A stretch of DNA of 64,000 bases from Planomonospora sp. ID82291 (GTDB taxonomy: Bacteria > Actinomycetota > Actinomycetes > Streptosporangiales > Streptosporangiaceae). Numbering within the stretch: position 1 is the stretch's first letter; each line of letters begins with the position of its first letter. Where the stretch lies: positions 434,001 through 498,000 of the forward strand of contig NZ_JABTEX010000003.1 in the NCBI RefSeq assembly GCF_015711645.1, given 5' to 3'. Shown here in pieces: positions 1-64,000 of this stretch. The notes below the pieces were generated by a model. The model was given only the letters and a program-made list of their open reading frames with translations, ran no database searches and was not told the origin of the DNA. Position numbers and translations under genes: made by a program.

Positions 1-282
1 GCCGTGACCCGCGAGGTCCGCGAGGAGTACTCCGCCGACGTGCTCGGGCTGGAGCAGATCGGGGTCCGCAACGTCGTCCGGCGGGACCCGCCCTCCCACT
101 GGGTGGCGGTCGTCTTCGCGGTCCGCGTCGACCCCGCGGCCGTCGCGATCGGCGAGCCGCACAAGTTCGACGAACTCGGCTGGTTCGCCCCGGACGCCCT
201 GCCCGGCCCGCTCCATTCGCAGCTCCCCGAGACCCTCGCGCTCTTCCGCGCCCCACGGTCCCGCCCGGCGACGGCCTCCTGA
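1..282 (+). CDS. Nudix hydrolase, 5'-truncated by window edge
   Basis: The reading frame is open from the first base, so the N-terminus lies outside the window. The first visible residues, TREVREEYSADVLG, match the second half of a Nudix box (REx2EEx2); the helix carries the metal-binding glutamates. Nudix enzymes hydrolyse a nucleoside diphosphate linked to another group; the substrate cannot be told from this fragment. The remaining part, about 80 residues, contains the expected FDELGWF segment that follows the Nudix helix in many MutT-like proteins. It ends in a short Ala/Pro/Arg tail. The family call is fairly safe; the substrate is unknown. Confidence 0.75.
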   Translation, partial: AVTREVREEYSADVLGLEQIGVRNVVRRDPPSHWVAVVFAVRVDPAAVAIGEPHKFDELGWFAPDALPGPLHSQLPETLALFRAPRSRPATAS

Positions 283-415
283 CCCGGCGGTCCGCCCCGG
301 AGCCCGCCGTCCTGAGGACCGGATGCGGCACCGGCTCCGCCCGGAGAAGTCCTGGTCGAGCACCAGGCTCTCGCCCTGGGCCGCCGCCTCGCTGCGGGGC
401 GGGTTACCATCGCGC

Positions 416-1279
416 ATGGTCTCCACCCCCCGCCTGCTGGCCGTCAGCGACCTCCACGTGCGCCATCCCGAGAACCGCAGGATCGTCGAGCGCCTGCAGC
501 CGGAGACCGACGGAGACTGGCTGCTCGTCGCCGGTGACGTGGGCGAGATCATGGCCGATGTCGAGTGGGCGCTGCGCCTGCTCGGTGAGCGCTTCGCCAC
601 GGTGGTGTGGGCTCCGGGCAACCACGAGCTGTGGACGCCGCCCGAGGATCCGGTGCGGCTGCGCGGCGAGGCGCGTTACCGGTATCTCGTGGAGATGTGC
701 CGCGACCTCGGCGTGACCACTCCTGAGGACCCGTACCCGGTGTGGCGGGGGGAGGGTGGCCCGGTCACCGTCGCCCCGCTGTTCCTCCTGTACGACTACA
801 CCTTCCGGCCGTACGGCGCCGCCACCGCGGAGGAGGCGATGGACCGGGCCCTGGAGGCGGGGGTGGTGTGCACCGACGAGGTGCTGCTGCACCCCGATCC
901 GTATCCCAGCAGGCAGGCCTGGTGCGCCGCCCGCGTCGCCGAGACCGAGCGGCGGCTGGCCGGCCGCGATCCGGCGCTGCCCACCGTGCTGGTCAACCAC
1001 TACCCGCTGGTGCGCGAGCCGACCCGGGTGCTGCGGTACCCGGAGTTCGCCCTGTGGTGCGGCACCGAGCGCACCGCCGACTGGCACCTCAGGTTCGACG
1101 CCGCCGCCGTGGTCTACGGTCACCTGCACATCCCCCGCAGCACCCGCTACGACGGGGTGCCGTTCGAGGAGGTGTCCGTCGGCTATCCCCGTGAGTGGAG
1201 CCGCCGCGCGGGACCGCCGCCGCGTCCCCGGGCCGTCCTACCCGCGCGCACGGCGCCCTCTTCCGAGGACGGCGGGTGA
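416..1279 (+). CDS. calcineurin-like metallophosphoesterase
   Basis: A 287-residue protein with the complete metallophosphoesterase signature: D12-x-H14 (SDLHV), G40-D41 (AGDVG), G68-N69-H70-E71 (GNHE), then NHYPL and VYGHLHIP. These residues hold the two-metal centre that cleaves phosphoester bonds. There is no signal peptide, so it should be cytoplasmic. I chose the ATG at 416 because the conserved domain starts seven residues later; the open frame upstream to 323 has no family-like residues. In other actinomycetes such genes often sit beside a phosphopantetheinyl transferase, but none is seen here. The physiological substrate is unknown. Confidence 0.85.
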   Translation: MVSTPRLLAVSDLHVRHPENRRIVERLQPETDGDWLLVAGDVGEIMADVEWALRLLGERFATVVWAPGNHELWTPPEDPVRLRGEARYRYLVEMCRDLGVTTPEDPYPVWRGEGGPVTVAPLFLLYDYTFRPYGAATAEEAMDRALEAGVVCTDEVLLHPDPYPSRQAWCAARVAETERRLAGRDPALPTVLVNHYPLVREPTRVLRYPEFALWCGTERTADWHLRFDAAAVVYGHLHIPRSTRYDGVPFEEVSVGYPREWSRRAGPPPRPRAVLPARTAPSSEDGG

Positions 1280-1312
1280 TCGGGGCGCGGGCGGCGGGTT
1301 CCCGGCGGCGTC

Positions 1313-2602
1313 CTACGCCGGCGCCGGACCGCCCTCCGGCTCACCCGCCCCCGGTCCGCTCGTCTCCGGCGCCGGACCGCCCGCCGGCTCACCCGCCCCC
1401 GGTCCGCTCGTCCCCTGCGCCGGACCGCCCTCCGGCTCACCCGCCCCCGGTCCGCTCGTCCCCTGCGCCGGACCGCCCTCCGGCTCACCCGCCCCCTGCG
1501 CCGGACCGCCCTCCGGCTCATCCGCCCCCTGCGCCCGGCCCGGTTCGCCGAGCTGCTCACGCAGGTACTTCCAGACCACGGCGATCAACGCGGCCGCCGG
1601 CACCGCCAGCAGGCTGCCGACGATGCCCGCCAGACTGCCGCCCAGCGTGACCGCGAGCAGGACCACCGCCGCATGCAGGCCCAGACCGTGGCTCTGCACC
1701 ATGGGCTGGAAGACGTTGCCCTCGAGCTGCTGCACCACGACGATGATGATCAGCACGATGAGCGCGTCGGTCGGGCCGTTCGACACCAGGGCGATGAGCA
1801 CGGCCACGAACCCGGCGAAGAGGGCGCCGACGATCGGCACGAACGCCGCGACGAACGTCAGCACGGCCAGCGGGAGCACCAGCGGGACGCCGACGATCCA
1901 CAGCCCCAGCCCGATGAAGACGGCGTCCAGCAGGCCGACGAAGGCCTGGGAGCGGACGAACGCCCCCAGGGTGTCCCAGCCGCGCGCGGCGACGGCCGGG
2001 ATGTCGACCGCGAGCCGGCCGGGCAGCTGGCGGGAGAGCCACGGCAGGAACCGGGGGCCGTCCTTCAGGAAGAAGAACATCAGGAAGAGGGCCAGCACCG
2101 TGGTGACGAGGCCGTTGAGCACCGTGCCCACGCCGGTGACGGCGGCGTTGACGATGCCGCCGACGCTGCCCTGGATGCGGGTCGCGGCCGTGTCGAGCCC
2201 CTGGGCGAACTGGGCGTCGCCGATGTTCAGCGGCGGACCGGCGGCCCATTTCCGCAGCTGCTGGATGCCGTCGACCACACCGGCGGTGAGCTCGCCGGAC
2301 TGGGACGCGACCGGTACGGCGATCAGCACCACGATGCCCGCCGCCACGATGAGGAACAGGACGGTCACCACCGATGCGGCCAGGGCCGGGGGCCACCCGC
2401 GCCGGCGCAGGAAGCGGGTGGGCGGCCAGGTCAGCGTGGTCAGCAGCAGTGCGACGAGCACCGGCCACGTGACCGACCACATCTGGCCCAGCGCCCACAG
2501 CACCACGGCGGTCATCAGCAGGACCAGGAGCAGTTCCAGGGAGATGCGGGCTGAGGAACGCAGTGCCGCTCGGGTCTTCGTGGAACTCAGCGTGGCAGGC
2601 AT
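1313..2602 (-). CDS. AI-2E family transporter with repeat tail
   Basis: A 429-residue multi-pass membrane protein. Hydrophobic segments are arranged as in the AI-2E/PerM family (PF01594): two near the N-terminus, one near residue 80, a long soluble region around 110-160, then a cluster of four or five from about 160 to 345. The FFFLKDG segment in the first C-terminal helix is typical. Members have been linked to autoinducer or peptide export and to ion transport; the substrate here is unknown. From about residue 355 the protein leaves the family and becomes a 16-residue Gly/Pro/Glu repeat (unit GAGEPEGGPAQGTSGP), which is probably an unstructured cytoplasmic tail. It is convergent with the metallophosphoesterase gene. 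Confidence 0.85.
   Translation of the reverse strand: MPATLSSTKTRAALRSSARISLELLLVLLMTAVVLWALGQMWSVTWPVLVALLLTTLTWPPTRFLRRRGWPPALAASVVTVLFLIVAAGIVVLIAVPVASQSGELTAGVVDGIQQLRKWAAGPPLNIGDAQFAQGLDTAATRIQGSVGGIVNAAVTGVGTVLNGLVTTVLALFLMFFFLKDGPRFLPWLSRQLPGRLAVDIPAVAARGWDTLGAFVRSQAFVGLLDAVFIGLGLWIVGVPLVLPLAVLTFVAAFVPIVGALFAGFVAVLIALVSNGPTDALIVLIIIVVVQQLEGNVFQPMVQSHGLGLHAAVVLLAVTLGGSLAGIVGSLLAVPAAALIAVVWKYLREQLGEPGRAQGADEPEGGPAQGAGEPEGGPAQGTSGPGAGEPEGGPAQGTSGPGAGEPAGGPAPETSGPGAGEPEGGPAPA
1318..1535. repeat. in-frame tandem repeat (48-nt and 27-nt units)
   Basis: About three 48-nt units followed by shorter 27-nt units encode the C-terminal tail of the AI-2E-family protein on the minus strand. Unit lengths are multiples of three, so copy-number changes keep the frame. 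A few substitutions separate the copies. Confidence 0.85.
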
Positions 2603-2746
2603 GGGATCACCCTAGTGCGCCCGGCGATCGGCCCGGCGGCCTCGGATCGGCGGCCGGGCGGGGATCGGCCGAGGCCCCGTCGGTGTCCGGGCGGGGGCGT
2701 CCGGGCAGGGGTGTCCGGAATGCGCTCACCGGCTACCTGGATGCGG

Positions 2747-2790
2747 GCCTTCACCTCCGGCCTTCAGGCCGGAGGTGAAGGCCCGCGCGG
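2747..2790. repeat. long perfect hairpin at left end of TnpB element 1
   Basis: Two 20-nt arms (2747-2766 and 2771-2790) are exact reverse complements around a TTCA loop. The inner part, CCTCCGGCC-TTCA-GGCCGGAGG, resembles the TTCA-loop hairpins at the ends of the second TnpB element (58658-58677 and 60095-60114). It fits the subterminal palindromes that IS200/IS605 elements use as ends. The arms run past the TTCAC that I take as the insertion motif, so the exact left boundary is uncertain. Confidence 0.7.
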
Positions 2791-2799
2791 GAGCGCCCG

Positions 2800-2970
2800 C
2801 TAGGGCGCGGGCGTGCCCTGACCGGCCTGTTCTTGCTGCCCGGCCCACCAGGCGTAGGAGACGACGACGGCGCGGGGTTCGCCGTGGCGCTCCACGATGG
2901 TCGCTTCGCCGGTGAAGTGGGCGACGTCGATGCGGCGGCCCAGGTTGTCGCGGAGTTCTCGAACACTCAT
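2800..2970 (-). CDS. Phd/YefM-like small DNA-binding protein
   Basis: A 56-residue protein starting MSVRELRDNLGRRIDVAHF. This is the N-terminal Phd/YefM antitoxin pattern (short strand, helix, then a strand-turn of the type ATIVERHGEPRAVVVSY), which binds DNA as a dimer and normally represses its own promoter. The longer C-terminal toxin-binding part is almost absent and no toxin gene is adjacent. It diverges from tnpB with only 36 bp between the starts, and a 15-nt palindrome lies in that gap. An in-frame GTG at 2982 (adding VTER) is an alternative start. I infer a role as repressor of tnpB or of the element; this is untested. Confidence 0.65.
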   Translation of the reverse strand: MSVRELRDNLGRRIDVAHFTGEATIVERHGEPRAVVVSYAWWAGQQEQAGQGTPAP

Positions 2971-2972
2971 AC

Positions 2973-2998
2973 GTTCCGTCACGGAACCAATGGTACTA
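2973..2998. promoter_or_regulatory. divergent promoter/operator of element 1
   Basis: The 15-nt palindrome GTTCCGTCACGGAAC (2973-2987) lies between the antitoxin-like gene and tnpB. A -10-like TACTAT (2993-2998) sits eight bases before the tnpB GTG, so tnpB mRNA may be leaderless. A protein bound to the palindrome would cover the promoter. Seen: palindrome and hexamer. Inferred: their function. Confidence 0.5.
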
Positions 2999-3006
2999 TC
3001 GGCACC

Positions 3007-4203
3007 GTGCAGCTTCGATACCAGTACCGCCTCTACCCGACGCCCGCCCAGCGCCACGCGCTGGCGCGCGCGTTCGGGTGCGCGCGGACGGTGTACAACG
3101 ACGCCCTGCGCGCCCGGCAGGACGCCCGCGAACAGGGACTGCCGTACGTCTCGGACGGGGACCTGTCGAAGCGGCTCATCACGGCGGCGAAGCAGACGCC
3201 GCAACGCTCCTGGCTGGGCGAGGTCTCCGCCGTAGTGCTCCAGCAGGCGCTGGCCGATCTGAACACCGCCTACCGCAACTTCTTCGCCTCGGTCACGGGC
3301 AAGCGGAAGGGGCCGAAGGTCGCCGCGCCCCGGTTCCGCTCCAAGAGGGACAACCGGCAGGCCATCCGCTTCACGAAGAACGCGCGCTTCCAGGTCACGG
3401 CGGGCGGGAGGCTGCGCCTGCCGAAGATCGGGGACGTTGCGGTGCGCTGGTCACGATCCCTGCCCTCGGAGCCGTCATCGGTGACGGTCATCAAGGACGC
3501 GGCCGGGCGGTACTTCGCGAGCTTCGTCGTGGAGGTCGGCGAGGAGCCGCTGCCCGAGACGGCCGCCGAGGTCGGGATCGATCTGGGGCTGACGCATTTC
3601 GCGGTGACCTCGGACGGCCGGAAGATCGGCAATCCCCGGTTCCTGCGCCGGGCGGCGAAGAAGCTCCGCAAAGCCCAGCAGGTCCTCAGCCGGAAGGCGA
3701 AGGGGTCGAACAACCGCAAGAAGGCCGTCGTCAAGGTCGCCAAGGCTCACGCGAAGGTGGCCGATGCGCGCCGGGACTTCACGCACCAGCTGTCCACGCA
3801 GATCATCCGCGAGAACCAAGCGGTGTATGTGGAGGACCTGTGTGTGACGGGCCTGGCCCGCACGAAGCTGGCCAAGAGCATCCATGATGCGGGCTGGTCG
3901 CAGTTCGTCGGCATGCTCGCCTACAAGGCCGCCCGTCATGGGCGGCATCTCGGCAGAATCGACCGGTGGTTCCCCTCCTCGAAGATGTGCGGGGCCTGCG
4001 GGACGCTCGCCGAATCCATGCCGCTCAACGTCCGGTCGTGGGCCTGCCCGTGCGGGGCCGTCCACGACCGGGACGTCAACGCGGCGAGAAACATCCTGGC
4101 CGCCGGGCGGGCGGACAGGCTAAACGCCTGTGGAGACCAGGTGAGACCACCGCTCGCGGTGGCGCAGGTCGGCGAAGCAGGAAGCCTCAGAGGTGCCGCA
4201 TGA
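3007..4203 (+). CDS. tnpB: RNA-guided endonuclease TnpB (IS605 OrfB family)
   Basis: A 398-residue TnpB with a complete RuvC triad: D192 in VGIDLGLT, E276 in VYVEDL and D356 in HDRDVNAA. The zinc finger has C328, C331, C347 and C349. The N-terminus (QLRYQYRLYPTPAQRHAL) is the usual OrfB helical domain. TnpB nucleases use an RNA copied from the element's right end to cut DNA next to the insertion motif, and so help the element persist. The GTG at 3007 is chosen because conserved sequence starts at once and a -10-like hexamer lies eight bases upstream. The last 25 codons (from LNACGDQV) overlap the presumed guide-RNA scaffold. No frameshift is seen, so it may be active. Confidence 0.9.
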   Translation: MQLRYQYRLYPTPAQRHALARAFGCARTVYNDALRARQDAREQGLPYVSDGDLSKRLITAAKQTPQRSWLGEVSAVVLQQALADLNTAYRNFFASVTGKRKGPKVAAPRFRSKRDNRQAIRFTKNARFQVTAGGRLRLPKIGDVAVRWSRSLPSEPSSVTVIKDAAGRYFASFVVEVGEEPLPETAAEVGIDLGLTHFAVTSDGRKIGNPRFLRRAAKKLRKAQQVLSRKAKGSNNRKKAVVKVAKAHAKVADARRDFTHQLSTQIIRENQAVYVEDLCVTGLARTKLAKSIHDAGWSQFVGMLAYKAARHGRHLGRIDRWFPSSKMCGACGTLAESMPLNVRSWACPCGAVHDRDVNAARNILAAGRADRLNACGDQVRPPLAVAQVGEAGSLRGAA

Positions 4204-4250
4204 CGCGGCACGGGCTGTATCCCCCGCCTTCAGGCCGGGGAGCGCGTCAA
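4100..4250 (+). ncRNA. presumed omega/reRNA scaffold of element 1
   Basis: In TnpB systems the guide RNA comes from the 3' end of tnpB and the right end of the element. Here the region holds an AACGCCTGTGGAGACCAGGT segment, a CCACCGC-TC-GCGGTGG hairpin, and a terminal hairpin with TTCA loop (4221-4228 / 4233-4240, one mismatch). The guide would be the first bases of the flank, from 4251 (TCGAAGGGGGACGGG). The 5' end of the RNA is not visible from sequence. Confidence 0.5.
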
Positions 4251-4867
4251 TCGAAGGGGGACGGGTCCCCGGTGCCCCGGCGCAGGATCTCCGGCTCGCC
4301 CTGCGAGAGGTCCACGACCGTCGTCGGGGTGGCGCCGCACTCCCCTGAGTCGATGACGGCGTCCACCGCATGGTCGAGCCTCTCCTTGATCTCCCAGCCC
4401 TGGGTCAGGGACTCGGTCTCGTCGGGCAGCAGCAGGGTGCTCGACACCAGCGGCTCGCCCAGCTCGGCCAGCAGCGCCTGCACGACGACGTGGTCGGGGA
4501 TCCGGACGCCGACCGTCTTCTTCCTGGGGTGCAGCAACCGCCGCGGCACCTCCTTGGTGCCGGGCAGGATGAACGTGTAGCCGCCCGGGGTCGCCGCCTT
4601 GACCGAGCGGAACTGCGCGTTGCTCACGTGCACGAACTGGCCGAACTGGGCGAAGTCCTTGCACACGAGGGTGAAGTGATGGTCGCCGCCGAGGTTGCGG
4701 ATCTCCCTGATCCGGTCGATCCCGTCCTTGTTGCCCAACCGGCATCCCAGCGCGTAGCCGGAGTCCGTCGGGTACGCGATCAGCCCGTCCGCCCGTAGGA
4801 GATCGGCCACCTGGCCGATCAGCCGGGGCTGCGGACTGTCCGGATGCACGTCGAAGTATTTCGCCAC
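4247..4867 (-). CDS. YciO-like member of the Sua5/YrdC/YciO family
   Basis: A 206-residue protein with the YrdC fold signature: LLRADGLIAYPTDSGYALGC near residue 30, then KDGIDRIREIR and a long RIPDHVVVQALL stretch. The family includes the enzyme that makes threonylcarbamoyl-AMP for the t6A modification of tRNA. The pattern here is closer to YciO, a paralogue whose role is less clear. The start at 4867 is directly followed by the conserved MAKYFDVHPDSPQPR. The stop codon and the last base of the final Asp codon come from TnpB element 1. Removing the element, assuming TTCAC as insertion motif, would make the end PFE-stop instead of PFD-stop, so function is probably kept. Confidence 0.8.
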   Translation of the reverse strand: MAKYFDVHPDSPQPRLIGQVADLLRADGLIAYPTDSGYALGCRLGNKDGIDRIREIRNLGGDHHFTLVCKDFAQFGQFVHVSNAQFRSVKAATPGGYTFILPGTKEVPRRLLHPRKKTVGVRIPDHVVVQALLAELGEPLVSSTLLLPDETESLTQGWEIKERLDHAVDAVIDSGECGATPTTVVDLSQGEPEILRRGTGDPSPFD

Positions 4868-4986
4868 ACTCCAGAGCTTAGAGAGGATTGCGCACGCAAT
4901 CGCCCGGACCGGCGCCCGGACCGGTCGGCTCCCCTCCCGAGCCGACCGGCCTCCCCCTTCCCGCCCGCCCCTGCCCGCTCCCGTGA

Positions 4987-5016
4987 GAGGGCGAGGGCGA
5001 GGGCGAGGGCGAGGGC
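4987..5016. repeat. GAGGGC hexamer, five copies
   Basis: Five exact GAGGGC units lie in the non-coding stretch ahead of the GH16 gene. No role is evident. Confidence 0.8.
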
Positions 5017-5037
5017 GACAGAAAGTCGATCGACTGG

Positions 5038-5049
5038 GAGAGCGCTCTC
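5038..5049. promoter_or_regulatory. LacI-type operator-like palindrome upstream of GH16
   Basis: GAGAGCGCTCTC is a perfect 12-nt palindrome with a central GCGC, as in the TGGGAGCGCTCCCA operators of CebR/CelR-type LacI repressors in actinomycetes. A TTGACC (5069-5074) that could be a -35 element follows 19 bases later. I infer sugar-dependent repression of the glucanase; the repressor gene is not in the window. Confidence 0.55.
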
Positions 5050-5167
5050 TAAATTTTTACCGCACCTGTTGACCGGAATTAACGTTCGCGCAACAGTGGC
5101 ATTAATCGGTCTTCTTGCTGCAGCGACGATCGACCGCCCCTCATCCGCCCCCCGAGAGAGGCCTCGA

Positions 5168-6559
5168 ATGAACCGTGTCCGCACGAGAAATCGCTCTCTG
5201 AGATGGATCCCGATCATCATCGCCGCGTTGGCGCTGCCGATGGCCGCCGTCGCCGCCAACGCCGCGGTCCCCTCCACCCCCTCCGGCTGGTCCCTGGTCT
5301 GGAGCGACGACTTCACCGGCGGCGCCGGATCCCTCCCCTCCTCCGCCGACTGGATCGTCGACACCGGCCACGCCTACCCCGGCGGCCCCGGCAACTGGGG
5401 CACCGGCGAGATCCAGCGCTACACCTCCGACCCCGCCAACCTGAGCCTGGACGGCGGCGGGAACCTGCGCATCACCCCGATCAAGAACGGGAGCGAGTGG
5501 ACGTCGGGCCGCATCGAGACCCGGCGCGCCGACTTCAAGCCCGCCGACGGCCGCATCCTGCGCATCGAGAGCCGGATCCGGATGCCCGACGTCACCGGTG
5601 AGGCCGCACTGGGCTACTGGCCCGCCTTCTGGGCGCTGGGCGCCCCGTACCGCGGCGACTACTGGAACTGGCCCGCCATCGGCGAGTTCGACATCATGGA
5701 GAACGTCAACGGGATCGACTCCGTCTGGGCCGTGCTCCACTGCGGGGTGAACCCCGGAGGTCCCTGCAACGAGACCACCGGCCTGGGCGCCAGCCGTCCC
5801 TGCCCGGGGACGTCCTGCCAGTCGGCGTTCCACACCTACCGCTTCGAGTGGGACCGCTCCGTCTCCCCCGACCAGCTGCGCTGGTACGTCGACGGACAGC
5901 AGTTCCACAGCATCAGCCAGAACCGGTTCGACGCCGCGACCTGGAACGCCATGACCTCCCACCAGGGATACTTCCTGCTGCTCAACGTGGCCATGGGCGG
6001 GGCGTTCCCCAACGCGCTGGGCGGGTCGACCCCGACCGCGGCCACGGTCTCCGGCCGGTCGATGCTCGTCGACTACGTGGCCGTCTGGCAGAGCGGCTCC
6101 GGGTCCGAGCCCACCCCGACGGTCACGCCCACCGGCGACCCCGGCGGGGTGGACGCCCGCTCGACCATCCAGGCCGAGGCCCACCAGGCGCAGTCCGGCA
6201 CCCTGGTGGAGTCCACCACCGACTCCGGCGGCGGGCGGAACGTCGGCGGGATCGGCAACGGCGACTGGCTGCGCTTCGACGACGTGCGGTTCGGGAGCAC
6301 GGCGGCCACCCAGTTCCGGGCCCGCGTCGCCTCCGGGGCGGCGGGCGGGGTCAGCGGACTGGTCCAGGTGCGCCTGGGCAGTCCGACCGCCGCGCCGATC
6401 GGCGACTTCGCCATCGCCGGCACCGGCGGCTGGCAGAGCTGGCGCACCGTCCCGGCCAACATCACCCCGGTGACCGGGACCCATACGGTCTACGTCACCT
6501 TCAGCAGCGGGCAGCCCGCCGACTTCGTCAACCTCAACTGGTTCTCGTTCGGCGACTGA
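5168..6559 (+). CDS. secreted GH16 endo-beta-1,3-glucanase with CBM6-like domain
   Basis: A 463-residue exported enzyme. Residues 1-32 form a signal peptide (basic N-terminus, hydrophobic core, cleavage probably after AANA). The GH16 domain follows to about 305, with the catalytic ExDxxE motif GEFDIMEN (E173 nucleophile, D175, E178 acid/base). A Pro/Thr linker (TPTVTPTGDP) joins a C-terminal beta-sandwich of about 130 residues that starts with IQAEAHQ and ends NWFSFGD, as in CBM6/CBM35 domains. Laminarinase-type beta-1,3-glucan cleavage is the likely activity. The ATG at 5168 is the only start that exposes the signal peptide. The palindrome at 5038-5049 suggests induction by glucan sugars. 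Confidence 0.88.
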   Translation: MNRVRTRNRSLRWIPIIIAALALPMAAVAANAAVPSTPSGWSLVWSDDFTGGAGSLPSSADWIVDTGHAYPGGPGNWGTGEIQRYTSDPANLSLDGGGNLRITPIKNGSEWTSGRIETRRADFKPADGRILRIESRIRMPDVTGEAALGYWPAFWALGAPYRGDYWNWPAIGEFDIMENVNGIDSVWAVLHCGVNPGGPCNETTGLGASRPCPGTSCQSAFHTYRFEWDRSVSPDQLRWYVDGQQFHSISQNRFDAATWNAMTSHQGYFLLLNVAMGGAFPNALGGSTPTAATVSGRSMLVDYVAVWQSGSGSEPTPTVTPTGDPGGVDARSTIQAEAHQAQSGTLVESTTDSGGGRNVGGIGNGDWLRFDDVRFGSTAATQFRARVASGAAGGVSGLVQVRLGSPTAAPIGDFAIAGTGGWQSWRTVPANITPVTGTHTVYVTFSSGQPADFVNLNWFSFGD

Positions 6560-6682
6560 CCCGGGCGGGATCCCGGCCGGGTCGCGCCCGCGGTGTCCCC
6601 GCACCGCGCCCTCGGTGACCCGGCCGGTCCGGTCGCTCCCGAGGGCTCCGGCGGCCCCGGCCGCCCCGGCCGCCCGTACGGC

Positions 6683-7951
6683 TCAGAGCCGCACGGGCAG
6701 CCGGGCCAGGCGCCACATGCCCGGCAGCGGCCGCCGGGGAAGGTCCTCGGGCGCCACGGCCAGGGCGAGGTCCGGGAAGCGGCGCAGCAGCGCCGCCAGG
6801 GCCACCTCGCCCTCCTGCCGGGCCAGCGCGGCGCCCAGGCAGTAGTGCATCCCGTGGCCGAAGCCGACGTGCGTCTCCCGCCGCCCGTCCGGTTCGCGGG
6901 TGATGTCGAGGCGGTCGGGATCGGCGAACACGCGCGGGTCGCGGTTGGCTCCGGCCAGTACGGCCACCGCCGCCTCGCCCCGGCGGACCGTCAGACCGCC
7001 GATCCCGACGTCCTCGGCGGCGTAGCGCATCCGGGCCAGGTGGACCGGCCCGCACCAGCGCATCAGTTCGTGGACGGCGCGGGGCATCAGCTCCGGCTCG
7101 CGGCGGAGCAGGGCCAGCTGACCGGGATGGGCGAGCAGGGCCGCGGTCCCGTTGCCGATCAGGTGGGCGGTGGTCTCGTGCCCGGCCAGGACCAGGGTCA
7201 GGACCATCGTGACCAGTTCGGCGTCGCCGAGCCGGTCGCCGTCCTCGTCGTGGACGTGGACCAGCCCGGTGAGCAGGTCGTCGCCGGGGGCGGCGCGGCG
7301 CCGTACGATCAGCTCCTCGATGTGGCCGACCATGTCGCGCAGCACCGCGCCGAACCCCGCCGGGTCCGGGGTGAACAGTGCGGCGCCCCATTCCCGCCAC
7401 CGGGGGCGGTCCTCCTGCGGGATGCCGACCAGCTCGCAGATGACGGTGATCGGCAGCGGGTAGGCGACGTGCTCGATCAGGTCGGCGACGCCGTCCTCGG
7501 CCGTGCCGGGGAGCCGGTCGAGGAGGTCGTCGGCGATCGCGGCGACCCGCGGGCGCAGTTCGGCGACCCGGCGTGCGGTGAAGGCCCGGGAGACGAGCCG
7601 GCGCAGCCGGACGTGGTCCTCGCCGTCGGCGTCCAGGATGCCGTCCAGCACGTACCGCGCGTACTCCGGGGGGATGCCGCGCGCCCGGATCACCTGCTCG
7701 CGGATGTTCTGCACGTCCCCCCCGGGGACGTGGGCCGGGTCGTTGACGAACCGGGGGTCGCCCAGGACCGTCCTGACGTCGTCGTACCGGGTGACCAGCC
7801 AGACGGGGGCGGCGGCGCCGGGGAAGGCGCCGCGCACCATGGGGGCCTGCTCCCGCATCCGCGCGAACCCGCCGTACGGGTCGCTCAGCAGTGCGGGATC
7901 CGTCAGGTCGAACGCGCCGGTCGCGGCCGGACCTGCCGCCGGAGTGCTCAT
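6683..7951 (-). CDS. cytochrome P450
   Basis: A 422-residue soluble bacterial P450. It has the I-helix oxygen-binding motif LAGHETTAHLI, the ExxR of the K-helix (HELMRW), and the haem loop HVGFGHGMHYCLGAALAR with C371 as the axial ligand. Layout and length fit the CYP107/CYP105-like class that needs separate ferredoxin and reductase partners; none is adjacent. The TetR gene directly upstream on the same strand (69 bp gap) probably controls it. The substrate cannot be predicted. A secondary-metabolite or xenobiotic hydroxylation role is possible, but no biosynthetic cluster surrounds it. Confidence 0.92.
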   Translation of the reverse strand: MSTPAAGPAATGAFDLTDPALLSDPYGGFARMREQAPMVRGAFPGAAAPVWLVTRYDDVRTVLGDPRFVNDPAHVPGGDVQNIREQVIRARGIPPEYARYVLDGILDADGEDHVRLRRLVSRAFTARRVAELRPRVAAIADDLLDRLPGTAEDGVADLIEHVAYPLPITVICELVGIPQEDRPRWREWGAALFTPDPAGFGAVLRDMVGHIEELIVRRRAAPGDDLLTGLVHVHDEDGDRLGDAELVTMVLTLVLAGHETTAHLIGNGTAALLAHPGQLALLRREPELMPRAVHELMRWCGPVHLARMRYAAEDVGIGGLTVRRGEAAVAVLAGANRDPRVFADPDRLDITREPDGRRETHVGFGHGMHYCLGAALARQEGEVALAALLRRFPDLALAVAPEDLPRRPLPGMWRLARLPVRL

Positions 7952-8020
7952 GGTCTCCCCCTCGTGGTCTTCTCGTGCCCTCCCCCCATGGTCTTCCCCT
8001 CGCGGACGTCCCGGTGGACG

Positions 8021-8776
8021 TCAGGCGAGTTTCTGGCGCACGATCTCCTCGTGCAGCCGGTCGTGCAGGCGGCGGCCGAGGGCGACGACCTCGGCCGCCG
8101 CCGCGTGCACCGCCGCGGGTGCCGCCCGGGGACCGGGGGGCTGCTCGAACGCCGAGCGCACGACCCCGGCGAGCACGCCCGCCGTCGCCGCGACGCCCGG
8201 CTCCTCCCCCGGGGCCGCCGGCCCGCTCACCAGGAAACCGGTCATGACGGCGGCGAACGCGTGGCGCTGCAGCCGGAGCGGGGTGTCGGTGCGCACCAGG
8301 CCGTGCGCGCGCAGCGCCTCGAAACAGCCGTCGGCGACCCGCTCGGCGGTCTCGACGAGGTCCCCGAGCAGCGCGGGTGCCCTTCCGAGCAGCGCGCCCA
8401 GCGCCTCGGAGTCGGCCGTGAGGACCGTCCGCGCGACGGGGTCGTGGTGGATCAGGAGGTAGGCCGACCGGGCCAGCTCGCTGAGCAGGGCCGCGGAGGG
8501 ATCCGCCCGCGCGTCCTGGACGAGGTGCCCGGTCATCCACCGCAGGGAGCGCATCAGCACCGTCAGGAACAGCGCCTCCTCCGTGGCGAAGTGCAGGTGG
8601 ACGGTGCCCCTGCCGACGCCCGCGCGACGGGCGACGTCCTCGACGGTGACCCGTCGGCATCCCTGGACGGCCAGCAGCTCGGCGGCGGCGTCCAGGATCC
8701 GCTCGGCCCGCCGGTCGCGCCCGGCCTCGGCCGGGGTCATCGAGGTCGTGCCGGAAGGTGTGTCCAGTGGTGTCAC
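8021..8776 (-). CDS. TetR family regulator
   Basis: A 251-residue TetR protein. The helix-turn-helix lies at about residues 22-65 (ILDAAAELLAVQGCRRVTVEDVARRAGVGRGTVHLHF pattern, read as A..LL...G...TV..VA..AGV..GT...HF). The rest is an all-helical ligand and dimer domain with no recognisable ligand class. It precedes the P450 gene on the same strand, which makes that gene its most likely target. The start at 8776 gives about 20 residues before the first helix; the later ATG (MTPAEAGRDRRAERI) is also plausible. Confidence 0.85.
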   Translation of the reverse strand: MTPLDTPSGTTSMTPAEAGRDRRAERILDAAAELLAVQGCRRVTVEDVARRAGVGRGTVHLHFATEEALFLTVLMRSLRWMTGHLVQDARADPSAALLSELARSAYLLIHHDPVARTVLTADSEALGALLGRAPALLGDLVETAERVADGCFEALRAHGLVRTDTPLRLQRHAFAAVMTGFLVSGPAAPGEEPGVAATAGVLAGVVRSAFEQPPGPRAAPAAVHAAAAEVVALGRRLHDRLHEEIVRQKLA

Positions 8777-8963
8777 GTCGCGGGGTCTTCCTGGTGCGTT
8801 CGTTCGCGGTGCTCGTCGGCGCCGGCCGGGTGGCCGGACGGGAGGTCCGGCGACCCGGTCAACCCTAGTGGGGCCCGGCCGGGCCGCCCTGGTGCGAGGC
8901 CGGGCGGCGGACGCCGGCCGACCGGGGCCTCAGGACGCTCCGTCCGGTGCCGATGGGACCTTC

Positions 8964-10691
8964 ATGACCGAGCACGTTCAATCCCTCGACGCCCGGGACA
9001 GGACCCTGGCCGGGCTTCTGGAGTACCCGCACGGACGCGTCGTGGCCCTGGCGCCCGACGCGCGGCGCGTACCGGTTCCCGCGGCGCTCGGCCTCGGTGA
9101 CGACCGGCTGGTCCCCGTGCCGGAGGGCGGGGCCAACATGCTGGAGCTGCTGCACCCGGACGACGTGGTGCCGGCCCTCACGACGTGGGAGCGCGTGGCC
9201 AGAACGGGGGTGGCGTCGCTCGACGCCCGCCTGCACGACGAACCGGACCGTCACTACAAGGTGACCGCCATCGACATGCGGCACCGCTACGGCGTTTTCG
9301 TCTGCGTCCTGGTGCCTCTCGACGACGACGGGTCCGTCTCCGGCACCTCGATCGAGCAGTCGCTGGCGTCCCTGCGTCCGCGCTCCGGCCGGATGCTCAA
9401 GAAGTTCGACGGGGTCATCACCGAGATCGACGACCGGGTGACCCGGATGCTCGGCTGGACCCGGCAGCAGATGATCGGTTCCCGGTCGACGCACTTCTTC
9501 CATGAGGAGGACGTGCACCGCTCCATCGCCGGCTGGCTCGACATGCTGGGCACCAGGCAGGGGTCGCGGTCACGGGTGCGCCACCGCTGCGCGGACGGCG
9601 GCTGGCTCTGGATCGAGATCGAGAACATCTATCCGCAGGCGGCCGAACTCGCCGACGCCGTCATCGTCAGCCACATCAGCGACATCTCCGAGGAGATGGC
9701 CGCCTACGAGGCGCTGGGCCAGCGCGAGCACCTGTTCCGCCGGCTCGCCGACTCGCTGCCCATCGGCCTGCTGCAGCTCGGGCAGGACGGTTCCGTCGTC
9801 TACGCCAATTCCCTGCTCGCCGCGATGCTCGGCACCGGTGCGGCCAGGACCGCTCAGGAGCAGCTGGCGAGCGTCGCCGACCGTGACCGCATGATGCTGG
9901 ACACGGCGCTGGAGCACGTGCTGCGCGGAGGACCCGACCGCGAACTCGAGGTCGCCGTCGAGCCGGTCGCGGCCCGCGGGGAGCCGCGCCGCTGCACGAT
10001 GACCCTGATCGGCCTGTCGGATGAGGAGGGCGCGCCCGGAGCCCTCATCTGCGTCCGCGACATCACCGAGAGCGTGCGTTCACGCGAGGAGCTGCGGATC
10101 AGGGCGACGTTCGACCATCTCACCGGCTGCCACAACCGCGCCTCCAGCCTCGCGATCCTCGACCGGGAGCTGAGCGTGCAGGACCACCGGCGCACCGGAG
10201 TGATCTTCATCGACCTCAACGAGTTCAAGTCCGTCAACGACTCCCTCGGGCACGCGGCGGGCGACGAGCTGCTCGTGCAGGCGGCGAACCGGATCAGGGG
10301 GGTGCTCCGCGGCGACGACGTCGTCGGGCGGATCGGCGGGGACGAGTTCCTGCTGATCTGCCCGCGGCTCGACCTGCCCGCGGAGGTCACCGCCATCGCC
10401 GAGCGGGTCGCCGAGGCGCTGGAGGGCGAGGTCGTGCTGCCCGGCGGCACGGCACGGCTCAGCGCGGCCATCGGGGTGACGTGCTCCATGCCCGGCTCCA
10501 CGGGCGACGCCCTCATCGCGCAGGCCGACACCGCCATGTACGCGTCCAAACGCCGGCGGTCCCGGCGCCCGGTGCCGTTCGACGAGGCCTTCACGGGAGC
10601 GGAGACGGAAGCGGGAGCGGGAGCGGGAGCAGGAATGGGAATGGGAGCGGGAACGCCCTCGCCGCCGCCCCCGGGGGCCGTCCGGACGTGA
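8964..10691 (+). CDS. PAS-PAS-GGDEF diguanylate cyclase
   Basis: A 575-residue cytoplasmic signalling protein. There are two PAS-like regions, about residues 140-260 (ending VSHISDISEEM) and 265-375 (ending ICVRDITESV), then a GGDEF domain to about 540. The active-site loop is intact (GGDEF at 458-462), and the product-inhibition site RxxD (RGDD) sits five residues before it. It should therefore make cyclic di-GMP and be feedback-inhibited. No EAL domain is present. The first 130 residues resemble a degenerate sensory region. The tail carries a Gly/Ala/Met run from GGGAGC-type repeats. The ATG at 8964 is the first start consistent with divergence from the TetR gene. Confidence 0.87.
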   Translation: MTEHVQSLDARDRTLAGLLEYPHGRVVALAPDARRVPVPAALGLGDDRLVPVPEGGANMLELLHPDDVVPALTTWERVARTGVASLDARLHDEPDRHYKVTAIDMRHRYGVFVCVLVPLDDDGSVSGTSIEQSLASLRPRSGRMLKKFDGVITEIDDRVTRMLGWTRQQMIGSRSTHFFHEEDVHRSIAGWLDMLGTRQGSRSRVRHRCADGGWLWIEIENIYPQAAELADAVIVSHISDISEEMAAYEALGQREHLFRRLADSLPIGLLQLGQDGSVVYANSLLAAMLGTGAARTAQEQLASVADRDRMMLDTALEHVLRGGPDRELEVAVEPVAARGEPRRCTMTLIGLSDEEGAPGALICVRDITESVRSREELRIRATFDHLTGCHNRASSLAILDRELSVQDHRRTGVIFIDLNEFKSVNDSLGHAAGDELLVQAANRIRGVLRGDDVVGRIGGDEFLLICPRLDLPAEVTAIAERVAEALEGEVVLPGGTARLSAAIGVTCSMPGSTGDALIAQADTAMYASKRRRSRRPVPFDEAFTGAETEAGAGAGAGMGMGAGTPSPPPPGAVRT

Positions 10692-10721
10692 GAGGCGCCG
10701 TCTGGCGGGCAGGAGCCGCGC

Positions 10722-12260
10722 ATGACTACGCAATCCTTCTGGATCGAATCGGCGGCGGGCCGGCCGTACCCGGTGCTCACCCAGGACCTCGAGGTCGACG
10801 TCGCCGTGGTCGGCGCCGGGATCGCCGGGCTGAGCACGGCCTGGGAACTGGTGAAGGAGGGCCTGTCGGTGGCGGTGCTGGAGGCCGGGAGGGTCGCGGA
10901 GGGCGTCACCGGGAACACCACGGCCAAGCTCTCGGCCCAGCACACGCTGATCTACGCCAGGCTGGCCAAGTCCGCCGGGGCGGAGACCGCGCGGCTGTAC
11001 GCCACCTCCCAGACGGAGGCGGTCGAGCACGTGGCACGGACCGCCGCCGAGCTCGGCGTCGACTGCGAACTGGAGCGGCTCCCCTCCTACACCTACGTGG
11101 AGTCCGAGGACGGCGTCGAGGAGCTGCGCAGGGAGGCCGAGGCCGCCGCGGAGGCGGGGCTGGCCGCGGAGTTCACGACCGCACCGCCCCTGCCCTTCCC
11201 GGTCGCCGGGGCGGTGCGGGTGGACGGGCAGGCGCAGTTCCACCCCCGCCGGTACCTGCTCGGCCTCGCCGAGGCGATGACCGCCCGCGGAGTGCGGATC
11301 TTCGAGGGCACCCGCGTCGTGGCGCTCGACGAGGGCGAGCCGTGCAGCCTGCGGACCGAGGGCGGGGCCACCGTCACGGCCCGGGACGTCGTGGTGGCCA
11401 CGCACTACCCGGTGTTCGACCGCGCCATGCTGTTCACCCGCATGAAGCCGCACCGCGAACTGGTCGTCGCCGCACCGATCCCGGTCGGCGCCGACCCGCG
11501 CGGCATGTTCATCACCACCGAGCAGAACACCCGCTCCGTGCGGACCGCGCCGTACGGCGAGGGCCGGCGGCTGCTGATCGTCACCGGCGAGCAGTTCGAA
11601 CCTGGCGCCGGCGGGGTGGGCGAGCGGTTCGACCGGCTGGCCGCGTGGACGGCCGAGCGGTTCGGCGCCACCGAGGTCGCCTACCGCTGGGCGGCCCAGG
11701 ACAACCACACCACCGACGGGCTGCCCTTCATCGGACCGCTCCACCCGGGCGCCCGTCACGTCTACGTCGCCACCGGGTTCGGCGGCTGGGGCATGAGCAA
11801 CGGCGTCATGTCGGGCCTGCTGCTCACGGATCTGATCCGCGGGCGGCAGCGGTCGTGGACCCGGCTCTACGACCCCCGGCGGCTGCACCCGCTCCGGGAG
11901 GCGGGGCCGGCGCTGAAGATGCAGGCGGCCGTCGCCGCCCACTTCGTCGGCGACCGGCTGGGCACCGGATCGGCCGGCGCGCTGGAGGAGCTGGGCCCGG
12001 GGCAGGGTGCGGTCCTCAAGGTGGGCGGGAAGCGCTGCGCGGTCTACCGCGACGAGGACGGGCGGGTCCACGCGGTCTCGGCGGTCTGCACCCACCTGGG
12101 ATGCGTGGTGGGCTTCAACGACGCCGAGCGCACCTGGGAGTGCCCCTGCCACGGCTCGCGGTTCGGCGTGGACGGCTCGGTCCTGCAGGGACCGGCCACC
12201 GAGCCCCTCGACCGGATGGAGCTGCCGGCCGCCGAGACGGAGCGCGAGGCGACCGGATGA
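10722..12260 (+). CDS. FAD-dependent oxidoreductase with C-terminal Rieske domain
   Basis: A 512-residue fusion. The N-terminal 390 residues are a DAO/glycine-oxidase-type flavoprotein with the dinucleotide fold VVGAGIAGLSTA (G31, G33, G36) and a DGLPFIGPL segment near the end of the FAD domain. A Rieske [2Fe-2S] domain occupies about 415-505: C456-x-H458 (CTHLGC) and C474-x2-H477 (CPCHGSRF), with C461 and C476 placed for the extra disulfide of bc1-type Rieske proteins. Such fusions are common in actinomycetes but their substrate is unknown. It starts 30 bp after the GGDEF gene and may be co-transcribed with it. Confidence 0.87.
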   Translation: MTTQSFWIESAAGRPYPVLTQDLEVDVAVVGAGIAGLSTAWELVKEGLSVAVLEAGRVAEGVTGNTTAKLSAQHTLIYARLAKSAGAETARLYATSQTEAVEHVARTAAELGVDCELERLPSYTYVESEDGVEELRREAEAAAEAGLAAEFTTAPPLPFPVAGAVRVDGQAQFHPRRYLLGLAEAMTARGVRIFEGTRVVALDEGEPCSLRTEGGATVTARDVVVATHYPVFDRAMLFTRMKPHRELVVAAPIPVGADPRGMFITTEQNTRSVRTAPYGEGRRLLIVTGEQFEPGAGGVGERFDRLAAWTAERFGATEVAYRWAAQDNHTTDGLPFIGPLHPGARHVYVATGFGGWGMSNGVMSGLLLTDLIRGRQRSWTRLYDPRRLHPLREAGPALKMQAAVAAHFVGDRLGTGSAGALEELGPGQGAVLKVGGKRCAVYRDEDGRVHAVSAVCTHLGCVVGFNDAERTWECPCHGSRFGVDGSVLQGPATEPLDRMELPAAETEREATG

Positions 12261-12293
12261 CCGGCTGACACCGCCCGGCCTCCTCCGCTCCGG

Positions 12294-12331
12294 CCCGCCC
12301 CGTTCCGGCCGGACGGACGGAACGGGGCGGG
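12294..12331. terminator. bidirectional terminator between convergent genes
   Basis: A 14-bp perfect stem (12294-12307 with 12318-12331) and a 10-nt loop lie in the 93-bp gap between the Rieske gene and the DUF2786 gene, which converge. No U-tract follows, as is common in high-GC actinomycetes. Confidence 0.7.
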
Positions 12332-12353
12332 GCGGGGCGAGGCGAGGCGGGGG

Positions 12354-12803
12354 TCACCTCTGCCGCTGGTGGGCGCCCCGCCGGGAGCCGCGGAACAGGT
12401 CCCTGCGCTGCAGGAGGTAGGCGAGCTTGGCGGCGGTGACGCGGACCGCCTCCTCGTGCCGGTGGCGCTTGGCCGGGACGGTCGCGGCCCAGCGTTCGAG
12501 CACGCGGGCCATCTCGTCGGCGACCTCGCCGATCACCCGGTAGCGGGTGCTGAAGGCGTACAGGTCGCCGTGGACCTCGTCGACCAGGTCCCCGTCCACC
12601 CTGCGGGTCAGCGGGGTGATCCCCTTGAGGATGCCCGCCTCCATCCCCGGGGTCACCGGGGCGCGGCGGGCGTCGCCGTCCGGGACCATGACCAGCGCCC
12701 GGACCCGGGCGAGGGCCAGCGCCCGCTCGGCCTGCGGGGTGGCGGGGTGCTCGGCGAGATCCAGCAGGCGGCGCAGGGTCTCCTGCGTCTTGTCGTCGAA
12801 CAT
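12354..12803 (-). CDS. DUF2786 domain protein
   Basis: A 149-residue protein whose first 40 residues (KTQETLRRLLDLAEHP then AERALALARVRALVM) match the DUF2786 pattern of a helix pair rich in Leu and Ala. The remainder is helical and basic, ending in a Gln/Arg-rich tail. No function is established for the family. The ATG at 12803 is preferred because the domain begins there; the open frame upstream is not family-like. A terminator shared with the Rieske gene follows it. Confidence 0.6.
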   Translation of the reverse strand: MFDDKTQETLRRLLDLAEHPATPQAERALALARVRALVMVPDGDARRAPVTPGMEAGILKGITPLTRRVDGDLVDEVHGDLYAFSTRYRVIGEVADEMARVLERWAATVPAKRHRHEEAVRVTAAKLAYLLQRRDLFRGSRRGAHQRQR

Positions 12804-13034
12804 GGAGGAGCCCGTTCCCGTCGCGTGGTGTCGCGCACATGCTATTCGACCGGGATGCGACGGCGGCCCGTGACGGGCGATGGTAGACCGCGGGCCGCTC
12901 CACCGCTTCCCATCCATCGAACTCGGTATCAGTCAGCCGATCGTCCCTCTTGTCAGGGTTTACCGGAATAAAGTCCAGCCTTGTCGATTGATGACCCCTT
13001 TTCGGAGGGCGGGGGACGAAAGTGACGGGCGGGC

Positions 13035-13814
13035 GTGGATCCGATAGGCGACGAACTGCTGGAAGTCGTGGTGGCGGAACTCGGGTACCGGGAGCGCCCC
13101 GGACAGCACACCAAGTTCGGCGAGTGGTACTCGGCCACCGTCCGGGACCCCCGGTACCGCACGGCCCCCTGGTGTGACATGTTCATCGCCTGGGCGGCGG
13201 AGCAGGCGGACGTGACGGACTACGTCGGCCGGTTCGCCTGGACGCCCTCGCACGCCCGCTGGTTCGAGACCAACGGCGCCTGGACCGCCGAACCGGAGCC
13301 CGGGGCCCTGGTCTTCTTCGACTGGTCGGGCGGCGACGACATCAGGGGCATCGACCACGTCGGCATCGTGGAGCGCGTCGAGGGTGGAACGATCCACACG
13401 ATCGAGGCCAACGTCGACCGGGTCTGGCTGAAGCGCAAGGTCCGCGACCAGGAGAAGGTCGTCGGCTACGGACTGCCGCGCAAGGTCAGGGAGAACCTCG
13501 TCCGGCCCTCCGTGGAGGACGGGGAGGACGGGGCGGACGGGGCGGACGGGGCGGACGAGGCGGCGCAGGCGGGCAGGCCGATCGAGGTGCGCCCCGCGCC
13601 CGCCGCGGACACCACGGCCCTGACCCTGTCCGACGCCGACGGCGCGCTCCCCGCGCTCCTGGAACCCGCTCCGCTGACGGTGCTGACCGTCCTGGTGCTC
13701 GGCTGGGCCTTCCTCGTCGCCCGCCGGCGGCCGCGCCCCGCGCCGAGCGGGCGGCACCGGCGGCGGTCCGGGCACCGACGCACCGGAGGGGACCGACGGG
13801 ATTTGATCGATTAG
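13035..13814 (+). CDS. CHAP-domain protein with C-terminal membrane segment
   Basis: A 259-residue protein. Residues 1-155 are a CHAP amidase/endopeptidase domain with catalytic C47 (APWCDMFIAW) and H108 (GIDHVGIVER). CHAP enzymes cut peptidoglycan stem peptides or cross-bridges. Unusually there is no signal peptide: the protein starts in the domain (GTG at 13035) and has one hydrophobic helix only near the C-terminus (LTVLTVLVLGWAFLVA), followed by a strongly basic tail. Between them lies a DGADGADGADE repeat coded by a 9-nt unit. Topology and export route are unclear. Its stop codon overlaps the iron box of the next gene. Confidence 0.75.
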   Translation: MDPIGDELLEVVVAELGYRERPGQHTKFGEWYSATVRDPRYRTAPWCDMFIAWAAEQADVTDYVGRFAWTPSHARWFETNGAWTAEPEPGALVFFDWSGGDDIRGIDHVGIVERVEGGTIHTIEANVDRVWLKRKVRDQEKVVGYGLPRKVRENLVRPSVEDGEDGADGADGADEAAQAGRPIEVRPAPAADTTALTLSDADGALPALLEPAPLTVLTVLVLGWAFLVARRRPRPAPSGRHRRRSGHRRTGGDRRDLID

Positions 13815-13829
13815 GTTAGGCAAAGCTAA
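13811..13829. promoter_or_regulatory. iron box (IdeR/DmdR-type operator)
   Basis: TTAGGTTAGGCAAAGCTAA is a good match to the 19-bp IdeR/DmdR1 consensus TTAGGTTAGGCTAACCTAA, with the left arm complete. It lies 36 bp before the siderophore-interacting protein gene and overlaps the end of the CHAP gene. Iron-replete repression of the downstream gene is expected. Confidence 0.8.
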
Positions 13830-13864
13830 GTTGGTCGTGCAACCTCCTGACAGAAGGCGATTCC

Positions 13865-14806
13865 ATGACCGTGAACAGCGCCCCGGCCCCGGATCAGGCC
13901 AGGGAGATCCCGGCCTACCGTTTCTTCCACGTGCAGGTCCTGCGCTCGCACCGGCTCAGCCCGAGCTTCGTGCGGATCACCCTCACCGGCGACGACCTGG
14001 CCGCCTTCGCCCCGTGCGGTTTCGACCAGCGCATCAAGATCGTCCTTCCCCTGGCCGACGGCACCCTCACCCCGCTCGGCGACGACGACGCCTGGTACGG
14101 ACGCTGGCGGATGCTCCCCGACGCCCTGCGCAACCCGATCCGCACCTACACCGTGCGCGCCGTACGGCCGGAGCTGCGCGAGCTCGACGTCGACTTCGTC
14201 CTGCACGGCGACGCCAGCCCCGCCTCCCGCTGGGCCACCTACGCCGCCCCCGGCCACCGGCTCGCGGTGCTCGGCCCCAACGCGGAGTTCTCCGGCCCGA
14301 CCGGCGGCCAGGAGTGGGCGCCGCCGCCCGGGGCCGACCGGTTCCTGCTGGCCGGCGACGAGACCGCGGTCCCCGCGATCTGCTCGATCGCCGAGGGCCT
14401 CTCCTCCGAGGTGCGGGTCCGGCTCCTGCTGGAGGTCCCCGAGGCCGCCGACGCGCTGCCGCTCGACGTCCCGCCGGGCGTGCGGGTCACCTGGCTGCCC
14501 CGCGACGGGGCCCGCCACGGCGAGCTGCTGGTTCCCGCGGTGCGCGAGGCCGTCCGCGAGCTCGCCGCGCCGGAGGTCTCCCCCGGCGCGGCGACCGCGC
14601 TGGAGGACGTCGACGTGGACGCGGACATCCTCTGGGAGGTCCCCCAGCCCACCGGTTCCGTCGCGGGCGGGTTCTACGCCTGGCTGGCCGGCGAGGCCGG
14701 GGTGGTCAAGCTGCTCCGGCGCCACCTGGTGCAGGAGGCCGGGATCGACCGCTCCTCGGTGGCCTTCATGGGCTACTGGCGGCTGGGACGCACCGAGGGA
14801 GACTGA
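13865..14806 (+). CDS. siderophore-interacting protein (ferric-siderophore reductase)
   Basis: A 313-residue flavoprotein of the ViuB/SIP family. The N-terminal FAD-binding barrel has RTYTVR (about residue 97) and HGDASPASRWA motifs; the C-terminal NAD(P)H-binding half has LLAGDETAVPAICSIAE and ends in SVAFMGYWRLGRTEGD, typical of the family. It reduces ferric siderophores in the cytoplasm so that iron is released. The upstream iron box fits this role. No siderophore biosynthesis or uptake genes are adjacent, so it acts with a system coded elsewhere. Confidence 0.92.
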   Translation: MTVNSAPAPDQAREIPAYRFFHVQVLRSHRLSPSFVRITLTGDDLAAFAPCGFDQRIKIVLPLADGTLTPLGDDDAWYGRWRMLPDALRNPIRTYTVRAVRPELRELDVDFVLHGDASPASRWATYAAPGHRLAVLGPNAEFSGPTGGQEWAPPPGADRFLLAGDETAVPAICSIAEGLSSEVRVRLLLEVPEAADALPLDVPPGVRVTWLPRDGARHGELLVPAVREAVRELAAPEVSPGAATALEDVDVDADILWEVPQPTGSVAGGFYAWLAGEAGVVKLLRRHLVQEAGIDRSSVAFMGYWRLGRTEGD

Positions 14807-15035
14807 GGGCGGCCCGTCCCGTCCCACCGGTCCTCTCCGGGGTGCCGGGACGCGTCGCGCGGCGTCCCGCCTCGCCGGTCAGGCGCCCGCCCCGGAGAGG
14901 GCGCCGAGGCGGGCCGGCCCCGTTTCCAGGCGCCCGCCGCCGCCGCGGTGGCCGCCTCCGCGGCCGTGATCGGATTCCGTCACCCCGGCGACGGCCACGG
15001 AGCCGCGCCGACCCGCCCCGCACCTTCCGTTATTA

Positions 15036-15051
15036 CGCTACTGTAGTAGCG
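15036..15051. promoter_or_regulatory. palindromic operator of TetR gene
   Basis: CGCTACT-GT-AGTAGCG is an inverted repeat with 7-bp arms, 14 bases ahead of the TetR start and just before the AAAAGGAGG ribosome site (15052-15060). Its size and position fit self-repression by the TetR protein encoded next. Confidence 0.65.
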
Positions 15052-15065
15052 AAAAGGAGGGCGGG

Positions 15066-15698
15066 ATGAACCAGGCCCGGCGGGGACGCCCGCGTGACGC
15101 ACAGGTCGACGAGCGGATCCTGCGGACGGCCGCCGGACTGCTCCTGGAGCGCGGCTACCCCGGGTTGTCCATCGACGAGGTGGCCGAACGGGCCGGCGTC
15201 GCCAAGACCACCCTCTACCGCCGCTGGCCGACCAAGGACCACCTGGCCGTCGCGGTGGTCGCCCGGCTCCAGGACGACGACCGCATCGACGACACCGGCG
15301 ACATCCGCCGGGACCTGACCGGCTACATGGAGAAGATCGCCGACGCGCTCAACCGCATGCGCTCGGCCGGAAGACCCGCCGACCGCGACGACCGGTCGGC
15401 GGGGGTCGTGGCCGAACTCGTGGCCGCCGGCGCACGCCACGACGACATCGGGGAGATGGGCCGCCAGGTCTACGCCCGGCGCAACGCCCTGGCCCTCGGA
15501 CTCATCGAGCGGGCGCGCCTGCGCGGGGAACTGCGGGCCGATCTCGACGCCGCCGTGCTCCTCGACCAGCTCGCCGGCGCCCTCTACTACCGCGTCCTGG
15601 TCACCGGCGCCCCGGTGGACCGCGCCTATGCCGAACGCCTCGTGGCCGGCGCGCTCGACGGCGCGCTGAACCGGAAGGAACCCCCCACGTGTCCGTGA
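15066..15698 (+). CDS. TetR family regulator (AcrR-like)
   Basis: A 210-residue TetR protein with the helix-turn-helix at about 15-60 (ILRTAAGLLLERGYPGLSID, then AGVAKTTLYRRWPTKDHL) and a C-terminal domain of the TetR_C_11-like type. The strong ribosome site ends six bases before the ATG. The hydrolase gene starts inside its last codons (10-nt overlap), so the two are translationally coupled. The regulator probably controls this two-gene unit through the palindrome at 15036-15051. Confidence 0.88.
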   Translation: MNQARRGRPRDAQVDERILRTAAGLLLERGYPGLSIDEVAERAGVAKTTLYRRWPTKDHLAVAVVARLQDDDRIDDTGDIRRDLTGYMEKIADALNRMRSAGRPADRDDRSAGVVAELVAAGARHDDIGEMGRQVYARRNALALGLIERARLRGELRADLDAAVLLDQLAGALYYRVLVTGAPVDRAYAERLVAGALDGALNRKEPPTCP

Positions 15699-17746
15699 AA
15701 GGCGCCGTCATCGGCTCCGCCTCCGCACTCCTCGCCCTCCTCACCGTCGCCGGCGGGCCGGCGCCCGGCGCGTCGGCCGCCGTCCCGCCGCCCCGTCCCG
15801 CCGTTCCGCTCCCCGCCTCCGCCTCCTCCTCCACCACCTCCTCCTCCACCACCTCCTCCTCCTCCACCACCTCCACCACCTCCACCACCTCCACCACCTC
15901 CACCACCTCCACCACCTCCACCACCTCCACCACCTCCACCACCACGGTGTCCCCCGCCTCCTCCCCCGCGGTGTCCTTCACCGCGTCCTTCGTGCGCGGG
16001 GCGCCGGCGGTGGAGGACCACCCGTGCCCGGTGCGGGTCCCGCCGGGCACCCGATGCGGATACCTGGTGGTCCCGCAGCGGCGCGACGTGCCGGAGGGGC
16101 CCACCGTCAAGGTGGGCTTCGCCGTCCACCGCTCGACCGCCGCCGACCGCAGGGAGGACCCGGTCGTCTACACCAGCGGCGGTCCGGCGTCGGGCTCGAT
16201 CCCCCTCACCGGCCACCTCGCCGACATGTTCCGCGACCGCGACGTGGTCGTGCTGGAGCAGCGCGGCAGCGCGTGGTCGCGGCCCCGGCTCGGCTGCCCG
16301 GAGACGGTCCGCGCCGTGCTGGACACCCTCGTCACCCCCGGCCAGGCCGGGCAGGAGAAGGGTGTGATCGCCGCCGGGGCGAAGGCGTGCCGCGACCGGC
16401 TCGGAGCGGACCTGCGGGGGTACCGGACCGGGGAGATCGCCGCCGACGTGGTGGATCTGCGCCGGGCCCTGGGATACGCGCGGTGGAACCTGTTCGGGGT
16501 CAGCTACTCGACCCGTTCGATGCTCGCCGCCGCCGCCGCGGACCCGGAGGGCACCCGCTCCGTGGTGCTGGACTCCTTCCTGCCGGCCGGCAAGGACTGG
16601 TACGACGACGTCTCCCGCGATCTGACCGAGGCGATCGGGAAGCTGGCCGGCCAGGGCTGGCCGGATCTGCCGGCGCGGTTCGAGCGGATGGTCGACCGGC
16701 TGAACCGCGACCCGGCGGTCGTCACGACGGACGATCCCCTGACCGGAAGGCCGCTCACCGTCCGGCTGACCGGCGACGACGCGGCGACCGTCATCGGCGA
16801 GGCCCTGCGCGAGGTCGACGTGGTGCCGATCGTGCCCGTGCTGATCGACGGGCTGGCGGCCGGTCGCGACGACCTGCTCCAGCCGCTGGCCGACGCGGCC
16901 GGCCCCGGGCTGACCAGCCATGAGTTCGGCCTCTACCACGCCGTCCAGTGCCAGGACGAGGCGCCCCACAACGCCTTCGCGCCCGCGCGGCCGCAGCTGT
17001 TCACCGTGGTGCACGACCAGGCGGTGTGCGACGCCTGGAAGCTGCCCCCCGCACCCGCCCCCGAGGCCGTCACCGCGGCGCCCGTCCTGGTGGTGGGCGG
17101 TCAGTACGATCCGACGACGCCCACCCGCACCGCGGAGCCCGCCGCCCGGGCGCTGCCGAACGCCCGGTTCACGGAGTTCGCCGGAGTCGGGCACGCGGTG
17201 TTCCTGTCGAACCGGTGCGGCCGGCGGACCATCGCCGCCTTCGTCGCCGATCCCTCGGCGGCCCCGCCCTGCGACCCCGCCGAGGCCGCCCACCCGGTGA
17301 TCGGACCGGGGCGGATCCACCTCACCACCGCCGTGTACCGGGCGCAGCGGGCTCCCTGGACGCTGCTGCCCTTCGGCCTGTTCGTCCTGACCGGGCTGGT
17401 GCAGCTCGGCGTGGGACTGGCCCGCCCGCGCCGGCGCCTGCCCGCCCTGGCGGCGGGGGTGTGCGGGCTGGCCCTGGCCGGGCTGACGGCCGACGCGCTG
17501 TACGGCGTGGCCGCCGAGAACGAGGTCGTGCTGGGGGTGGGGATCCCCGCCGCCGTGCCGTGGTACGGCCTGCCGGCCTGGGCCGGTCTCGCCGTCACGC
17601 TGTGGGCCGCCTGGCGGGCACGGGCCGCTCGCGCCTCCCGAGGGCCGGCCGCGGGCGGGTTCCTCCGCGATCCGACGGCGGCCCACCTTCTGGCCGCGGC
17701 GGTCTCCGCCGGGTTCCTGGCGTGGTGGCACCTGTACTTCCTGTGA
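15689..17746 (+). CDS. secreted/membrane alpha-beta hydrolase (tripeptidyl aminopeptidase type)
   Basis: A 685-residue protein. Residues 1-31 form a signal peptide. A Ser/Thr tract (about 48-88, STT repeats) links to an alpha-beta hydrolase domain with the nucleophile S272 in FGVSYST, an oxyanion-region VYTSGGPASGS, and a C-terminal TAP-like part with ALPNARFTEFAGVGHAVF that carries the His. This is the layout of SlpD/TAP-like peptidases. Unusually, four hydrophobic segments follow (about 555-685), so the enzyme would be membrane-anchored. It overlaps the upstream TetR gene by 10 nt. The last 152 bp overlap the convergent EamA gene. Confidence 0.82.
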   Translation: MSVKGAVIGSASALLALLTVAGGPAPGASAAVPPPRPAVPLPASASSSTTSSSTTSSSSTTSTTSTTSTTSTTSTTSTTSTTSTTTVSPASSPAVSFTASFVRGAPAVEDHPCPVRVPPGTRCGYLVVPQRRDVPEGPTVKVGFAVHRSTAADRREDPVVYTSGGPASGSIPLTGHLADMFRDRDVVVLEQRGSAWSRPRLGCPETVRAVLDTLVTPGQAGQEKGVIAAGAKACRDRLGADLRGYRTGEIAADVVDLRRALGYARWNLFGVSYSTRSMLAAAAADPEGTRSVVLDSFLPAGKDWYDDVSRDLTEAIGKLAGQGWPDLPARFERMVDRLNRDPAVVTTDDPLTGRPLTVRLTGDDAATVIGEALREVDVVPIVPVLIDGLAAGRDDLLQPLADAAGPGLTSHEFGLYHAVQCQDEAPHNAFAPARPQLFTVVHDQAVCDAWKLPPAPAPEAVTAAPVLVVGGQYDPTTPTRTAEPAARALPNARFTEFAGVGHAVFLSNRCGRRTIAAFVADPSAAPPCDPAEAAHPVIGPGRIHLTTAVYRAQRAPWTLLPFGLFVLTGLVQLGVGLARPRRRLPALAAGVCGLALAGLTADALYGVAAENEVVLGVGIPAAVPWYGLPAWAGLAVTLWAAWRARAARASRGPAAGGFLRDPTAAHLLAAAVSAGFLAWWHLYFL
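15862..15942. repeat. nine-copy CTCCACCAC microsatellite
   Basis: Nine tandem 9-nt units, preceded by looser TCC/ACC repeats from 15829, code for (Ser-Thr-Thr)n in the linker of the alpha-beta hydrolase. The tract may be glycosylated after export and is likely to vary in length between strains. Confidence 0.9.
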
Positions 17747-18701
17747 TCCGTACCCGGGCCGCGGCGCCCGGCCGGACCTGCAGGACGGCGGCGGCCGACA
17801 GGACGAGCAGACCGCCGGCGAGCTGCACCGGGGTGAGGGACTCCGTCAGGGTGAGTGCGGCCAGCGCCGTGGTGACGACCGGTTCGAAGGTCGACAGGAT
17901 GGCCGCGGTCGACGGACCGGTGCGTCGCAGGCCCGCGAAGAAGGTGAGCATCGCCACGACGGTGGACACGACGGCGATGCACGCCAGCCACGCCCACCCC
18001 CGCACGCCGAAGCCGAGGTCGACGCCGCCGGTGAGCAGGGCGCGCACGGCCAGGGTGGCGGTGGCCCCCGTCATCACCAGCGCGGAGAGCACCACCGGTG
18101 GCAGCCGGTGCACGACGGTGTCCGAAACCAGGATGTAGACGGTGTAGGTCATCGAGGCGCCGAAGGCCAGAAGCGCGCCGAGCGGGTCGACGTCCGGCCC
18201 GCCGGCGCCGAGCAGGACGAGCAGCGTTCCGCCGCACGCGGCCGCCAGCGCGGCGACCCGTCCGGCGGTCGGGCGGTCGCGGCCGAGCAGGACGGCCCCC
18301 ACGGTGACCAGCAGCGGATAGGTGTAGAAGACCAGGGAGAGCAGCGAGGCGTCCATCCGCTCCAGCGCCGAGAAGTACAGGCTCGCCTGCGCGGCGTACC
18401 CGATCGCCCCCAGCCCGAGAGCCGTCCCCAGCACGCCCGCGCTCGCGCGGCCGGGGCGGGACGCCGGAACCGCGGGCGAAGGGCCCAGGCGCGGCTCCGG
18501 CGCCGCGGGCGAGGGGCCGCGGCGCAGCCCCGGCCGCAGGAGCAGCAGCGTCGCCAGTACGGCGGCCGCCAGGCCGAAACGCACCAGCAGCAGCGCCGCA
18601 GGTGAGACGCCCGCGGCGTAGGCGAGCTTGCCGAAGACCGCCATGGCGCCGAAGCACGCCGCCGACAACAGACACAGTGCGGGACCCATGCCCTCCAGCA
18701 T
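17595..18701 (-). CDS. EamA/DMT family transporter
   Basis: A 368-residue protein with ten predicted membrane segments in two EamA repeats (about 5-150 and 165-310), as in drug/metabolite exporters. The signature SLLSLVFYTYPLL lies in the first repeat and STFEPVVTTALAALTLTESL at the end of the second. A Pro/Arg tail of about 50 residues after VLQVRPG runs into the 3' end of the convergent hydrolase gene; the transporter fold itself ends before the overlap. I chose the ATG at 18701 (MLEGMGPAL) over upstream starts because the latter would overlap the divergent LysR gene. That LysR is its likely regulator. The substrate is unknown. Confidence 0.82.
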   Translation of the reverse strand: MLEGMGPALCLLSAACFGAMAVFGKLAYAAGVSPAALLLVRFGLAAAVLATLLLLRPGLRRGPSPAAPEPRLGPSPAVPASRPGRASAGVLGTALGLGAIGYAAQASLYFSALERMDASLLSLVFYTYPLLVTVGAVLLGRDRPTAGRVAALAAACGGTLLVLLGAGGPDVDPLGALLAFGASMTYTVYILVSDTVVHRLPPVVLSALVMTGATATLAVRALLTGGVDLGFGVRGWAWLACIAVVSTVVAMLTFFAGLRRTGPSTAAILSTFEPVVTTALAALTLTESLTPVQLAGGLLVLSAAAVLQVRPGAAARVRITGSTGATTPGTRRRPPRPEGGPPSDRGGTRPRPALGRRERPVPARRPTA

Positions 18702-18763
18702 CGGCGGCTGCGACTCATCATGTCCAGCGATGATTTCTCGACCTGATTCGTTAGCATTCATGC

Positions 18764-19678
18764 ATGATCGCATTTGATCTCCGCCGGCTCCGGCTGCTGC
18801 GCGAGCTCGAGGAGCGCGGCACGCTGGCCGCGGTCGCGGCGGCCCTGGACTACAGCCCGTCCGCGGTCTCGCAGCAGTTGAGCGTCCTGGAGAAGGAGGT
18901 CGGCGCGCGATTGCTGGAGAAGGCCGGGCGCGGTGTGCGGCTGACCGACGCCGGACGGCTGCTGGCCCGGCATGCGCGGGTCCTGCTGACGGCGGCCGAG
19001 GTGGCGGCGGCGGATCTGGCGGCCCTGGGCGGCGAGATCCGCGGCACCGTGCGCGCCGGCGGTCTGCAGTCGGCGGCGCGGCGCCTGCTGGTGCCCGCCG
19101 TGGCCCGCATGATGCCCGAGCACCCGCTGGTGCGGGTGGAGGTCTGCGAGCTCGAACTGGAGCAGGCGCTGCCGGGTCTGCGCCTGGGAGCGGTCGACCT
19201 GGTCGTCAGCGACGAGTACGACGGTCACCCGCGCCCCCGGCCGGCCGGGCTGCGGTTCACGCCGTTGCACGAGGAACCGCTCAAGCTGGTGCTTCCACCG
19301 GCGCATCCGCTGGCCCGGCGGGAAGGACCCGTCGCTCTGGCCGCGCTGCGCCAGGAGGCCTGGGTGGCCTCGGACGCGGGGACCGGCCACCACGCCATGG
19401 TGGTGGGGACCTGCCGGTCCCTGGGCGGCTACGAGCCCGACGTGCGGCACCGCTCCAACGACGCGGAGCTCCAGCTCGAACTCGTGCGCACCACGGGGGC
19501 CGTCGGCCTGCTGCCGGTCCTGACGCTGCCGGCGGCGGATGCGGCGCTGGCGGTCCGCGATGTCGCCGAAGCCGACGTCCGGCGCCGCCTCGTCGCGGTC
19601 ACCCGGGAGGGACCCATGGCTCCCGCGCTGAGCGCGTTCCTGGAGGCCGTGACCGATCAGGTGCGCCGTATCGGCTGA
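18764..19678 (+). CDS. LysR family regulator
   Basis: A 304-residue LysR-type regulator. The winged helix-turn-helix is at about 5-62 (LRLLRELEERGTLAAVAAAL, SPSAVSQQLSVLEKEVG), followed by the periplasmic-binding-like effector domain (from about 90). It diverges from the EamA transporter gene with 62 bp between the chosen starts, the classic arrangement in which a LysR protein activates the neighbouring gene and represses itself. The effector is unknown. Confidence 0.9.
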   Translation: MIAFDLRRLRLLRELEERGTLAAVAAALDYSPSAVSQQLSVLEKEVGARLLEKAGRGVRLTDAGRLLARHARVLLTAAEVAAADLAALGGEIRGTVRAGGLQSAARRLLVPAVARMMPEHPLVRVEVCELELEQALPGLRLGAVDLVVSDEYDGHPRPRPAGLRFTPLHEEPLKLVLPPAHPLARREGPVALAALRQEAWVASDAGTGHHAMVVGTCRSLGGYEPDVRHRSNDAELQLELVRTTGAVGLLPVLTLPAADAALAVRDVAEADVRRRLVAVTREGPMAPALSAFLEAVTDQVRRIG

Positions 19679-19794
19679 CGCCTCCGGTGGCCGGCGCCCG
19701 ACCGGCTCCCCGGCCGCGCCGGTCCGACCTGCCGTCCCCTACCCCGCGCTCATTCGGATGCGCCCGCGCCACCGCGACCGGCCGGTTCGCAACC

Positions 19795-19808
19795 TGACAT
19801 CGATGTCA
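19795..19808. promoter_or_regulatory. perfect palindrome upstream of histidine kinase gene
   Basis: TGACATCGATGTCA is a perfect 14-nt palindrome 57 bp before the kinase start, in a locally AT-richer stretch. It looks like a dimer-binding operator; the protein is unknown. Confidence 0.45.
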
Positions 19809-19865
19809 TCACGAAACCTCTGGTGAAATCCCCCACATGGGTAGGAAAGTCATAGGGGGTGGGTC

Positions 19866-22484
19866 ATGGGAGCGAACGATCGAGAACGCATCGGTGACCC
19901 GAAACGCCTGCGGGTGCTGCGCGCCACCGGTCTCCTGGACGCCCCGGCGGTGCCGGTGCTGGACCGGGTGACCCGGATGGCGACCCGGCTGCTGGACGTA
20001 CCGGTCGCGATGGTGTCGTTGATCACCGGGGACCGGCAGGTCGTCATCAGCACGGCGGGGGTGCCCGATCCGCAGGCGGTGCGGGAGAACCCTCTGGCGC
20101 GGTCGCTGTGCCGGCACGTCGTGGCCGACAGCGCACCGCTGGTCATCGACGACGCCCGCGGGGACGGCCGCTGGCACGATCTCGTCGAGCACTCCGGCGG
20201 GCGGCCGGCGGCCTACGCCGGAGTGCCGCTGAGCGCTCCCGGCGAGCAGGTGATCGGCGCGCTGTGCGTGATCGACGCCACCGCCCGCGCCTGGGACCGC
20301 GAACAGGTGCAGACGCTGGAGGATCTGGCCGCCGTGATCGAACCGGAGATCGCGTTGCGGCTGTCCCGGGCCGAGGCCGCGCAGGCGACGGCGCACCGGC
20401 AGCAGGAGCGCACCTTCCTGCGCGCCCTGCTCGACAGCCTGGAGGTGTCGGTGATGGCCTGCGACGAGAACGGCCGGCTGGTGATCAACCGGCCGCTGCG
20501 GGAAAGCCTGCACACCGACAGCCCGCCGGCCGACGTGCGCTCCTGGCTGGAGACCTACCGGCTGTACGCCCCCGACGGGCGGACTCCGCTGACGATCGAG
20601 GAGATGCCGCTGGCCCGGGCATGGGCCGGCGAGCACTTCACCGGCCAGCAGGTGATCACTCCCACCGACGCCGGGCCGCGCCGCTTCCTGGTCAACGGCC
20701 GGCCCATCGACACCCCCGAGGGGCGGCGTCTGGGCGCGGTGATCGCCGGCCACGACATCACCGACGCCCACCGCATCGCCCTGCTGCGCGAGGCCCAGCA
20801 GTCCGTCACCCGTGCCCTGGCCGACGCCGCCTCCAGCCAGGAGGCCGCCACCGGCGTGGCCGCCGCGGTCACCGAAGCGCTGGGGTGGGCCTACGGCGAG
20901 TACTGGCAGGTCGTCGAGGACGAGACGGTCATCACCCGCATCGGTTCCTGGACCAGGCCCGGCCGGGACCTGTCGTCCTTCACCGCCGACCACCCGGACG
21001 TCTTCGCCCGGGGGCAGGAACTGCCCGGGCTGGCCTGGGAGCGCGGTGAGCCGGCCTGGGTCGCCGACACCGCGGCCGAGCCGGACGGCTCCCCCCGGGT
21101 GCGGGCCGGGCTGCGGGCCGGCCTGCGCTCGGCCCTGGCCCTGCCGGTGCGCAGCGGTGAGCAGGTGCTGGGTGTGCTGGCCTTCGCCAGCGACCACCCC
21201 CAGCAGCCCGACGACGATCTGGCCGGCCTGCTGGACGGGGTGTGCGCCCACGTGGGCCGGTACATGGAGCGCCGCCGCGCCGAGGAGCTCGCCCTCGCCC
21301 TGGCCGAGAGCCGCCGCCGGTTCGAGCGGGTCCTGTCCCGCATCGACGACGACGTGTGGAGCGCCGAGGTGGCCGCCGACGGTGCGATCCACGCGGTGTA
21401 CCGGAACCGGCAGGCCGCCACGGTGTTGGGCCGTCCGCCGCCGCAGGGCGTCGACACGGTCCAGCTGATCGCCCGCCGGGTCCACCCCGACGACCGGGCG
21501 GCGTACACCGCCTTCCTCGACACCCTGCGCTCCGGGGAGCCGGCCGGCCTCGAATGCCGCATCATGGGCCTGGACGGCGTCACCCGCTGGATCTGGACGC
21601 GGGGCGTCCCCCGCCGCGAGGCCGCGGCGTTGTTCGTCGACGGCATCTCCACCGACGTCACCGACCGCCACGAGCTGGCCGAGCAGCGCGAACGCCTGCT
21701 GGCCCAGCACCGGCGGCAGGTGGAGCGCCTGCGCCAGATCGACGAGGTGAAGAACCAGTTCCTGCGCACCGTCAACCACGAACTGCGCACCCCGCTGACC
21801 TCGATCCACAGCTACCTGCAGCTGATCCGCGAAGGGGATCTGGACGCCGCGACGCAGGCCCGCTTCCTGGAGGTCATCGACCGCAACAGCACCCGGCTGG
21901 GCCAGCTCCTGGACGAGCTGCTGCTGATGGCCAGCCTGAACGCCGGGAACGCCGCCTTCACCCCCTCCGAGACCGACCTGGTCGCCCTGGCGCAGAACGC
22001 CGTGCAGGCGATCACCGCTCAGGGGCGCACCGAGCACCTGACCGTGGCCGTGCACGCCCCTGCGCGGGCGACCGCCTGGGCCGACGCCGGACGCATCCGG
22101 CACGCGCTGGCCCATCTGCTGGACAACGCGGTCAAGTTCACCCCGCCCGGCGGCCGGATCGACGTCACCGTCACCGCCGGCCCGGCCCCGGCGATCGAGG
22201 TCGCCGACACCGGCGCCGGCATCGACCCGCACGACCTCGAGCACGTCTCCGACGACTTCTACCGCGGCGGCACCGCCGAGCAGCAGGCGATCGGCGGCAC
22301 CGGCGTGGGCCTGGCCCTGGTCCGGAGGATCGCCGACATGCACGGCGGGAGCCTGCGCATCGACAGCCGGCCCGGCCGCGGCACCCGGGTCCGCCTGGTC
22401 CTGTCCGCCGCGGCCGCGCACCCGCCCGAGCGGCGGTCCCGCAGACGACCACCGCCTCCGGCCCGGCAGCACCGGCGGCGGTGA
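19866..22484 (+). CDS. GAF/PAS multi-sensor histidine kinase
   Basis: An 872-residue soluble kinase. Order of domains: GAF (about 10-165), PAS (185-300), GAF (310-470), PAS (485-610), HisKA (625-690) with phospho-acceptor H638 in VNHELRTPLTS, and HATPase (735-850) with N-box DNAVKF, G1-box DTGAGID and G2-box GGTGVGLAL. There is no membrane segment, so it senses internal signals, possibly redox, gas or light through GAF/PAS ligands that cannot be named. No response regulator is adjacent, so it is an orphan kinase. It is convergent with zwf, leaving only nine bases between the stops. Confidence 0.9.
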   Translation: MGANDRERIGDPKRLRVLRATGLLDAPAVPVLDRVTRMATRLLDVPVAMVSLITGDRQVVISTAGVPDPQAVRENPLARSLCRHVVADSAPLVIDDARGDGRWHDLVEHSGGRPAAYAGVPLSAPGEQVIGALCVIDATARAWDREQVQTLEDLAAVIEPEIALRLSRAEAAQATAHRQQERTFLRALLDSLEVSVMACDENGRLVINRPLRESLHTDSPPADVRSWLETYRLYAPDGRTPLTIEEMPLARAWAGEHFTGQQVITPTDAGPRRFLVNGRPIDTPEGRRLGAVIAGHDITDAHRIALLREAQQSVTRALADAASSQEAATGVAAAVTEALGWAYGEYWQVVEDETVITRIGSWTRPGRDLSSFTADHPDVFARGQELPGLAWERGEPAWVADTAAEPDGSPRVRAGLRAGLRSALALPVRSGEQVLGVLAFASDHPQQPDDDLAGLLDGVCAHVGRYMERRRAEELALALAESRRRFERVLSRIDDDVWSAEVAADGAIHAVYRNRQAATVLGRPPPQGVDTVQLIARRVHPDDRAAYTAFLDTLRSGEPAGLECRIMGLDGVTRWIWTRGVPRREAAALFVDGISTDVTDRHELAEQRERLLAQHRRQVERLRQIDEVKNQFLRTVNHELRTPLTSIHSYLQLIREGDLDAATQARFLEVIDRNSTRLGQLLDELLLMASLNAGNAAFTPSETDLVALAQNAVQAITAQGRTEHLTVAVHAPARATAWADAGRIRHALAHLLDNAVKFTPPGGRIDVTVTAGPAPAIEVADTGAGIDPHDLEHVSDDFYRGGTAEQQAIGGTGVGLALVRRIADMHGGSLRIDSRPGRGTRVRLVLSAAAAHPPERRSRRRPPPPARQHRRR

Positions 22485-22493
22485 GCCGTCCGC

Positions 22494-23996
22494 TCAGGAC
22501 GTGTTGCGCCACCGACGGCCGTCGCGGCCGATGAGCCGGTCCGCGTCGGCCGGACCCCAGGAGGCCGCCTCGTACGTCGGGATCGGCGAGTCGTCCTTCT
22601 CCCAGCGCTCGATGATCGGGTCGACGATCCGCCAGCACTCCTGCACCTCGTCGCTGCGGATGAACAGCGACGCGTCACCGATCAGGGCGTCGAGCAGCAG
22701 ACGCTCGTACGCCTCCGGGGACTCCTCGACGAACGTCTGGTCGTAGGAGAACTCCATGCTGGCCGTACGCACCCGGAAGGAGTGGCCCGGCACCTTGGCG
22801 CCGAAGCGCAGCGAGATGCCCTCGTTGGGCTGGATCCGCAGGATCAGCGCGTCCGCGTCGAGACCGGTGAGCTGGTCGTCCGGGATCGGCAGGTGCGGCG
22901 GACGCTGGAACTGCAGCGCCACCTCGGTGAGCCGGGCCGGCAGCCGTTTGCCGGTCCGCACGTAGAACGGCACCCCGGCCCAGCGCCAGTTGTCCACGGT
23001 CAGGCGCATCGCCGCGTACGTCTCGGTGCGGGACAGCGGGTCGACGCCGGCCTCCTCGCGGTAGCCGGCCATCAGCTCCTCGCGGGTGCCGCCCCGGGTG
23101 TACTGGCCGCGGACCGCGGCGTCGGCGAGGTCGCGGTCGCCGGGGAGCCGGATCGCCTGCAGCAGTTTCACCTTCTCGTTGCGCAGCCCCTCGGCCTCGA
23201 ACGAGGCGGGGGGCTCCATCAGCGCGAGCGCGAGGACCTGGAGCACGTGGTTCTGCACGATGTCGCGCATCGCGCCGGCGTGCTCGTAGAAGCCGCCGCG
23301 GGTGCCGACGCCGAGGGTCTCGGCGACGGTGATCTGCACGTGGTCCACCCAGGAGCGGTCCCAGATCGGCTGGAAGATCGAGTTGGCGAAGCGCAGCGCG
23401 AGCACGTTCTGGACGGTGTCCTTGCCCAGGTAGTGGTCGATGCGGAAGACCTGGTTCTCGTCGAACGCGTGGTGCACGACGGCGTCCAGCTCACGGGCGG
23501 TGGCCAGATCCCGCCCGTACGGCTTCTCGATGACCAGGCGGGAGAAGGAGCCCTCCCGGGCGCGGTTGAGCCCGGCGGCGGCCAGTCCGTTGATCACCGG
23601 CTCGAACGCGCCCGCTGGGGTCGACAGGTAGAAGAGCCGGTTGCCGGAGGTACCGCGGACCGCGTCCAGCTCGCCGAGGGTCTCGGCGAGGCGCTCGTAG
23701 GTGTCCGGGTCGTCGTAGCCGCCGGCGACATAGCGGATGCCGCCGGCGAGCTGGCGTTTTTCGGCGAGGTCGCGTCCGCCGAGCCCGCCGAGGGTGCTCT
23801 GCGCGAACTGGTCGTCGCTCATCGGCGTCCGGGCGACACCGACCAGGGCGAACTGGTCGGGCAGGCGGCCGTGGCGGGCCAGGGTGTCCACCGCCGGCAG
23901 CAGCTTGCGGCGGGTCAGGTCACCGGAGGCACCGAAGATCACCAACGTGGCCGGCGGGGCGCTGCGCTCCTGAACCATCTGGGGCATCCCGTACAT
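22494..23996 (-). CDS. zwf: glucose-6-phosphate 1-dehydrogenase
   Basis: A 500-residue G6PD. The NADP-binding motif GASGDLTRRK starts at residue 22, and the substrate-site RIDHYLGKD with its catalytic His pair partner is present, as is the conserved EKPYGRDL. It oxidises glucose-6-phosphate to 6-phosphogluconolactone, the entry of the pentose phosphate pathway. The ATG at 23996 follows a GGAAGG ribosome site at six bases; the frame upstream is not conserved. It stands alone: 6PGL, OpcA, tal and tkt, which usually accompany the main zwf of actinomycetes, are absent, so this may be a second copy. Confidence 0.93.
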   Translation of the reverse strand: MYGMPQMVQERSAPPATLVIFGASGDLTRRKLLPAVDTLARHGRLPDQFALVGVARTPMSDDQFAQSTLGGLGGRDLAEKRQLAGGIRYVAGGYDDPDTYERLAETLGELDAVRGTSGNRLFYLSTPAGAFEPVINGLAAAGLNRAREGSFSRLVIEKPYGRDLATARELDAVVHHAFDENQVFRIDHYLGKDTVQNVLALRFANSIFQPIWDRSWVDHVQITVAETLGVGTRGGFYEHAGAMRDIVQNHVLQVLALALMEPPASFEAEGLRNEKVKLLQAIRLPGDRDLADAAVRGQYTRGGTREELMAGYREEAGVDPLSRTETYAAMRLTVDNWRWAGVPFYVRTGKRLPARLTEVALQFQRPPHLPIPDDQLTGLDADALILRIQPNEGISLRFGAKVPGHSFRVRTASMEFSYDQTFVEESPEAYERLLLDALIGDASLFIRSDEVQECWRIVDPIIERWEKDDSPIPTYEAASWGPADADRLIGRDGRRWRNTS

Positions 23997-24294
23997 GATT
24001 CGCCTTCCGTGACGGCGAGCCGTCGGGCTCGTCCCTCTTCGACGGACACCCGTGGCGTGGTGGCCGGGCCGCGCGGACGGCCCCGCAGGCGGCAGAGCCA
24101 ACGTAGCCCAGGCCCCCGTGCGCCCGATGCAGCGGTACCGGCCCCCGATCGCCGGCGCCCGTCCGCTCCCGGCCGCGCGTTGCGGTTCCGGTGCAGGGCC
24201 CCCGGCAAGTTCCACCGCCTCCGGGTCCGACCGATGGATCTGATCGGCCGGGCCACGGATGGACCGGCGAAGACCTGGTCAAGGAGAGAACATC
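23997..24294. other. intergenic region between zwf and flagellin
   Basis: A 298-bp divergent control region with no supported gene. The flagellin ribosome site AAGGAGAG is at 24280-24287. A weak motility-sigma-like arrangement (CAAGTTCC near 24205, TCCGACCG near 24226) is seen, but the match is too poor to call. Confidence 0.4.
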
Positions 24295-25530
24295 ATGGGT
24301 CTGCGCATCAACCAGAACATCGGCGCCATGAACGCCTACCGGAACCTGTCGGTCAACGACGGGGCGATGGCGAAGTCGCTGGAGAAGCTCTCCAGCGGTT
24401 ACCGCATCAACCGGGCGGCGGACGACGCGGCCGGCCTGTCCATCAGCGAGGGCCTGCGCGCCCAGACCGGTGGCCTCAAGGTCGCCGTCCGCAACGCGCA
24501 GGACGGTGTCTCGGTCGTGCAGACCGCTGAAGGCGCGCTCACCGAGACGCACTCCGTCCTTCAGCGTATGCGTGACCTTTCCGTCCAGGCCGCCAACGGC
24601 GGCTCGCAGGACGCGAAGGCCCAGGAGGCGGCGAACAAGGAGTTCGGCCAGCTCAAGACCGAGCTCGACCGGATCGCCGAGACCACGTCGTTCGGCACCC
24701 AGAAGCTGCTCGACGGCAGTTACCACGACGAGTACACGAGCAGGACGCATGCGGGCATCTACGCCACCCCCGTCCTGGCAGGCGGTACTCCGGCGGACCA
24801 GTTCGACCTCACCGCCACGATCGCCGGCGTCCAGCAGACGGTCACGGTGACCATCCCGGGGGTGGGCATGTTCCCCAACGACCCGCAGGGCTACACCAAC
24901 GCCGTCAACCAGGGTATCGAGACCGCGTTGAAGGACGCCGGCGGCGTCGGCGACGAAGTCGAACTGACCTACGAGTTCGTGAGCAACGGCCTCAACCCCT
25001 TCGACCCGAACGACGATCAGTACACCTTCCAGGTCGAGGGGAAGAACGCCTTCTCCATCGCCAACTCCGGCGGGAACGTCGGAGTCGGCATCGTGGACAC
25101 CTCTCCTTCGGTCCCGGTGACCAGGTCCCGCCCCGGTGGCGTGTTCCAGGTCGGTGCCGACAACGCCGCCGAAGAGCGCATCGAGGTCTCCATCGCCGCG
25201 ATGGACACCGGGAGCCTACGGCTCGCCGCCACGACCCTGAACTCGACCGGGGACGCCCAGCGGGCGATCGACGCCCTGGACGGTGCCATCCAGGAGGTCT
25301 CGGACCAGCGGGCCAGGCTCGGCGCGTACCAGAACCGGTTCGAGCACACGCTCAACAACCTGAACGTGGCGATCGAGAACCTGTCGGCGTCGGAGTCGCG
25401 CATCCGCGACACCGACATGGCCCAGGAGATGGTCGGCTTCACCCGCAACCAGATCCTGTCCCAGGCCGGCACCTCGATGCTGGCCCAGGCCAACCAGGCG
25501 CCCCAGTCCGTGCTCAAACTCCTGGGCTGA
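24295..25530 (+). CDS. fliC: flagellin
   Basis: A 411-residue flagellin. The N-terminal D0/D1 helices (GLRINQNIGAMNAYRNLSVN, SSGYRINRAADDAAGLSISE) and C-terminal D1/D0 (TDMAQEMVGFTRNQILSQAG ending QAPQSVLKLLG) are well conserved. A variable central domain of about 150 residues (145-300) has beta-rich, acidic sequence as in exposed D2/D3 domains. The ribosome site AAGGAGAG sits eight bases before the ATG. No other flagellar gene is in the window, so the flagellin is coded apart from the basal-body genes. Among actinomycetes this fits genera with motile spores. A duplicated hairpin ends the transcript. Confidence 0.95.
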   Translation: MGLRINQNIGAMNAYRNLSVNDGAMAKSLEKLSSGYRINRAADDAAGLSISEGLRAQTGGLKVAVRNAQDGVSVVQTAEGALTETHSVLQRMRDLSVQAANGGSQDAKAQEAANKEFGQLKTELDRIAETTSFGTQKLLDGSYHDEYTSRTHAGIYATPVLAGGTPADQFDLTATIAGVQQTVTVTIPGVGMFPNDPQGYTNAVNQGIETALKDAGGVGDEVELTYEFVSNGLNPFDPNDDQYTFQVEGKNAFSIANSGGNVGVGIVDTSPSVPVTRSRPGGVFQVGADNAAEERIEVSIAAMDTGSLRLAATTLNSTGDAQRAIDALDGAIQEVSDQRARLGAYQNRFEHTLNNLNVAIENLSASESRIRDTDMAQEMVGFTRNQILSQAGTSMLAQANQAPQSVLKLLG

Positions 25531-25534
25531 CGCC

Positions 25535-25602
25535 GTGACAGGCCGCGGCTCCGGATGCGCGGCCCTCCGTGACAGGCCGCGGCTCCGGATGCGCGGCCCT
25601 CC
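25535..25602 (+). terminator. tandemly duplicated terminator after flagellin
   Basis: Two exact 34-nt copies (25535-25568 and 25569-25602) follow the flagellin stop. Each holds the hairpin GGCCGCG-N10-CGCGGCC. Duplicate terminators fit a very strongly transcribed gene such as flagellin. Confidence 0.7.
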
Positions 25603-25700
25603 GCTCCCTTCGGCGTGGCCTCGCTCCGGGTGAGCCCGGCGACGCAGGCCGCCAGGTTGCGCAGGGTCTGCTCGTCGTCACGCGGCGGCGTCCGCGCCGC

Positions 25701-26708
25701 TCAGCGGCCGGCGTCCAGCAGGGAGCGGCAGTACGGCCGCTGGAACGGCTCGTAGTGCGCGCACGGGTCCGGCTGGTGCATCCACCGCGGTCCGGGGCCC
25801 GGAGCCGGCCGGAACGGAGGCCGGCGGTCGCGCTCCCGCCGGGCCGCGGGCCGCTCCGGGCCGCCGCGGCTCCCGGCGCGCGGCGCGGCCTCGGTTCTGC
25901 GCGGCGTGCTCTTTCGCGGCGTGCTCTTTCTCGGCGCGGCCTTTCGCGGCGCGGCCTTTCGCGGCGCGGTTCCGGCCGAGCCGCTCCCACCGCCCGCCCC
26001 GGCGGTGCCGGCGACCGGTCCCGCCGGGCCGCCGGCCCCCGTCGAACGGCCGGTCCCCGCCGGCGGGCGGACGCCGATCCGCGGCGGCACTCCCGCGGAC
26101 CAGGCGCGGCGGTCGCCGCGGTGGCCTTCACCGGACGTCGCCGGGTCCTCCCCCCGGTCGTCGGACGCGCTGCGCCGATCGGCCGGAGCCCGCCTCGGGA
26201 TCGCGGACCGGGGCGGGATCGCGGACCGGGGCGCCGGCCGCGCGTGCTCCCCGGGTGCGCGGGGCGGCGGGGACACCTTCCGGGCGGCTTCGGCGGCGGC
26301 CCCCGTCGCGGCGGACGGCTCGGGACGGCTCCACGTGGACGACCACCCGCCGAGGGCGGCCGCGACGGCGAACACGCCGATCAGCGCGGGCAGGACGAGG
26401 CGGCCGCGGTGGAGCCGCCTCCGGGCCCCGGCGGGCCCATGCCCGGGTTCCGGTACGGCCTGCGGCGTGGCGGGCCGGAAGAGAGGAGGCAGGACCCGTT
26501 CCCCGGGCGGGTCCGCACGGCCCCCGGCCCCCGGCACCGGGATCGCGGCGGACGCGGTGACGGCCCGCTGCGGAGCCGTCGGCGGCCCGGTGTCCGGGCC
26601 GGCGGGCGGCCCGCCGTCCGGGCCGTGGGGGTCGTCCACCCCGGCATGAGAGGCGGGACCGTACGGCATGCGGCCGCGTCGTGCCGCGGTGGCGGGGTCG
26701 TCCTGCAC
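25701..26708 (-). CDS. hypothetical single-pass membrane protein with Pro/Arg linker
   Basis: A 335-residue protein I do not recognise by name. The first 95 residues are Pro/Gly-rich and cytoplasmic. One membrane helix follows at about 100-122 (LVLPALIGVFAVAAALGGW). Then come about 180 low-complexity residues, including PRKAAPRKSTPRK repeats. The final 28 residues are different: compact, with two Cys and many aromatics (WMHQPDPCAHYEPF, QRPYCRSLL), which looks like a conserved extracellular tail. The layout suggests a cell-surface protein with a spacer through the wall. It is convergent with fliC and separated from it by the duplicated terminator. Confidence 0.55.
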   Translation of the reverse strand: MQDDPATAARRGRMPYGPASHAGVDDPHGPDGGPPAGPDTGPPTAPQRAVTASAAIPVPGAGGRADPPGERVLPPLFRPATPQAVPEPGHGPAGARRRLHRGRLVLPALIGVFAVAAALGGWSSTWSRPEPSAATGAAAEAARKVSPPPRAPGEHARPAPRSAIPPRSAIPRRAPADRRSASDDRGEDPATSGEGHRGDRRAWSAGVPPRIGVRPPAGTGRSTGAGGPAGPVAGTAGAGGGSGSAGTAPRKAAPRKAAPRKSTPRKSTPRRTEAAPRAGSRGGPERPAARRERDRRPPFRPAPGPGPRWMHQPDPCAHYEPFQRPYCRSLLDAGR

Positions 26709-26937
26709 GTCACCTCCGGTGATCCAGTTTCCCGGGAATCGCAGAGCGTGAACATTCTGTCACGGAAAGTCCTCGCAGGGTCGGCGGCTTCGCCGGATAC
26801 GGCCATGCGGGCCTGCGCGGCCGCCGCCCAGGGCGGACGGGGTCCCGGATCCCCCCGATGTCCGGGCGCGGCGGCCGTGCACGCCGGGTGCCCGGCACGC
26901 ACTGTCCGGATCACTCTCCAGAGGACACTATGAACAG

Positions 26938-27696
26938 ATGAAGGTCCGTCATCTCAACTGCGGGACCATGACCCCGCCGGCCGCGCCGCGCATGGTCGCC
27001 CACTGCCTGCTCCTGGAGACCGCGCACGGCCTGGTACTGGTCGACACCGGTTTCGCCCTCGGCGAGGACCGCCTGGAGGCGACTTTCCTGCGCACGGCCC
27101 GGCCCTCCCTCGACCCCGCCGAGTCCGCCGTACGGCAGATCCGGGACCTGGGCCTCGACCCCGGCGACGTGCGCCACATCGTGCTCACCCACCTGGACCC
27201 CGACCACGCCGGCGGGCTGCGGGACTTCCCGCACGCCCGCGTCCACGTGCACGCCGCCGAACTGGCCGCGGCCACCCGCCCCGGCGGCGGCGCGGCCCAG
27301 CGGCGCCGCTACCTGCCCGCCCAGTGGGCGCACGGCCCCGACTGGGCCCTCTACGACGACGCGGGAGAGGAGCTGTACGGCCTGCGGGCCCGCCCCCTGG
27401 ACGGGGTGGAGGGCGTGGCGCTGGTCCCGCTGGCCGGGCACAGCCGGGGCCACTCCGGCGTGGCCGTGGACACCGGGGACGGCTGGCTGCTGCACGCCGG
27501 CGACGCCTACTGGTTCCACGGGGAGCTCTCCGCGCCGCCGCACTGCCCGCTGACGCTGCGCCTCGCCCAGCGGCTCATCGCCGTCGACCACGCCCAGCGG
27601 ATGGCCAACCTGGTCCGGCTGCGGGAACTACCGGAACGGGTCCGGGTCTTCAGCGCCCACGACGCCGCCGAACTGGCCCGCTGCACCACGGGCTGA
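26938..27696 (+). CDS. metallo-beta-lactamase-fold hydrolase
   Basis: A 252-residue protein of the MBL superfamily, closest in layout to AHL-lactonase-like members. The metal motif reads T-H85-L-D87-P-D89-H90-AGG, so the second His of the usual HxHxDH is Asp. A later His lies in GHSRGHSG and an Asp in LLHAGDAYW. With the changed ligand the metal site may differ. The protein starts at an ATG after GAGGACACTATGAACAG. No signal peptide. Substrate unknown; lactone, thioester or phosphoester hydrolysis are all possible. Confidence 0.8.
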   Translation: MKVRHLNCGTMTPPAAPRMVAHCLLLETAHGLVLVDTGFALGEDRLEATFLRTARPSLDPAESAVRQIRDLGLDPGDVRHIVLTHLDPDHAGGLRDFPHARVHVHAAELAAATRPGGGAAQRRRYLPAQWAHGPDWALYDDAGEELYGLRARPLDGVEGVALVPLAGHSRGHSGVAVDTGDGWLLHAGDAYWFHGELSAPPHCPLTLRLAQRLIAVDHAQRMANLVRLRELPERVRVFSAHDAAELARCTTG

Positions 27697-27735
27697 CCGG
27701 CCGTACCGGACGGCGCGGAGGCGTGCTCCGCCGCC

Positions 27736-27749
27736 GGCCGGGGAGCGCG

Positions 27750-27753
<4 letters not shown>
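27736..27753 (+). mobile_element. candidate solo right-end remnant of an IS605-like element
   Basis: GGCCGGGGAGCGCGTCAA is identical to the last 18 bases of TnpB element 1 (4233-4250), and the match runs two bases further into the flank. It touches the stop codon of cobN just as element 1 touches the stop of the yciO-like gene. The hairpin is incomplete (its TTCA loop is missing) and no tnpB is attached. Chance similarity in GC-rich DNA is not fully excluded. Confidence 0.4.
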
Positions 27754-31484
<3,731 letters not shown>

Positions 31485-31580
31485 GCGGCACGCCCCTCGG
31501 GACGGGGGCACGGCGAAGGGCGCACGGGAACTCTTCCTCCCTCGGGGTCCTCGCCCCGGGTCGTCGGCGGACGCGACGGC

Positions 31581-31720
31581 CGGAGTCTCCTGGCTCCCGG
31601 ATCGACGCTCCCCCCGGCCTTCCCGTCCGCATGCGGACAGTGGCCCGGTTGGGGGTCGCTCCCCGGTCACAGTGGCGGGACCGCGCCGGATTCACACCGG
31701 CTTCCTCCCTTTGCCTTCGC
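31581..31720 (-). promoter_or_regulatory. cobalamin riboswitch upstream of cobN
   Basis: Reading the minus strand from about 31720: GGAAGCCGGTGTGAATCCGG, GCGGTCCCGCCACTGTGACC and GGGAAGGCCGG, then the B12 box AGCCAGGAGACT (31595 down to 31584). These are the conserved parts of the AdoCbl riboswitch in the usual order. The 97 bases to the cobN GTG hold a CGGGGcgaggaCCCCG hairpin and a GAGGGG ribosome site, so control is probably at translation start. High B12 should lower cobN expression. Confidence 0.92.
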
Positions 31721-31780
31721 TTGACCATGAGGGTACGGCAGTCCGGCCGTCCGGAGGAACCCGGCGTTACCATCCTCGGC

Positions 31781-33520
31781 GTGACCGTTCCCGACTTCTC
31801 CGGATCTCCCCGTGTGTCCGGCTCCTCCGGCGTCCGCGGCGGGCCGGGGCTCCGCCGTCCCGCACCCGCGCCCGCCGCGCCCGGATCCCCCGGGGCGCCC
31901 CGGTCCCCCGCCGGACCCGGCCCGACGGGACGGTCCCGGCCCGACGGGTGTCCCGGGGCGCTGCAGACGCACGCCGCCGCCGACGGCGGGCTGGCGCGGA
32001 TCCGCGTTCCGGGCGGACGCCTGGCCTCCGCCCGGCTGCGCGCGCTGGCCCGGGCCGCCGCCGAGTGCGGCACGGGGGTCATCGAGCTGACCTCCCGGGC
32101 GAACGTCCAGGTCCGCGGGCTGGGCGAAGAGTCCGGTTTCGCGGCGCGGATGGCGGAGGCGGGCCTGCTGCCCTCGCCGTCCCACGAGCGGGTCCGCAAC
32201 ATCCTGGCCTCCCCGCTGAGCGGCTGCGACGGCCGCGGGCTGCTCGACGCGGGCCCGCTCGTCGCCGACTTGGACCGGGAGCTGTGCGCCCGCCCGGAGC
32301 TGGCCGCCCTGCCCGGCCGCTTCCTGTTCGCCGTCGACGACGGCCGGGGCGACGTCGCCGGGCTCGGCGCCGACGCGGGCATCCTGCCACTCGGCCCCGA
32401 TCGGGCCGCGGTCCTCGTCGCGGGAACCGACAGCGGCCTGCGCGTCGCGGTGTCCGAAGCGGTTCCCGCGCTGCTCGCGGTGGCTGGGGCGTTCCTGGCG
32501 GAGCTCGCGGACGCGCCGGCCACCGCCTGGCGGATCGGGGAGCTGCCCGGCGGTCCCGGCCGGGTCGCGGCACGCCTCCGCACCGAGGCGACCGGTTCGG
32601 CGGTCGCCTCGGCGGGCGCTTCCGCGGGCACCCCGGCGGGCGCTTCCGCGGGCACCCCGGCGCAGACCCCGACGCAGACCCCGTCCGGCACCCCGGCGGA
32701 GACCCCGGTGCGCACCCCGGCGCAGACCCCGCCGGGGACCCCGGCGGACGCCGCGGCGCCCCCCGTGACGGACGCCGGGTCCGGCGAGCCGGTGGTGCCG
32801 CACCCGTCCGCACGCGGGCCGGTGGGCGTCATCGAGCCGGTCCACGGGCACGGGGACCGGGAGGGATACGGGCACGGGGACCGGGAGGGATACGGGCACG
32901 GGGACCGGGAGGGATACGGGCACGGGGACCGGGAGGGATACGGGCACGGGGACCGGGAGGGATACGGGCACGGGGACCGGGAGGGATACGGGCACGGGGA
33001 CCTCGGCGACCGGGTGGCCCTCGGCGTCGCGGTACCGCTGGGGCGGCTGACCTCGGCGCAGGCGGAACTGCTCGCCGGACTGGCCGCCGAGGTACGGCTC
33101 ACGCCGTGGCGGGGGGTGGTCGTTCCCGGTCTGACCCGCGGCGAGGCGGCGGAGGCGGCCGTCCGGCTGGCCGACGCCGGGCTGGTCACGGACCCGGACT
33201 CGCCGTGGACCGGGGTGAGCGCCTGCACCGGCCGGCCGGGCTGCGCCAAGTCCCTCTCCGACGTCCAGGCCGACGCGGCCTCCGTCGTCGGCCTCGCCGA
33301 GGAGAACGCCGCCTCGCGTTCGATGAGATCGCCCCGCACCGGTACGCTCCCCGTGCACTGGGCGGGCTGCGAGCGCCGCTGCGGCCGTCCGGCCGGGCGG
33401 GTCGTGGACGTGGTCGCGATCGGCGACGGCTACCGGGTGGACGCGGACGGCCTCAGCCTGGCCTGTGCGGACATCGGACAGACCGCGGCCGCGGTGGCGG
33501 CCGCCAGAGGGGAAACGTGA
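31781..33520 (+). CDS. cobG: precorrin-3B synthase CobG with repeat insertion
   Basis: A 579-residue nitrite/sulfite-reductase-like protein. The C-terminal half has the sirohaem/[4Fe-4S] cysteines C482-x5-C488 and C530-x3-C534 (ACTGRPGC and WAGCERRC). The N-terminal half has the ferredoxin-like [17 protein letters not shown] and [11 protein letters not shown]. CobG uses oxygen to convert precorrin-3A to precorrin-3B in the aerobic B12 route. The family is usually about 400 residues; here about 140 low-complexity residues (about 267-408) separate the halves, with Thr/Pro/Ala runs and six GHGDREGY repeats. The GTG at 31781 is the likely start. Its stop overlaps the cobH start (GTGA). Confidence 0.88.
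32846..32989 (+). repeat. six exact 24-nt repeats inside cobG
   Basis: Six identical copies of a 24-nt unit, each coding for GHGDREGY, lie in the inter-domain insertion of CobG; a seventh partial copy follows. Identity of all copies suggests recent expansion. The unit keeps the frame. Confidence 0.95.
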
Positions 33521-34143
33521 TCGACTACGTCCGCGACGGCGCGGAGATCTACCGCCGTTCCTTCGCCACCATCCGCGCCGAGGCCGAGCTGGGCGGGCTG
33601 CCCGGCGACGTCGCCCAGGTGGCGGTCCGTATGATCCACGCCTGCGGCATGGTGGACCTGGTCGCCGACCTCGGCTGGTCCCCCGGTGTCGTGGCCTCGG
33701 CGCGGACCGCGCTGCGCGCCGGGGCCCCGGTGCTGTGCGACGCGATGATGGTCGCCTCCGGGGTGACCCGCCGCCGTCTCCCGGCCGGCAACGACGTCGT
33801 CTGCACCCTCGGCGACCCCCGGGTGCCGGAGCTCGCCGAACGCCTGGGCACCACCCGCAGCGCCGCCGCGCTGGAGCTCTGGCGCGACCGGCTGGAGGGC
33901 TCCGTGGTCGCGGTGGGCAACGCGCCCACCGCGCTGTTCCGGCTGCTGGAGCTGGTCGAGGAGGGGGCCGGCCGACCGGCCGCCGTCCTCGGCCTCCCGG
34001 TCGGCTTCATCGGCGCGGCCGAGTCCAAGCAGGCCCTCGCCGAGCATCCGGCGGGCCTGCCGTACCTGGTCGTGCACGGCCGCAGGGGCGGCAGCGCGAT
34101 GGCCGCCGCCGCCGTCAACGCGATCGCCAGCGAGCAGGAGTGA
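33517..34143 (+). CDS. cobH: precorrin-8X methylmutase
   Basis: A 208-residue CobH/CbiC protein: [12 protein letters not shown] at the start, the active-site region [11 protein letters not shown] with its catalytic His, [15 protein letters not shown], and [14 protein letters not shown] and [13 protein letters not shown] near the end. It moves the C11 methyl group to C12, turning precorrin-8X into hydrogenobyrinate. The GTG start overlaps the cobG stop, and AGAGGGG upstream is the ribosome site, so the genes are coupled. The next gene starts at the stop of this one. Confidence 0.95.
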
Positions 34144-34148
34144 CCACC

Positions 34149-35906
34149 GTGACCGACGATCCGACCGGCCCGACCAGCCCGACCGCGGGACACGACAAGC
34201 GTGACGGGTGCACCGGAGAAGACGGGCACGGCACGGGACGGCTCTGGGGGGTGGGGCTGGGGCCGGGCGATCCCGAGCTGGTGACCGTCAAGGCCGCCCG
34301 CCTCCTCGGCGCGGCGGACGTGATCGCCTACCACAGCGCCCGGCACGGCCGGAGCATCGCCCGCTCGGTCGCCGCGCCGTACCTGCGGGAGGGGCAGATC
34401 GAGGAGGCGCTCATCTACCCGCTCACCACGGAGACGACCGACCATCCGGGCGGTTACCAGGGGGCGATCGACGACTTCTACGCCGCGTGCGCGCTCCGGC
34501 TGGCCGCGCACCTGGACGCCGGGCGCGACGTGGTGGTGCTGTGCGAGGGCGACCCGCTCTTCTACGGCTCCTACATGCACATGCACAAGCGCCTGGCGCA
34601 CCGCTACCCCACCGAGGTCGTCCCGGGCGTCACCTCGGTGAGCGGGGCCGCGGCGGTCCTCGGCCGGCCGCTGGTGGAGCGCGACGAGACGCTGACGGTG
34701 CTGCCCGGCACCCTGCCCGCCGAGGTGCTGGCCGAGCGGCTCGCCTCCGCCGACTCCGCCGCGGTGCTCAAGCTGGGCCGGACGTTCACCAAGGTCCGCG
34801 ACGCGCTGGAGAAGGCGGGCCGCCTGCAGGAGGCCTGGTACGTGGAGCGCGCCACCACCGGCGGGCAGCGCCTGGCCCCGCTGGCGGAGGTCGACCCGGA
34901 CAGCGTGCCGTACTTCTCGCTGGCCCTGATCCCCAGCCCGGTGAACGCCGGGCCGGTCCCGTCCGCGGATCCGGCCCATGCCGCGCAGCCCGCCGCCGGC
35001 GTCGGGACCGGCCCCGCGGACGGGACCGAGCAGGCCGGATCCGCGGCGGGGACCGGCCCGGCCGGCGAGATCCGCGGGATCGGCGGGGTCGGCGAGGTCG
35101 GCGAGGTCGGCGAGGTCGGCGGGGTCGGCGGGGTCGGCGGGGTCGGCGGGGTCGGCGGGGTCGGCGAGGTCACGGTCGTCGGCCTCGGCCCGGCGGGACG
35201 GCCGTGGCTGACGCCGGAGGCGCAGGAGGCGCTGGCCGCCGCCGACGAGCTCGTCGGGTACGGTCCCTACCTGGACCGGGTCCCGCCCAACCCGCGCCAG
35301 CGCCGGCACGCCACCGACAACCGGGTGGAGGCCGAGCGGGCCGCGCACGCGCTGGAGCTGGCCAGGGCCGGGTCCCGGGTGGCCGTCGTCTCCTCCGGTG
35401 ACCCGGGGGTGTTCGCGATGGCGAGCGCGGTGCTGGAGGTGGCCTGCGAGCCGCGCTTCTCCGGCGTGCCGGTGCGGGTGCTGCCAGGCCTGACCGCGGC
35501 GCACGCGGTCGCGAGCCGGGCGGGGGCGCCGCTGGGGCACGACTACTGCGTGCTGTCGCTGTCGGACCTGCTCAAGCCGTGGGAGGTGGTGGCGGAGCGG
35601 ATCAGCGCGGCGGCGCGGGCGGACCTGGTGCTGGCGATCTACAACCCCGCGTCCAGGAGCCGGACCTGGCAGGTGGCCGCGGCCCGCGACCTGCTGCTGG
35701 AGCACCGCGCGCCGCAGACGCCGGTGGTCGTCGGCCGGGACGTCGGCGGGGCGCACGAGCGCGTGACGATGACCACCCTGGCCGAGCTGGACCCGGCGGC
35801 GGTGGACATGCGCTGCCTGCTGCTGGTCGGGTCCTCGACGACGCGGGTGGCCGACCGCGGCGACGGCCGCCGGGTGGTCTTCACCCCCCGCCGCTACCCG
35901 GCATGA
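34149..35906 (+). CDS. cobIJ: CobI-CobJ fusion: precorrin-2 C20- and precorrin-3B C17-methyltransferase
   Basis: A 585-residue fusion of two class III methyltransferases. CobI spans about 25-265 (LWGVGLGPGDPELVTVKAARLL, VLCEGDPLFYGSYMHM, PGVTSVSGAAAVLGRPL). CobJ spans about 340-580 (VTVVGLGPAGRPWLTPEA, VSSGDPGVFAMAS, DYCVLSLSDLLKPWE, LAIYNPASRSR). Each has its own SAM site. The two enzymes act before and after CobG. The linker is a low-complexity stretch with GVGEVGEV and GGVGGVGG repeats. The GTG at 34149 has AGGAG at eight bases; a GTG at 34140 overlapping the cobH stop is an alternative. Confidence 0.93.
   Translation: MTDDPTGPTSPTAGHDKRDGCTGEDGHGTGRLWGVGLGPGDPELVTVKAARLLGAADVIAYHSARHGRSIARSVAAPYLREGQIEEALIYPLTTETTDHPGGYQGAIDDFYAACALRLAAHLDAGRDVVVLCEGDPLFYGSYMHMHKRLAHRYPTEVVPGVTSVSGAAAVLGRPLVERDETLTVLPGTLPAEVLAERLASADSAAVLKLGRTFTKVRDALEKAGRLQEAWYVERATTGGQRLAPLAEVDPDSVPYFSLALIPSPVNAGPVPSADPAHAAQPAAGVGTGPADGTEQAGSAAGTGPAGEIRGIGGVGEVGEVGEVGGVGGVGGVGGVGGVGEVTVVGLGPAGRPWLTPEAQEALAAADELVGYGPYLDRVPPNPRQRRHATDNRVEAERAAHALELARAGSRVAVVSSGDPGVFAMASAVLEVACEPRFSGVPVRVLPGLTAAHAVASRAGAPLGHDYCVLSLSDLLKPWEVVAERISAAARADLVLAIYNPASRSRTWQVAAARDLLLEHRAPQTPVVVGRDVGGAHERVTMTTLAELDPAAVDMRCLLLVGSSTTRVADRGDGRRVVFTPRRYPA
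35088..35166 (+). repeat. 9-nt repeat array in the CobI-CobJ linker
   Basis: About nine tandem copies of GTCGGCGAG or GTCGGCGGG code for alternating Val-Gly-Glu/Gly between the two enzyme domains. It is a flexible linker and likely to vary in length. Confidence 0.85.
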
Positions 35907-35943
35907 CGTGCCCCTCAGGAGCACGGCGGGGCCGTCCCGCCCC

Positions 35944-35985
<42 letters not shown>

Positions 35986-36013
35986 CGACCGTCCCACGCG
36001 GCCGTCCCCGGTC

Positions 36014-36766
36014 CTACCCTGCGGCGCCGGAGACCGTCTCCAGCCAGGCGACCGCCTCCTCGACGGTCGGCACCGCGGGCACGCCGCCGGGGGCGGGCGG
36101 GCGCCGCACGACCACGACCGGCAGGCCCAGCTCGCGGGCGGCGTGCAGCTTGGCGGTGGTCATCTCGCCGCCGCTGTCCTTGGTGACCAGCACGTCGATC
36201 CGGTGCCCGCGCATCAGGGCGAGCTCGCCCTCGCGGGTGAAGGGACCCCGGCTGAGCAGCACCTCCGTCCGGCGCGGCAGCGGCGGCTCGGGCGGGTCCA
36301 CCGAGCGGGCCAGGAACCACAGCCCGTCCAGGTCCGCGAAGACCGGCAGGCTCCGGCGGCCGGTGGTGAGGAAGACCCGCTCCCCCAGCGCGGGCAGCAG
36401 CCCGGCCGCGGCCTCCAGCGACGGCACCGGACGCCAGTCGTCGCCGGGCCCGGCCTGCCAGCCGGGCCGGCGCAGGATCAGCAGCGGGAGCCCGGTACGG
36501 CGGGCCGCCTCGACCGCCGAGGCGGTCATCCGGGCGGCGAACGGGTGCGTGGCGTCCACCACGGCACCGATCCGGCGCTCCGCCAGCCAGGCGGCGAGCC
36601 CGTCGGGACCGCCGAACCCGCCCTCGTGCACCTCCCCCACCGGCAGCTTCGGGTCGCGCACCCGGCCGGCCAGCGAGGACACCACGTGCGTCCCGGGCCG
36701 TCCGGCGAGCGCGGCGGCCAGCCTCCTCGCCTCGTCGGTGCCGCCCAGCACCAGGACGTTCAGCAC
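36014..36766 (-). CDS. cobK: precorrin-6A reductase
   Basis: A 250-residue CobK/CbiJ protein. The nucleotide-binding N-terminus VLVLGGTDEARRLAAAL, the VDATHPFAARMTASAVEA block and VTKDSGGEMTTAKLHAARE are family hallmarks. It reduces precorrin-6A with NADPH to precorrin-6B. It lies on the opposite strand to cobIJ and diverges from cbiD with 116 bp between the chosen starts. Confidence 0.95.
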   Translation of the reverse strand: MLNVLVLGGTDEARRLAAALAGRPGTHVVSSLAGRVRDPKLPVGEVHEGGFGGPDGLAAWLAERRIGAVVDATHPFAARMTASAVEAARRTGLPLLILRRPGWQAGPGDDWRPVPSLEAAAGLLPALGERVFLTTGRRSLPVFADLDGLWFLARSVDPPEPPLPRRTEVLLSRGPFTREGELALMRGHRIDVLVTKDSGGEMTTAKLHAARELGLPVVVVRRPPAPGGVPAVPTVEEAVAWLETVSGAAG

Positions 36767-36882
36767 CCCGTCCCCCCTCTCCCCCCGCGGAGCGTCCGCG
36801 GTCTCCGGCGCCGGGGCGCCGGGGTCGTCCTCCCCCGCGCGTGCCCGATCACCGGGACACCGTACCGGCCGGAGGACGGGCG

Positions 36883-37956
36883 GTGAGCGCGCCCCTGCGC
36901 CACGGCTGGACCACCGGCGCGTGCGCGACGGCGGCGACCGCCGCCGCCTACACGGCGCTGCTGACCGGCGAGTTCCCCGATCCGGTGGAGATCGTCCTGC
37001 CGAAGGGCCGCCGCCCGGCCTTCGCCCTGGCGCGCGAGTCCCTCACCGCGGGCGCGGCGACGGCCTCGGTCGTCAAGGACGCGGGCGACGACCCCGACGT
37101 GACGCACGGCGCGCTGATCTCGGCGACCGTGCGGCACGGCGCCCCGGGCGGCGGCGTGGTGTTCGCCGCCGGTCCCGGCGTCGGCACGGTCACCAAGCCG
37201 GGCCTGCCGCTGGAGGTGGGCGAACCGGCGATCAACCCGGTCCCCCGGCGGATGATGCGCGAGCACGTCGCCGAGGTGGCCGCCCGCTGCGGCGGAACCG
37301 GGGACGTGGTCGTGGAGATCTCCGTGGAGCGCGGCGAGGAGCTGGCCCGCCGGACCTGGAACCCCCGCCTGGGCATCCTGGGCGGGCTGTCCATCCTCGG
37401 CACCACCGGCGTCGTCGTGCCGTACTCGTGCTCGGCGTGGATCGACAGCATCCGGCGCGGGATCGACGTGGCCCGCGCGGCCGGTCACGCGCACGTCGCC
37501 GGGTGCACCGGCAGCACCTCCGAGCGGGTGGCCGCCGAGCTGTACGGCCTGCCGGAGGAGGCGCTGCTGGACATGGGCGACTTCGCCGGAGCGGTGCTGA
37601 AGTACCTGCGGCGGCATCCCGTGCCCCGCCTGACGATCGCCGGGGGGATCGGCAAGCTCTCCAAGCTCGCCGACGGCCACCTCGACCTGCACTCCGGCCG
37701 CTCCCAGGTCAACCCGGGCCTGCTCGCCGAGCTGGTCCGCGCGGCGGGCGGGGACGACGCCCTGGCCGGGCGGGTCCTGGCGGCCAACACCGCCCTGCAC
37801 GCCCTGCGCCTGTGCCAGGAGGCGGGCCTGCCCCTGGGCGACCTGGTCGCCGGACGGGCCCGTACGACCGCCGCGGGCGTGCTGCGCGGAGCGCCGGTGG
37901 AGGTGGACGTGGTGGTCATCGACCGCGCGGGGGCGGTCGTCGGCCGCGCCGGGTGA
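36883..37956 (+). CDS. cbiD: cobalt-precorrin-5B (C1)-methyltransferase CbiD
   Basis: A 357-residue CbiD. It starts LRHGWTTGACATAATAAAYT, which is the conserved family N-terminus, and contains AINPVPRRMM, LGILGGLSILGTTGVV (read as GIxGGLSILGTTG) and LSKLADGHLDLHS. It methylates C1 during ring contraction. The aerobic route usually uses CobF for this step, but no cobF is in the cluster while CobG is, so CbiD may replace it. The GTG at 36883 follows GGAGGAC at five bases; a GTG at 36841 is possible but less likely. Confidence 0.93.
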   Translation: MSAPLRHGWTTGACATAATAAAYTALLTGEFPDPVEIVLPKGRRPAFALARESLTAGAATASVVKDAGDDPDVTHGALISATVRHGAPGGGVVFAAGPGVGTVTKPGLPLEVGEPAINPVPRRMMREHVAEVAARCGGTGDVVVEISVERGEELARRTWNPRLGILGGLSILGTTGVVVPYSCSAWIDSIRRGIDVARAAGHAHVAGCTGSTSERVAAELYGLPEEALLDMGDFAGAVLKYLRRHPVPRLTIAGGIGKLSKLADGHLDLHSGRSQVNPGLLAELVRAAGGDDALAGRVLAANTALHALRLCQEAGLPLGDLVAGRARTTAAGVLRGAPVEVDVVVIDRAGAVVGRAG

Positions 37957-38048
37957 CCGCCGCCCCCGCCGCCCTCCGCGTCCGGTCCCGCCCGCCCCTC
38001 GGCGCCCCTCACCGCCCCTCAGCGCCCTTCATCGCCCCTCGGATTCCC

Positions 38049-38075
38049 TTGACCGCGCGTTCTTCCTGCCGATCG
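38049..38075 (+). promoter_or_regulatory. candidate motility-type (sigma-28/FliA/WhiG-like) promoter of MCP gene
   Basis: TTGA (38049-38052), 15 bases, then GCCGATCG (38068-38075). The family consensus is TAAA-N15-GCCGATAA, so the -10 core GCCGAT and spacing are right, while the -35 matches two of four. It lies 44 bp before the chemoreceptor start. Confidence 0.4.
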
Positions 38076-38119
38076 GACGGATACCGCCGGCCGGCGGATT
38101 CGAGCAGGGAGGTCCTTGC

Positions 38120-39736
38120 ATGTTCCAGCCACAGAACTGGGGAGTCGGCAGAAGGCTGGGGGTGTCGTTCCTTCTCGTCACCTCGTTGATCATCGTCTCG
38201 GTCGTCGTGGGCCGCGCCGGGATGGACAACCAGCACGCCATCAGCATGCGGATGGACCAGCTGAAGCAGGTGGAGGACGACATCCAGCGGCTCAGCTACG
38301 CCGCCTCCGACGTCACCGGCTGGCAGGGGCTGGTCGCGGCCGACGCCGGGGCCTTCGGCGGCACGGCGGCCACCGCGCCCGACGCCTACAACCGCAAGGG
38401 CGAACTGGAGAGCAAGAAGGCCCTCTACGCCACGATCGACGCCACCCGGGTGGACTACCTGACCGAATCCGAGCGCGCGCGATTCGACACGCTCCGGCCC
38501 GCCTGGGACCGCTTCTTCGCCTGGGACGACAAGATCATGGAGCTGCTGCGCCAGGACACCTCAGCGGCCCGGGCCGAGGCCATGAACAGCATCAACGGCG
38601 GTGAGGCCGCCGACGCGTACTCCGCCAGCCTGGAGATCAACGCGGCGCTGGTCGCCTCCCTCGCCGAGCGGGTGGACGCACTGCGGGCGGAGGCCGCCGG
38701 GGTGCGGGCCGACAGCGAGCGCATCCTGCTCGGCACGCTGGTCGCGGCGCTGCTCGTGGCGGCCGGCTTGAGCGCCGCCGCCACCCGCTCCGTGGTGCGC
38801 CCGCTCCGCACGGTCGTGTCCGCCCTCGGCCGGCTGGCCCGCGGGGACCTGACCGTGCGGCTGAGGATGAGCCGCCGCGACGAGCTCGGCCGGCTGGGCG
38901 ACGCCGTGGACGCCACCGCCGGATCCCTGCACACGACGGTGACGGCGCTGGTGGACCACAGCACCTCCCTGGCCGCCTCCTCGGTGCACCTGTCCCGGGT
39001 GGCCGAGCAGATCGCGGCCTCCGCCGAGGAGTCCAGCCTCCAGTCCGGCGTGGTGGCCGCCGCCGCCGCGGACGTCTCGCACAACGTGGAGGTGGTGGCC
39101 GCCGGCGGCGAGGAGATGGGCGCGGCGATCGGGGAGATCTCCCGCAGCACCTCCGCCGCCGCCTCCGTGACCGCCGAGGCCGTGCGCGTGGCCGAGACCA
39201 CCAGCGCGATGATGGCCCAGCTGGAGACCTCCTCGGCCGAGATCGGCGACGTCGTCAAGACGATCACCTCGATCGCCGAGCAGACCAACCTGCTGGCGCT
39301 GAACGCCACCATCGAGGCGGCGCGGGCCGGGGAGTCCGGCAAGGGCTTCGCCGTGGTCGCCGGCGAGGTCAAGGACCTGGCCCAGGAGACCGCCAAGGCC
39401 ACCGAGGACATCGCCCGGCGGGTCCAGGCGATCCAGGCCGACACGACGGCCGCGATGGAGGCGATCAGCCGGATCGGCGAGATCACCGAGCGGATCAACG
39501 ACCACCAGGCGGCGATCGCCGCGGCGGTGGAGGAGCAGACGGCCACCACCGGGGAGATGAACCGCAACGTGGCCGACGCGGCGAGCTCCAGCAACGAGAT
39601 CGCGGCCAACATCGCCGGGGTCGCCCAGGCCGCGGCGGTCACCACCGCGGGGGTGGAGCAGTCGCACCGGGCCGCTGCGGAGCTGGCCGAGATGAGCACG
39701 TCGCTGCGCACGCTGGTGAGCCGCTTCACCGTCTGA
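38120..39736 (+). CDS. methyl-accepting chemotaxis protein
   Basis: A 538-residue chemoreceptor. Membrane helices at about 12-32 and 200-220 enclose a helical four-helix-bundle-type ligand domain. A HAMP domain follows (about 222-275, RPLRTVVSALGRLARGDLTV), then a long coiled-coil signalling domain whose hairpin tip is EQTNLLALNATIEAARAGE. No CheR-binding pentapeptide is at the C-terminus. The start has GGGAGG nine bases upstream. The gene interrupts the cobalamin cluster, and no che genes are nearby. With the flagellin at 24.3 kb it supports a motile stage. The ligand is unknown. Confidence 0.93.
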   Translation: MFQPQNWGVGRRLGVSFLLVTSLIIVSVVVGRAGMDNQHAISMRMDQLKQVEDDIQRLSYAASDVTGWQGLVAADAGAFGGTAATAPDAYNRKGELESKKALYATIDATRVDYLTESERARFDTLRPAWDRFFAWDDKIMELLRQDTSAARAEAMNSINGGEAADAYSASLEINAALVASLAERVDALRAEAAGVRADSERILLGTLVAALLVAAGLSAAATRSVVRPLRTVVSALGRLARGDLTVRLRMSRRDELGRLGDAVDATAGSLHTTVTALVDHSTSLAASSVHLSRVAEQIAASAEESSLQSGVVAAAAADVSHNVEVVAAGGEEMGAAIGEISRSTSAAASVTAEAVRVAETTSAMMAQLETSSAEIGDVVKTITSIAEQTNLLALNATIEAARAGESGKGFAVVAGEVKDLAQETAKATEDIARRVQAIQADTTAAMEAISRIGEITERINDHQAAIAAAVEEQTATTGEMNRNVADAASSSNEIAANIAGVAQAAAVTTAGVEQSHRAAAELAEMSTSLRTLVSRFTV

Positions 39737-39775
39737 GGGAGGGGCCCGCGGTTCCGCCGCGCGTCGCGCCGCCCG

Positions 39776-40522
39776 CTACACGTCCCGGCAGCGGGCGGCG
39801 GAGTAGAGGTGGCTGTCGGGGAACTCCGCGGCGGTCAGGACGCGGCCGACGACGATCACGGCGGTGCGGACGACCCCCGCGGCCCGGACCTGCTCGGCGA
39901 TGTCGGCGAGGGTGCCGCGCAGGACCACCTCGTCGTCGCGGCTGGCCCGCGCCACCACGGCCGCCGGGCAGTCGGCGCCGTAGTTGGGGACCAGCTCGCC
40001 GACGACCTGCTCGATCCGCTGCACGGCCAGGTGCAGCACCACCGTGGCCCGGCTCCGGCCGAGCGTGTCCAGGTCCTCGCCCGCGGGCATGGGGGTGGCC
40101 CGCGCGGAGGTCCGGGTCAGCACGATCGTCTGGCCCACCCCGGGCACGGTCAGCTCCCGCTTCAGCGAGGCCGCCGCCGCCGCGAAGGCCGGCACGCCCG
40201 GGACCACCTCGTACGGCACCGCCGCGGCGTCGAGCCGCCGCATCTGCTCGGCCACCGCGCTGAACACCGACGGGTCCCCGGAGTGCAGCCGGGCCACGTC
40301 GTGCCCGGCCGCGTGCGCGGCGAGCATCTCGGCGACGATCTCGTCCAGCGTCATCCGCGCGGTGTCCACCAGCCGCGCGCCGGCCGGGCAGTCGGCCAGG
40401 AGCTCCGCCGGGACCAGCGATCCGGCGTACAGGCACACGGGTGAGGACGCGATCGCCCGCTGCCCCCGCAGAGTGATCAGATCCGCGGCGCCCGGCCCCG
40501 CCCCGATGAACCGGACCGTCAT
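39776..40522 (-). CDS. cobM: precorrin-4 C11-methyltransferase
   Basis: A 248-residue class III methyltransferase of the CobM/CbiF type: VRFIGAGPGAADLITLRG at the SAM site, CLYAGSLVP, RLHSGDPSVFSAVAEQM and VPGVPAFAAAAASLKRELT are diagnostic. It methylates C11 of precorrin-4. It is downstream of cobL on the minus strand with a 97-bp gap that is filled by GCCGTC/CACCGC-type microsatellite sequence. Confidence 0.95.
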   Translation of the reverse strand: MTVRFIGAGPGAADLITLRGQRAIASSPVCLYAGSLVPAELLADCPAGARLVDTARMTLDEIVAEMLAAHAAGHDVARLHSGDPSVFSAVAEQMRRLDAAAVPYEVVPGVPAFAAAAASLKRELTVPGVGQTIVLTRTSARATPMPAGEDLDTLGRSRATVVLHLAVQRIEQVVGELVPNYGADCPAAVVARASRDDEVVLRGTLADIAEQVRAAGVVRTAVIVVGRVLTAAEFPDSHLYSAARCRDV

Positions 40523-40619
40523 CGCTCCCCCTCCGTCCGCGGGCGCGGGCGGCGCCCCGCCTCCGCCGTCTCCGCCGCCGTCGTCATCGTCTCCACCGTC
40601 GCCACCGCCACCGCCGTCG

Positions 40620-41918
40620 TCATCGTCGTCCGTCCTCCGGTTTGACCGCCGTCCAGACCGTCACCGGCATCAGGGGCCGCCAGCCGGTGAACCCGCCGAC
40701 CGGGGCCGCCCGGCTGACCGCCAGCCGGACCAGGTCCCCGCCGAGCTCGCCGTACCAGGAGGCCACGACGGACTCGGACTCGACGGTCACCGCGTTGGCC
40801 ACCAGCCGGCCGCCGGGCCGCAGCGCCGCCCAGCAGGCCTCCACCACGCCGGGCACGGTCACCCCGCCGCCGACGAAGACCGCGTCGGGGGACGGGAGAC
40901 CGGCGAGCGCGGCGGGGGCGGGCCCGGTCACCACGTTCAGGTCCGGGACGCCGAGCCGGGCCGCGTTCCCGGCGATCCCGGCGGCGCGGGCGGGATCGCG
41001 CTCCACCGCGACGGCCCGGTTCGCCCGGTGGCCGCGCAGCCACTCGATCGCGATGCTCCCCGCCCCCGCGCCGACGTCCCACAGCAGCTCGCCGGGGACG
41101 GGCGCGAGGCGGGACAGGGTCACCGCGCGCACCTCCCGCTTGGTGAGCTGGCCGTCGTGCGCGAAGGCGTCGTCGGGCAGACCGGGGACGCACGGCAGCG
41201 GCGCGGTCCCGGGATCGGCCCGGCACTCGACCGCGACGACGTTCAGGTCGTGCGTCACGGGCAGGGCCCAGCGGCCCGCCGTCCCGGAGACCACGCGCTC
41301 CTCGGGGCCGCCGAGCCGTTCCAGGACGGTCACCGGGCTGCCGCCGTACCCGTCGGCGGCGAGCAGCGCGGCGACCCGCGCGGCGGAGCGTCCGTCGGCG
41401 GCCAGGACCAGGATCCGGCGGCCCGGGTGGAGTACGGCGCGCAGCGACTCGGCCGGGCGGGTCACGAGGCTGACGACCTCGGTCCGGTCGACGGCCCAGC
41501 CCAGGCGGGCGCAGGCCAGCGAGACCGACGACGGGTGCGGGAGCACCCGGATCCGGTCCGGGCCGAGCAGGCGGGCCAGCGTCGTGCCGATGCCGTGGAA
41601 CATGGGATCGCCGCTGGCCAGCACGCAGATCCGGCGGCCGGAGTGCGCGGCGATCAGGCCGGGCAGCGCGGGCACCAGCGGCGAGGGCCACACGACCCGC
41701 TCGGCGGTGGGCTCGGGGACCAGGGCGAGCTGCCGCGCGCTGCCCATGAGCACCTCGGCGGTGTGCAGTTCGCGGCGCGCGGCCGGCGACAGCCCGGCCC
41801 AGCCGTCGGCGCCGATCCCGACGACGACCGCGATGGGGACCGCGGCGGCGCTCGTGGCAGGGCCTGCGGCGGTGTCCGGCGGGGGTTCCGCGACGGGACC
41901 CGAGGGGGCGTCAGACAT
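40620..41918 (-). CDS. cobL: precorrin-6Y C5,15-methyltransferase (decarboxylating) CobL
   Basis: A 432-residue two-domain enzyme. The N-terminal CbiE-like part (about 28-230: VVVGIGADGWAGLSPAARRE, VLASGDPMFHGIGTTL) methylates at C5/C15. The C-terminal CbiT-like part (about 240-420: GQLTKREVRAVTLSRL, LLWDVGAGAGSIAIEWLR, AVFVGGGVT) decarboxylates and methylates. Length fits the fused CobL. Its start overlaps the stop of the upstream PPOX gene by eight bases, so they are translated together. Confidence 0.95.
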   Translation of the reverse strand: MSDAPSGPVAEPPPDTAAGPATSAAAVPIAVVVGIGADGWAGLSPAARRELHTAEVLMGSARQLALVPEPTAERVVWPSPLVPALPGLIAAHSGRRICVLASGDPMFHGIGTTLARLLGPDRIRVLPHPSSVSLACARLGWAVDRTEVVSLVTRPAESLRAVLHPGRRILVLAADGRSAARVAALLAADGYGGSPVTVLERLGGPEERVVSGTAGRWALPVTHDLNVVAVECRADPGTAPLPCVPGLPDDAFAHDGQLTKREVRAVTLSRLAPVPGELLWDVGAGAGSIAIEWLRGHRANRAVAVERDPARAAGIAGNAARLGVPDLNVVTGPAPAALAGLPSPDAVFVGGGVTVPGVVEACWAALRPGGRLVANAVTVESESVVASWYGELGGDLVRLAVSRAAPVGGFTGWRPLMPVTVWTAVKPEDGRR

Positions 41919-42312
41919 TGCCCATGACCCGGGTGACGCGGATCTCGATCACGACGCGGGACGGGTTCTCGCGCGGCGTCCTGTAGCGCTCGGCGTAGCG
42001 GCGTTCGGCGTCGGCGACCGACGCCGGGTCCCTGCGGACCACCGCCCGGCCCTCCAGCGTCGACCAGCGCCGTCCGTCCGCCTGGCAGACCGCGACCGGC
42101 ACGCCCTCACCGGCCGCCTCCCCGGCCTCCGGCACGTGGCCCGCCTTGCGCGAGGATCCGGAGGTGATCACCCGCGCGATGCCCGCGTCGGCGTCCAGTG
42201 TCACCCCCACCGGGACCACGTGCGGGGTGCCGTCGGGCCGCAGGGTGGTCAGCGTGCACAGGTGGCGCTCCCGCCAGAAGGCGCGGAACCCGTCCCCGAG
42301 ATCCTTCAACAC
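41911..42312 (-). CDS. PPOX/FDOR-fold putative F420- or flavin-dependent enzyme
   Basis: A 133-residue split-barrel protein with FWRERHLCTLTTLRPDGTPHVVPVG at its start, which is the standard opening of the PPOX class F420-dependent family, and a RRWSTLEGRAVVRRDP middle part. Substrate unknown; F420-dependent reductions of quinones, biliverdin or xenobiotics are known in the family. It leads the PPOX-cobL-cobM operon and overlaps cobL by eight bases, which hints at but does not prove a link to corrinoid metabolism. Confidence 0.8.
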   Translation of the reverse strand: MLKDLGDGFRAFWRERHLCTLTTLRPDGTPHVVPVGVTLDADAGIARVITSGSSRKAGHVPEAGEAAGEGVPVAVCQADGRRWSTLEGRAVVRRDPASVADAERRYAERYRTPRENPSRVVIEIRVTRVMGNV

Positions 42313-42432
42313 CCCGCCCTTCCCTGATCGTCATGGTTCAGGGCGACATGGTAGAGGGTGCCCGGCGACCGCACCCCGCCGGGCACGGCGGAGCGATCGG
42401 ACGACGGCGCGGCCCGGCGGGCACGGCGCGGA

Positions 42433-42843
42433 TCAGCTCCCCGGGCTGTAGATCACCTGCTCCGGGGCGACCCGGACCGTGATGCGCTGCTCACCCGGCT
42501 GGCGGTACGGATAGGAGTCCACGTTCAGGTACTTCTTCGCCAGCCGGTCGATGACCGCGTCGGCGCCCTCCAACTCCAGCCGCGCCGTACCCGAGACGCT
42601 CACCAGGTGGAAGGGGTCCTGCGGGTCCAGGACGCTCACCGACACCCGGGGATCGGCGCGCAGGTGCCGCTCCTTGGCCCGGCCGACGGCCGTGTTGAAG
42701 ACGACGTCGTCGCCGTCGACGTCCACCCAGACCACCGTGCTGTGCAGCGAGCCGTCCGGCCGCAGGGTGGTCACCCAGCCGTGCACCGGCCGGCGGAGCA
42801 GTTCCCTGGCGTCGTCGTTCAGCTTCCCCACGGGGACCTCCAT
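42433..42843 (-). CDS. PPOX class F420-dependent oxidoreductase-like protein
   Basis: A 136-residue split-barrel protein: WVTTLRPDGSLHSTVVWVDV, VFNTAVGRAKERHLRADPRV and VSVSGTARLELEGADAVIDR follow the family pattern closely. Unlike the previous gene it stands alone, 120 bp upstream of it. The ATG at 42843 (MEVPVGKLNDDARELL) is chosen because the fold begins there. Substrate unknown. Confidence 0.82.
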   Translation of the reverse strand: MEVPVGKLNDDARELLRRPVHGWVTTLRPDGSLHSTVVWVDVDGDDVVFNTAVGRAKERHLRADPRVSVSVLDPQDPFHLVSVSGTARLELEGADAVIDRLAKKYLNVDSYPYRQPGEQRITVRVAPEQVIYSPGS

Positions 42844-43035
42844 GATCGGTTCGTTATGCCTACGGACCGATCGAACAACCTCCCTCGGTGATCTGTTCCG
42901 TTCCGCCACGCGTTCCCGTGATCCGCGTTCCCGTTCCCGACCTCCCGTTTACGCAGGCTTCCTCCCCGCCCCGTTCACACCGGCCGTCCCTCCGCCCCCG
43001 CTCATACGGCGCGCCCGCGCGGGTAAGGGCCGCCC

Positions 43036-44037
43036 ATGACCGAACTCCGCCAGAGCGATCCCGCCGAGCCGGGCATCCGGCGCCGCCGCAGGGGCCGTGG
43101 TTTCAGCTACCACCACCCCGACGGCCGGCCGGTCCGCGACCGCCGCGCCCTCGCGCGGATCAGGGCGCTGGCCCTCCCCCCGGCCTGGACCGACGTGTGG
43201 ATCTGCCGCTCGGCGGACGGGCACATCCAGGCGGTCGGCACCGACTCGGCCGGGCGGCGGCAGTACCGGTACCACGACGTCTGGCGCGCCGAGCAGGACC
43301 GGATCAAGTTCGACCGGGTGCTGGAGATGGCCGACCGGCTGCCGAAGTTCCGCGACCGCGTCGCCGAGCACCTGCGGCAGCGCGGGCTGACCCGCGAGCG
43401 GGTGCTCGCGGCGGCGGCCCGGATGCTCGACATCGGCTTCTTCCGGGTGGGCGGTGAGGCGTACGCGTCGTTCGGCCTGGCGACGCTGCGGATGGAGCAC
43501 GTCACCTGCGCGGCGGGCCGGGTCACCTGCGCCTACCCGGCCAAGGGCGGCAAGCACCGCGAGATGGAGATCGTCGACGCGGACGTGTGCGCGGTGGTCA
43601 CCGCCCTGCACCGGAGCGGCGAGGAGGGGGAGCTGCTGCGCTACCGGGACGGCTCCCGCTGGGCGGACGTGCGCAGCGACGACATCAACGCCTACCTGCG
43701 CGAGACGTTCGCGTGCGAGGTGTCGGCCAAGGACTTCCGGACCTGGCACGCGACCGTGCTCGCCGCGGTGGGCCTGGCCGTCTCCACCCGGGCCCGGTCC
43801 CGGACCGGCCGGAGGCGGGCGGTCAGCAGGGTGATGACCGAGGTGGCCCGCTATCTCGGCAACACGCCCGCCGTCGCCCGCGCGTCCTATGTCGACCCCC
43901 GTGTCGTCGAGGCCTACGACAAGGGGCGGACCATCGCCCGGGCGCTCACCGAACTCGGCGCCGAGACCGGCTTCGGGCAGCTGGCCACCCACGGCGGCGT
44001 GGAGCGGGCCGTCATCGCGCTGCTGCGCCGATCATGA
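43036..44037 (+). CDS. DNA topoisomerase IB
   Basis: A 333-residue poxvirus-type topoisomerase IB. The N-terminal domain has GRGFSYHHPDGRPV and LPPAWTDVWIC. The catalytic domain contains the active-site Arg in RVLAAAARMLDIGFFRVGGE, Lys in AKGGKHRE, KDFRTWHAT with the His, and the tyrosine nucleophile in ARASYVDPRVVEAY. It relaxes supercoils through a 3'-phosphotyrosine link. Many actinomycetes carry one such single-gene enzyme. No partner is needed and no operon is evident. Confidence 0.92.
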   Translation: MTELRQSDPAEPGIRRRRRGRGFSYHHPDGRPVRDRRALARIRALALPPAWTDVWICRSADGHIQAVGTDSAGRRQYRYHDVWRAEQDRIKFDRVLEMADRLPKFRDRVAEHLRQRGLTRERVLAAAARMLDIGFFRVGGEAYASFGLATLRMEHVTCAAGRVTCAYPAKGGKHREMEIVDADVCAVVTALHRSGEEGELLRYRDGSRWADVRSDDINAYLRETFACEVSAKDFRTWHATVLAAVGLAVSTRARSRTGRRRAVSRVMTEVARYLGNTPAVARASYVDPRVVEAYDKGRTIARALTELGAETGFGQLATHGGVERAVIALLRRS

Positions 44038-44123
44038 ATTCTCCGCCCGTGATTTTGCCGACCTTTTCTCTCCCCAACCCGTATGAACCCGACAGGCGCG
44101 GGCATCCGAGTGAACAAGTTGAG

Positions 44124-44137
44124 CCGACATCTGTCGG
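44124..44137. promoter_or_regulatory. inverted repeat upstream of WhiB gene
   Basis: CCGACA-TC-TGTCGG lies 27 bp before the whiB-like start, in a 127-bp AT-richer region. It could be an operator; no binding protein can be named. Confidence 0.4.
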
Positions 44138-44164
44138 ATTTATCCCACATTCATTGGATTTAAT

Positions 44165-44440
44165 GTGACTTCTCATAATGACATCGCCTTCATCACACAC
44201 TGGTCCCGCCTCGCGGCCTGCCTCAGCGAGGACCCGGAGTTGTTCTTCCCCATCTCGCTCCAGGGGCCGGGCCATGTCCAGCACGAGCACGCCAAGGCCG
44301 TCTGCCGGCGCTGCCCGGTGCGTGCGCAGTGCCTGGAGTACGCCCTCAGCACGCACCAGATGCACGGCGTCTGGGGCGGCACCAGCCCCGACGAACGGGC
44401 CGCGGCCCTGACGGGCACCCGGCAGGGCGCCAGCATGTGA
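44165..44440 (+). CDS. WhiB family transcriptional regulator
   Basis: A 91-residue WhiB-like protein. The four [4Fe-4S] cysteines are C19, C47, C50 and C56 (ACLSEDPELFF, CRRCPVRAQC). The G[VI]WGG turn is present as GVWGGTSPDER, followed by a short tail. These proteins bind sigma factors, sense redox or NO, and control development and stress genes. The GTG start at 44165 has no clear ribosome site. The subclass cannot be fixed from sequence alone. Confidence 0.92.
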   Translation: MTSHNDIAFITHWSRLAACLSEDPELFFPISLQGPGHVQHEHAKAVCRRCPVRAQCLEYALSTHQMHGVWGGTSPDERAAALTGTRQGASM

Positions 44441-44539
44441 CACGGCGTACGACGCCGGGCCCCGCGCCCACCGCGCGGCGGGCCCGGATTGGAGGCCCCT
44501 CGACCGGTAGCCACGGCGGGATCGGACGACCCCGCAGAC

Positions 44540-44758
44540 TTCGGGTACGAGCCCGGCGGCGTCTTCGGCCACTCCCACGCCATGGGCGGGTTCAAGGGCA
44601 GCCACGCCGAGTACGTCCGGGTCCCGTTCGCCGACCACGGCGCCTTCCCCGTTCCGGAGAGGGTGGACGACACCAGCGCCCTGTTCGCCTCCGACTCCGC
44701 GCCCACCGGCTGGATGGGCGCCCATCTGGGCGGTGTTCCGCCCAGGGACGTAGGCGTC
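44540..44758 (+). pseudogene. remnant of zinc-dependent formaldehyde/alcohol dehydrogenase
   Basis: About 72 residues from GYEPGGVFGHSHAMGGFKGS through HAEYVRVPFADHGAFPVPER to DDTSALFASDSAPTGWMGA match the middle of the glutathione-independent formaldehyde dehydrogenase family (MDR superfamily). The N-terminal catalytic zinc region and the whole NAD-binding domain are missing, and no in-frame start or end fits. It lies in the 424-bp gap between the WhiB gene and the GDPD gene, of which it is the only recognisable content apart from the GDPD promoter. Confidence 0.75.
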
Positions 44759-44827
44759 CGGGCGGGCCCGCACCGCACCGCTGGGAACGGTTTCCAGGGC
44801 CGTGACCCAAACGTTCACCTGCGGTCG

Positions 44828-44857
44828 ATGACGGGCTCCGCCCATACCGGGCATACT
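44828..44857 (+). promoter_or_regulatory. candidate promoter of leaderless GDPD gene
   Basis: ATGACG (44828-44833) and CATACT (44852-44857) are spaced by 18 bases, and the GTG start follows seven bases after the -10. Transcription would begin at or next to the start codon, giving a leaderless mRNA. No ribosome site is visible, which agrees. Confidence 0.45.
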
Positions 44858-44864
44858 CCTGCAC

Positions 44865-45662
44865 GTGCAGCGTCGTCATCCGTTTCTCGACCATCCCGGA
44901 CCGCTCGCCTTCGCCCACCGCGGCGGGGCCTCGGAGAACCGGGAGAACACCCACGCCGCCTTCGCCCGCGCGGTGGAACTCGGCTACACCTACCTGGAGA
45001 CCGACGCCCACGCCACCGTCGACGGCGTCCTGCTGGCCTTCCACGACCACACCCTGGACCGGGTGACCGACCGGCGCGGCCGGATCGCCGCCCTGCCGTA
45101 CCGGGTGGTGCGCGAGGCGCGGATCGGCGGCGTGGACGAGATCCCGCTCCTGGAGGACCTGCTGGGCTCCTGGCCGGAGGCGCGCTTCAACATCGACGTC
45201 AAGGAGGCGACGGCCATCGCGCCGCTGGCCGAGGTGGTCCGGCGGACCAACGCCTACGACCGGATCTGCCTCACCTCCTTCTCCGACGAGCGCCTGCTGC
45301 GCGCCCGCGCCGCGATCGGCCGCGACGTCTGCTCCGCCCTCGGCCCGCGCGGCGTCGCCACCCTGCGCGCCGCCGCCAGCACCGCCGCCTACGGCCGGCT
45401 GCTGTCCCGCCTGGCCCGCGCCGGGGTGCCGTGCGCGCAGGTCCCGGCGGGCTTCCGCGGCCTGCGGGTCACCACCCCGTCCCTGGTCCGTACGGCGCAC
45501 GCCCTCGGCATGCAGCTGCACGTGTGGACGGTGAACGACCCCCAGGAGATGGAGCGCCTGCTCGACCTCGGCGTGGACGGCGTGATGACCGACAACATCT
45601 CCGGGCTGCGCGGGGTGCTCGAAGCCCGCGGCCAGTGGCATCCCGGCAGGCTCGCCGCCTGA
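44865..45662 (+). CDS. glycerophosphodiester phosphodiesterase
   Basis: A 265-residue GDPD-family TIM barrel. The catalytic motifs are AFAHRGGASENRENTHAAF (HR, with the ENT metal site), YLETDAHATVDGVLLAFHD (E, D, H) and FNIDVKEA. It hydrolyses glycerophosphodiesters to glycerol-3-phosphate and an alcohol. No signal peptide, so it is cytoplasmic and may recycle phospholipid head groups. The GTG at 44865 fits the leaderless promoter directly upstream. Confidence 0.92.
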   Translation: MQRRHPFLDHPGPLAFAHRGGASENRENTHAAFARAVELGYTYLETDAHATVDGVLLAFHDHTLDRVTDRRGRIAALPYRVVREARIGGVDEIPLLEDLLGSWPEARFNIDVKEATAIAPLAEVVRRTNAYDRICLTSFSDERLLRARAAIGRDVCSALGPRGVATLRAAASTAAYGRLLSRLARAGVPCAQVPAGFRGLRVTTPSLVRTAHALGMQLHVWTVNDPQEMERLLDLGVDGVMTDNISGLRGVLEARGQWHPGRLAA

Positions 45663-45779
45663 CCCGGCGCGGCCCGCCGCCGCCCTTCGGGCCGCTCCCC
45701 GCGGCCCTCCCCGGTTTCCCGGCCCCGACCATCCCGGCGCGACTCCCCGATCCCCCTCCCCCAGCGAACCGAGGACGCC

Positions 45780-47135
45780 ATGACCGCCGAAACGGCCGTC
45801 GAAGAGACCCCGCAGTCCCGCCGCCGCGAGCAGCGCGGCTGGTACTGGTACGACTGGGCCACCTCGGCCTTCAACACGACCGTGATGACGGTCTTCCTCG
45901 GCCCCTATCTCACCGAGATCGCCAGGACCGCCGCCGCCGGTGCCGAGTACGTCGACGTGCTCGGTTTCGACGTCCGGCCCAGCGCCTACTACTCGTTCGT
46001 CCTCGGCGCGGCGGCGCTCCTCCAGATCGTCCTGATGCCCGTCGCCGGAGCGCTCGCCGACCACACCGGCCGCAAGCGGGAGCTCCTCGGCTTCTTCGCC
46101 TCCCTCGGCGCGATCGCGACGCTGCTCATGTGGTTCGTCTCCGACGGCCGCTACCTCCTGGGCGGCCTGCTCTTCCTGGTCGGCAACGTGGCCTTCGCCG
46201 CCGCCTTCGTCGTGTACAACTCGTTCCTGCCGGAGATCGCCACGGCCGACGAGCGGGACCGGGTCTCCACCCGGGGCTGGGGCTTCGGCTACCTCGGCGG
46301 CGGCCTGCTGCTCGTGGTCAACCTGGCGCTCTACACCCGGTACGAGGCCTTCGGCCTGACGGAGGTGAACGCGGTCCGGCTCTCCCTCGCCTCGGCGGGC
46401 CTGTGGTGGGGCGGCTTCACGGTCATCCCGCTGCTGCGGCTGCGCAACCGGCACGCCCTCGCCCCGCGCAGCGAGACCCCCCGCCAGGCGGTCGCCGGCA
46501 GCTTCCGCCAGCTCGGCCGGACCGTTCTCGACCTGCGCCGCTACCCGCTGACACTGGCCTTCCTGCTGGCGTACCTGGTCTACAACGACGGCGTGCAGAC
46601 CGTCATCTCCTTCTCGGCCACCTACGCCGACCAGGAGCTGGGCCTGAGCAAGGAGACGCAGATCACCGCGATCCTGATGGTGCAGTTCGTCGCGTTCGGC
46701 GGCGCACTGCTGCTGGGCTGGCTGGCCGGCCGCCTGGGCACCAAGCGGGTGGTGCTGGGCAGCCTGGTGGCCTGGACCGTCGTGGTCGGGATCGGCTACT
46801 TCCTGGAGAAGGGCGCGGAGATCCAGTTCTACGCGATGGCCTTCGCCATCGCGATCGTGATGGGCGGCACCCAGTCCCTGTCGCGGTCGATGTTCTCCCA
46901 GGTGATCCCGGCCGGCCGGGAGGCCGAGTACTTCAGCCTGTACGAGATCAGCGACAAGGGGGCGACGTTCCTCGGCTCGACGCTCCTGGCGGTGACCCTC
47001 CAGCTGACCGACAGCTACCGGACGGCCATCCTCTCGCTGGTGGTCTTCTTCGTGGTCGGCTTCGCCGGACTCGCCGCGATCAACCTGCCCAAGGCCGTCC
47101 GCGCGGCCGGCAACCCGGTCCCCGAGCGGCTCTGA
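45780..47135 (+). CDS. MFS transporter, UMF1/Atg22-like family
   Basis: A 451-residue transporter with 12 predicted membrane segments. The first loop YWYDWATSAFNTTVMTVFL is diagnostic of the UMF1 (Atg22-like) MFS group, as is the MFS motif ALADHTGRKRELL between helices 2 and 3. Bacterial members have no settled substrate; amino-acid or peptide export is a guess from the fungal vacuolar homologue. The long extracytoplasmic loop near residues 45-60 is unremarkable. It is preceded by a 117-bp Pro-codon-like spacer after GDPD. Confidence 0.87.
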   Translation: MTAETAVEETPQSRRREQRGWYWYDWATSAFNTTVMTVFLGPYLTEIARTAAAGAEYVDVLGFDVRPSAYYSFVLGAAALLQIVLMPVAGALADHTGRKRELLGFFASLGAIATLLMWFVSDGRYLLGGLLFLVGNVAFAAAFVVYNSFLPEIATADERDRVSTRGWGFGYLGGGLLLVVNLALYTRYEAFGLTEVNAVRLSLASAGLWWGGFTVIPLLRLRNRHALAPRSETPRQAVAGSFRQLGRTVLDLRRYPLTLAFLLAYLVYNDGVQTVISFSATYADQELGLSKETQITAILMVQFVAFGGALLLGWLAGRLGTKRVVLGSLVAWTVVVGIGYFLEKGAEIQFYAMAFAIAIVMGGTQSLSRSMFSQVIPAGREAEYFSLYEISDKGATFLGSTLLAVTLQLTDSYRTAILSLVVFFVVGFAGLAAINLPKAVRAAGNPVPERL

Positions 47136-47212
47136 ACCGCCTCCGGGGACCGGCGCGGGGCCACTCCGCCGAGGACGGCGGCGAAAAGCGCGATTGGATC
47201 ACGCCGTGCGTG

Positions 47213-47238
47213 GGAATCCACACACGGTATCAAGCGTT
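47213..47238 (+). promoter_or_regulatory. sigma-R (SigR) type promoter of rbpA
   Basis: GGAAT (47213-47217), exactly 18 bases, then GTT (47236-47238). This is the consensus of the thiol-stress sigma factor SigR of Streptomyces, for which rbpA is a known target. The promoter lies 56 bp upstream of the rbpA start. Confidence 0.8.
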
Positions 47239-47293
47239 GTACGCCGTGGGAGTTCACCCCCTCACGACGGGGCCCTTCAGGAGGCATTGAGAC

Positions 47294-47638
47294 ATGGGCG
47301 AGCGTGCGCTGCGCGGTACCCGACTCGGGGCGACCAGCTACGAGAACGACCGCAACACCGATCTGGCCCCGCGTCAGGAGGTTTCCTACACCTGCCCCAA
47401 GGGCCATCGGTTCGACGTCCCCTTCGCGGCCGAGGCCGAGATCCCCGCGATGTGGGAGTGCCGGATGTGCGGTGTCACCGCGATCCGGGTGGACGGCGAG
47501 CTGCCGGAGGCCAAGAAGTCCAAACCCCCCAGGACGCACTGGGACATGCTGCTGGAGCGGCGCACGATCGAGGACCTGGAAGAGGTCCTCAACGAGCGCC
47601 TGGCGATCCTCCGGGCCCAGCGCCGCAAGAGCGCCTGA
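47294..47638 (+). CDS. rbpA: RNA polymerase-binding protein RbpA
   Basis: A 114-residue RbpA. It has the N-terminal tail MGERALRGTRLGATSYEND, a core with zinc-type cysteines (YTCPKGHRFDVPF, WECRMCG), the basic linker AKKSKPPRTHWDMLLERR and the sigma-interacting C-terminal helix EDLEEVLNERLAILR. RbpA stabilises the open promoter complex with the principal sigma factors and is limited to actinobacteria. AGGAGG lies ten bases upstream of the ATG. A SigR-type promoter precedes it and a very strong hairpin terminates it. Confidence 0.97.
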   Translation: MGERALRGTRLGATSYENDRNTDLAPRQEVSYTCPKGHRFDVPFAAEAEIPAMWECRMCGVTAIRVDGELPEAKKSKPPRTHWDMLLERRTIEDLEEVLNERLAILRAQRRKSA

Positions 47639-47671
47639 CCCGACGGGCGCTCGCCGTCCGGCGAGGCCGCG

Positions 47672-47715
47672 GACCACTGCGGGACCACTGCGGGACCACT
47701 GCGGGACCACTGCGG
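47672..47715. repeat. four 11-nt direct repeats (GACCACTGCGG)
   Basis: Four exact tandem copies between rbpA and its terminator; the last copy overlaps the terminator stem by three bases. Non-coding. Confidence 0.9.
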
Positions 47716-47747
47716 GACCCCGGCACCCCTCGGGTGCCGGGGTCCCG
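47713..47747 (+). terminator. terminator of rbpA
   Basis: A perfect 16-bp stem (47713-47728 with 47732-47747) and a three-base CTC loop. It is among the most stable hairpins of the window and separates rbpA from the BrkB-family gene. Confidence 0.85.
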
Positions 47748-47809
47748 TGCCGTCCAGGGCCGGTCTGCGCTGTTCATCAACTGACTTTTCCGGCATTCTT
47801 CTCATCGTC

Positions 47810-48892
47810 ATGGGAACCGCAACACGAGTGCCGCAGACCCGCAGCATGGACGGCGAGGAGCTCTCCGCCGACCACGCCTGGGCCACCCTCCGCAGGTACG
47901 GCCGCTGGCACCTGGCGCGCGACTCCTACACCCGGTTCCGGTACGGCGACGGCCTGACCAACGCCCGCGCGCTGGCCTTCCAGATCTGCCTGTCCATCAT
48001 CCCCGGCGCCATCGCCCTGGTCGGGCTGAGCTCGGTGATCGACCAGGAGCGCCTGGGCCAGGTCCTGGAGCTGACACTGGGCCACCTGGCCCCCGGTCCG
48101 GGCGTCGAGGCGGTCAGGGACGTGCTGGACGACAGCCACCGGCAGGCGAGCCGGACCGGCGGCACCCTGGCCCTCTCCTTCGGCCTGCTCACCGCGCTGG
48201 TCTCGCTGACCAGCGCGATGGCGCAGGTCGAGCGGGGCGCGAACCGCATCTACGGTGTCGAGCGGGACCGCCCGTTCCACCGCAAGTACGCCAGGGCCCT
48301 GGTGATGGCGCTGACCGCGGGCGCCTCCATGACCGCGGGCTTCACGGTGATGGTCGGCGGCGGCGCGATCGGGCGCGCCCTGGCGGAGGTCTACGACTGG
48401 AGCGAGGGCGCCCGGGAGGCCTTCGGGCTGGTGCGCTGGCCGCTGGGGTTCCTGCTCGCGCTCCTGTCGACCTCCGTGCTGTTCCGCGCCTCCCCGCGCC
48501 GCCGGCAGCCCGGCCACACCTGGCTGGCCTTCGGGGCGCTGGTCGCCCTCGTCCTGTGGACCGCCTTCACCCTGCTCCTGGCCCTGTACACCGAGAGCAG
48601 CGGCACCTTCGGCGCCACCTACGGCCCGCTCACCGCCGTGATGGCCCTGCTGCTGTGGTCCTTCCTCAGCTCGACGGCCCTCTTCCTCGGACTGGCCTTC
48701 GCCGCCCAGCTGGAGGCCTGCCGCGCCGGGGACTCCACGCCCTGCGGGCCCGACCCCGGTCCCACCGCCGAGGAGGAACGCGAACCCCTGGTGGGGGCGG
48801 TGGGCTCGGCGGCCATCGCGGCCGTGCGGGCCGGCGTCAGGGCCGTGCGGGCCGCGCTCCGGTTCTGGCGGCGCAGGAGATCGGCCGGCTAG
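47810..48892 (+). CDS. YihY/BrkB family inner-membrane protein
   Basis: A 360-residue membrane protein with six main hydrophobic segments and the family pattern ALAFQICLSIIPGAIALVGL in the first helix, GGTLALSFGLLTALVSLTSAMAQVE in the middle and YGPLTAVMALLLWSFLSSTALFLG near the end. The family was once thought to be RNase BN, which is not supported; its role is unknown. The ATG at 47810 is chosen because the upstream frame lies in the rbpA terminator. A basic tail (FWRRRRSAG) ends it. Confidence 0.85.
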   Translation: MGTATRVPQTRSMDGEELSADHAWATLRRYGRWHLARDSYTRFRYGDGLTNARALAFQICLSIIPGAIALVGLSSVIDQERLGQVLELTLGHLAPGPGVEAVRDVLDDSHRQASRTGGTLALSFGLLTALVSLTSAMAQVERGANRIYGVERDRPFHRKYARALVMALTAGASMTAGFTVMVGGGAIGRALAEVYDWSEGAREAFGLVRWPLGFLLALLSTSVLFRASPRRRQPGHTWLAFGALVALVLWTAFTLLLALYTESSGTFGATYGPLTAVMALLLWSFLSSTALFLGLAFAAQLEACRAGDSTPCGPDPGPTAEEEREPLVGAVGSAAIAAVRAGVRAVRAALRFWRRRRSAG

Positions 48893-48900
48893 CCCTCCCG

Positions 48901-48951
48901 CGACCGGCTCCTACGGACGACCGGCTCCTACGGACAGCCGGTTCCTACGGA
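48901..48951. repeat. three 17-nt direct repeats
   Basis: Three tandem copies of CGACCGGCTCCTACGGA (the third with three changes) follow the stop of the BrkB-family gene and touch the 3' end of the small minus-strand gene. Confidence 0.8.
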
Positions 48952-49145
48952 CGGCCGGCGACACCGATCCCGCGCGGCGGGTAGACGTGGTCGAGCGCGT
49001 GGCCGGGCGGCAGGATGCAGCGCCGGTGCGCGTTCTCCTGCGAGCAGCGCAGGGCCGCCTCCCGGCGCGGCAGCGTCGCCTGCGCGCCGGATCCTTGACC
49101 GCCGTCCGAGACGCCTGCGAAGACGCCGTACTGCCCGTCCGGCAT
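48945..49145 (-). CDS. small hypothetical protein, two cysteines
   Basis: A 66-residue protein not recognised by name. The N-terminal half is Gly/Gln-rich (MPDGQYGVFAGVSDGGQGS); the C-terminal half has EAALRCSQENAHRRCILPPG and HALDHVYPPRG, a Cys/His-containing segment that could bind metal. A TAGAAT -10-like hexamer (complement of 49194-49199) sits about 50 bp upstream. The compositional shift and promoter suggest a real gene, but evidence is modest. Confidence 0.5.
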   Translation of the reverse strand: MPDGQYGVFAGVSDGGQGSGAQATLPRREAALRCSQENAHRRCILPPGHALDHVYPPRGIGVAGRP

Positions 49146-49438
49146 TGAGTGCTCCCAACCAGGTGGCGGATCGGCCGTGGCCGCGGGAGAAAAATTCTAC
49201 AGAAGTATCCCCATCGTTCGCATAACTACCTTTTGACGCTTTCATGTCGATCAGTGTCAGATCCCCCGATCAGGACAGGCTCCCCGATCAAGGCTCGGGG
49301 CGGGCGGCGGCCCCGCTCCGCGGTCCCCATAGCACGGCGATAGGGATTTTTTAGCAGATTCCCGGCAAGCCTCTCGGCCAATATCGTGACGGCACCTCGC
49401 CTGACCACCCCCCCATCGGCCGAGGAGGCCCGACAGAG
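49146..49438. other. AT-richer divergent control region
   Basis: These 293 bases have no supported gene. They are AT-richer than the surroundings. A minus-strand -10-like TAGAAT lies at 49199-49194 (for the small gene). On the plus strand TTGACG (49233-49238) could be a -35 for the protease gene but lacks a good -10. Two copies of CCCCGATCAGG/CCCCGATCAAGG occur near 49265 and 49283. Confidence 0.4.
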
Positions 49439-50035
49439 ATGTCATCGATGTCAAGGATCCCCCGTTCCGCCCTCGTGTTCGCCCTCGGACTCGCCTTCGT
49501 CACGACCGCGACCCCCGCCCAGGCCGTCCCCGCCCCCGCCGCCCCCGCCGTCCGGGCGGCCCAGGGCGCCCAGGCCGCGGTCCGCGTCGTCCGCTACGAC
49601 GCGAGCCGCGCCGCCGAGTTCCGCTCGGCCGTGGACCAGGCGGCCCAGATCTGGAACGGCAGCGTGAGCAACGTCCGCCTCGTCGCGGGGAGCCCCGCGG
49701 ACTTCGTCGTCCTGGCGGACAACGGCTGGCCCCGCGCCCAGCCCGTCGGCCTGGGCCGGGGCACGGTCTGGATGGGCCGGCAGGCCACGGGCCAGGGCTA
49801 CGACCCGCTGCGCATCGCCACCCACGAGATCGGCCACATCCTCGGCCTGCCCGACCGCCGAACCGGCCGGTGCACCGACCTGATGTCGGGGTCGAGCGCG
49901 GGCACCGGCTGCACCAACCCCTACCCGAGCACCGCCGAGCGGGCCGCGGTCGACCGGAACTTCGCGGGCCTCACTCCCCCGGCGGTGGAGTTCGGCGAGA
50001 TCTACGTCGACGTCCCCGTCGGCGCGGCGCCGTAA
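49439..50035 (+). CDS. secreted snapalysin-type zinc metalloprotease (family M7)
   Basis: A 198-residue exported protease. Signal peptide at about 1-29 (SALVFALGLAFVTTATPAQA). The short propeptide is followed by VRVVRYDASRAAEFRSAV and the zinc motif HEIGHILGLPD, i.e. HExxHxxGxxD with Asp as third ligand, as in snapalysin. The conserved CTDLMSGSSAGTGCTNPYPS follows. Snapalysin is the small extracellular neutral protease of Streptomyces. The LysR regulator that often adjoins it is missing here. Start at the ATG 49439; a second ATG nine bases later is possible. Confidence 0.9.
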   Translation: MSSMSRIPRSALVFALGLAFVTTATPAQAVPAPAAPAVRAAQGAQAAVRVVRYDASRAAEFRSAVDQAAQIWNGSVSNVRLVAGSPADFVVLADNGWPRAQPVGLGRGTVWMGRQATGQGYDPLRIATHEIGHILGLPDRRTGRCTDLMSGSSAGTGCTNPYPSTAERAAVDRNFAGLTPPAVEFGEIYVDVPVGAAP

Positions 50036-50260
50036 CCGCGGCCCTCCCCGGTCCCGTCCGCGCCCTCCCGGCGTACGGCGGCGGCCCCGGCGGGGCGCGG
50101 ACCGCCGGAACCGCCGGAACCGCCGGAACACGGACGGGACCACCGGGACCACCGGGACACGGACGGCGCCGCCGGGACCACCGGCGCCCCGCGGGCCGGG
50201 GAGGCACGGAAGCCGTCCGGTGAGAACGGGCCGGTTCCCGGGCAGGACGTGGTCGTGACC

Positions 50261-50698
50261 ATGACCCGTATCAGCGTCTCCTGCGACGCGGCGGCCGGCC
50301 CCGAGCGGGTGTTCGCCGTCCTGACCGACTGGCCGCGGCACGACGAGTGGATGGTCCTGACCCGCGCGCGGGTCACGGCCGGCGACGGGCGCAGTGCCGG
50401 GAGCAGGCTGGCGGCCTTCACCGGCGTGGGTCCGCTCGGCTTCCTGGACACCATGGAGATCACCCTGTGGGATCCGCCCTCGGCGGTCGAGGTCCGGCAC
50501 ACCGGGCGGCTGGTGCGCGGCACCGGCGCCTTCCGGGTGCTGCGCCGCGAGGGCGGCGGCAGCACGATCGTCTGGGAGGAGGAGCTCGACCTGCCGTTCG
50601 GCGCCGCCGGGCGGCTCGGCTGGCCGCTGCTGCGTCCGCTGAACGAGGCGCTTTTCCGGCTCTCCCTGCGCCGTCTGGCCGAGCTCAGCTCACCGTGA
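50261..50698 (+). CDS. SRPBCC family protein
   Basis: A 145-residue START-like domain: the N-terminal ISVSCDAAAGPERVFAVLTDWPRHDEWM is the usual strand and wedge helices of polyketide-cyclase/dehydrase-like SRPBCC proteins, and the C-terminal helix is LLRPLNEALFRLSLRRLAEL. These proteins bind hydrophobic ligands; no specific function can be given. An in-frame GTG at 50249 is an alternative start. Between the protease gene and this gene there are GGAACCGCC and GGACCACCG direct repeats. Confidence 0.8.
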   Translation: MTRISVSCDAAAGPERVFAVLTDWPRHDEWMVLTRARVTAGDGRSAGSRLAAFTGVGPLGFLDTMEITLWDPPSAVEVRHTGRLVRGTGAFRVLRREGGGSTIVWEEELDLPFGAAGRLGWPLLRPLNEALFRLSLRRLAELSSP

Positions 50699-50835
50699 CG
50701 GCCGCCGCGCACCGCCCCGGCCACCGGACGGCCACCGCACGGCCACCGCGGGCCCGGACCGCACGACCACCCGGCGGACGTCCTGCGAGGCCGTCCGGCG
50801 TGCGCCCGGCTCTTCTCCGGGGGCACGACCGCCGA

Positions 50836-51390
50836 TCAGCGGCCGGTGAGGTCGCGACCGGAGTCGCGGGAGACCGGTCCGTCCGGCTCGTCGCGGACGA
50901 CCTCGCCGTGGATGACGGGGCCGCGCCCGTCGGCCCGGCCGCGCGCCGCCCCGTCGAAGGGCGCGCCCATCGGGCCGAACGGCGCGCCGAAGGCGAGGCC
51001 GGGACCGCCGGTCCGCGCGGCCAGCGTGCGGATCCTGCGGGCGAAGAACCAGGTGCCGAGCCGGCGCATCAGCGGCCGGGTGAACGGCAGCACGAGCAGG
51101 AACCCGGCGACGTCGGTGAGGAAGCCCGGGGTGAGCAGCAGCGCCCCGCCCGCGACGATCATGGCGCCGTCGGTGAGCTCCCGGTCCGGCATCCGCCCGC
51201 CCTGCAGCGCGCTCTGCAGGCTCTGCCAGGCCCGGCGGCCCTCGCGGCGGACGACCCAGGCGCCGAGGAGGCTGTCGGCCAGCAGCAGGGCGATCGTCAG
51301 CGGGCCGCCGATGACCTGCCCCACCTGGATCAGCGCCCAGATCTCCAGGACCGGGACCACCAGGAAGGCCAGGAAGAGTAGAAGGCGCAT
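50836..51390 (-). CDS. fxsA: FxsA family membrane protein
   Basis: A 184-residue protein. The first 140 residues are the FxsA domain: MRLLLFLAFLVVPVLEIWAL, VVRREGRRAWQSLQSALQGG and GGALLLTPGFLTDVAGFLLV are the family's conserved stretches. E. coli FxsA relieves exclusion of phage T7; in actinomycetes its role is unknown. GAGGAAACG before the ATG at 51390 gives the ribosome site. The hydrophilic tail (after FGAPFGPMGAPFDG) ends in a charged segment. It diverges from the mauE-like gene. Confidence 0.85.
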   Translation of the reverse strand: MRLLLFLAFLVVPVLEIWALIQVGQVIGGPLTIALLLADSLLGAWVVRREGRRAWQSLQSALQGGRMPDRELTDGAMIVAGGALLLTPGFLTDVAGFLLVLPFTRPLMRRLGTWFFARRIRTLAARTGGPGLAFGAPFGPMGAPFDGAARGRADGRGPVIHGEVVRDEPDGPVSRDSGRDLTGR

Positions 51391-51563
51391 CGTTTCCTCA
51401 CTCGTGCGGACGCCGTACGAAGGAGACAACGCCTGCGGGGCCCTCCGCGTTCCATCACCGCCCTGGGCGGCTCTGCCCCAGGGCGGCGGAGCACCGCCCG
51501 CGGCGCGGCGCGTTCGTCCGGTACCCCGGAAATCCGGCCGGTGATCGGTAGCATGGGCGAATC

Positions 51564-52103
51564 GTGATGAGTTACGTGATTCTGGGCTGCCGCCTGCTGC
51601 TGCTGGGGATATTCCTGGCGTCACTGGCCGGCAAGGTGCGGGGCCGTCAGGCGTTCCGGGAGTTCGTCGCGGCGACCGTGACCCTGCTGGCCGTGAGATC
51701 CGTTCCGGCGCGACGGCTCGCGCTGCTCGCGATGGCGGCGGAGGCGGCGATCGTGGTGCTGCTCGCCGTGCCGGCCACGCTGCCCGCGGGCTTCGCGCTG
51801 GCGGCTTTCACACTCGGCGGTTTCGGGTACGCGCTCGCCCGCGCACTGAGACAGGGCAGAGCGGCCCCCTGCCGCTGCTTCGGCTCGTCGTCGGCGCCCA
51901 TCGGCGGGCGTCACGTGATCCGCAACCTGGTGCTGATCGCGGCGGCGGTGACGGCCCTGGTGGCGACGCTCGGCGGCGCGCCGCAGGCCGTCGGGACGCC
52001 AGGGATGATCATCACCGCGCTGGCGGCACTGGTCTGCGTGGTGCTCGTCACACGCCTGGACGACATCGCGGAGCTGTTCCGCCCCACGGTCGCCGGACGC
52101 TGA
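51564..52103 (+). CDS. MauE-like (DoxX-related) redox membrane protein
   Basis: A 179-residue protein with four or five membrane helices, beginning SYVILGCRLLLLGIFLASLAGK, the MauE/DoxX opening with its conserved Lys. A Cys pair lies in the loop before helix 4 (AAPCRCFGSS). In methylamine dehydrogenase systems MauE works with the thioredoxin-like MauD to form the many disulfides of the small subunit. Here a MauD/TlpA-like redoxin and a six-cysteine peptide are coded just downstream on the opposite strand, so the same kind of job is inferred. The gene converges on that cluster with 83 bp between stops. Confidence 0.75.
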   Translation: MMSYVILGCRLLLLGIFLASLAGKVRGRQAFREFVAATVTLLAVRSVPARRLALLAMAAEAAIVVLLAVPATLPAGFALAAFTLGGFGYALARALRQGRAAPCRCFGSSSAPIGGRHVIRNLVLIAAAVTALVATLGGAPQAVGTPGMIITALAALVCVVLVTRLDDIAELFRPTVAGR

Positions 52104-52186
52104 GGCGACGGGCCGCGGTCCCGGCGCTTCCCGCGCAGCCTCCGAGGCGAGGGCGTCCGGGCCACCGGCGCGGCGGCACGTCGGGG

Positions 52187-52645
52187 TCACGGGCGGGCGG
52201 ACATCGCGCGGTGCACCACGCCGAGCAGGTGCTCGCCGGTGACGTACCCCCAGTGGCGGGAGTCGGCGCTGCGCGCCCGGTTGTCACCCAGCACGACCAG
52301 GCACCCGGCGGGCACGCGGACGTCGTGGTCACCGGCCTCACCGACGGCCGGGCGCACCTCCGGGGGCACCGGTTCCCCCGGAACCGCGACGACCCGTTTG
52401 ATCAGCCAGCCGCCGGGAGCGTCCCCGGAGCCCACGGGGGGCGGCCTGCGCGCCACCATCACCTGCCCGGCGCGCACCCGCGGCAGCGGCACCCGGCGCA
52501 CCAGCACCCGGTCCCCGTCCCGCAGGGCCGGCTCCATGCTGGGCCCCTCGACGGTGACCACCACCAGGCGGCGACGCACCCACAGCAACGTCCCGGCCAG
52601 CGGCACGCCCAGTGCCGCGCAGACCACCGGCAGGACGGCGGTCAT
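52187..52645 (-). CDS. signal-peptidase-like S26 protease
   Basis: A 152-residue membrane-anchored protease of the S24/S26 type. One N-terminal helix (VLPVVCAALGVPLAGTLLWV) is followed by the nucleophile Ser in VEGPSMEPALRDGDRVLV, the general-base Lys in WLIKRVVAVPGE and the box VVLGDNRARSADSRHWGYV. It is shorter than housekeeping signal peptidases. Its start overlaps the ABC gene stop by four bases, so it belongs to the peptide-export operon. It probably removes the leader of the adjacent peptide; the AKA sequence in that peptide is a suitable site. Confidence 0.87.
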   Translation of the reverse strand: MTAVLPVVCAALGVPLAGTLLWVRRRLVVVTVEGPSMEPALRDGDRVLVRRVPLPRVRAGQVMVARRPPPVGSGDAPGGWLIKRVVAVPGEPVPPEVRPAVGEAGDHDVRVPAGCLVVLGDNRARSADSRHWGYVTGEHLLGVVHRAMSARP

Positions 52646-54495
52646 CCCGGCGCCGTCGCGGGCAGCTCGTCGGCGTATCCCCGGGCCTGGAGCGCGAACA
52701 GCCGCGCGTAGACACCGCGCCGCTCCAGGAGGCCGGCATGGGTGCCCGTCTCGGTGATCTCACCGCCGTCCAGCACGACGAGCCGGTCGGCGTCGCGAAG
52801 CGCGCCGAGGCGGTGGGACACCAGCAGGCTGGTGCGGCCGGCGCGGTGCGCGGCGATGCTCGCGTGGACCCGTGCCTCGGCCTCGGCGTCCAGGCCCGAG
52901 CTCGGCTCGTCCAGGATCAGCAGATCCCGTTCGTGACGCAGGAACGCCCTCGCGAGCGCGAGCCGCTGCCACTGGCCGCCCGAGAGGACGACGCCGGTCT
53001 GTGCGCCGTCGTCGTCCGGTTCCGGCAGGAACATCCTGCTGAGCAGGGTGTCGTATCCGCGGGGAAGGGCCGAGAGCACGTCGTCGATCCCGGCGCGCCG
53101 CGCCGCGTCCTCGATCCGGGACGGATCGTGCAGGGCGTCCAGATCCCCCATGCCGATGTTCTCCCGCGCGGTGAGGTCGTAGGACATGTAGTCCTGGAAG
53201 ACCACGCCGACACGCCGCCGCAGGGCCGCCGGGTCCACGTGGCGCAGGTCCACGCCGTCCCACAGCACGGCCCCCCGCGTCGGGTCGTAGAGTCGGCACA
53301 GGAGCTTGATGAGCGTGCTCTTGCCCGCGCCGTTCGTGCCCACCAGCCCCACCGACTCCCCGTGGGGAATGGTGAGGTTCACACCGCGCAGCACCCACTC
53401 GTGCTCGTCGGAGTAGCGGAACCACACGTCCCGCAGCTCGATGCCCCGGCGCAGCGCGGGCAACCGGGCGGGGGGATCGGCGACCGGCAGGTCGGGGGCC
53501 GCGCGCGCCACCCGCAGGTAGTGCCCGAAGAGCAGCAGGTGCTGGTGGATGCCGGCCAGATGGTGGATCAGGCCGGTCAACGCCGCCTGCATGCCGGCCA
53601 CCGCGGCCACGAACATCGCGATGTCCCCCGCGGTCAGCGCCCCCCGGCCCGCCGCCAGCACCGCCCAGACCAGACCGGCGCCGGCCACACCGGCGCCCAG
53701 CAGTCCCAGCCCGCTCTGCACCGCGGCCTCGCGACGGTCGGTCTCCCGCTCGGTGGCGTGCGCGGCGCGCAGTTGCGCGAGCATCCGGCCGCGCAGGAAG
53801 TCCCCGAGGCCGAACAGGCGCACCTCCTTGGCGGCACGGGGGTCGGACAGCAGCGCGGAGTAGAACAACCGGCGGCGTTCGACGGGCCCGATCAGCCACA
53901 TCATCGCCGCCCGCCGCCGGGACAGCGCGAGCTCCGCCAGCAGCGCGGGCACGGCCGCCACGACGACCAGGAGGGCCATGGGAGGACTGAGCAGGAAAAG
54001 CGAGCCGAAGAAGCCGAGACCGGTGGCCAGGGACTGGACGAGCCCGAACGTGCTCGTCACCACCATGGCGGGCGTGCCGTCACCGGCCTGCTCGGCGAGC
54101 CGGAGCCGGTCCAGGAACCGGGCGTCCTCGAACCTGCTCAGTCCGGGGAACGTGTTGACCGCCGTGTAGAGCCGGTCCTGTGCCAGCAACGCCGTCCGCC
54201 GTCGCGACTCCTCGCGAACGTACTGGGTGATCTGCGGCAACGCCGCCGCCACGGCGCCGACGAGGGCGAGCCCGGCGGCGAGATGGGGCAGGGGCAGGTC
54301 CGTGCCCGCGCCCGGTGCCGTCACCCGGTCCAGGACCAGCTTGGTGAACCAGGCCGCGGTCACCGGCAGGGCCCCGGCGGCCACCGTCAGCACCAGGTCG
54401 AGCGCGACGTGGCCCGGTGCCGCCCGGAACGCCAGCGCCCACGCCGGTGCGAATCCCGCCAGGAGCATGCGCGGGCGAGGCTGGGCGGCCGTCAT
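52642..54495 (-). CDS. ABC exporter (fused permease-ATPase), bacteriocin-type
   Basis: A 617-residue half-transporter. Six membrane helices (about 15-330), including the LLSDPRAAKEVRLFGLGDFL cytoplasmic stretch typical of exporters in lantibiotic and peptide clusters. The ATPase domain has Walker A GTNGAGKSTLIKLL, Q-loop VVFQDYMSYD, signature LSGGQWQRLALARAF, Walker B LLILDEPSSGLD and H-loop SHRL. There is no C39 leader-peptidase domain, which explains the separate S26 protease that follows. It overlaps the redoxin stop by four bases and the protease start by four. The cargo is inferred to be the Cys-rich peptide. Confidence 0.9.
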   Translation of the reverse strand: MTAAQPRPRMLLAGFAPAWALAFRAAPGHVALDLVLTVAAGALPVTAAWFTKLVLDRVTAPGAGTDLPLPHLAAGLALVGAVAAALPQITQYVREESRRRTALLAQDRLYTAVNTFPGLSRFEDARFLDRLRLAEQAGDGTPAMVVTSTFGLVQSLATGLGFFGSLFLLSPPMALLVVVAAVPALLAELALSRRRAAMMWLIGPVERRRLFYSALLSDPRAAKEVRLFGLGDFLRGRMLAQLRAAHATERETDRREAAVQSGLGLLGAGVAGAGLVWAVLAAGRGALTAGDIAMFVAAVAGMQAALTGLIHHLAGIHQHLLLFGHYLRVARAAPDLPVADPPARLPALRRGIELRDVWFRYSDEHEWVLRGVNLTIPHGESVGLVGTNGAGKSTLIKLLCRLYDPTRGAVLWDGVDLRHVDPAALRRRVGVVFQDYMSYDLTARENIGMGDLDALHDPSRIEDAARRAGIDDVLSALPRGYDTLLSRMFLPEPDDDGAQTGVVLSGGQWQRLALARAFLRHERDLLILDEPSSGLDAEAEARVHASIAAHRAGRTSLLVSHRLGALRDADRLVVLDGGEITETGTHAGLLERRGVYARLFALQARGYADELPATAPG

Positions 54496-55040
54496 CTCAG
54501 GGTCGCGGCGGGCAGCGTGTCGAGGGTGGATCCGGTGGTGACGACCGTGCCGTCGTCGACCACCAGCAGGGCGGGGAACGAGTCGACGGCGAAGGCCGAG
54601 GCGACCGGCCCGTCGTAGCGCTCCAGCACGACCCGCGCCACGGCGTCCGCCCGGTCGACGAAGTCCTCGGCGTCCTCGGCCCGTTCGGCGACCACGACGA
54701 TGAGCACCCGGTCACGGCCTCCGGCGAAGGCGCGGGCGTAGTCCACGAACTCGGGGAAGCGTTCCAGGCACGGCGCGCAGGTCGTGGAGAAGAAACCCAC
54801 CGCGGTCCGGCCGGTGAGCTGGGCGCGGGTGAGCGGGGCGCCGTCCACGGTCACCGCGGTGAAGTCCGCGACCGTCATGCCGGGGGAGAGCGCCCGGCCC
54901 GCGGGCCGGGTCGCCGCCGGATGCGACGCCAGCGCCCTGTCGTGCTCCCGCAGACGCCGGATCACGCCGAACGTCAGGACCAGGTTCAGAGCCCCGACCA
55001 GCCCCACGAGGACCACGGCCGCGAGCAGGTACGTCGTCAT
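54492..55040 (-). CDS. membrane-anchored TlpA/MauD-like redoxin
   Basis: A 182-residue protein with one N-terminal membrane helix (TTYLLAAVVLVGLVGALNLVLT) and a periplasmic-side thioredoxin fold: GMTVADFTAVTVDGAPLTRA, then active site GFFSTTCAPCLERFPEF with the CxxC pair C-A-P-C, and the cis-Pro loop VDSFPALLVVDDG. Such redoxins make or isomerise disulfides outside the membrane. The ATG at 55040 is chosen; upstream in-frame codons code for MEKDENA without a better site. It follows the Cys-rich peptide gene by 97 bp and overlaps the ABC gene by four bases. Confidence 0.85.
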   Translation of the reverse strand: MTTYLLAAVVLVGLVGALNLVLTFGVIRRLREHDRALASHPAATRPAGRALSPGMTVADFTAVTVDGAPLTRAQLTGRTAVGFFSTTCAPCLERFPEFVDYARAFAGGRDRVLIVVVAERAEDAEDFVDRADAVARVVLERYDGPVASAFAVDSFPALLVVDDGTVVTTGSTLDTLPAATLR

Positions 55041-55137
55041 CGCATTCTCATCCTTCTCCAACGGTGGAACGGCCGCTCCGACCGGTCACGGGACGGTGCG
55101 GGACGGCGACCACCGGGTGGTCCCCGTCCCGGCCCCG

Positions 55138-55344
55138 TCAGTGGTAGCGCTTGTCGCAGGTACGGACCCACTGGCAGCCGTTGCAGGTGTACCTGTAGTA
55201 CCAGCCGCCGGTGTCGCAGGCGGCGCCCCAGTACCGGTAGCCCTTGCCGTAGCTGCTGCAGGGGCACGGGTCGGCCTTCGCCGTGACCTGGGGGGCGAAC
55301 ACGCCGAGAAGGCGGTCGGCCAGTTTTCCGATGTTCGCGGACAT
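55138..55344 (-). CDS. six-cysteine precursor-like peptide
   Basis: A 68-residue peptide that I cannot assign to a named family. Residues 1-24 form an amphipathic leader (MSANIGKLADRLLGVFAPQV, then TAKA); the AKA-Asp junction fits cleavage by a signal-peptidase-like enzyme. Residues 25-68 form an aromatic, basic core with Cys at 27, 29, 43, 54, 57 and 63, Trp at 39, 48 and 59, and seven Tyr. Six Cys allow three disulfides. AAAGGA lies about ten bases before the ATG. The gene heads the redoxin-ABC-protease operon and is downstream of a SARP gene. A secreted disulfide-rich peptide (bacteriocin, signal or enzyme subunit) is inferred. Confidence 0.7.
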   Translation of the reverse strand: MSANIGKLADRLLGVFAPQVTAKADPCPCSSYGKGYRYWGAACDTGGWYYRYTCNGCQWVRTCDKRYH

Positions 55345-55473
55345 GATCTGAACATCCTTTCCGTGGGGGCGGATCGATGCGCTCATCCGAGGTCGCCTGG
55401 CGAACCTGGGCAGACTGTCGATGCGGTAGGAGGTCCCGCCTCGAGATCGTGTCACCGCCACGGATGCGCGCCG

Positions 55474-55488
55474 TATACGTCCCGTATA
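55474..55488. promoter_or_regulatory. inverted repeat upstream of Cys-rich peptide gene
   Basis: TATACG-TCC-CGTATA lies in the 291-bp gap between the SARP stop and the peptide start; the gap has no other gene. One arm would also serve as a -10 (TATACG) on the minus strand. It may be the promoter/operator of the peptide operon. Confidence 0.45.
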
Positions 55489-63312: not shown

Positions 63313-64000
63313 ACGACATTCGGATCCTGGTAATGGCCGTGGGGAAGGCTCAGCACAGGTCGGGCACACCGGTGTGGATCACGCTGGCGGCGGCGCCGGC
63401 GGTCGGCCGTTCCGTCCCGTGCGGTTCGGTACGCGGCCGGCGGCGGCGGAGCCTTCAGGCGGCCCGCGCGGCGAAGCGCCGCGCCACGAAGGCGACGAGC
63501 GCCTCCACCAGCCGCGTGGCCAGCACCTCGATCACGAGGACGGCCGCCCTGGTGAGAAGGGCTGACAGGAAGTCGCTCATGGGAACCTCCAGGGGTCGGA
63601 ACCGCTCGGGGCCGGATCCACGGCCGGATCCACGGACCGCGTTCACGGCGTGGAACCGGCCTGCGCGTGCTCTCCCCCCTCTCCGGCCGGGCGGACGCCT
63701 CCGGACCGGCGACTCCCGCCCGCCGGCGTACGGCGGGCGGGCCGTCGCGCGACAGCCGTTCGGCCGTCGCCCCGAGGGCGGTCGCGACGGCGGCGGCGCC
63801 GAGGCCGATGGACCACCCGACGGGCCCCAGGGGCCGTGAGCCGAAGAACCGGCTGACCCCCGGGGTCGACACGACGAGGCCCAGGACGGCGAGGGAGGCC
63901 AGCGCGGCGGCCACGACCACCGGGTCCCGCCCACCTTTGGCGAGGGTCTGCAGCAGCTGCGCCGCGACCAGGGCGACCAGGGCGACCGTGTCCGCCCGTC
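63069..64000 (-). CDS. P-type ATPase C-terminal part (CtpI-like), cut by window edge
   Basis: The frame enters from the right edge as RADTVALVALVAAQLLQTLA, then VVVAAALASLAVLGLVVSTP, then GVSRFFGSRPLGPVGWSIGL. This pattern of the last membrane helices resembles the very large CtpI-type P-type ATPases of actinobacteria. Family-like sequence ends near 63750. Beyond it the frame stays open to 63069 but becomes Arg/Pro-rich and overlaps two other candidate genes, so the true end is probably near 63640-63750, perhaps hidden by a frameshift. The ion transported is unknown. Confidence 0.5.
   Translation of the reverse strand, partial: RADTVALVALVAAQLLQTLAKGGRDPVVVAAALASLAVLGLVVSTPGVSRFFGSRPLGPVGWSIGLGAAAVATALGATAERLSRDGPPAVRRRAGVAGPEASARPERGESTRRPVPRRERGPWIRPWIRPRAVPTPGGSHERLPVSPSHQGGRPRDRGAGHAAGGGARRLRGAALRRAGRLKAPPPPAAYRTARDGTADRRRRRQRDPHRCARPVLSLPHGHYQDPNVVQARSSEVASGFVWRISRAWSAARAMLSETKSTKRTMFSRRAAAGVSGPRTSTPWRAIRPRWAVDRAPAIVDWYMTSSSTT
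63455..63580 (-). CDS. 41-residue hydrophobic small protein
   Basis: A tiny protein, MSDFLSALLTRAAVLVIEVL followed by ATRLVEALVAFVARRFAARA and one Ala. It is one long amphipathic-to-hydrophobic helix with Arg at its ends, like small membrane-associated peptides. The ribosome site is strong (TGGAGG, five bases before the ATG), which is why I call it despite its size. It lies directly downstream of the P-type ATPase part on the same strand. Function unknown; a regulatory microprotein for the transporter is a guess. Confidence 0.5.
   Translation of the reverse strand: MSDFLSALLTRAAVLVIEVLATRLVEALVAFVARRFAARAA

What the first reader, a model, noticed from the sequence alone, without database searches (positions are those of the whole stretch)
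2755..4250. TnpB element with a divergent Phd/YefM-like gene and shared palindromic promoter
The element carries only tnpB and a 56-residue antitoxin-like DNA-binding gene with no toxin. They start 36 bp apart around the palindrome GTTCCGTCACGGAAC, and tnpB appears leaderless. A transposon nuclease kept under control of an exapted antitoxin would limit self-cutting; alternatively nuclease plus repressor could act as an addiction pair.
Basis: partly seen in the sequence, partly recalled or inferred. Interest (0 to 1): 0.7.

Follow-up and report, generated by a model that had tools for sequence, protein, structure and literature searches.

The report
Antitoxin-like gene replacing transposase beside TnpB
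A small mobile DNA element has lost its own transposase gene and carries in that slot a tiny antitoxin-type DNA-binding protein that probably turns down the element's RNA-guided DNA cutter (TnpB); relatives show that the same kind of swap happened several times, so controlling the cutter seems to matter to these elements.

Summary
Confirmed and extended. Window 3007-4203 encodes TnpB with an intact catalytic triad and a conserved omegaRNA 3' end. The divergent gene ending at 2800 encodes a Phd/YefM-like protein (60 or 56 aa); no toxin is present. The element proper is 2737-4250 (target GCTAC, 2732-2736), inserted in the stop codon of a tsaC/sua5-like gene.

Relatives mostly carry a Y1 tnpA in exactly this divergent slot. 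The phd gene has replaced tnpA, keeping its start position and the overlapping leaderless promoters. In 341 genomes of the family, 26 of 29 inspected PhdA loci lie divergently beside tnpB or its remnant. Close PhdA pairs have dN/dS of about 0.07-0.22. A second Phd type and RHH-like genes take the same slot elsewhere, one of them in a second element of this window.

The conserved candidate operator is a set of GGTACC-like boxes in 9-bp phase over both -10 hexamers, absent beside tnpA and in a lineage with frameshifted phd.

Best reading: an autorepressor of tnpB that took over the tnpA slot. An addiction pair is not supported. DNA binding and repression are untested.

The parts
2732..2736 (+). 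Target site / presumed transposon-adjacent motif GCTAC, left flank of the element
   Evidence: GCTAC conserved at the left junction of more than 30 relatives while the flank before it varies; three copies in genome G451 share sequence from there on, with different flanks
2737..4250 (+). Whole element, 1514 bp, derived from an IS200/IS605 element, without tnpA
   Evidence: LE and RE conserved in relatives; in an empty site of a relative (L114) CCTAC is followed directly by TCGAAG, the sequence that follows the RE here
2743..2786 (.). Left-end hairpin with perfect 21-bp arms
   Evidence: an LE hairpin around CTTCAG is present in most relatives
2800..2982 (-). Phd/YefM-like gene (PhdA), 60 aa from GTG 2982 or 56 aa from ATG 2970; proposed repressor
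   Evidence: Pfam PF02604 E 2.6e-8; dN/dS about 0.07-0.22 between close relatives; divergent next to tnpB in relatives
2983..3006 (.). Candidate operator: three GGTACC-like boxes in 9-bp phase (GGAACC 2983-2988, GGTACT 2992-2997, GGCACC 3001-3006), each one mismatch from GGTACC
   Evidence: At least two boxes in 12 of 14 intact PhdA elements, 0 of 61 tnpA/none elements, 0 of 4 with broken PhdA; GTAC counts
2990..2995 (-). Presumed -10 (TACCAT) of the phd gene, 7 nt before GTG 2982
   Evidence: read from sequence; the same TACCAT-TGGTT stands before tnpA in several relatives; not tested by experiment
2994..2999 (+). Presumed -10 (TACTAT) of leaderless tnpB, overlapping the phd -10
   Evidence: TAnnnT 5-8 nt before the tnpB start in 60 of 78 relatives, 4.1 in shuffles
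3007..4203 (+). tnpB, RNA-guided nuclease, 398 aa, RuvC D192/E276/D356 intact
4126..4250 (+). omegaRNA 3' part and right end: last hairpin, then GTCAA; the guide would be copied from the flank from 4251 on
   Evidence: conserved in 40 relatives with compensated pairs; RE ends in GTCAA in nearly all
4247..4867 (-). tsaC/sua5-like gene at whose stop codon the element inserted; host gene, not part of the element except that its TGA (4247-4249) comes from the element's TCAA
   Evidence: TIGR00057 E 6.1e-52; homologous empty site in L114

Best explanation
This is an IS200/IS605-family element whose divergent tnpA has been replaced by a Phd/YefM-type antitoxin gene used as a stand-alone transcription repressor. 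Phd dimers would sit on GTAC-centred boxes that cover the overlapping, back-to-back -10 hexamers and so repress both their own gene and the leaderless tnpB. TnpB-omegaRNA would be kept low once the element is established and could rise when the element enters a cell without repressor. Shown: the gene pair and its conservation, replacement of tnpA in the same slot, purifying selection, box conservation and its loss with phd, intact TnpB triad and omegaRNA. Inferred: DNA binding, repression of both genes, and the benefit (less self-cutting).
For: TnpA, PhdA, PhdB or an RHH-like gene occupy the same divergent slot in 81 related loci. In 341 genomes of the family 26 of 29 inspected PhdA loci lie divergently beside tnpB or its remnant, including a distant TnpB lineage of 31-32% identity. 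PhdB: of 11 close loci read (L157-L167), 10 are beside tnpB or a remnant and 7 have GTAC at all of -43/-23/-13. GTAC per promoter: PhdA 2.14, PhdB 1.86, controls about 0.2; P 1.5e-7 and 3e-8, not corrected for relatedness. The GGTACC array in 9-bp phase occurs only with intact PhdA. dN/dS. TGTACA is the known YefM/Axe operator core (PMC7730913). The protein is short: the Pfam match covers positions 5-50 of 74, so most of the C-terminal toxin-binding part is missing. Phd-bearing elements multiply: three near-identical copies with different flanks in G451.
Against: No binding or expression data. The window's own boxes are weak: one exact GTAC, two boxes with one mismatch. The middle box overlaps the -10, so part of its conservation can be promoter. 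Box spacing is 9 or 10 bp against 12 bp in YefM/Axe. Statistics do not correct for phylogeny. AlphaFold of the 56-mer was poor (mean pLDDT 59.5), so the family assignment rests on sequence.
Confidence: 0.76

Rival explanations
1. Nuclease-antitoxin addiction pair: TnpB acts as toxin, Phd neutralises it (as protein or by repression), and loss of phd or of the element harms the cell.
For: Phd family membership; a nuclease gene next to an antitoxin-like gene.
Against: A lineage with frameshifted phd and lost boxes keeps tnpB with an intact triad in several copies. Many relatives carry tnpB with no antitoxin-like gene. The protein lacks most of the usual C-terminal toxin-binding region.
Confidence: 0.06
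2. The phd gene regulates transposition rather than nuclease level: it acts on tnpA supplied in trans or binds the element ends as an accessory factor.
For: It sits in the tnpA slot; the genome holds one related TnpA (68% identity) that might mobilise the element.
Against: The conserved boxes lie in the tnpB/phd promoter. tnpA and phd are alternatives in the slot, not partners.
Confidence: 0.07
3. Passenger gene: phd was captured by chance, represses at most itself, and has no effect on tnpB that matters.
For: phd is absent or broken in many relatives without loss of tnpB.
Against: Two Phd types and RHH-type genes take the same slot; purifying selection; the boxes cover the tnpB -10.
Confidence: 0.09
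4. The reader's palindrome GTTCCGTCACGGAAC (2973-2987) is the operator.
For: It is a perfect palindrome between the two annotated starts in this copy.
Against: Present in 1 of 14 intact PhdA elements; its left arm lies in the first codons of phd if the start is 2982, and its right arm is a diverged GTAC box.
Confidence: 0.02

Closest known systems
IS200/IS605 family elements with divergent tnpA and tnpB
   Same: TnpB with DED triad, omegaRNA at the right end, TCAA right end, hairpin ends; the closest relatives still carry a divergent Y1 tnpA
   Different: tnpA replaced by a Phd-type gene; it must be moved by a TnpA from elsewhere or be immobile
IS1341 group (tnpB-only elements)
   Same: No transposase gene of its own
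   Different: Carries a second conserved gene with regulatory features, so it is not tnpB-only
Phd/YefM antitoxins and their autoregulated operators (yefM-yoeB, axe-txe, phd-doc)
   Same: Pfam Phd_YefM domain; GTAC/TGTACA cores over the promoter
   Different: No toxin gene, shortened C-terminus, divergent rather than co-transcribed partner, box spacing 9-10 bp instead of 12 bp
C proteins of restriction-modification systems (AhdI, EcoRV)
   Same: Works alike: a small DNA-binding protein times expression of a nuclease that can harm the host; EcoRV has overlapping divergent promoters (PMC5333194)
   Different: Different protein family, no methyltransferase; analogy only
TldR (nuclease-dead TnpB relatives acting as RNA-guided repressors)
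   Same: TnpB family linked to transcription control
   Different: Here TnpB keeps its catalytic triad and would be the regulated gene, not the regulator

Membership tests
IS200/IS605 family | TnpB with RuvC DED triad | tested here: met
   D192/E276/D356 aligned with solved TnpB chains and conserved in all 81 related loci
IS200/IS605 family | Conserved ends with hairpins, TCAA-type right cleavage site, fixed short target site | tested here: met
   LE GCTAC| and RE GTCAA| conserved; TCAA is a common RE cleavage site (PMC9956272)
IS200/IS605 family | Own Y1 transposase TnpA | tested here: not met
   The slot holds phd; tnpA is present in relatives and once elsewhere in the genome. So it is a non-autonomous derivative of the family
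IS1341 group | tnpB as the only gene | tested here: not met
   Second conserved gene under selection
Phd/YefM protein family | Curated family model above its cut-off | tested here: met
   Pfam PF02604 34 bits against 29.8; NCBIfam TIGR01552 is below its cut-off, 17.3 against 20.8
Type II toxin-antitoxin system | Adjacent toxin gene | tested here: not met
   No toxin gene in the element; only tnpB and the element ends
Phd/YefM-type operator | Two TGTACA cores 12 bp apart in the promoter | tested here: inconclusive
   GTAC cores 9 bp (PhdA) or 10 bp (PhdB) apart over the -10
Phd/YefM-type operator | Protein binds the site and represses | not testable with these tools
   needs gel shift and reporter assays
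TldR | Catalytically dead TnpB | tested here: not met
   triad intact

The most novel reading that the evidence does not exclude
TnpB elements of actinomycetes have repeatedly traded their transposase for an antitoxin-class autorepressor (two Phd types, an Arc-like RHH beside another TnpB lineage, and a further RHH-like gene). These non-autonomous 'repressor plus RNA-guided nuclease' modules would behave like zygotic induction: quiet in a cell that already has the element, bursting on entry into a naive cell, so that the nuclease helps the element to persist with little self-harm.
Probability: 0.4. Interest if true: 0.78.

Novelty: new variant of a known kind. Interest (0 to 1): 0.64.

Why it matters
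How transposons keep TnpB, a relative and likely ancestor of Cas12, from harming the host is largely open. A recurrent, interchangeable repressor in place of the transposase would be direct evidence for selection on TnpB dosage, would explain one use of toxin-less 'orphan' antitoxins, and gives a clear set of proteins and operators to test. None of the papers found in the held library describes such a pair; that library lacks most subscription journals.

Tried and rejected
Element start at 2755: rejected, the conserved end is 2737; a first pattern for the left end was too narrow, and my own first idea of TTCAC as target was dropped once the alignment showed GCTAC. Addiction pair: disfavoured by broken-phd lineages. 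Nuclease-dead TnpB: rejected. Rfam gave only chance hairpin hits to animal microRNA families below their cut-offs. The sigma-70 consensus scan found nothing, so the -10 evidence is comparative only. AlphaFold of PhdA was too poor to use. A single-strand fold of the omegaRNA region was not more stable than shuffles; the comparative alignment was informative instead. Plasmid searches found no close PhdA or PhdB. No toxin partner was noticed by eye beside the two PhdB-like genes without tnpB that I read; their neighbours were not searched against family libraries.

Full report
1. The observation. tnpB lies at 3007-4203 (+), starts with GTG and encodes 398 aa with the three TnpB Pfam domains. Its RuvC residues D192, E276 and D356 align with solved TnpB structures and are conserved in all 81 related loci. 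On the other strand a gene ending at 2800 encodes a protein of 56 aa (ATG 2970) or 60 aa (GTG 2982) that matches Phd_YefM at E 2.6e-8. NCBIfam's phd_fam matches below its cut-off. There is no toxin gene between the element's ends.

2. The element. The right end ...GGGGAGCGCGTCAA at 4250 is conserved in the family and followed by unrelated flanks. The left end is marked by GCTAC, preceded by unrelated flanks in more than 30 loci and in three near-identical copies in one genome. I therefore place the element at 2737-4250 with target GCTAC at 2732-2736, not at 2755. In a relative without the element (L114) the tsaC/sua5-like gene ends at CCTAC|TCGAAG, which is what joining the window's two flanks gives but for one base. 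By this reading the gene's last codons changed from TTC GAG TAG to TTC GAT TGA, the stop now coming from the element's TCAA. The region before the right end is a conserved omegaRNA 3' part with compensated pairs in 40 relatives.

3. What is usually in the phd slot. I fetched the 80 closest relatives and classified the gene divergent from tnpB. Of 81 loci, 42 have tnpA, intact or broken (Y1; Pfam E 6.6e-42 for a representative); 11 have PhdA, four of them frameshifted or decayed; 8 have a second Phd type, PhdB, one with an internal stop; 1 has an RHH-like gene; 19 have none recognised. The start of tnpA lies 22-25 nt from tnpB, that of PhdA 24 nt in most cases. In a class-wide sample, tnpA predominates beside this TnpB and no further PhdA was found. 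So tnpA is most likely ancestral and phd the replacement. On the TnpB tree PhdA and PhdB are scattered among tnpA tips (at least 6-7 changes for PhdA), though many branches are weakly supported. phd and tnpB distances also disagree: L025 has a TnpB close to that of L034 (dN 0.09) but a PhdA close to the window's (dN 0.07) and far from that of L034 (dN 0.24). Exchange of the left half between elements is the simplest reading.

4. The reverse test. Searching 341 genomes of the family with a PhdA profile gave matches in 24 genomes. Of 29 loci inspected, 26 have tnpB or a remnant of it divergently beside phd, counting three where only the first tnpB codons fit on the contig; L139, L146 and L150 do not. 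In L145 and L147 the partner is a distant TnpB with 31-32% identity. For PhdB, 10 of 11 close loci (L157-L167) lie beside tnpB or a remnant; L167 does not. An Arc-like RHH gene is divergent to a tnpB, mostly of another lineage, in all 8 loci found, two of them in this genome.

5. Selection and operator. Close PhdA pairs have dN/dS of about 0.07-0.22 (0.07/0.32, 0.09/0.47, 0.09/0.59, 0.03/0.41); distant pairs are too short and diverged to judge. GTAC occurs in the last 40 bp before tnpB in all 14 intact PhdA and PhdB promoters of the tnpB-anchored set, at fixed places (-23, -14, -5 or -23, -13), at least twice in 12 of them; of 61 tnpA/none loci 14 have one and none has two. In the extended set, at least two GGTACC-like boxes in 9-bp phase occur in 12 of 14 intact PhdA loci and in none of the tnpA, none or broken-PhdA loci. 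The four frameshifted PhdA loci without boxes form one lineage, so this is one event, not four. In YefM and Axe operators the core is TGTACA (PMC7730913). The window copy has one exact GTAC and two boxes with one mismatch. The middle box overlaps both -10 hexamers (TACCAT 2990-2995 on -, TACTAT 2994-2999 on +), so bound protein would block both promoters; but part of its conservation may be the promoter itself. P values ignore relatedness.

6. Mechanism and rivals. Repression of tnpB and phd by Phd is the best reading (0.76). The addiction pair is disfavoured because intact tnpB persists without phd. A role in transposition and a passenger gene are possible but explain the boxes less well. The benefit is inferred: TnpB cuts sites that match its guide and is thought to help elements persist (established for other TnpBs, not tested here); less of it after establishment should cost the host less.

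7. Known or new. Papers found by full-text search did not describe Phd or RHH genes paired with TnpB. This is absence from one library, not proof of novelty; database annotation may already label the small gene 'Phd/YefM antitoxin' without comment. I call it a new variant of a known kind.

Noticed in passing
window 58648-60130, left limit approximate (tnpB 58691-59887 -, RHH gene 59938-60078 +): A second tnpB element in the same window with a divergent Arc/CopG-like ribbon-helix-helix gene of 46 aa (Pfam RHH_5 E 2.1e-7); another copy at G000:C9:267558. The same layout recurs in 6 other genomes: a parallel case to the finding.
   Followed up: partly
window 4247-4252: The element landed in the stop codon of a tsaC/sua5-like gene and supplies a new stop (TGA from TCAA), changing the last residue from E to D, so the host gene is hardly disturbed.
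   Followed up: yes
L019, L020, L033, L036 (and L149, L154, L156): A lineage of elements with the phd gene frameshifted or decayed, boxes and canonical -10 lost but tnpB kept, present in several copies per genome.
   Followed up: partly
L145, L147, L138: PhdA beside a distant TnpB (31-32% identity in L145 and L147) with a Shine-Dalgarno-like leader and one GGTACC between the genes: the phd gene has moved between TnpB lineages. L138 keeps only the C-terminal part of that tnpB.
   Followed up: partly
L045, divergent gene starting 34 nt upstream of tnpB: A 74-aa VapB/RHH-like gene (weak Pfam match, E 0.015) in the same slot, possibly a further independent replacement of tnpA.
   Followed up: no
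window 3007-4203, zinc-ribbon region: The second cysteine pair reads C-P-C-G (CxC) instead of CxxC in this TnpB and its close relatives.
   Followed up: no
G000:C8:477207, C8:1559605, C8:1753306 (L007-L009): Three near-identical copies of another tnpB-like gene in the same genome.
   Followed up: no
window 1313-1500: The C-terminus of the neighbouring AI-2E-family transporter gene consists of repeats of GEPEGGPAQ type.
   Followed up: no
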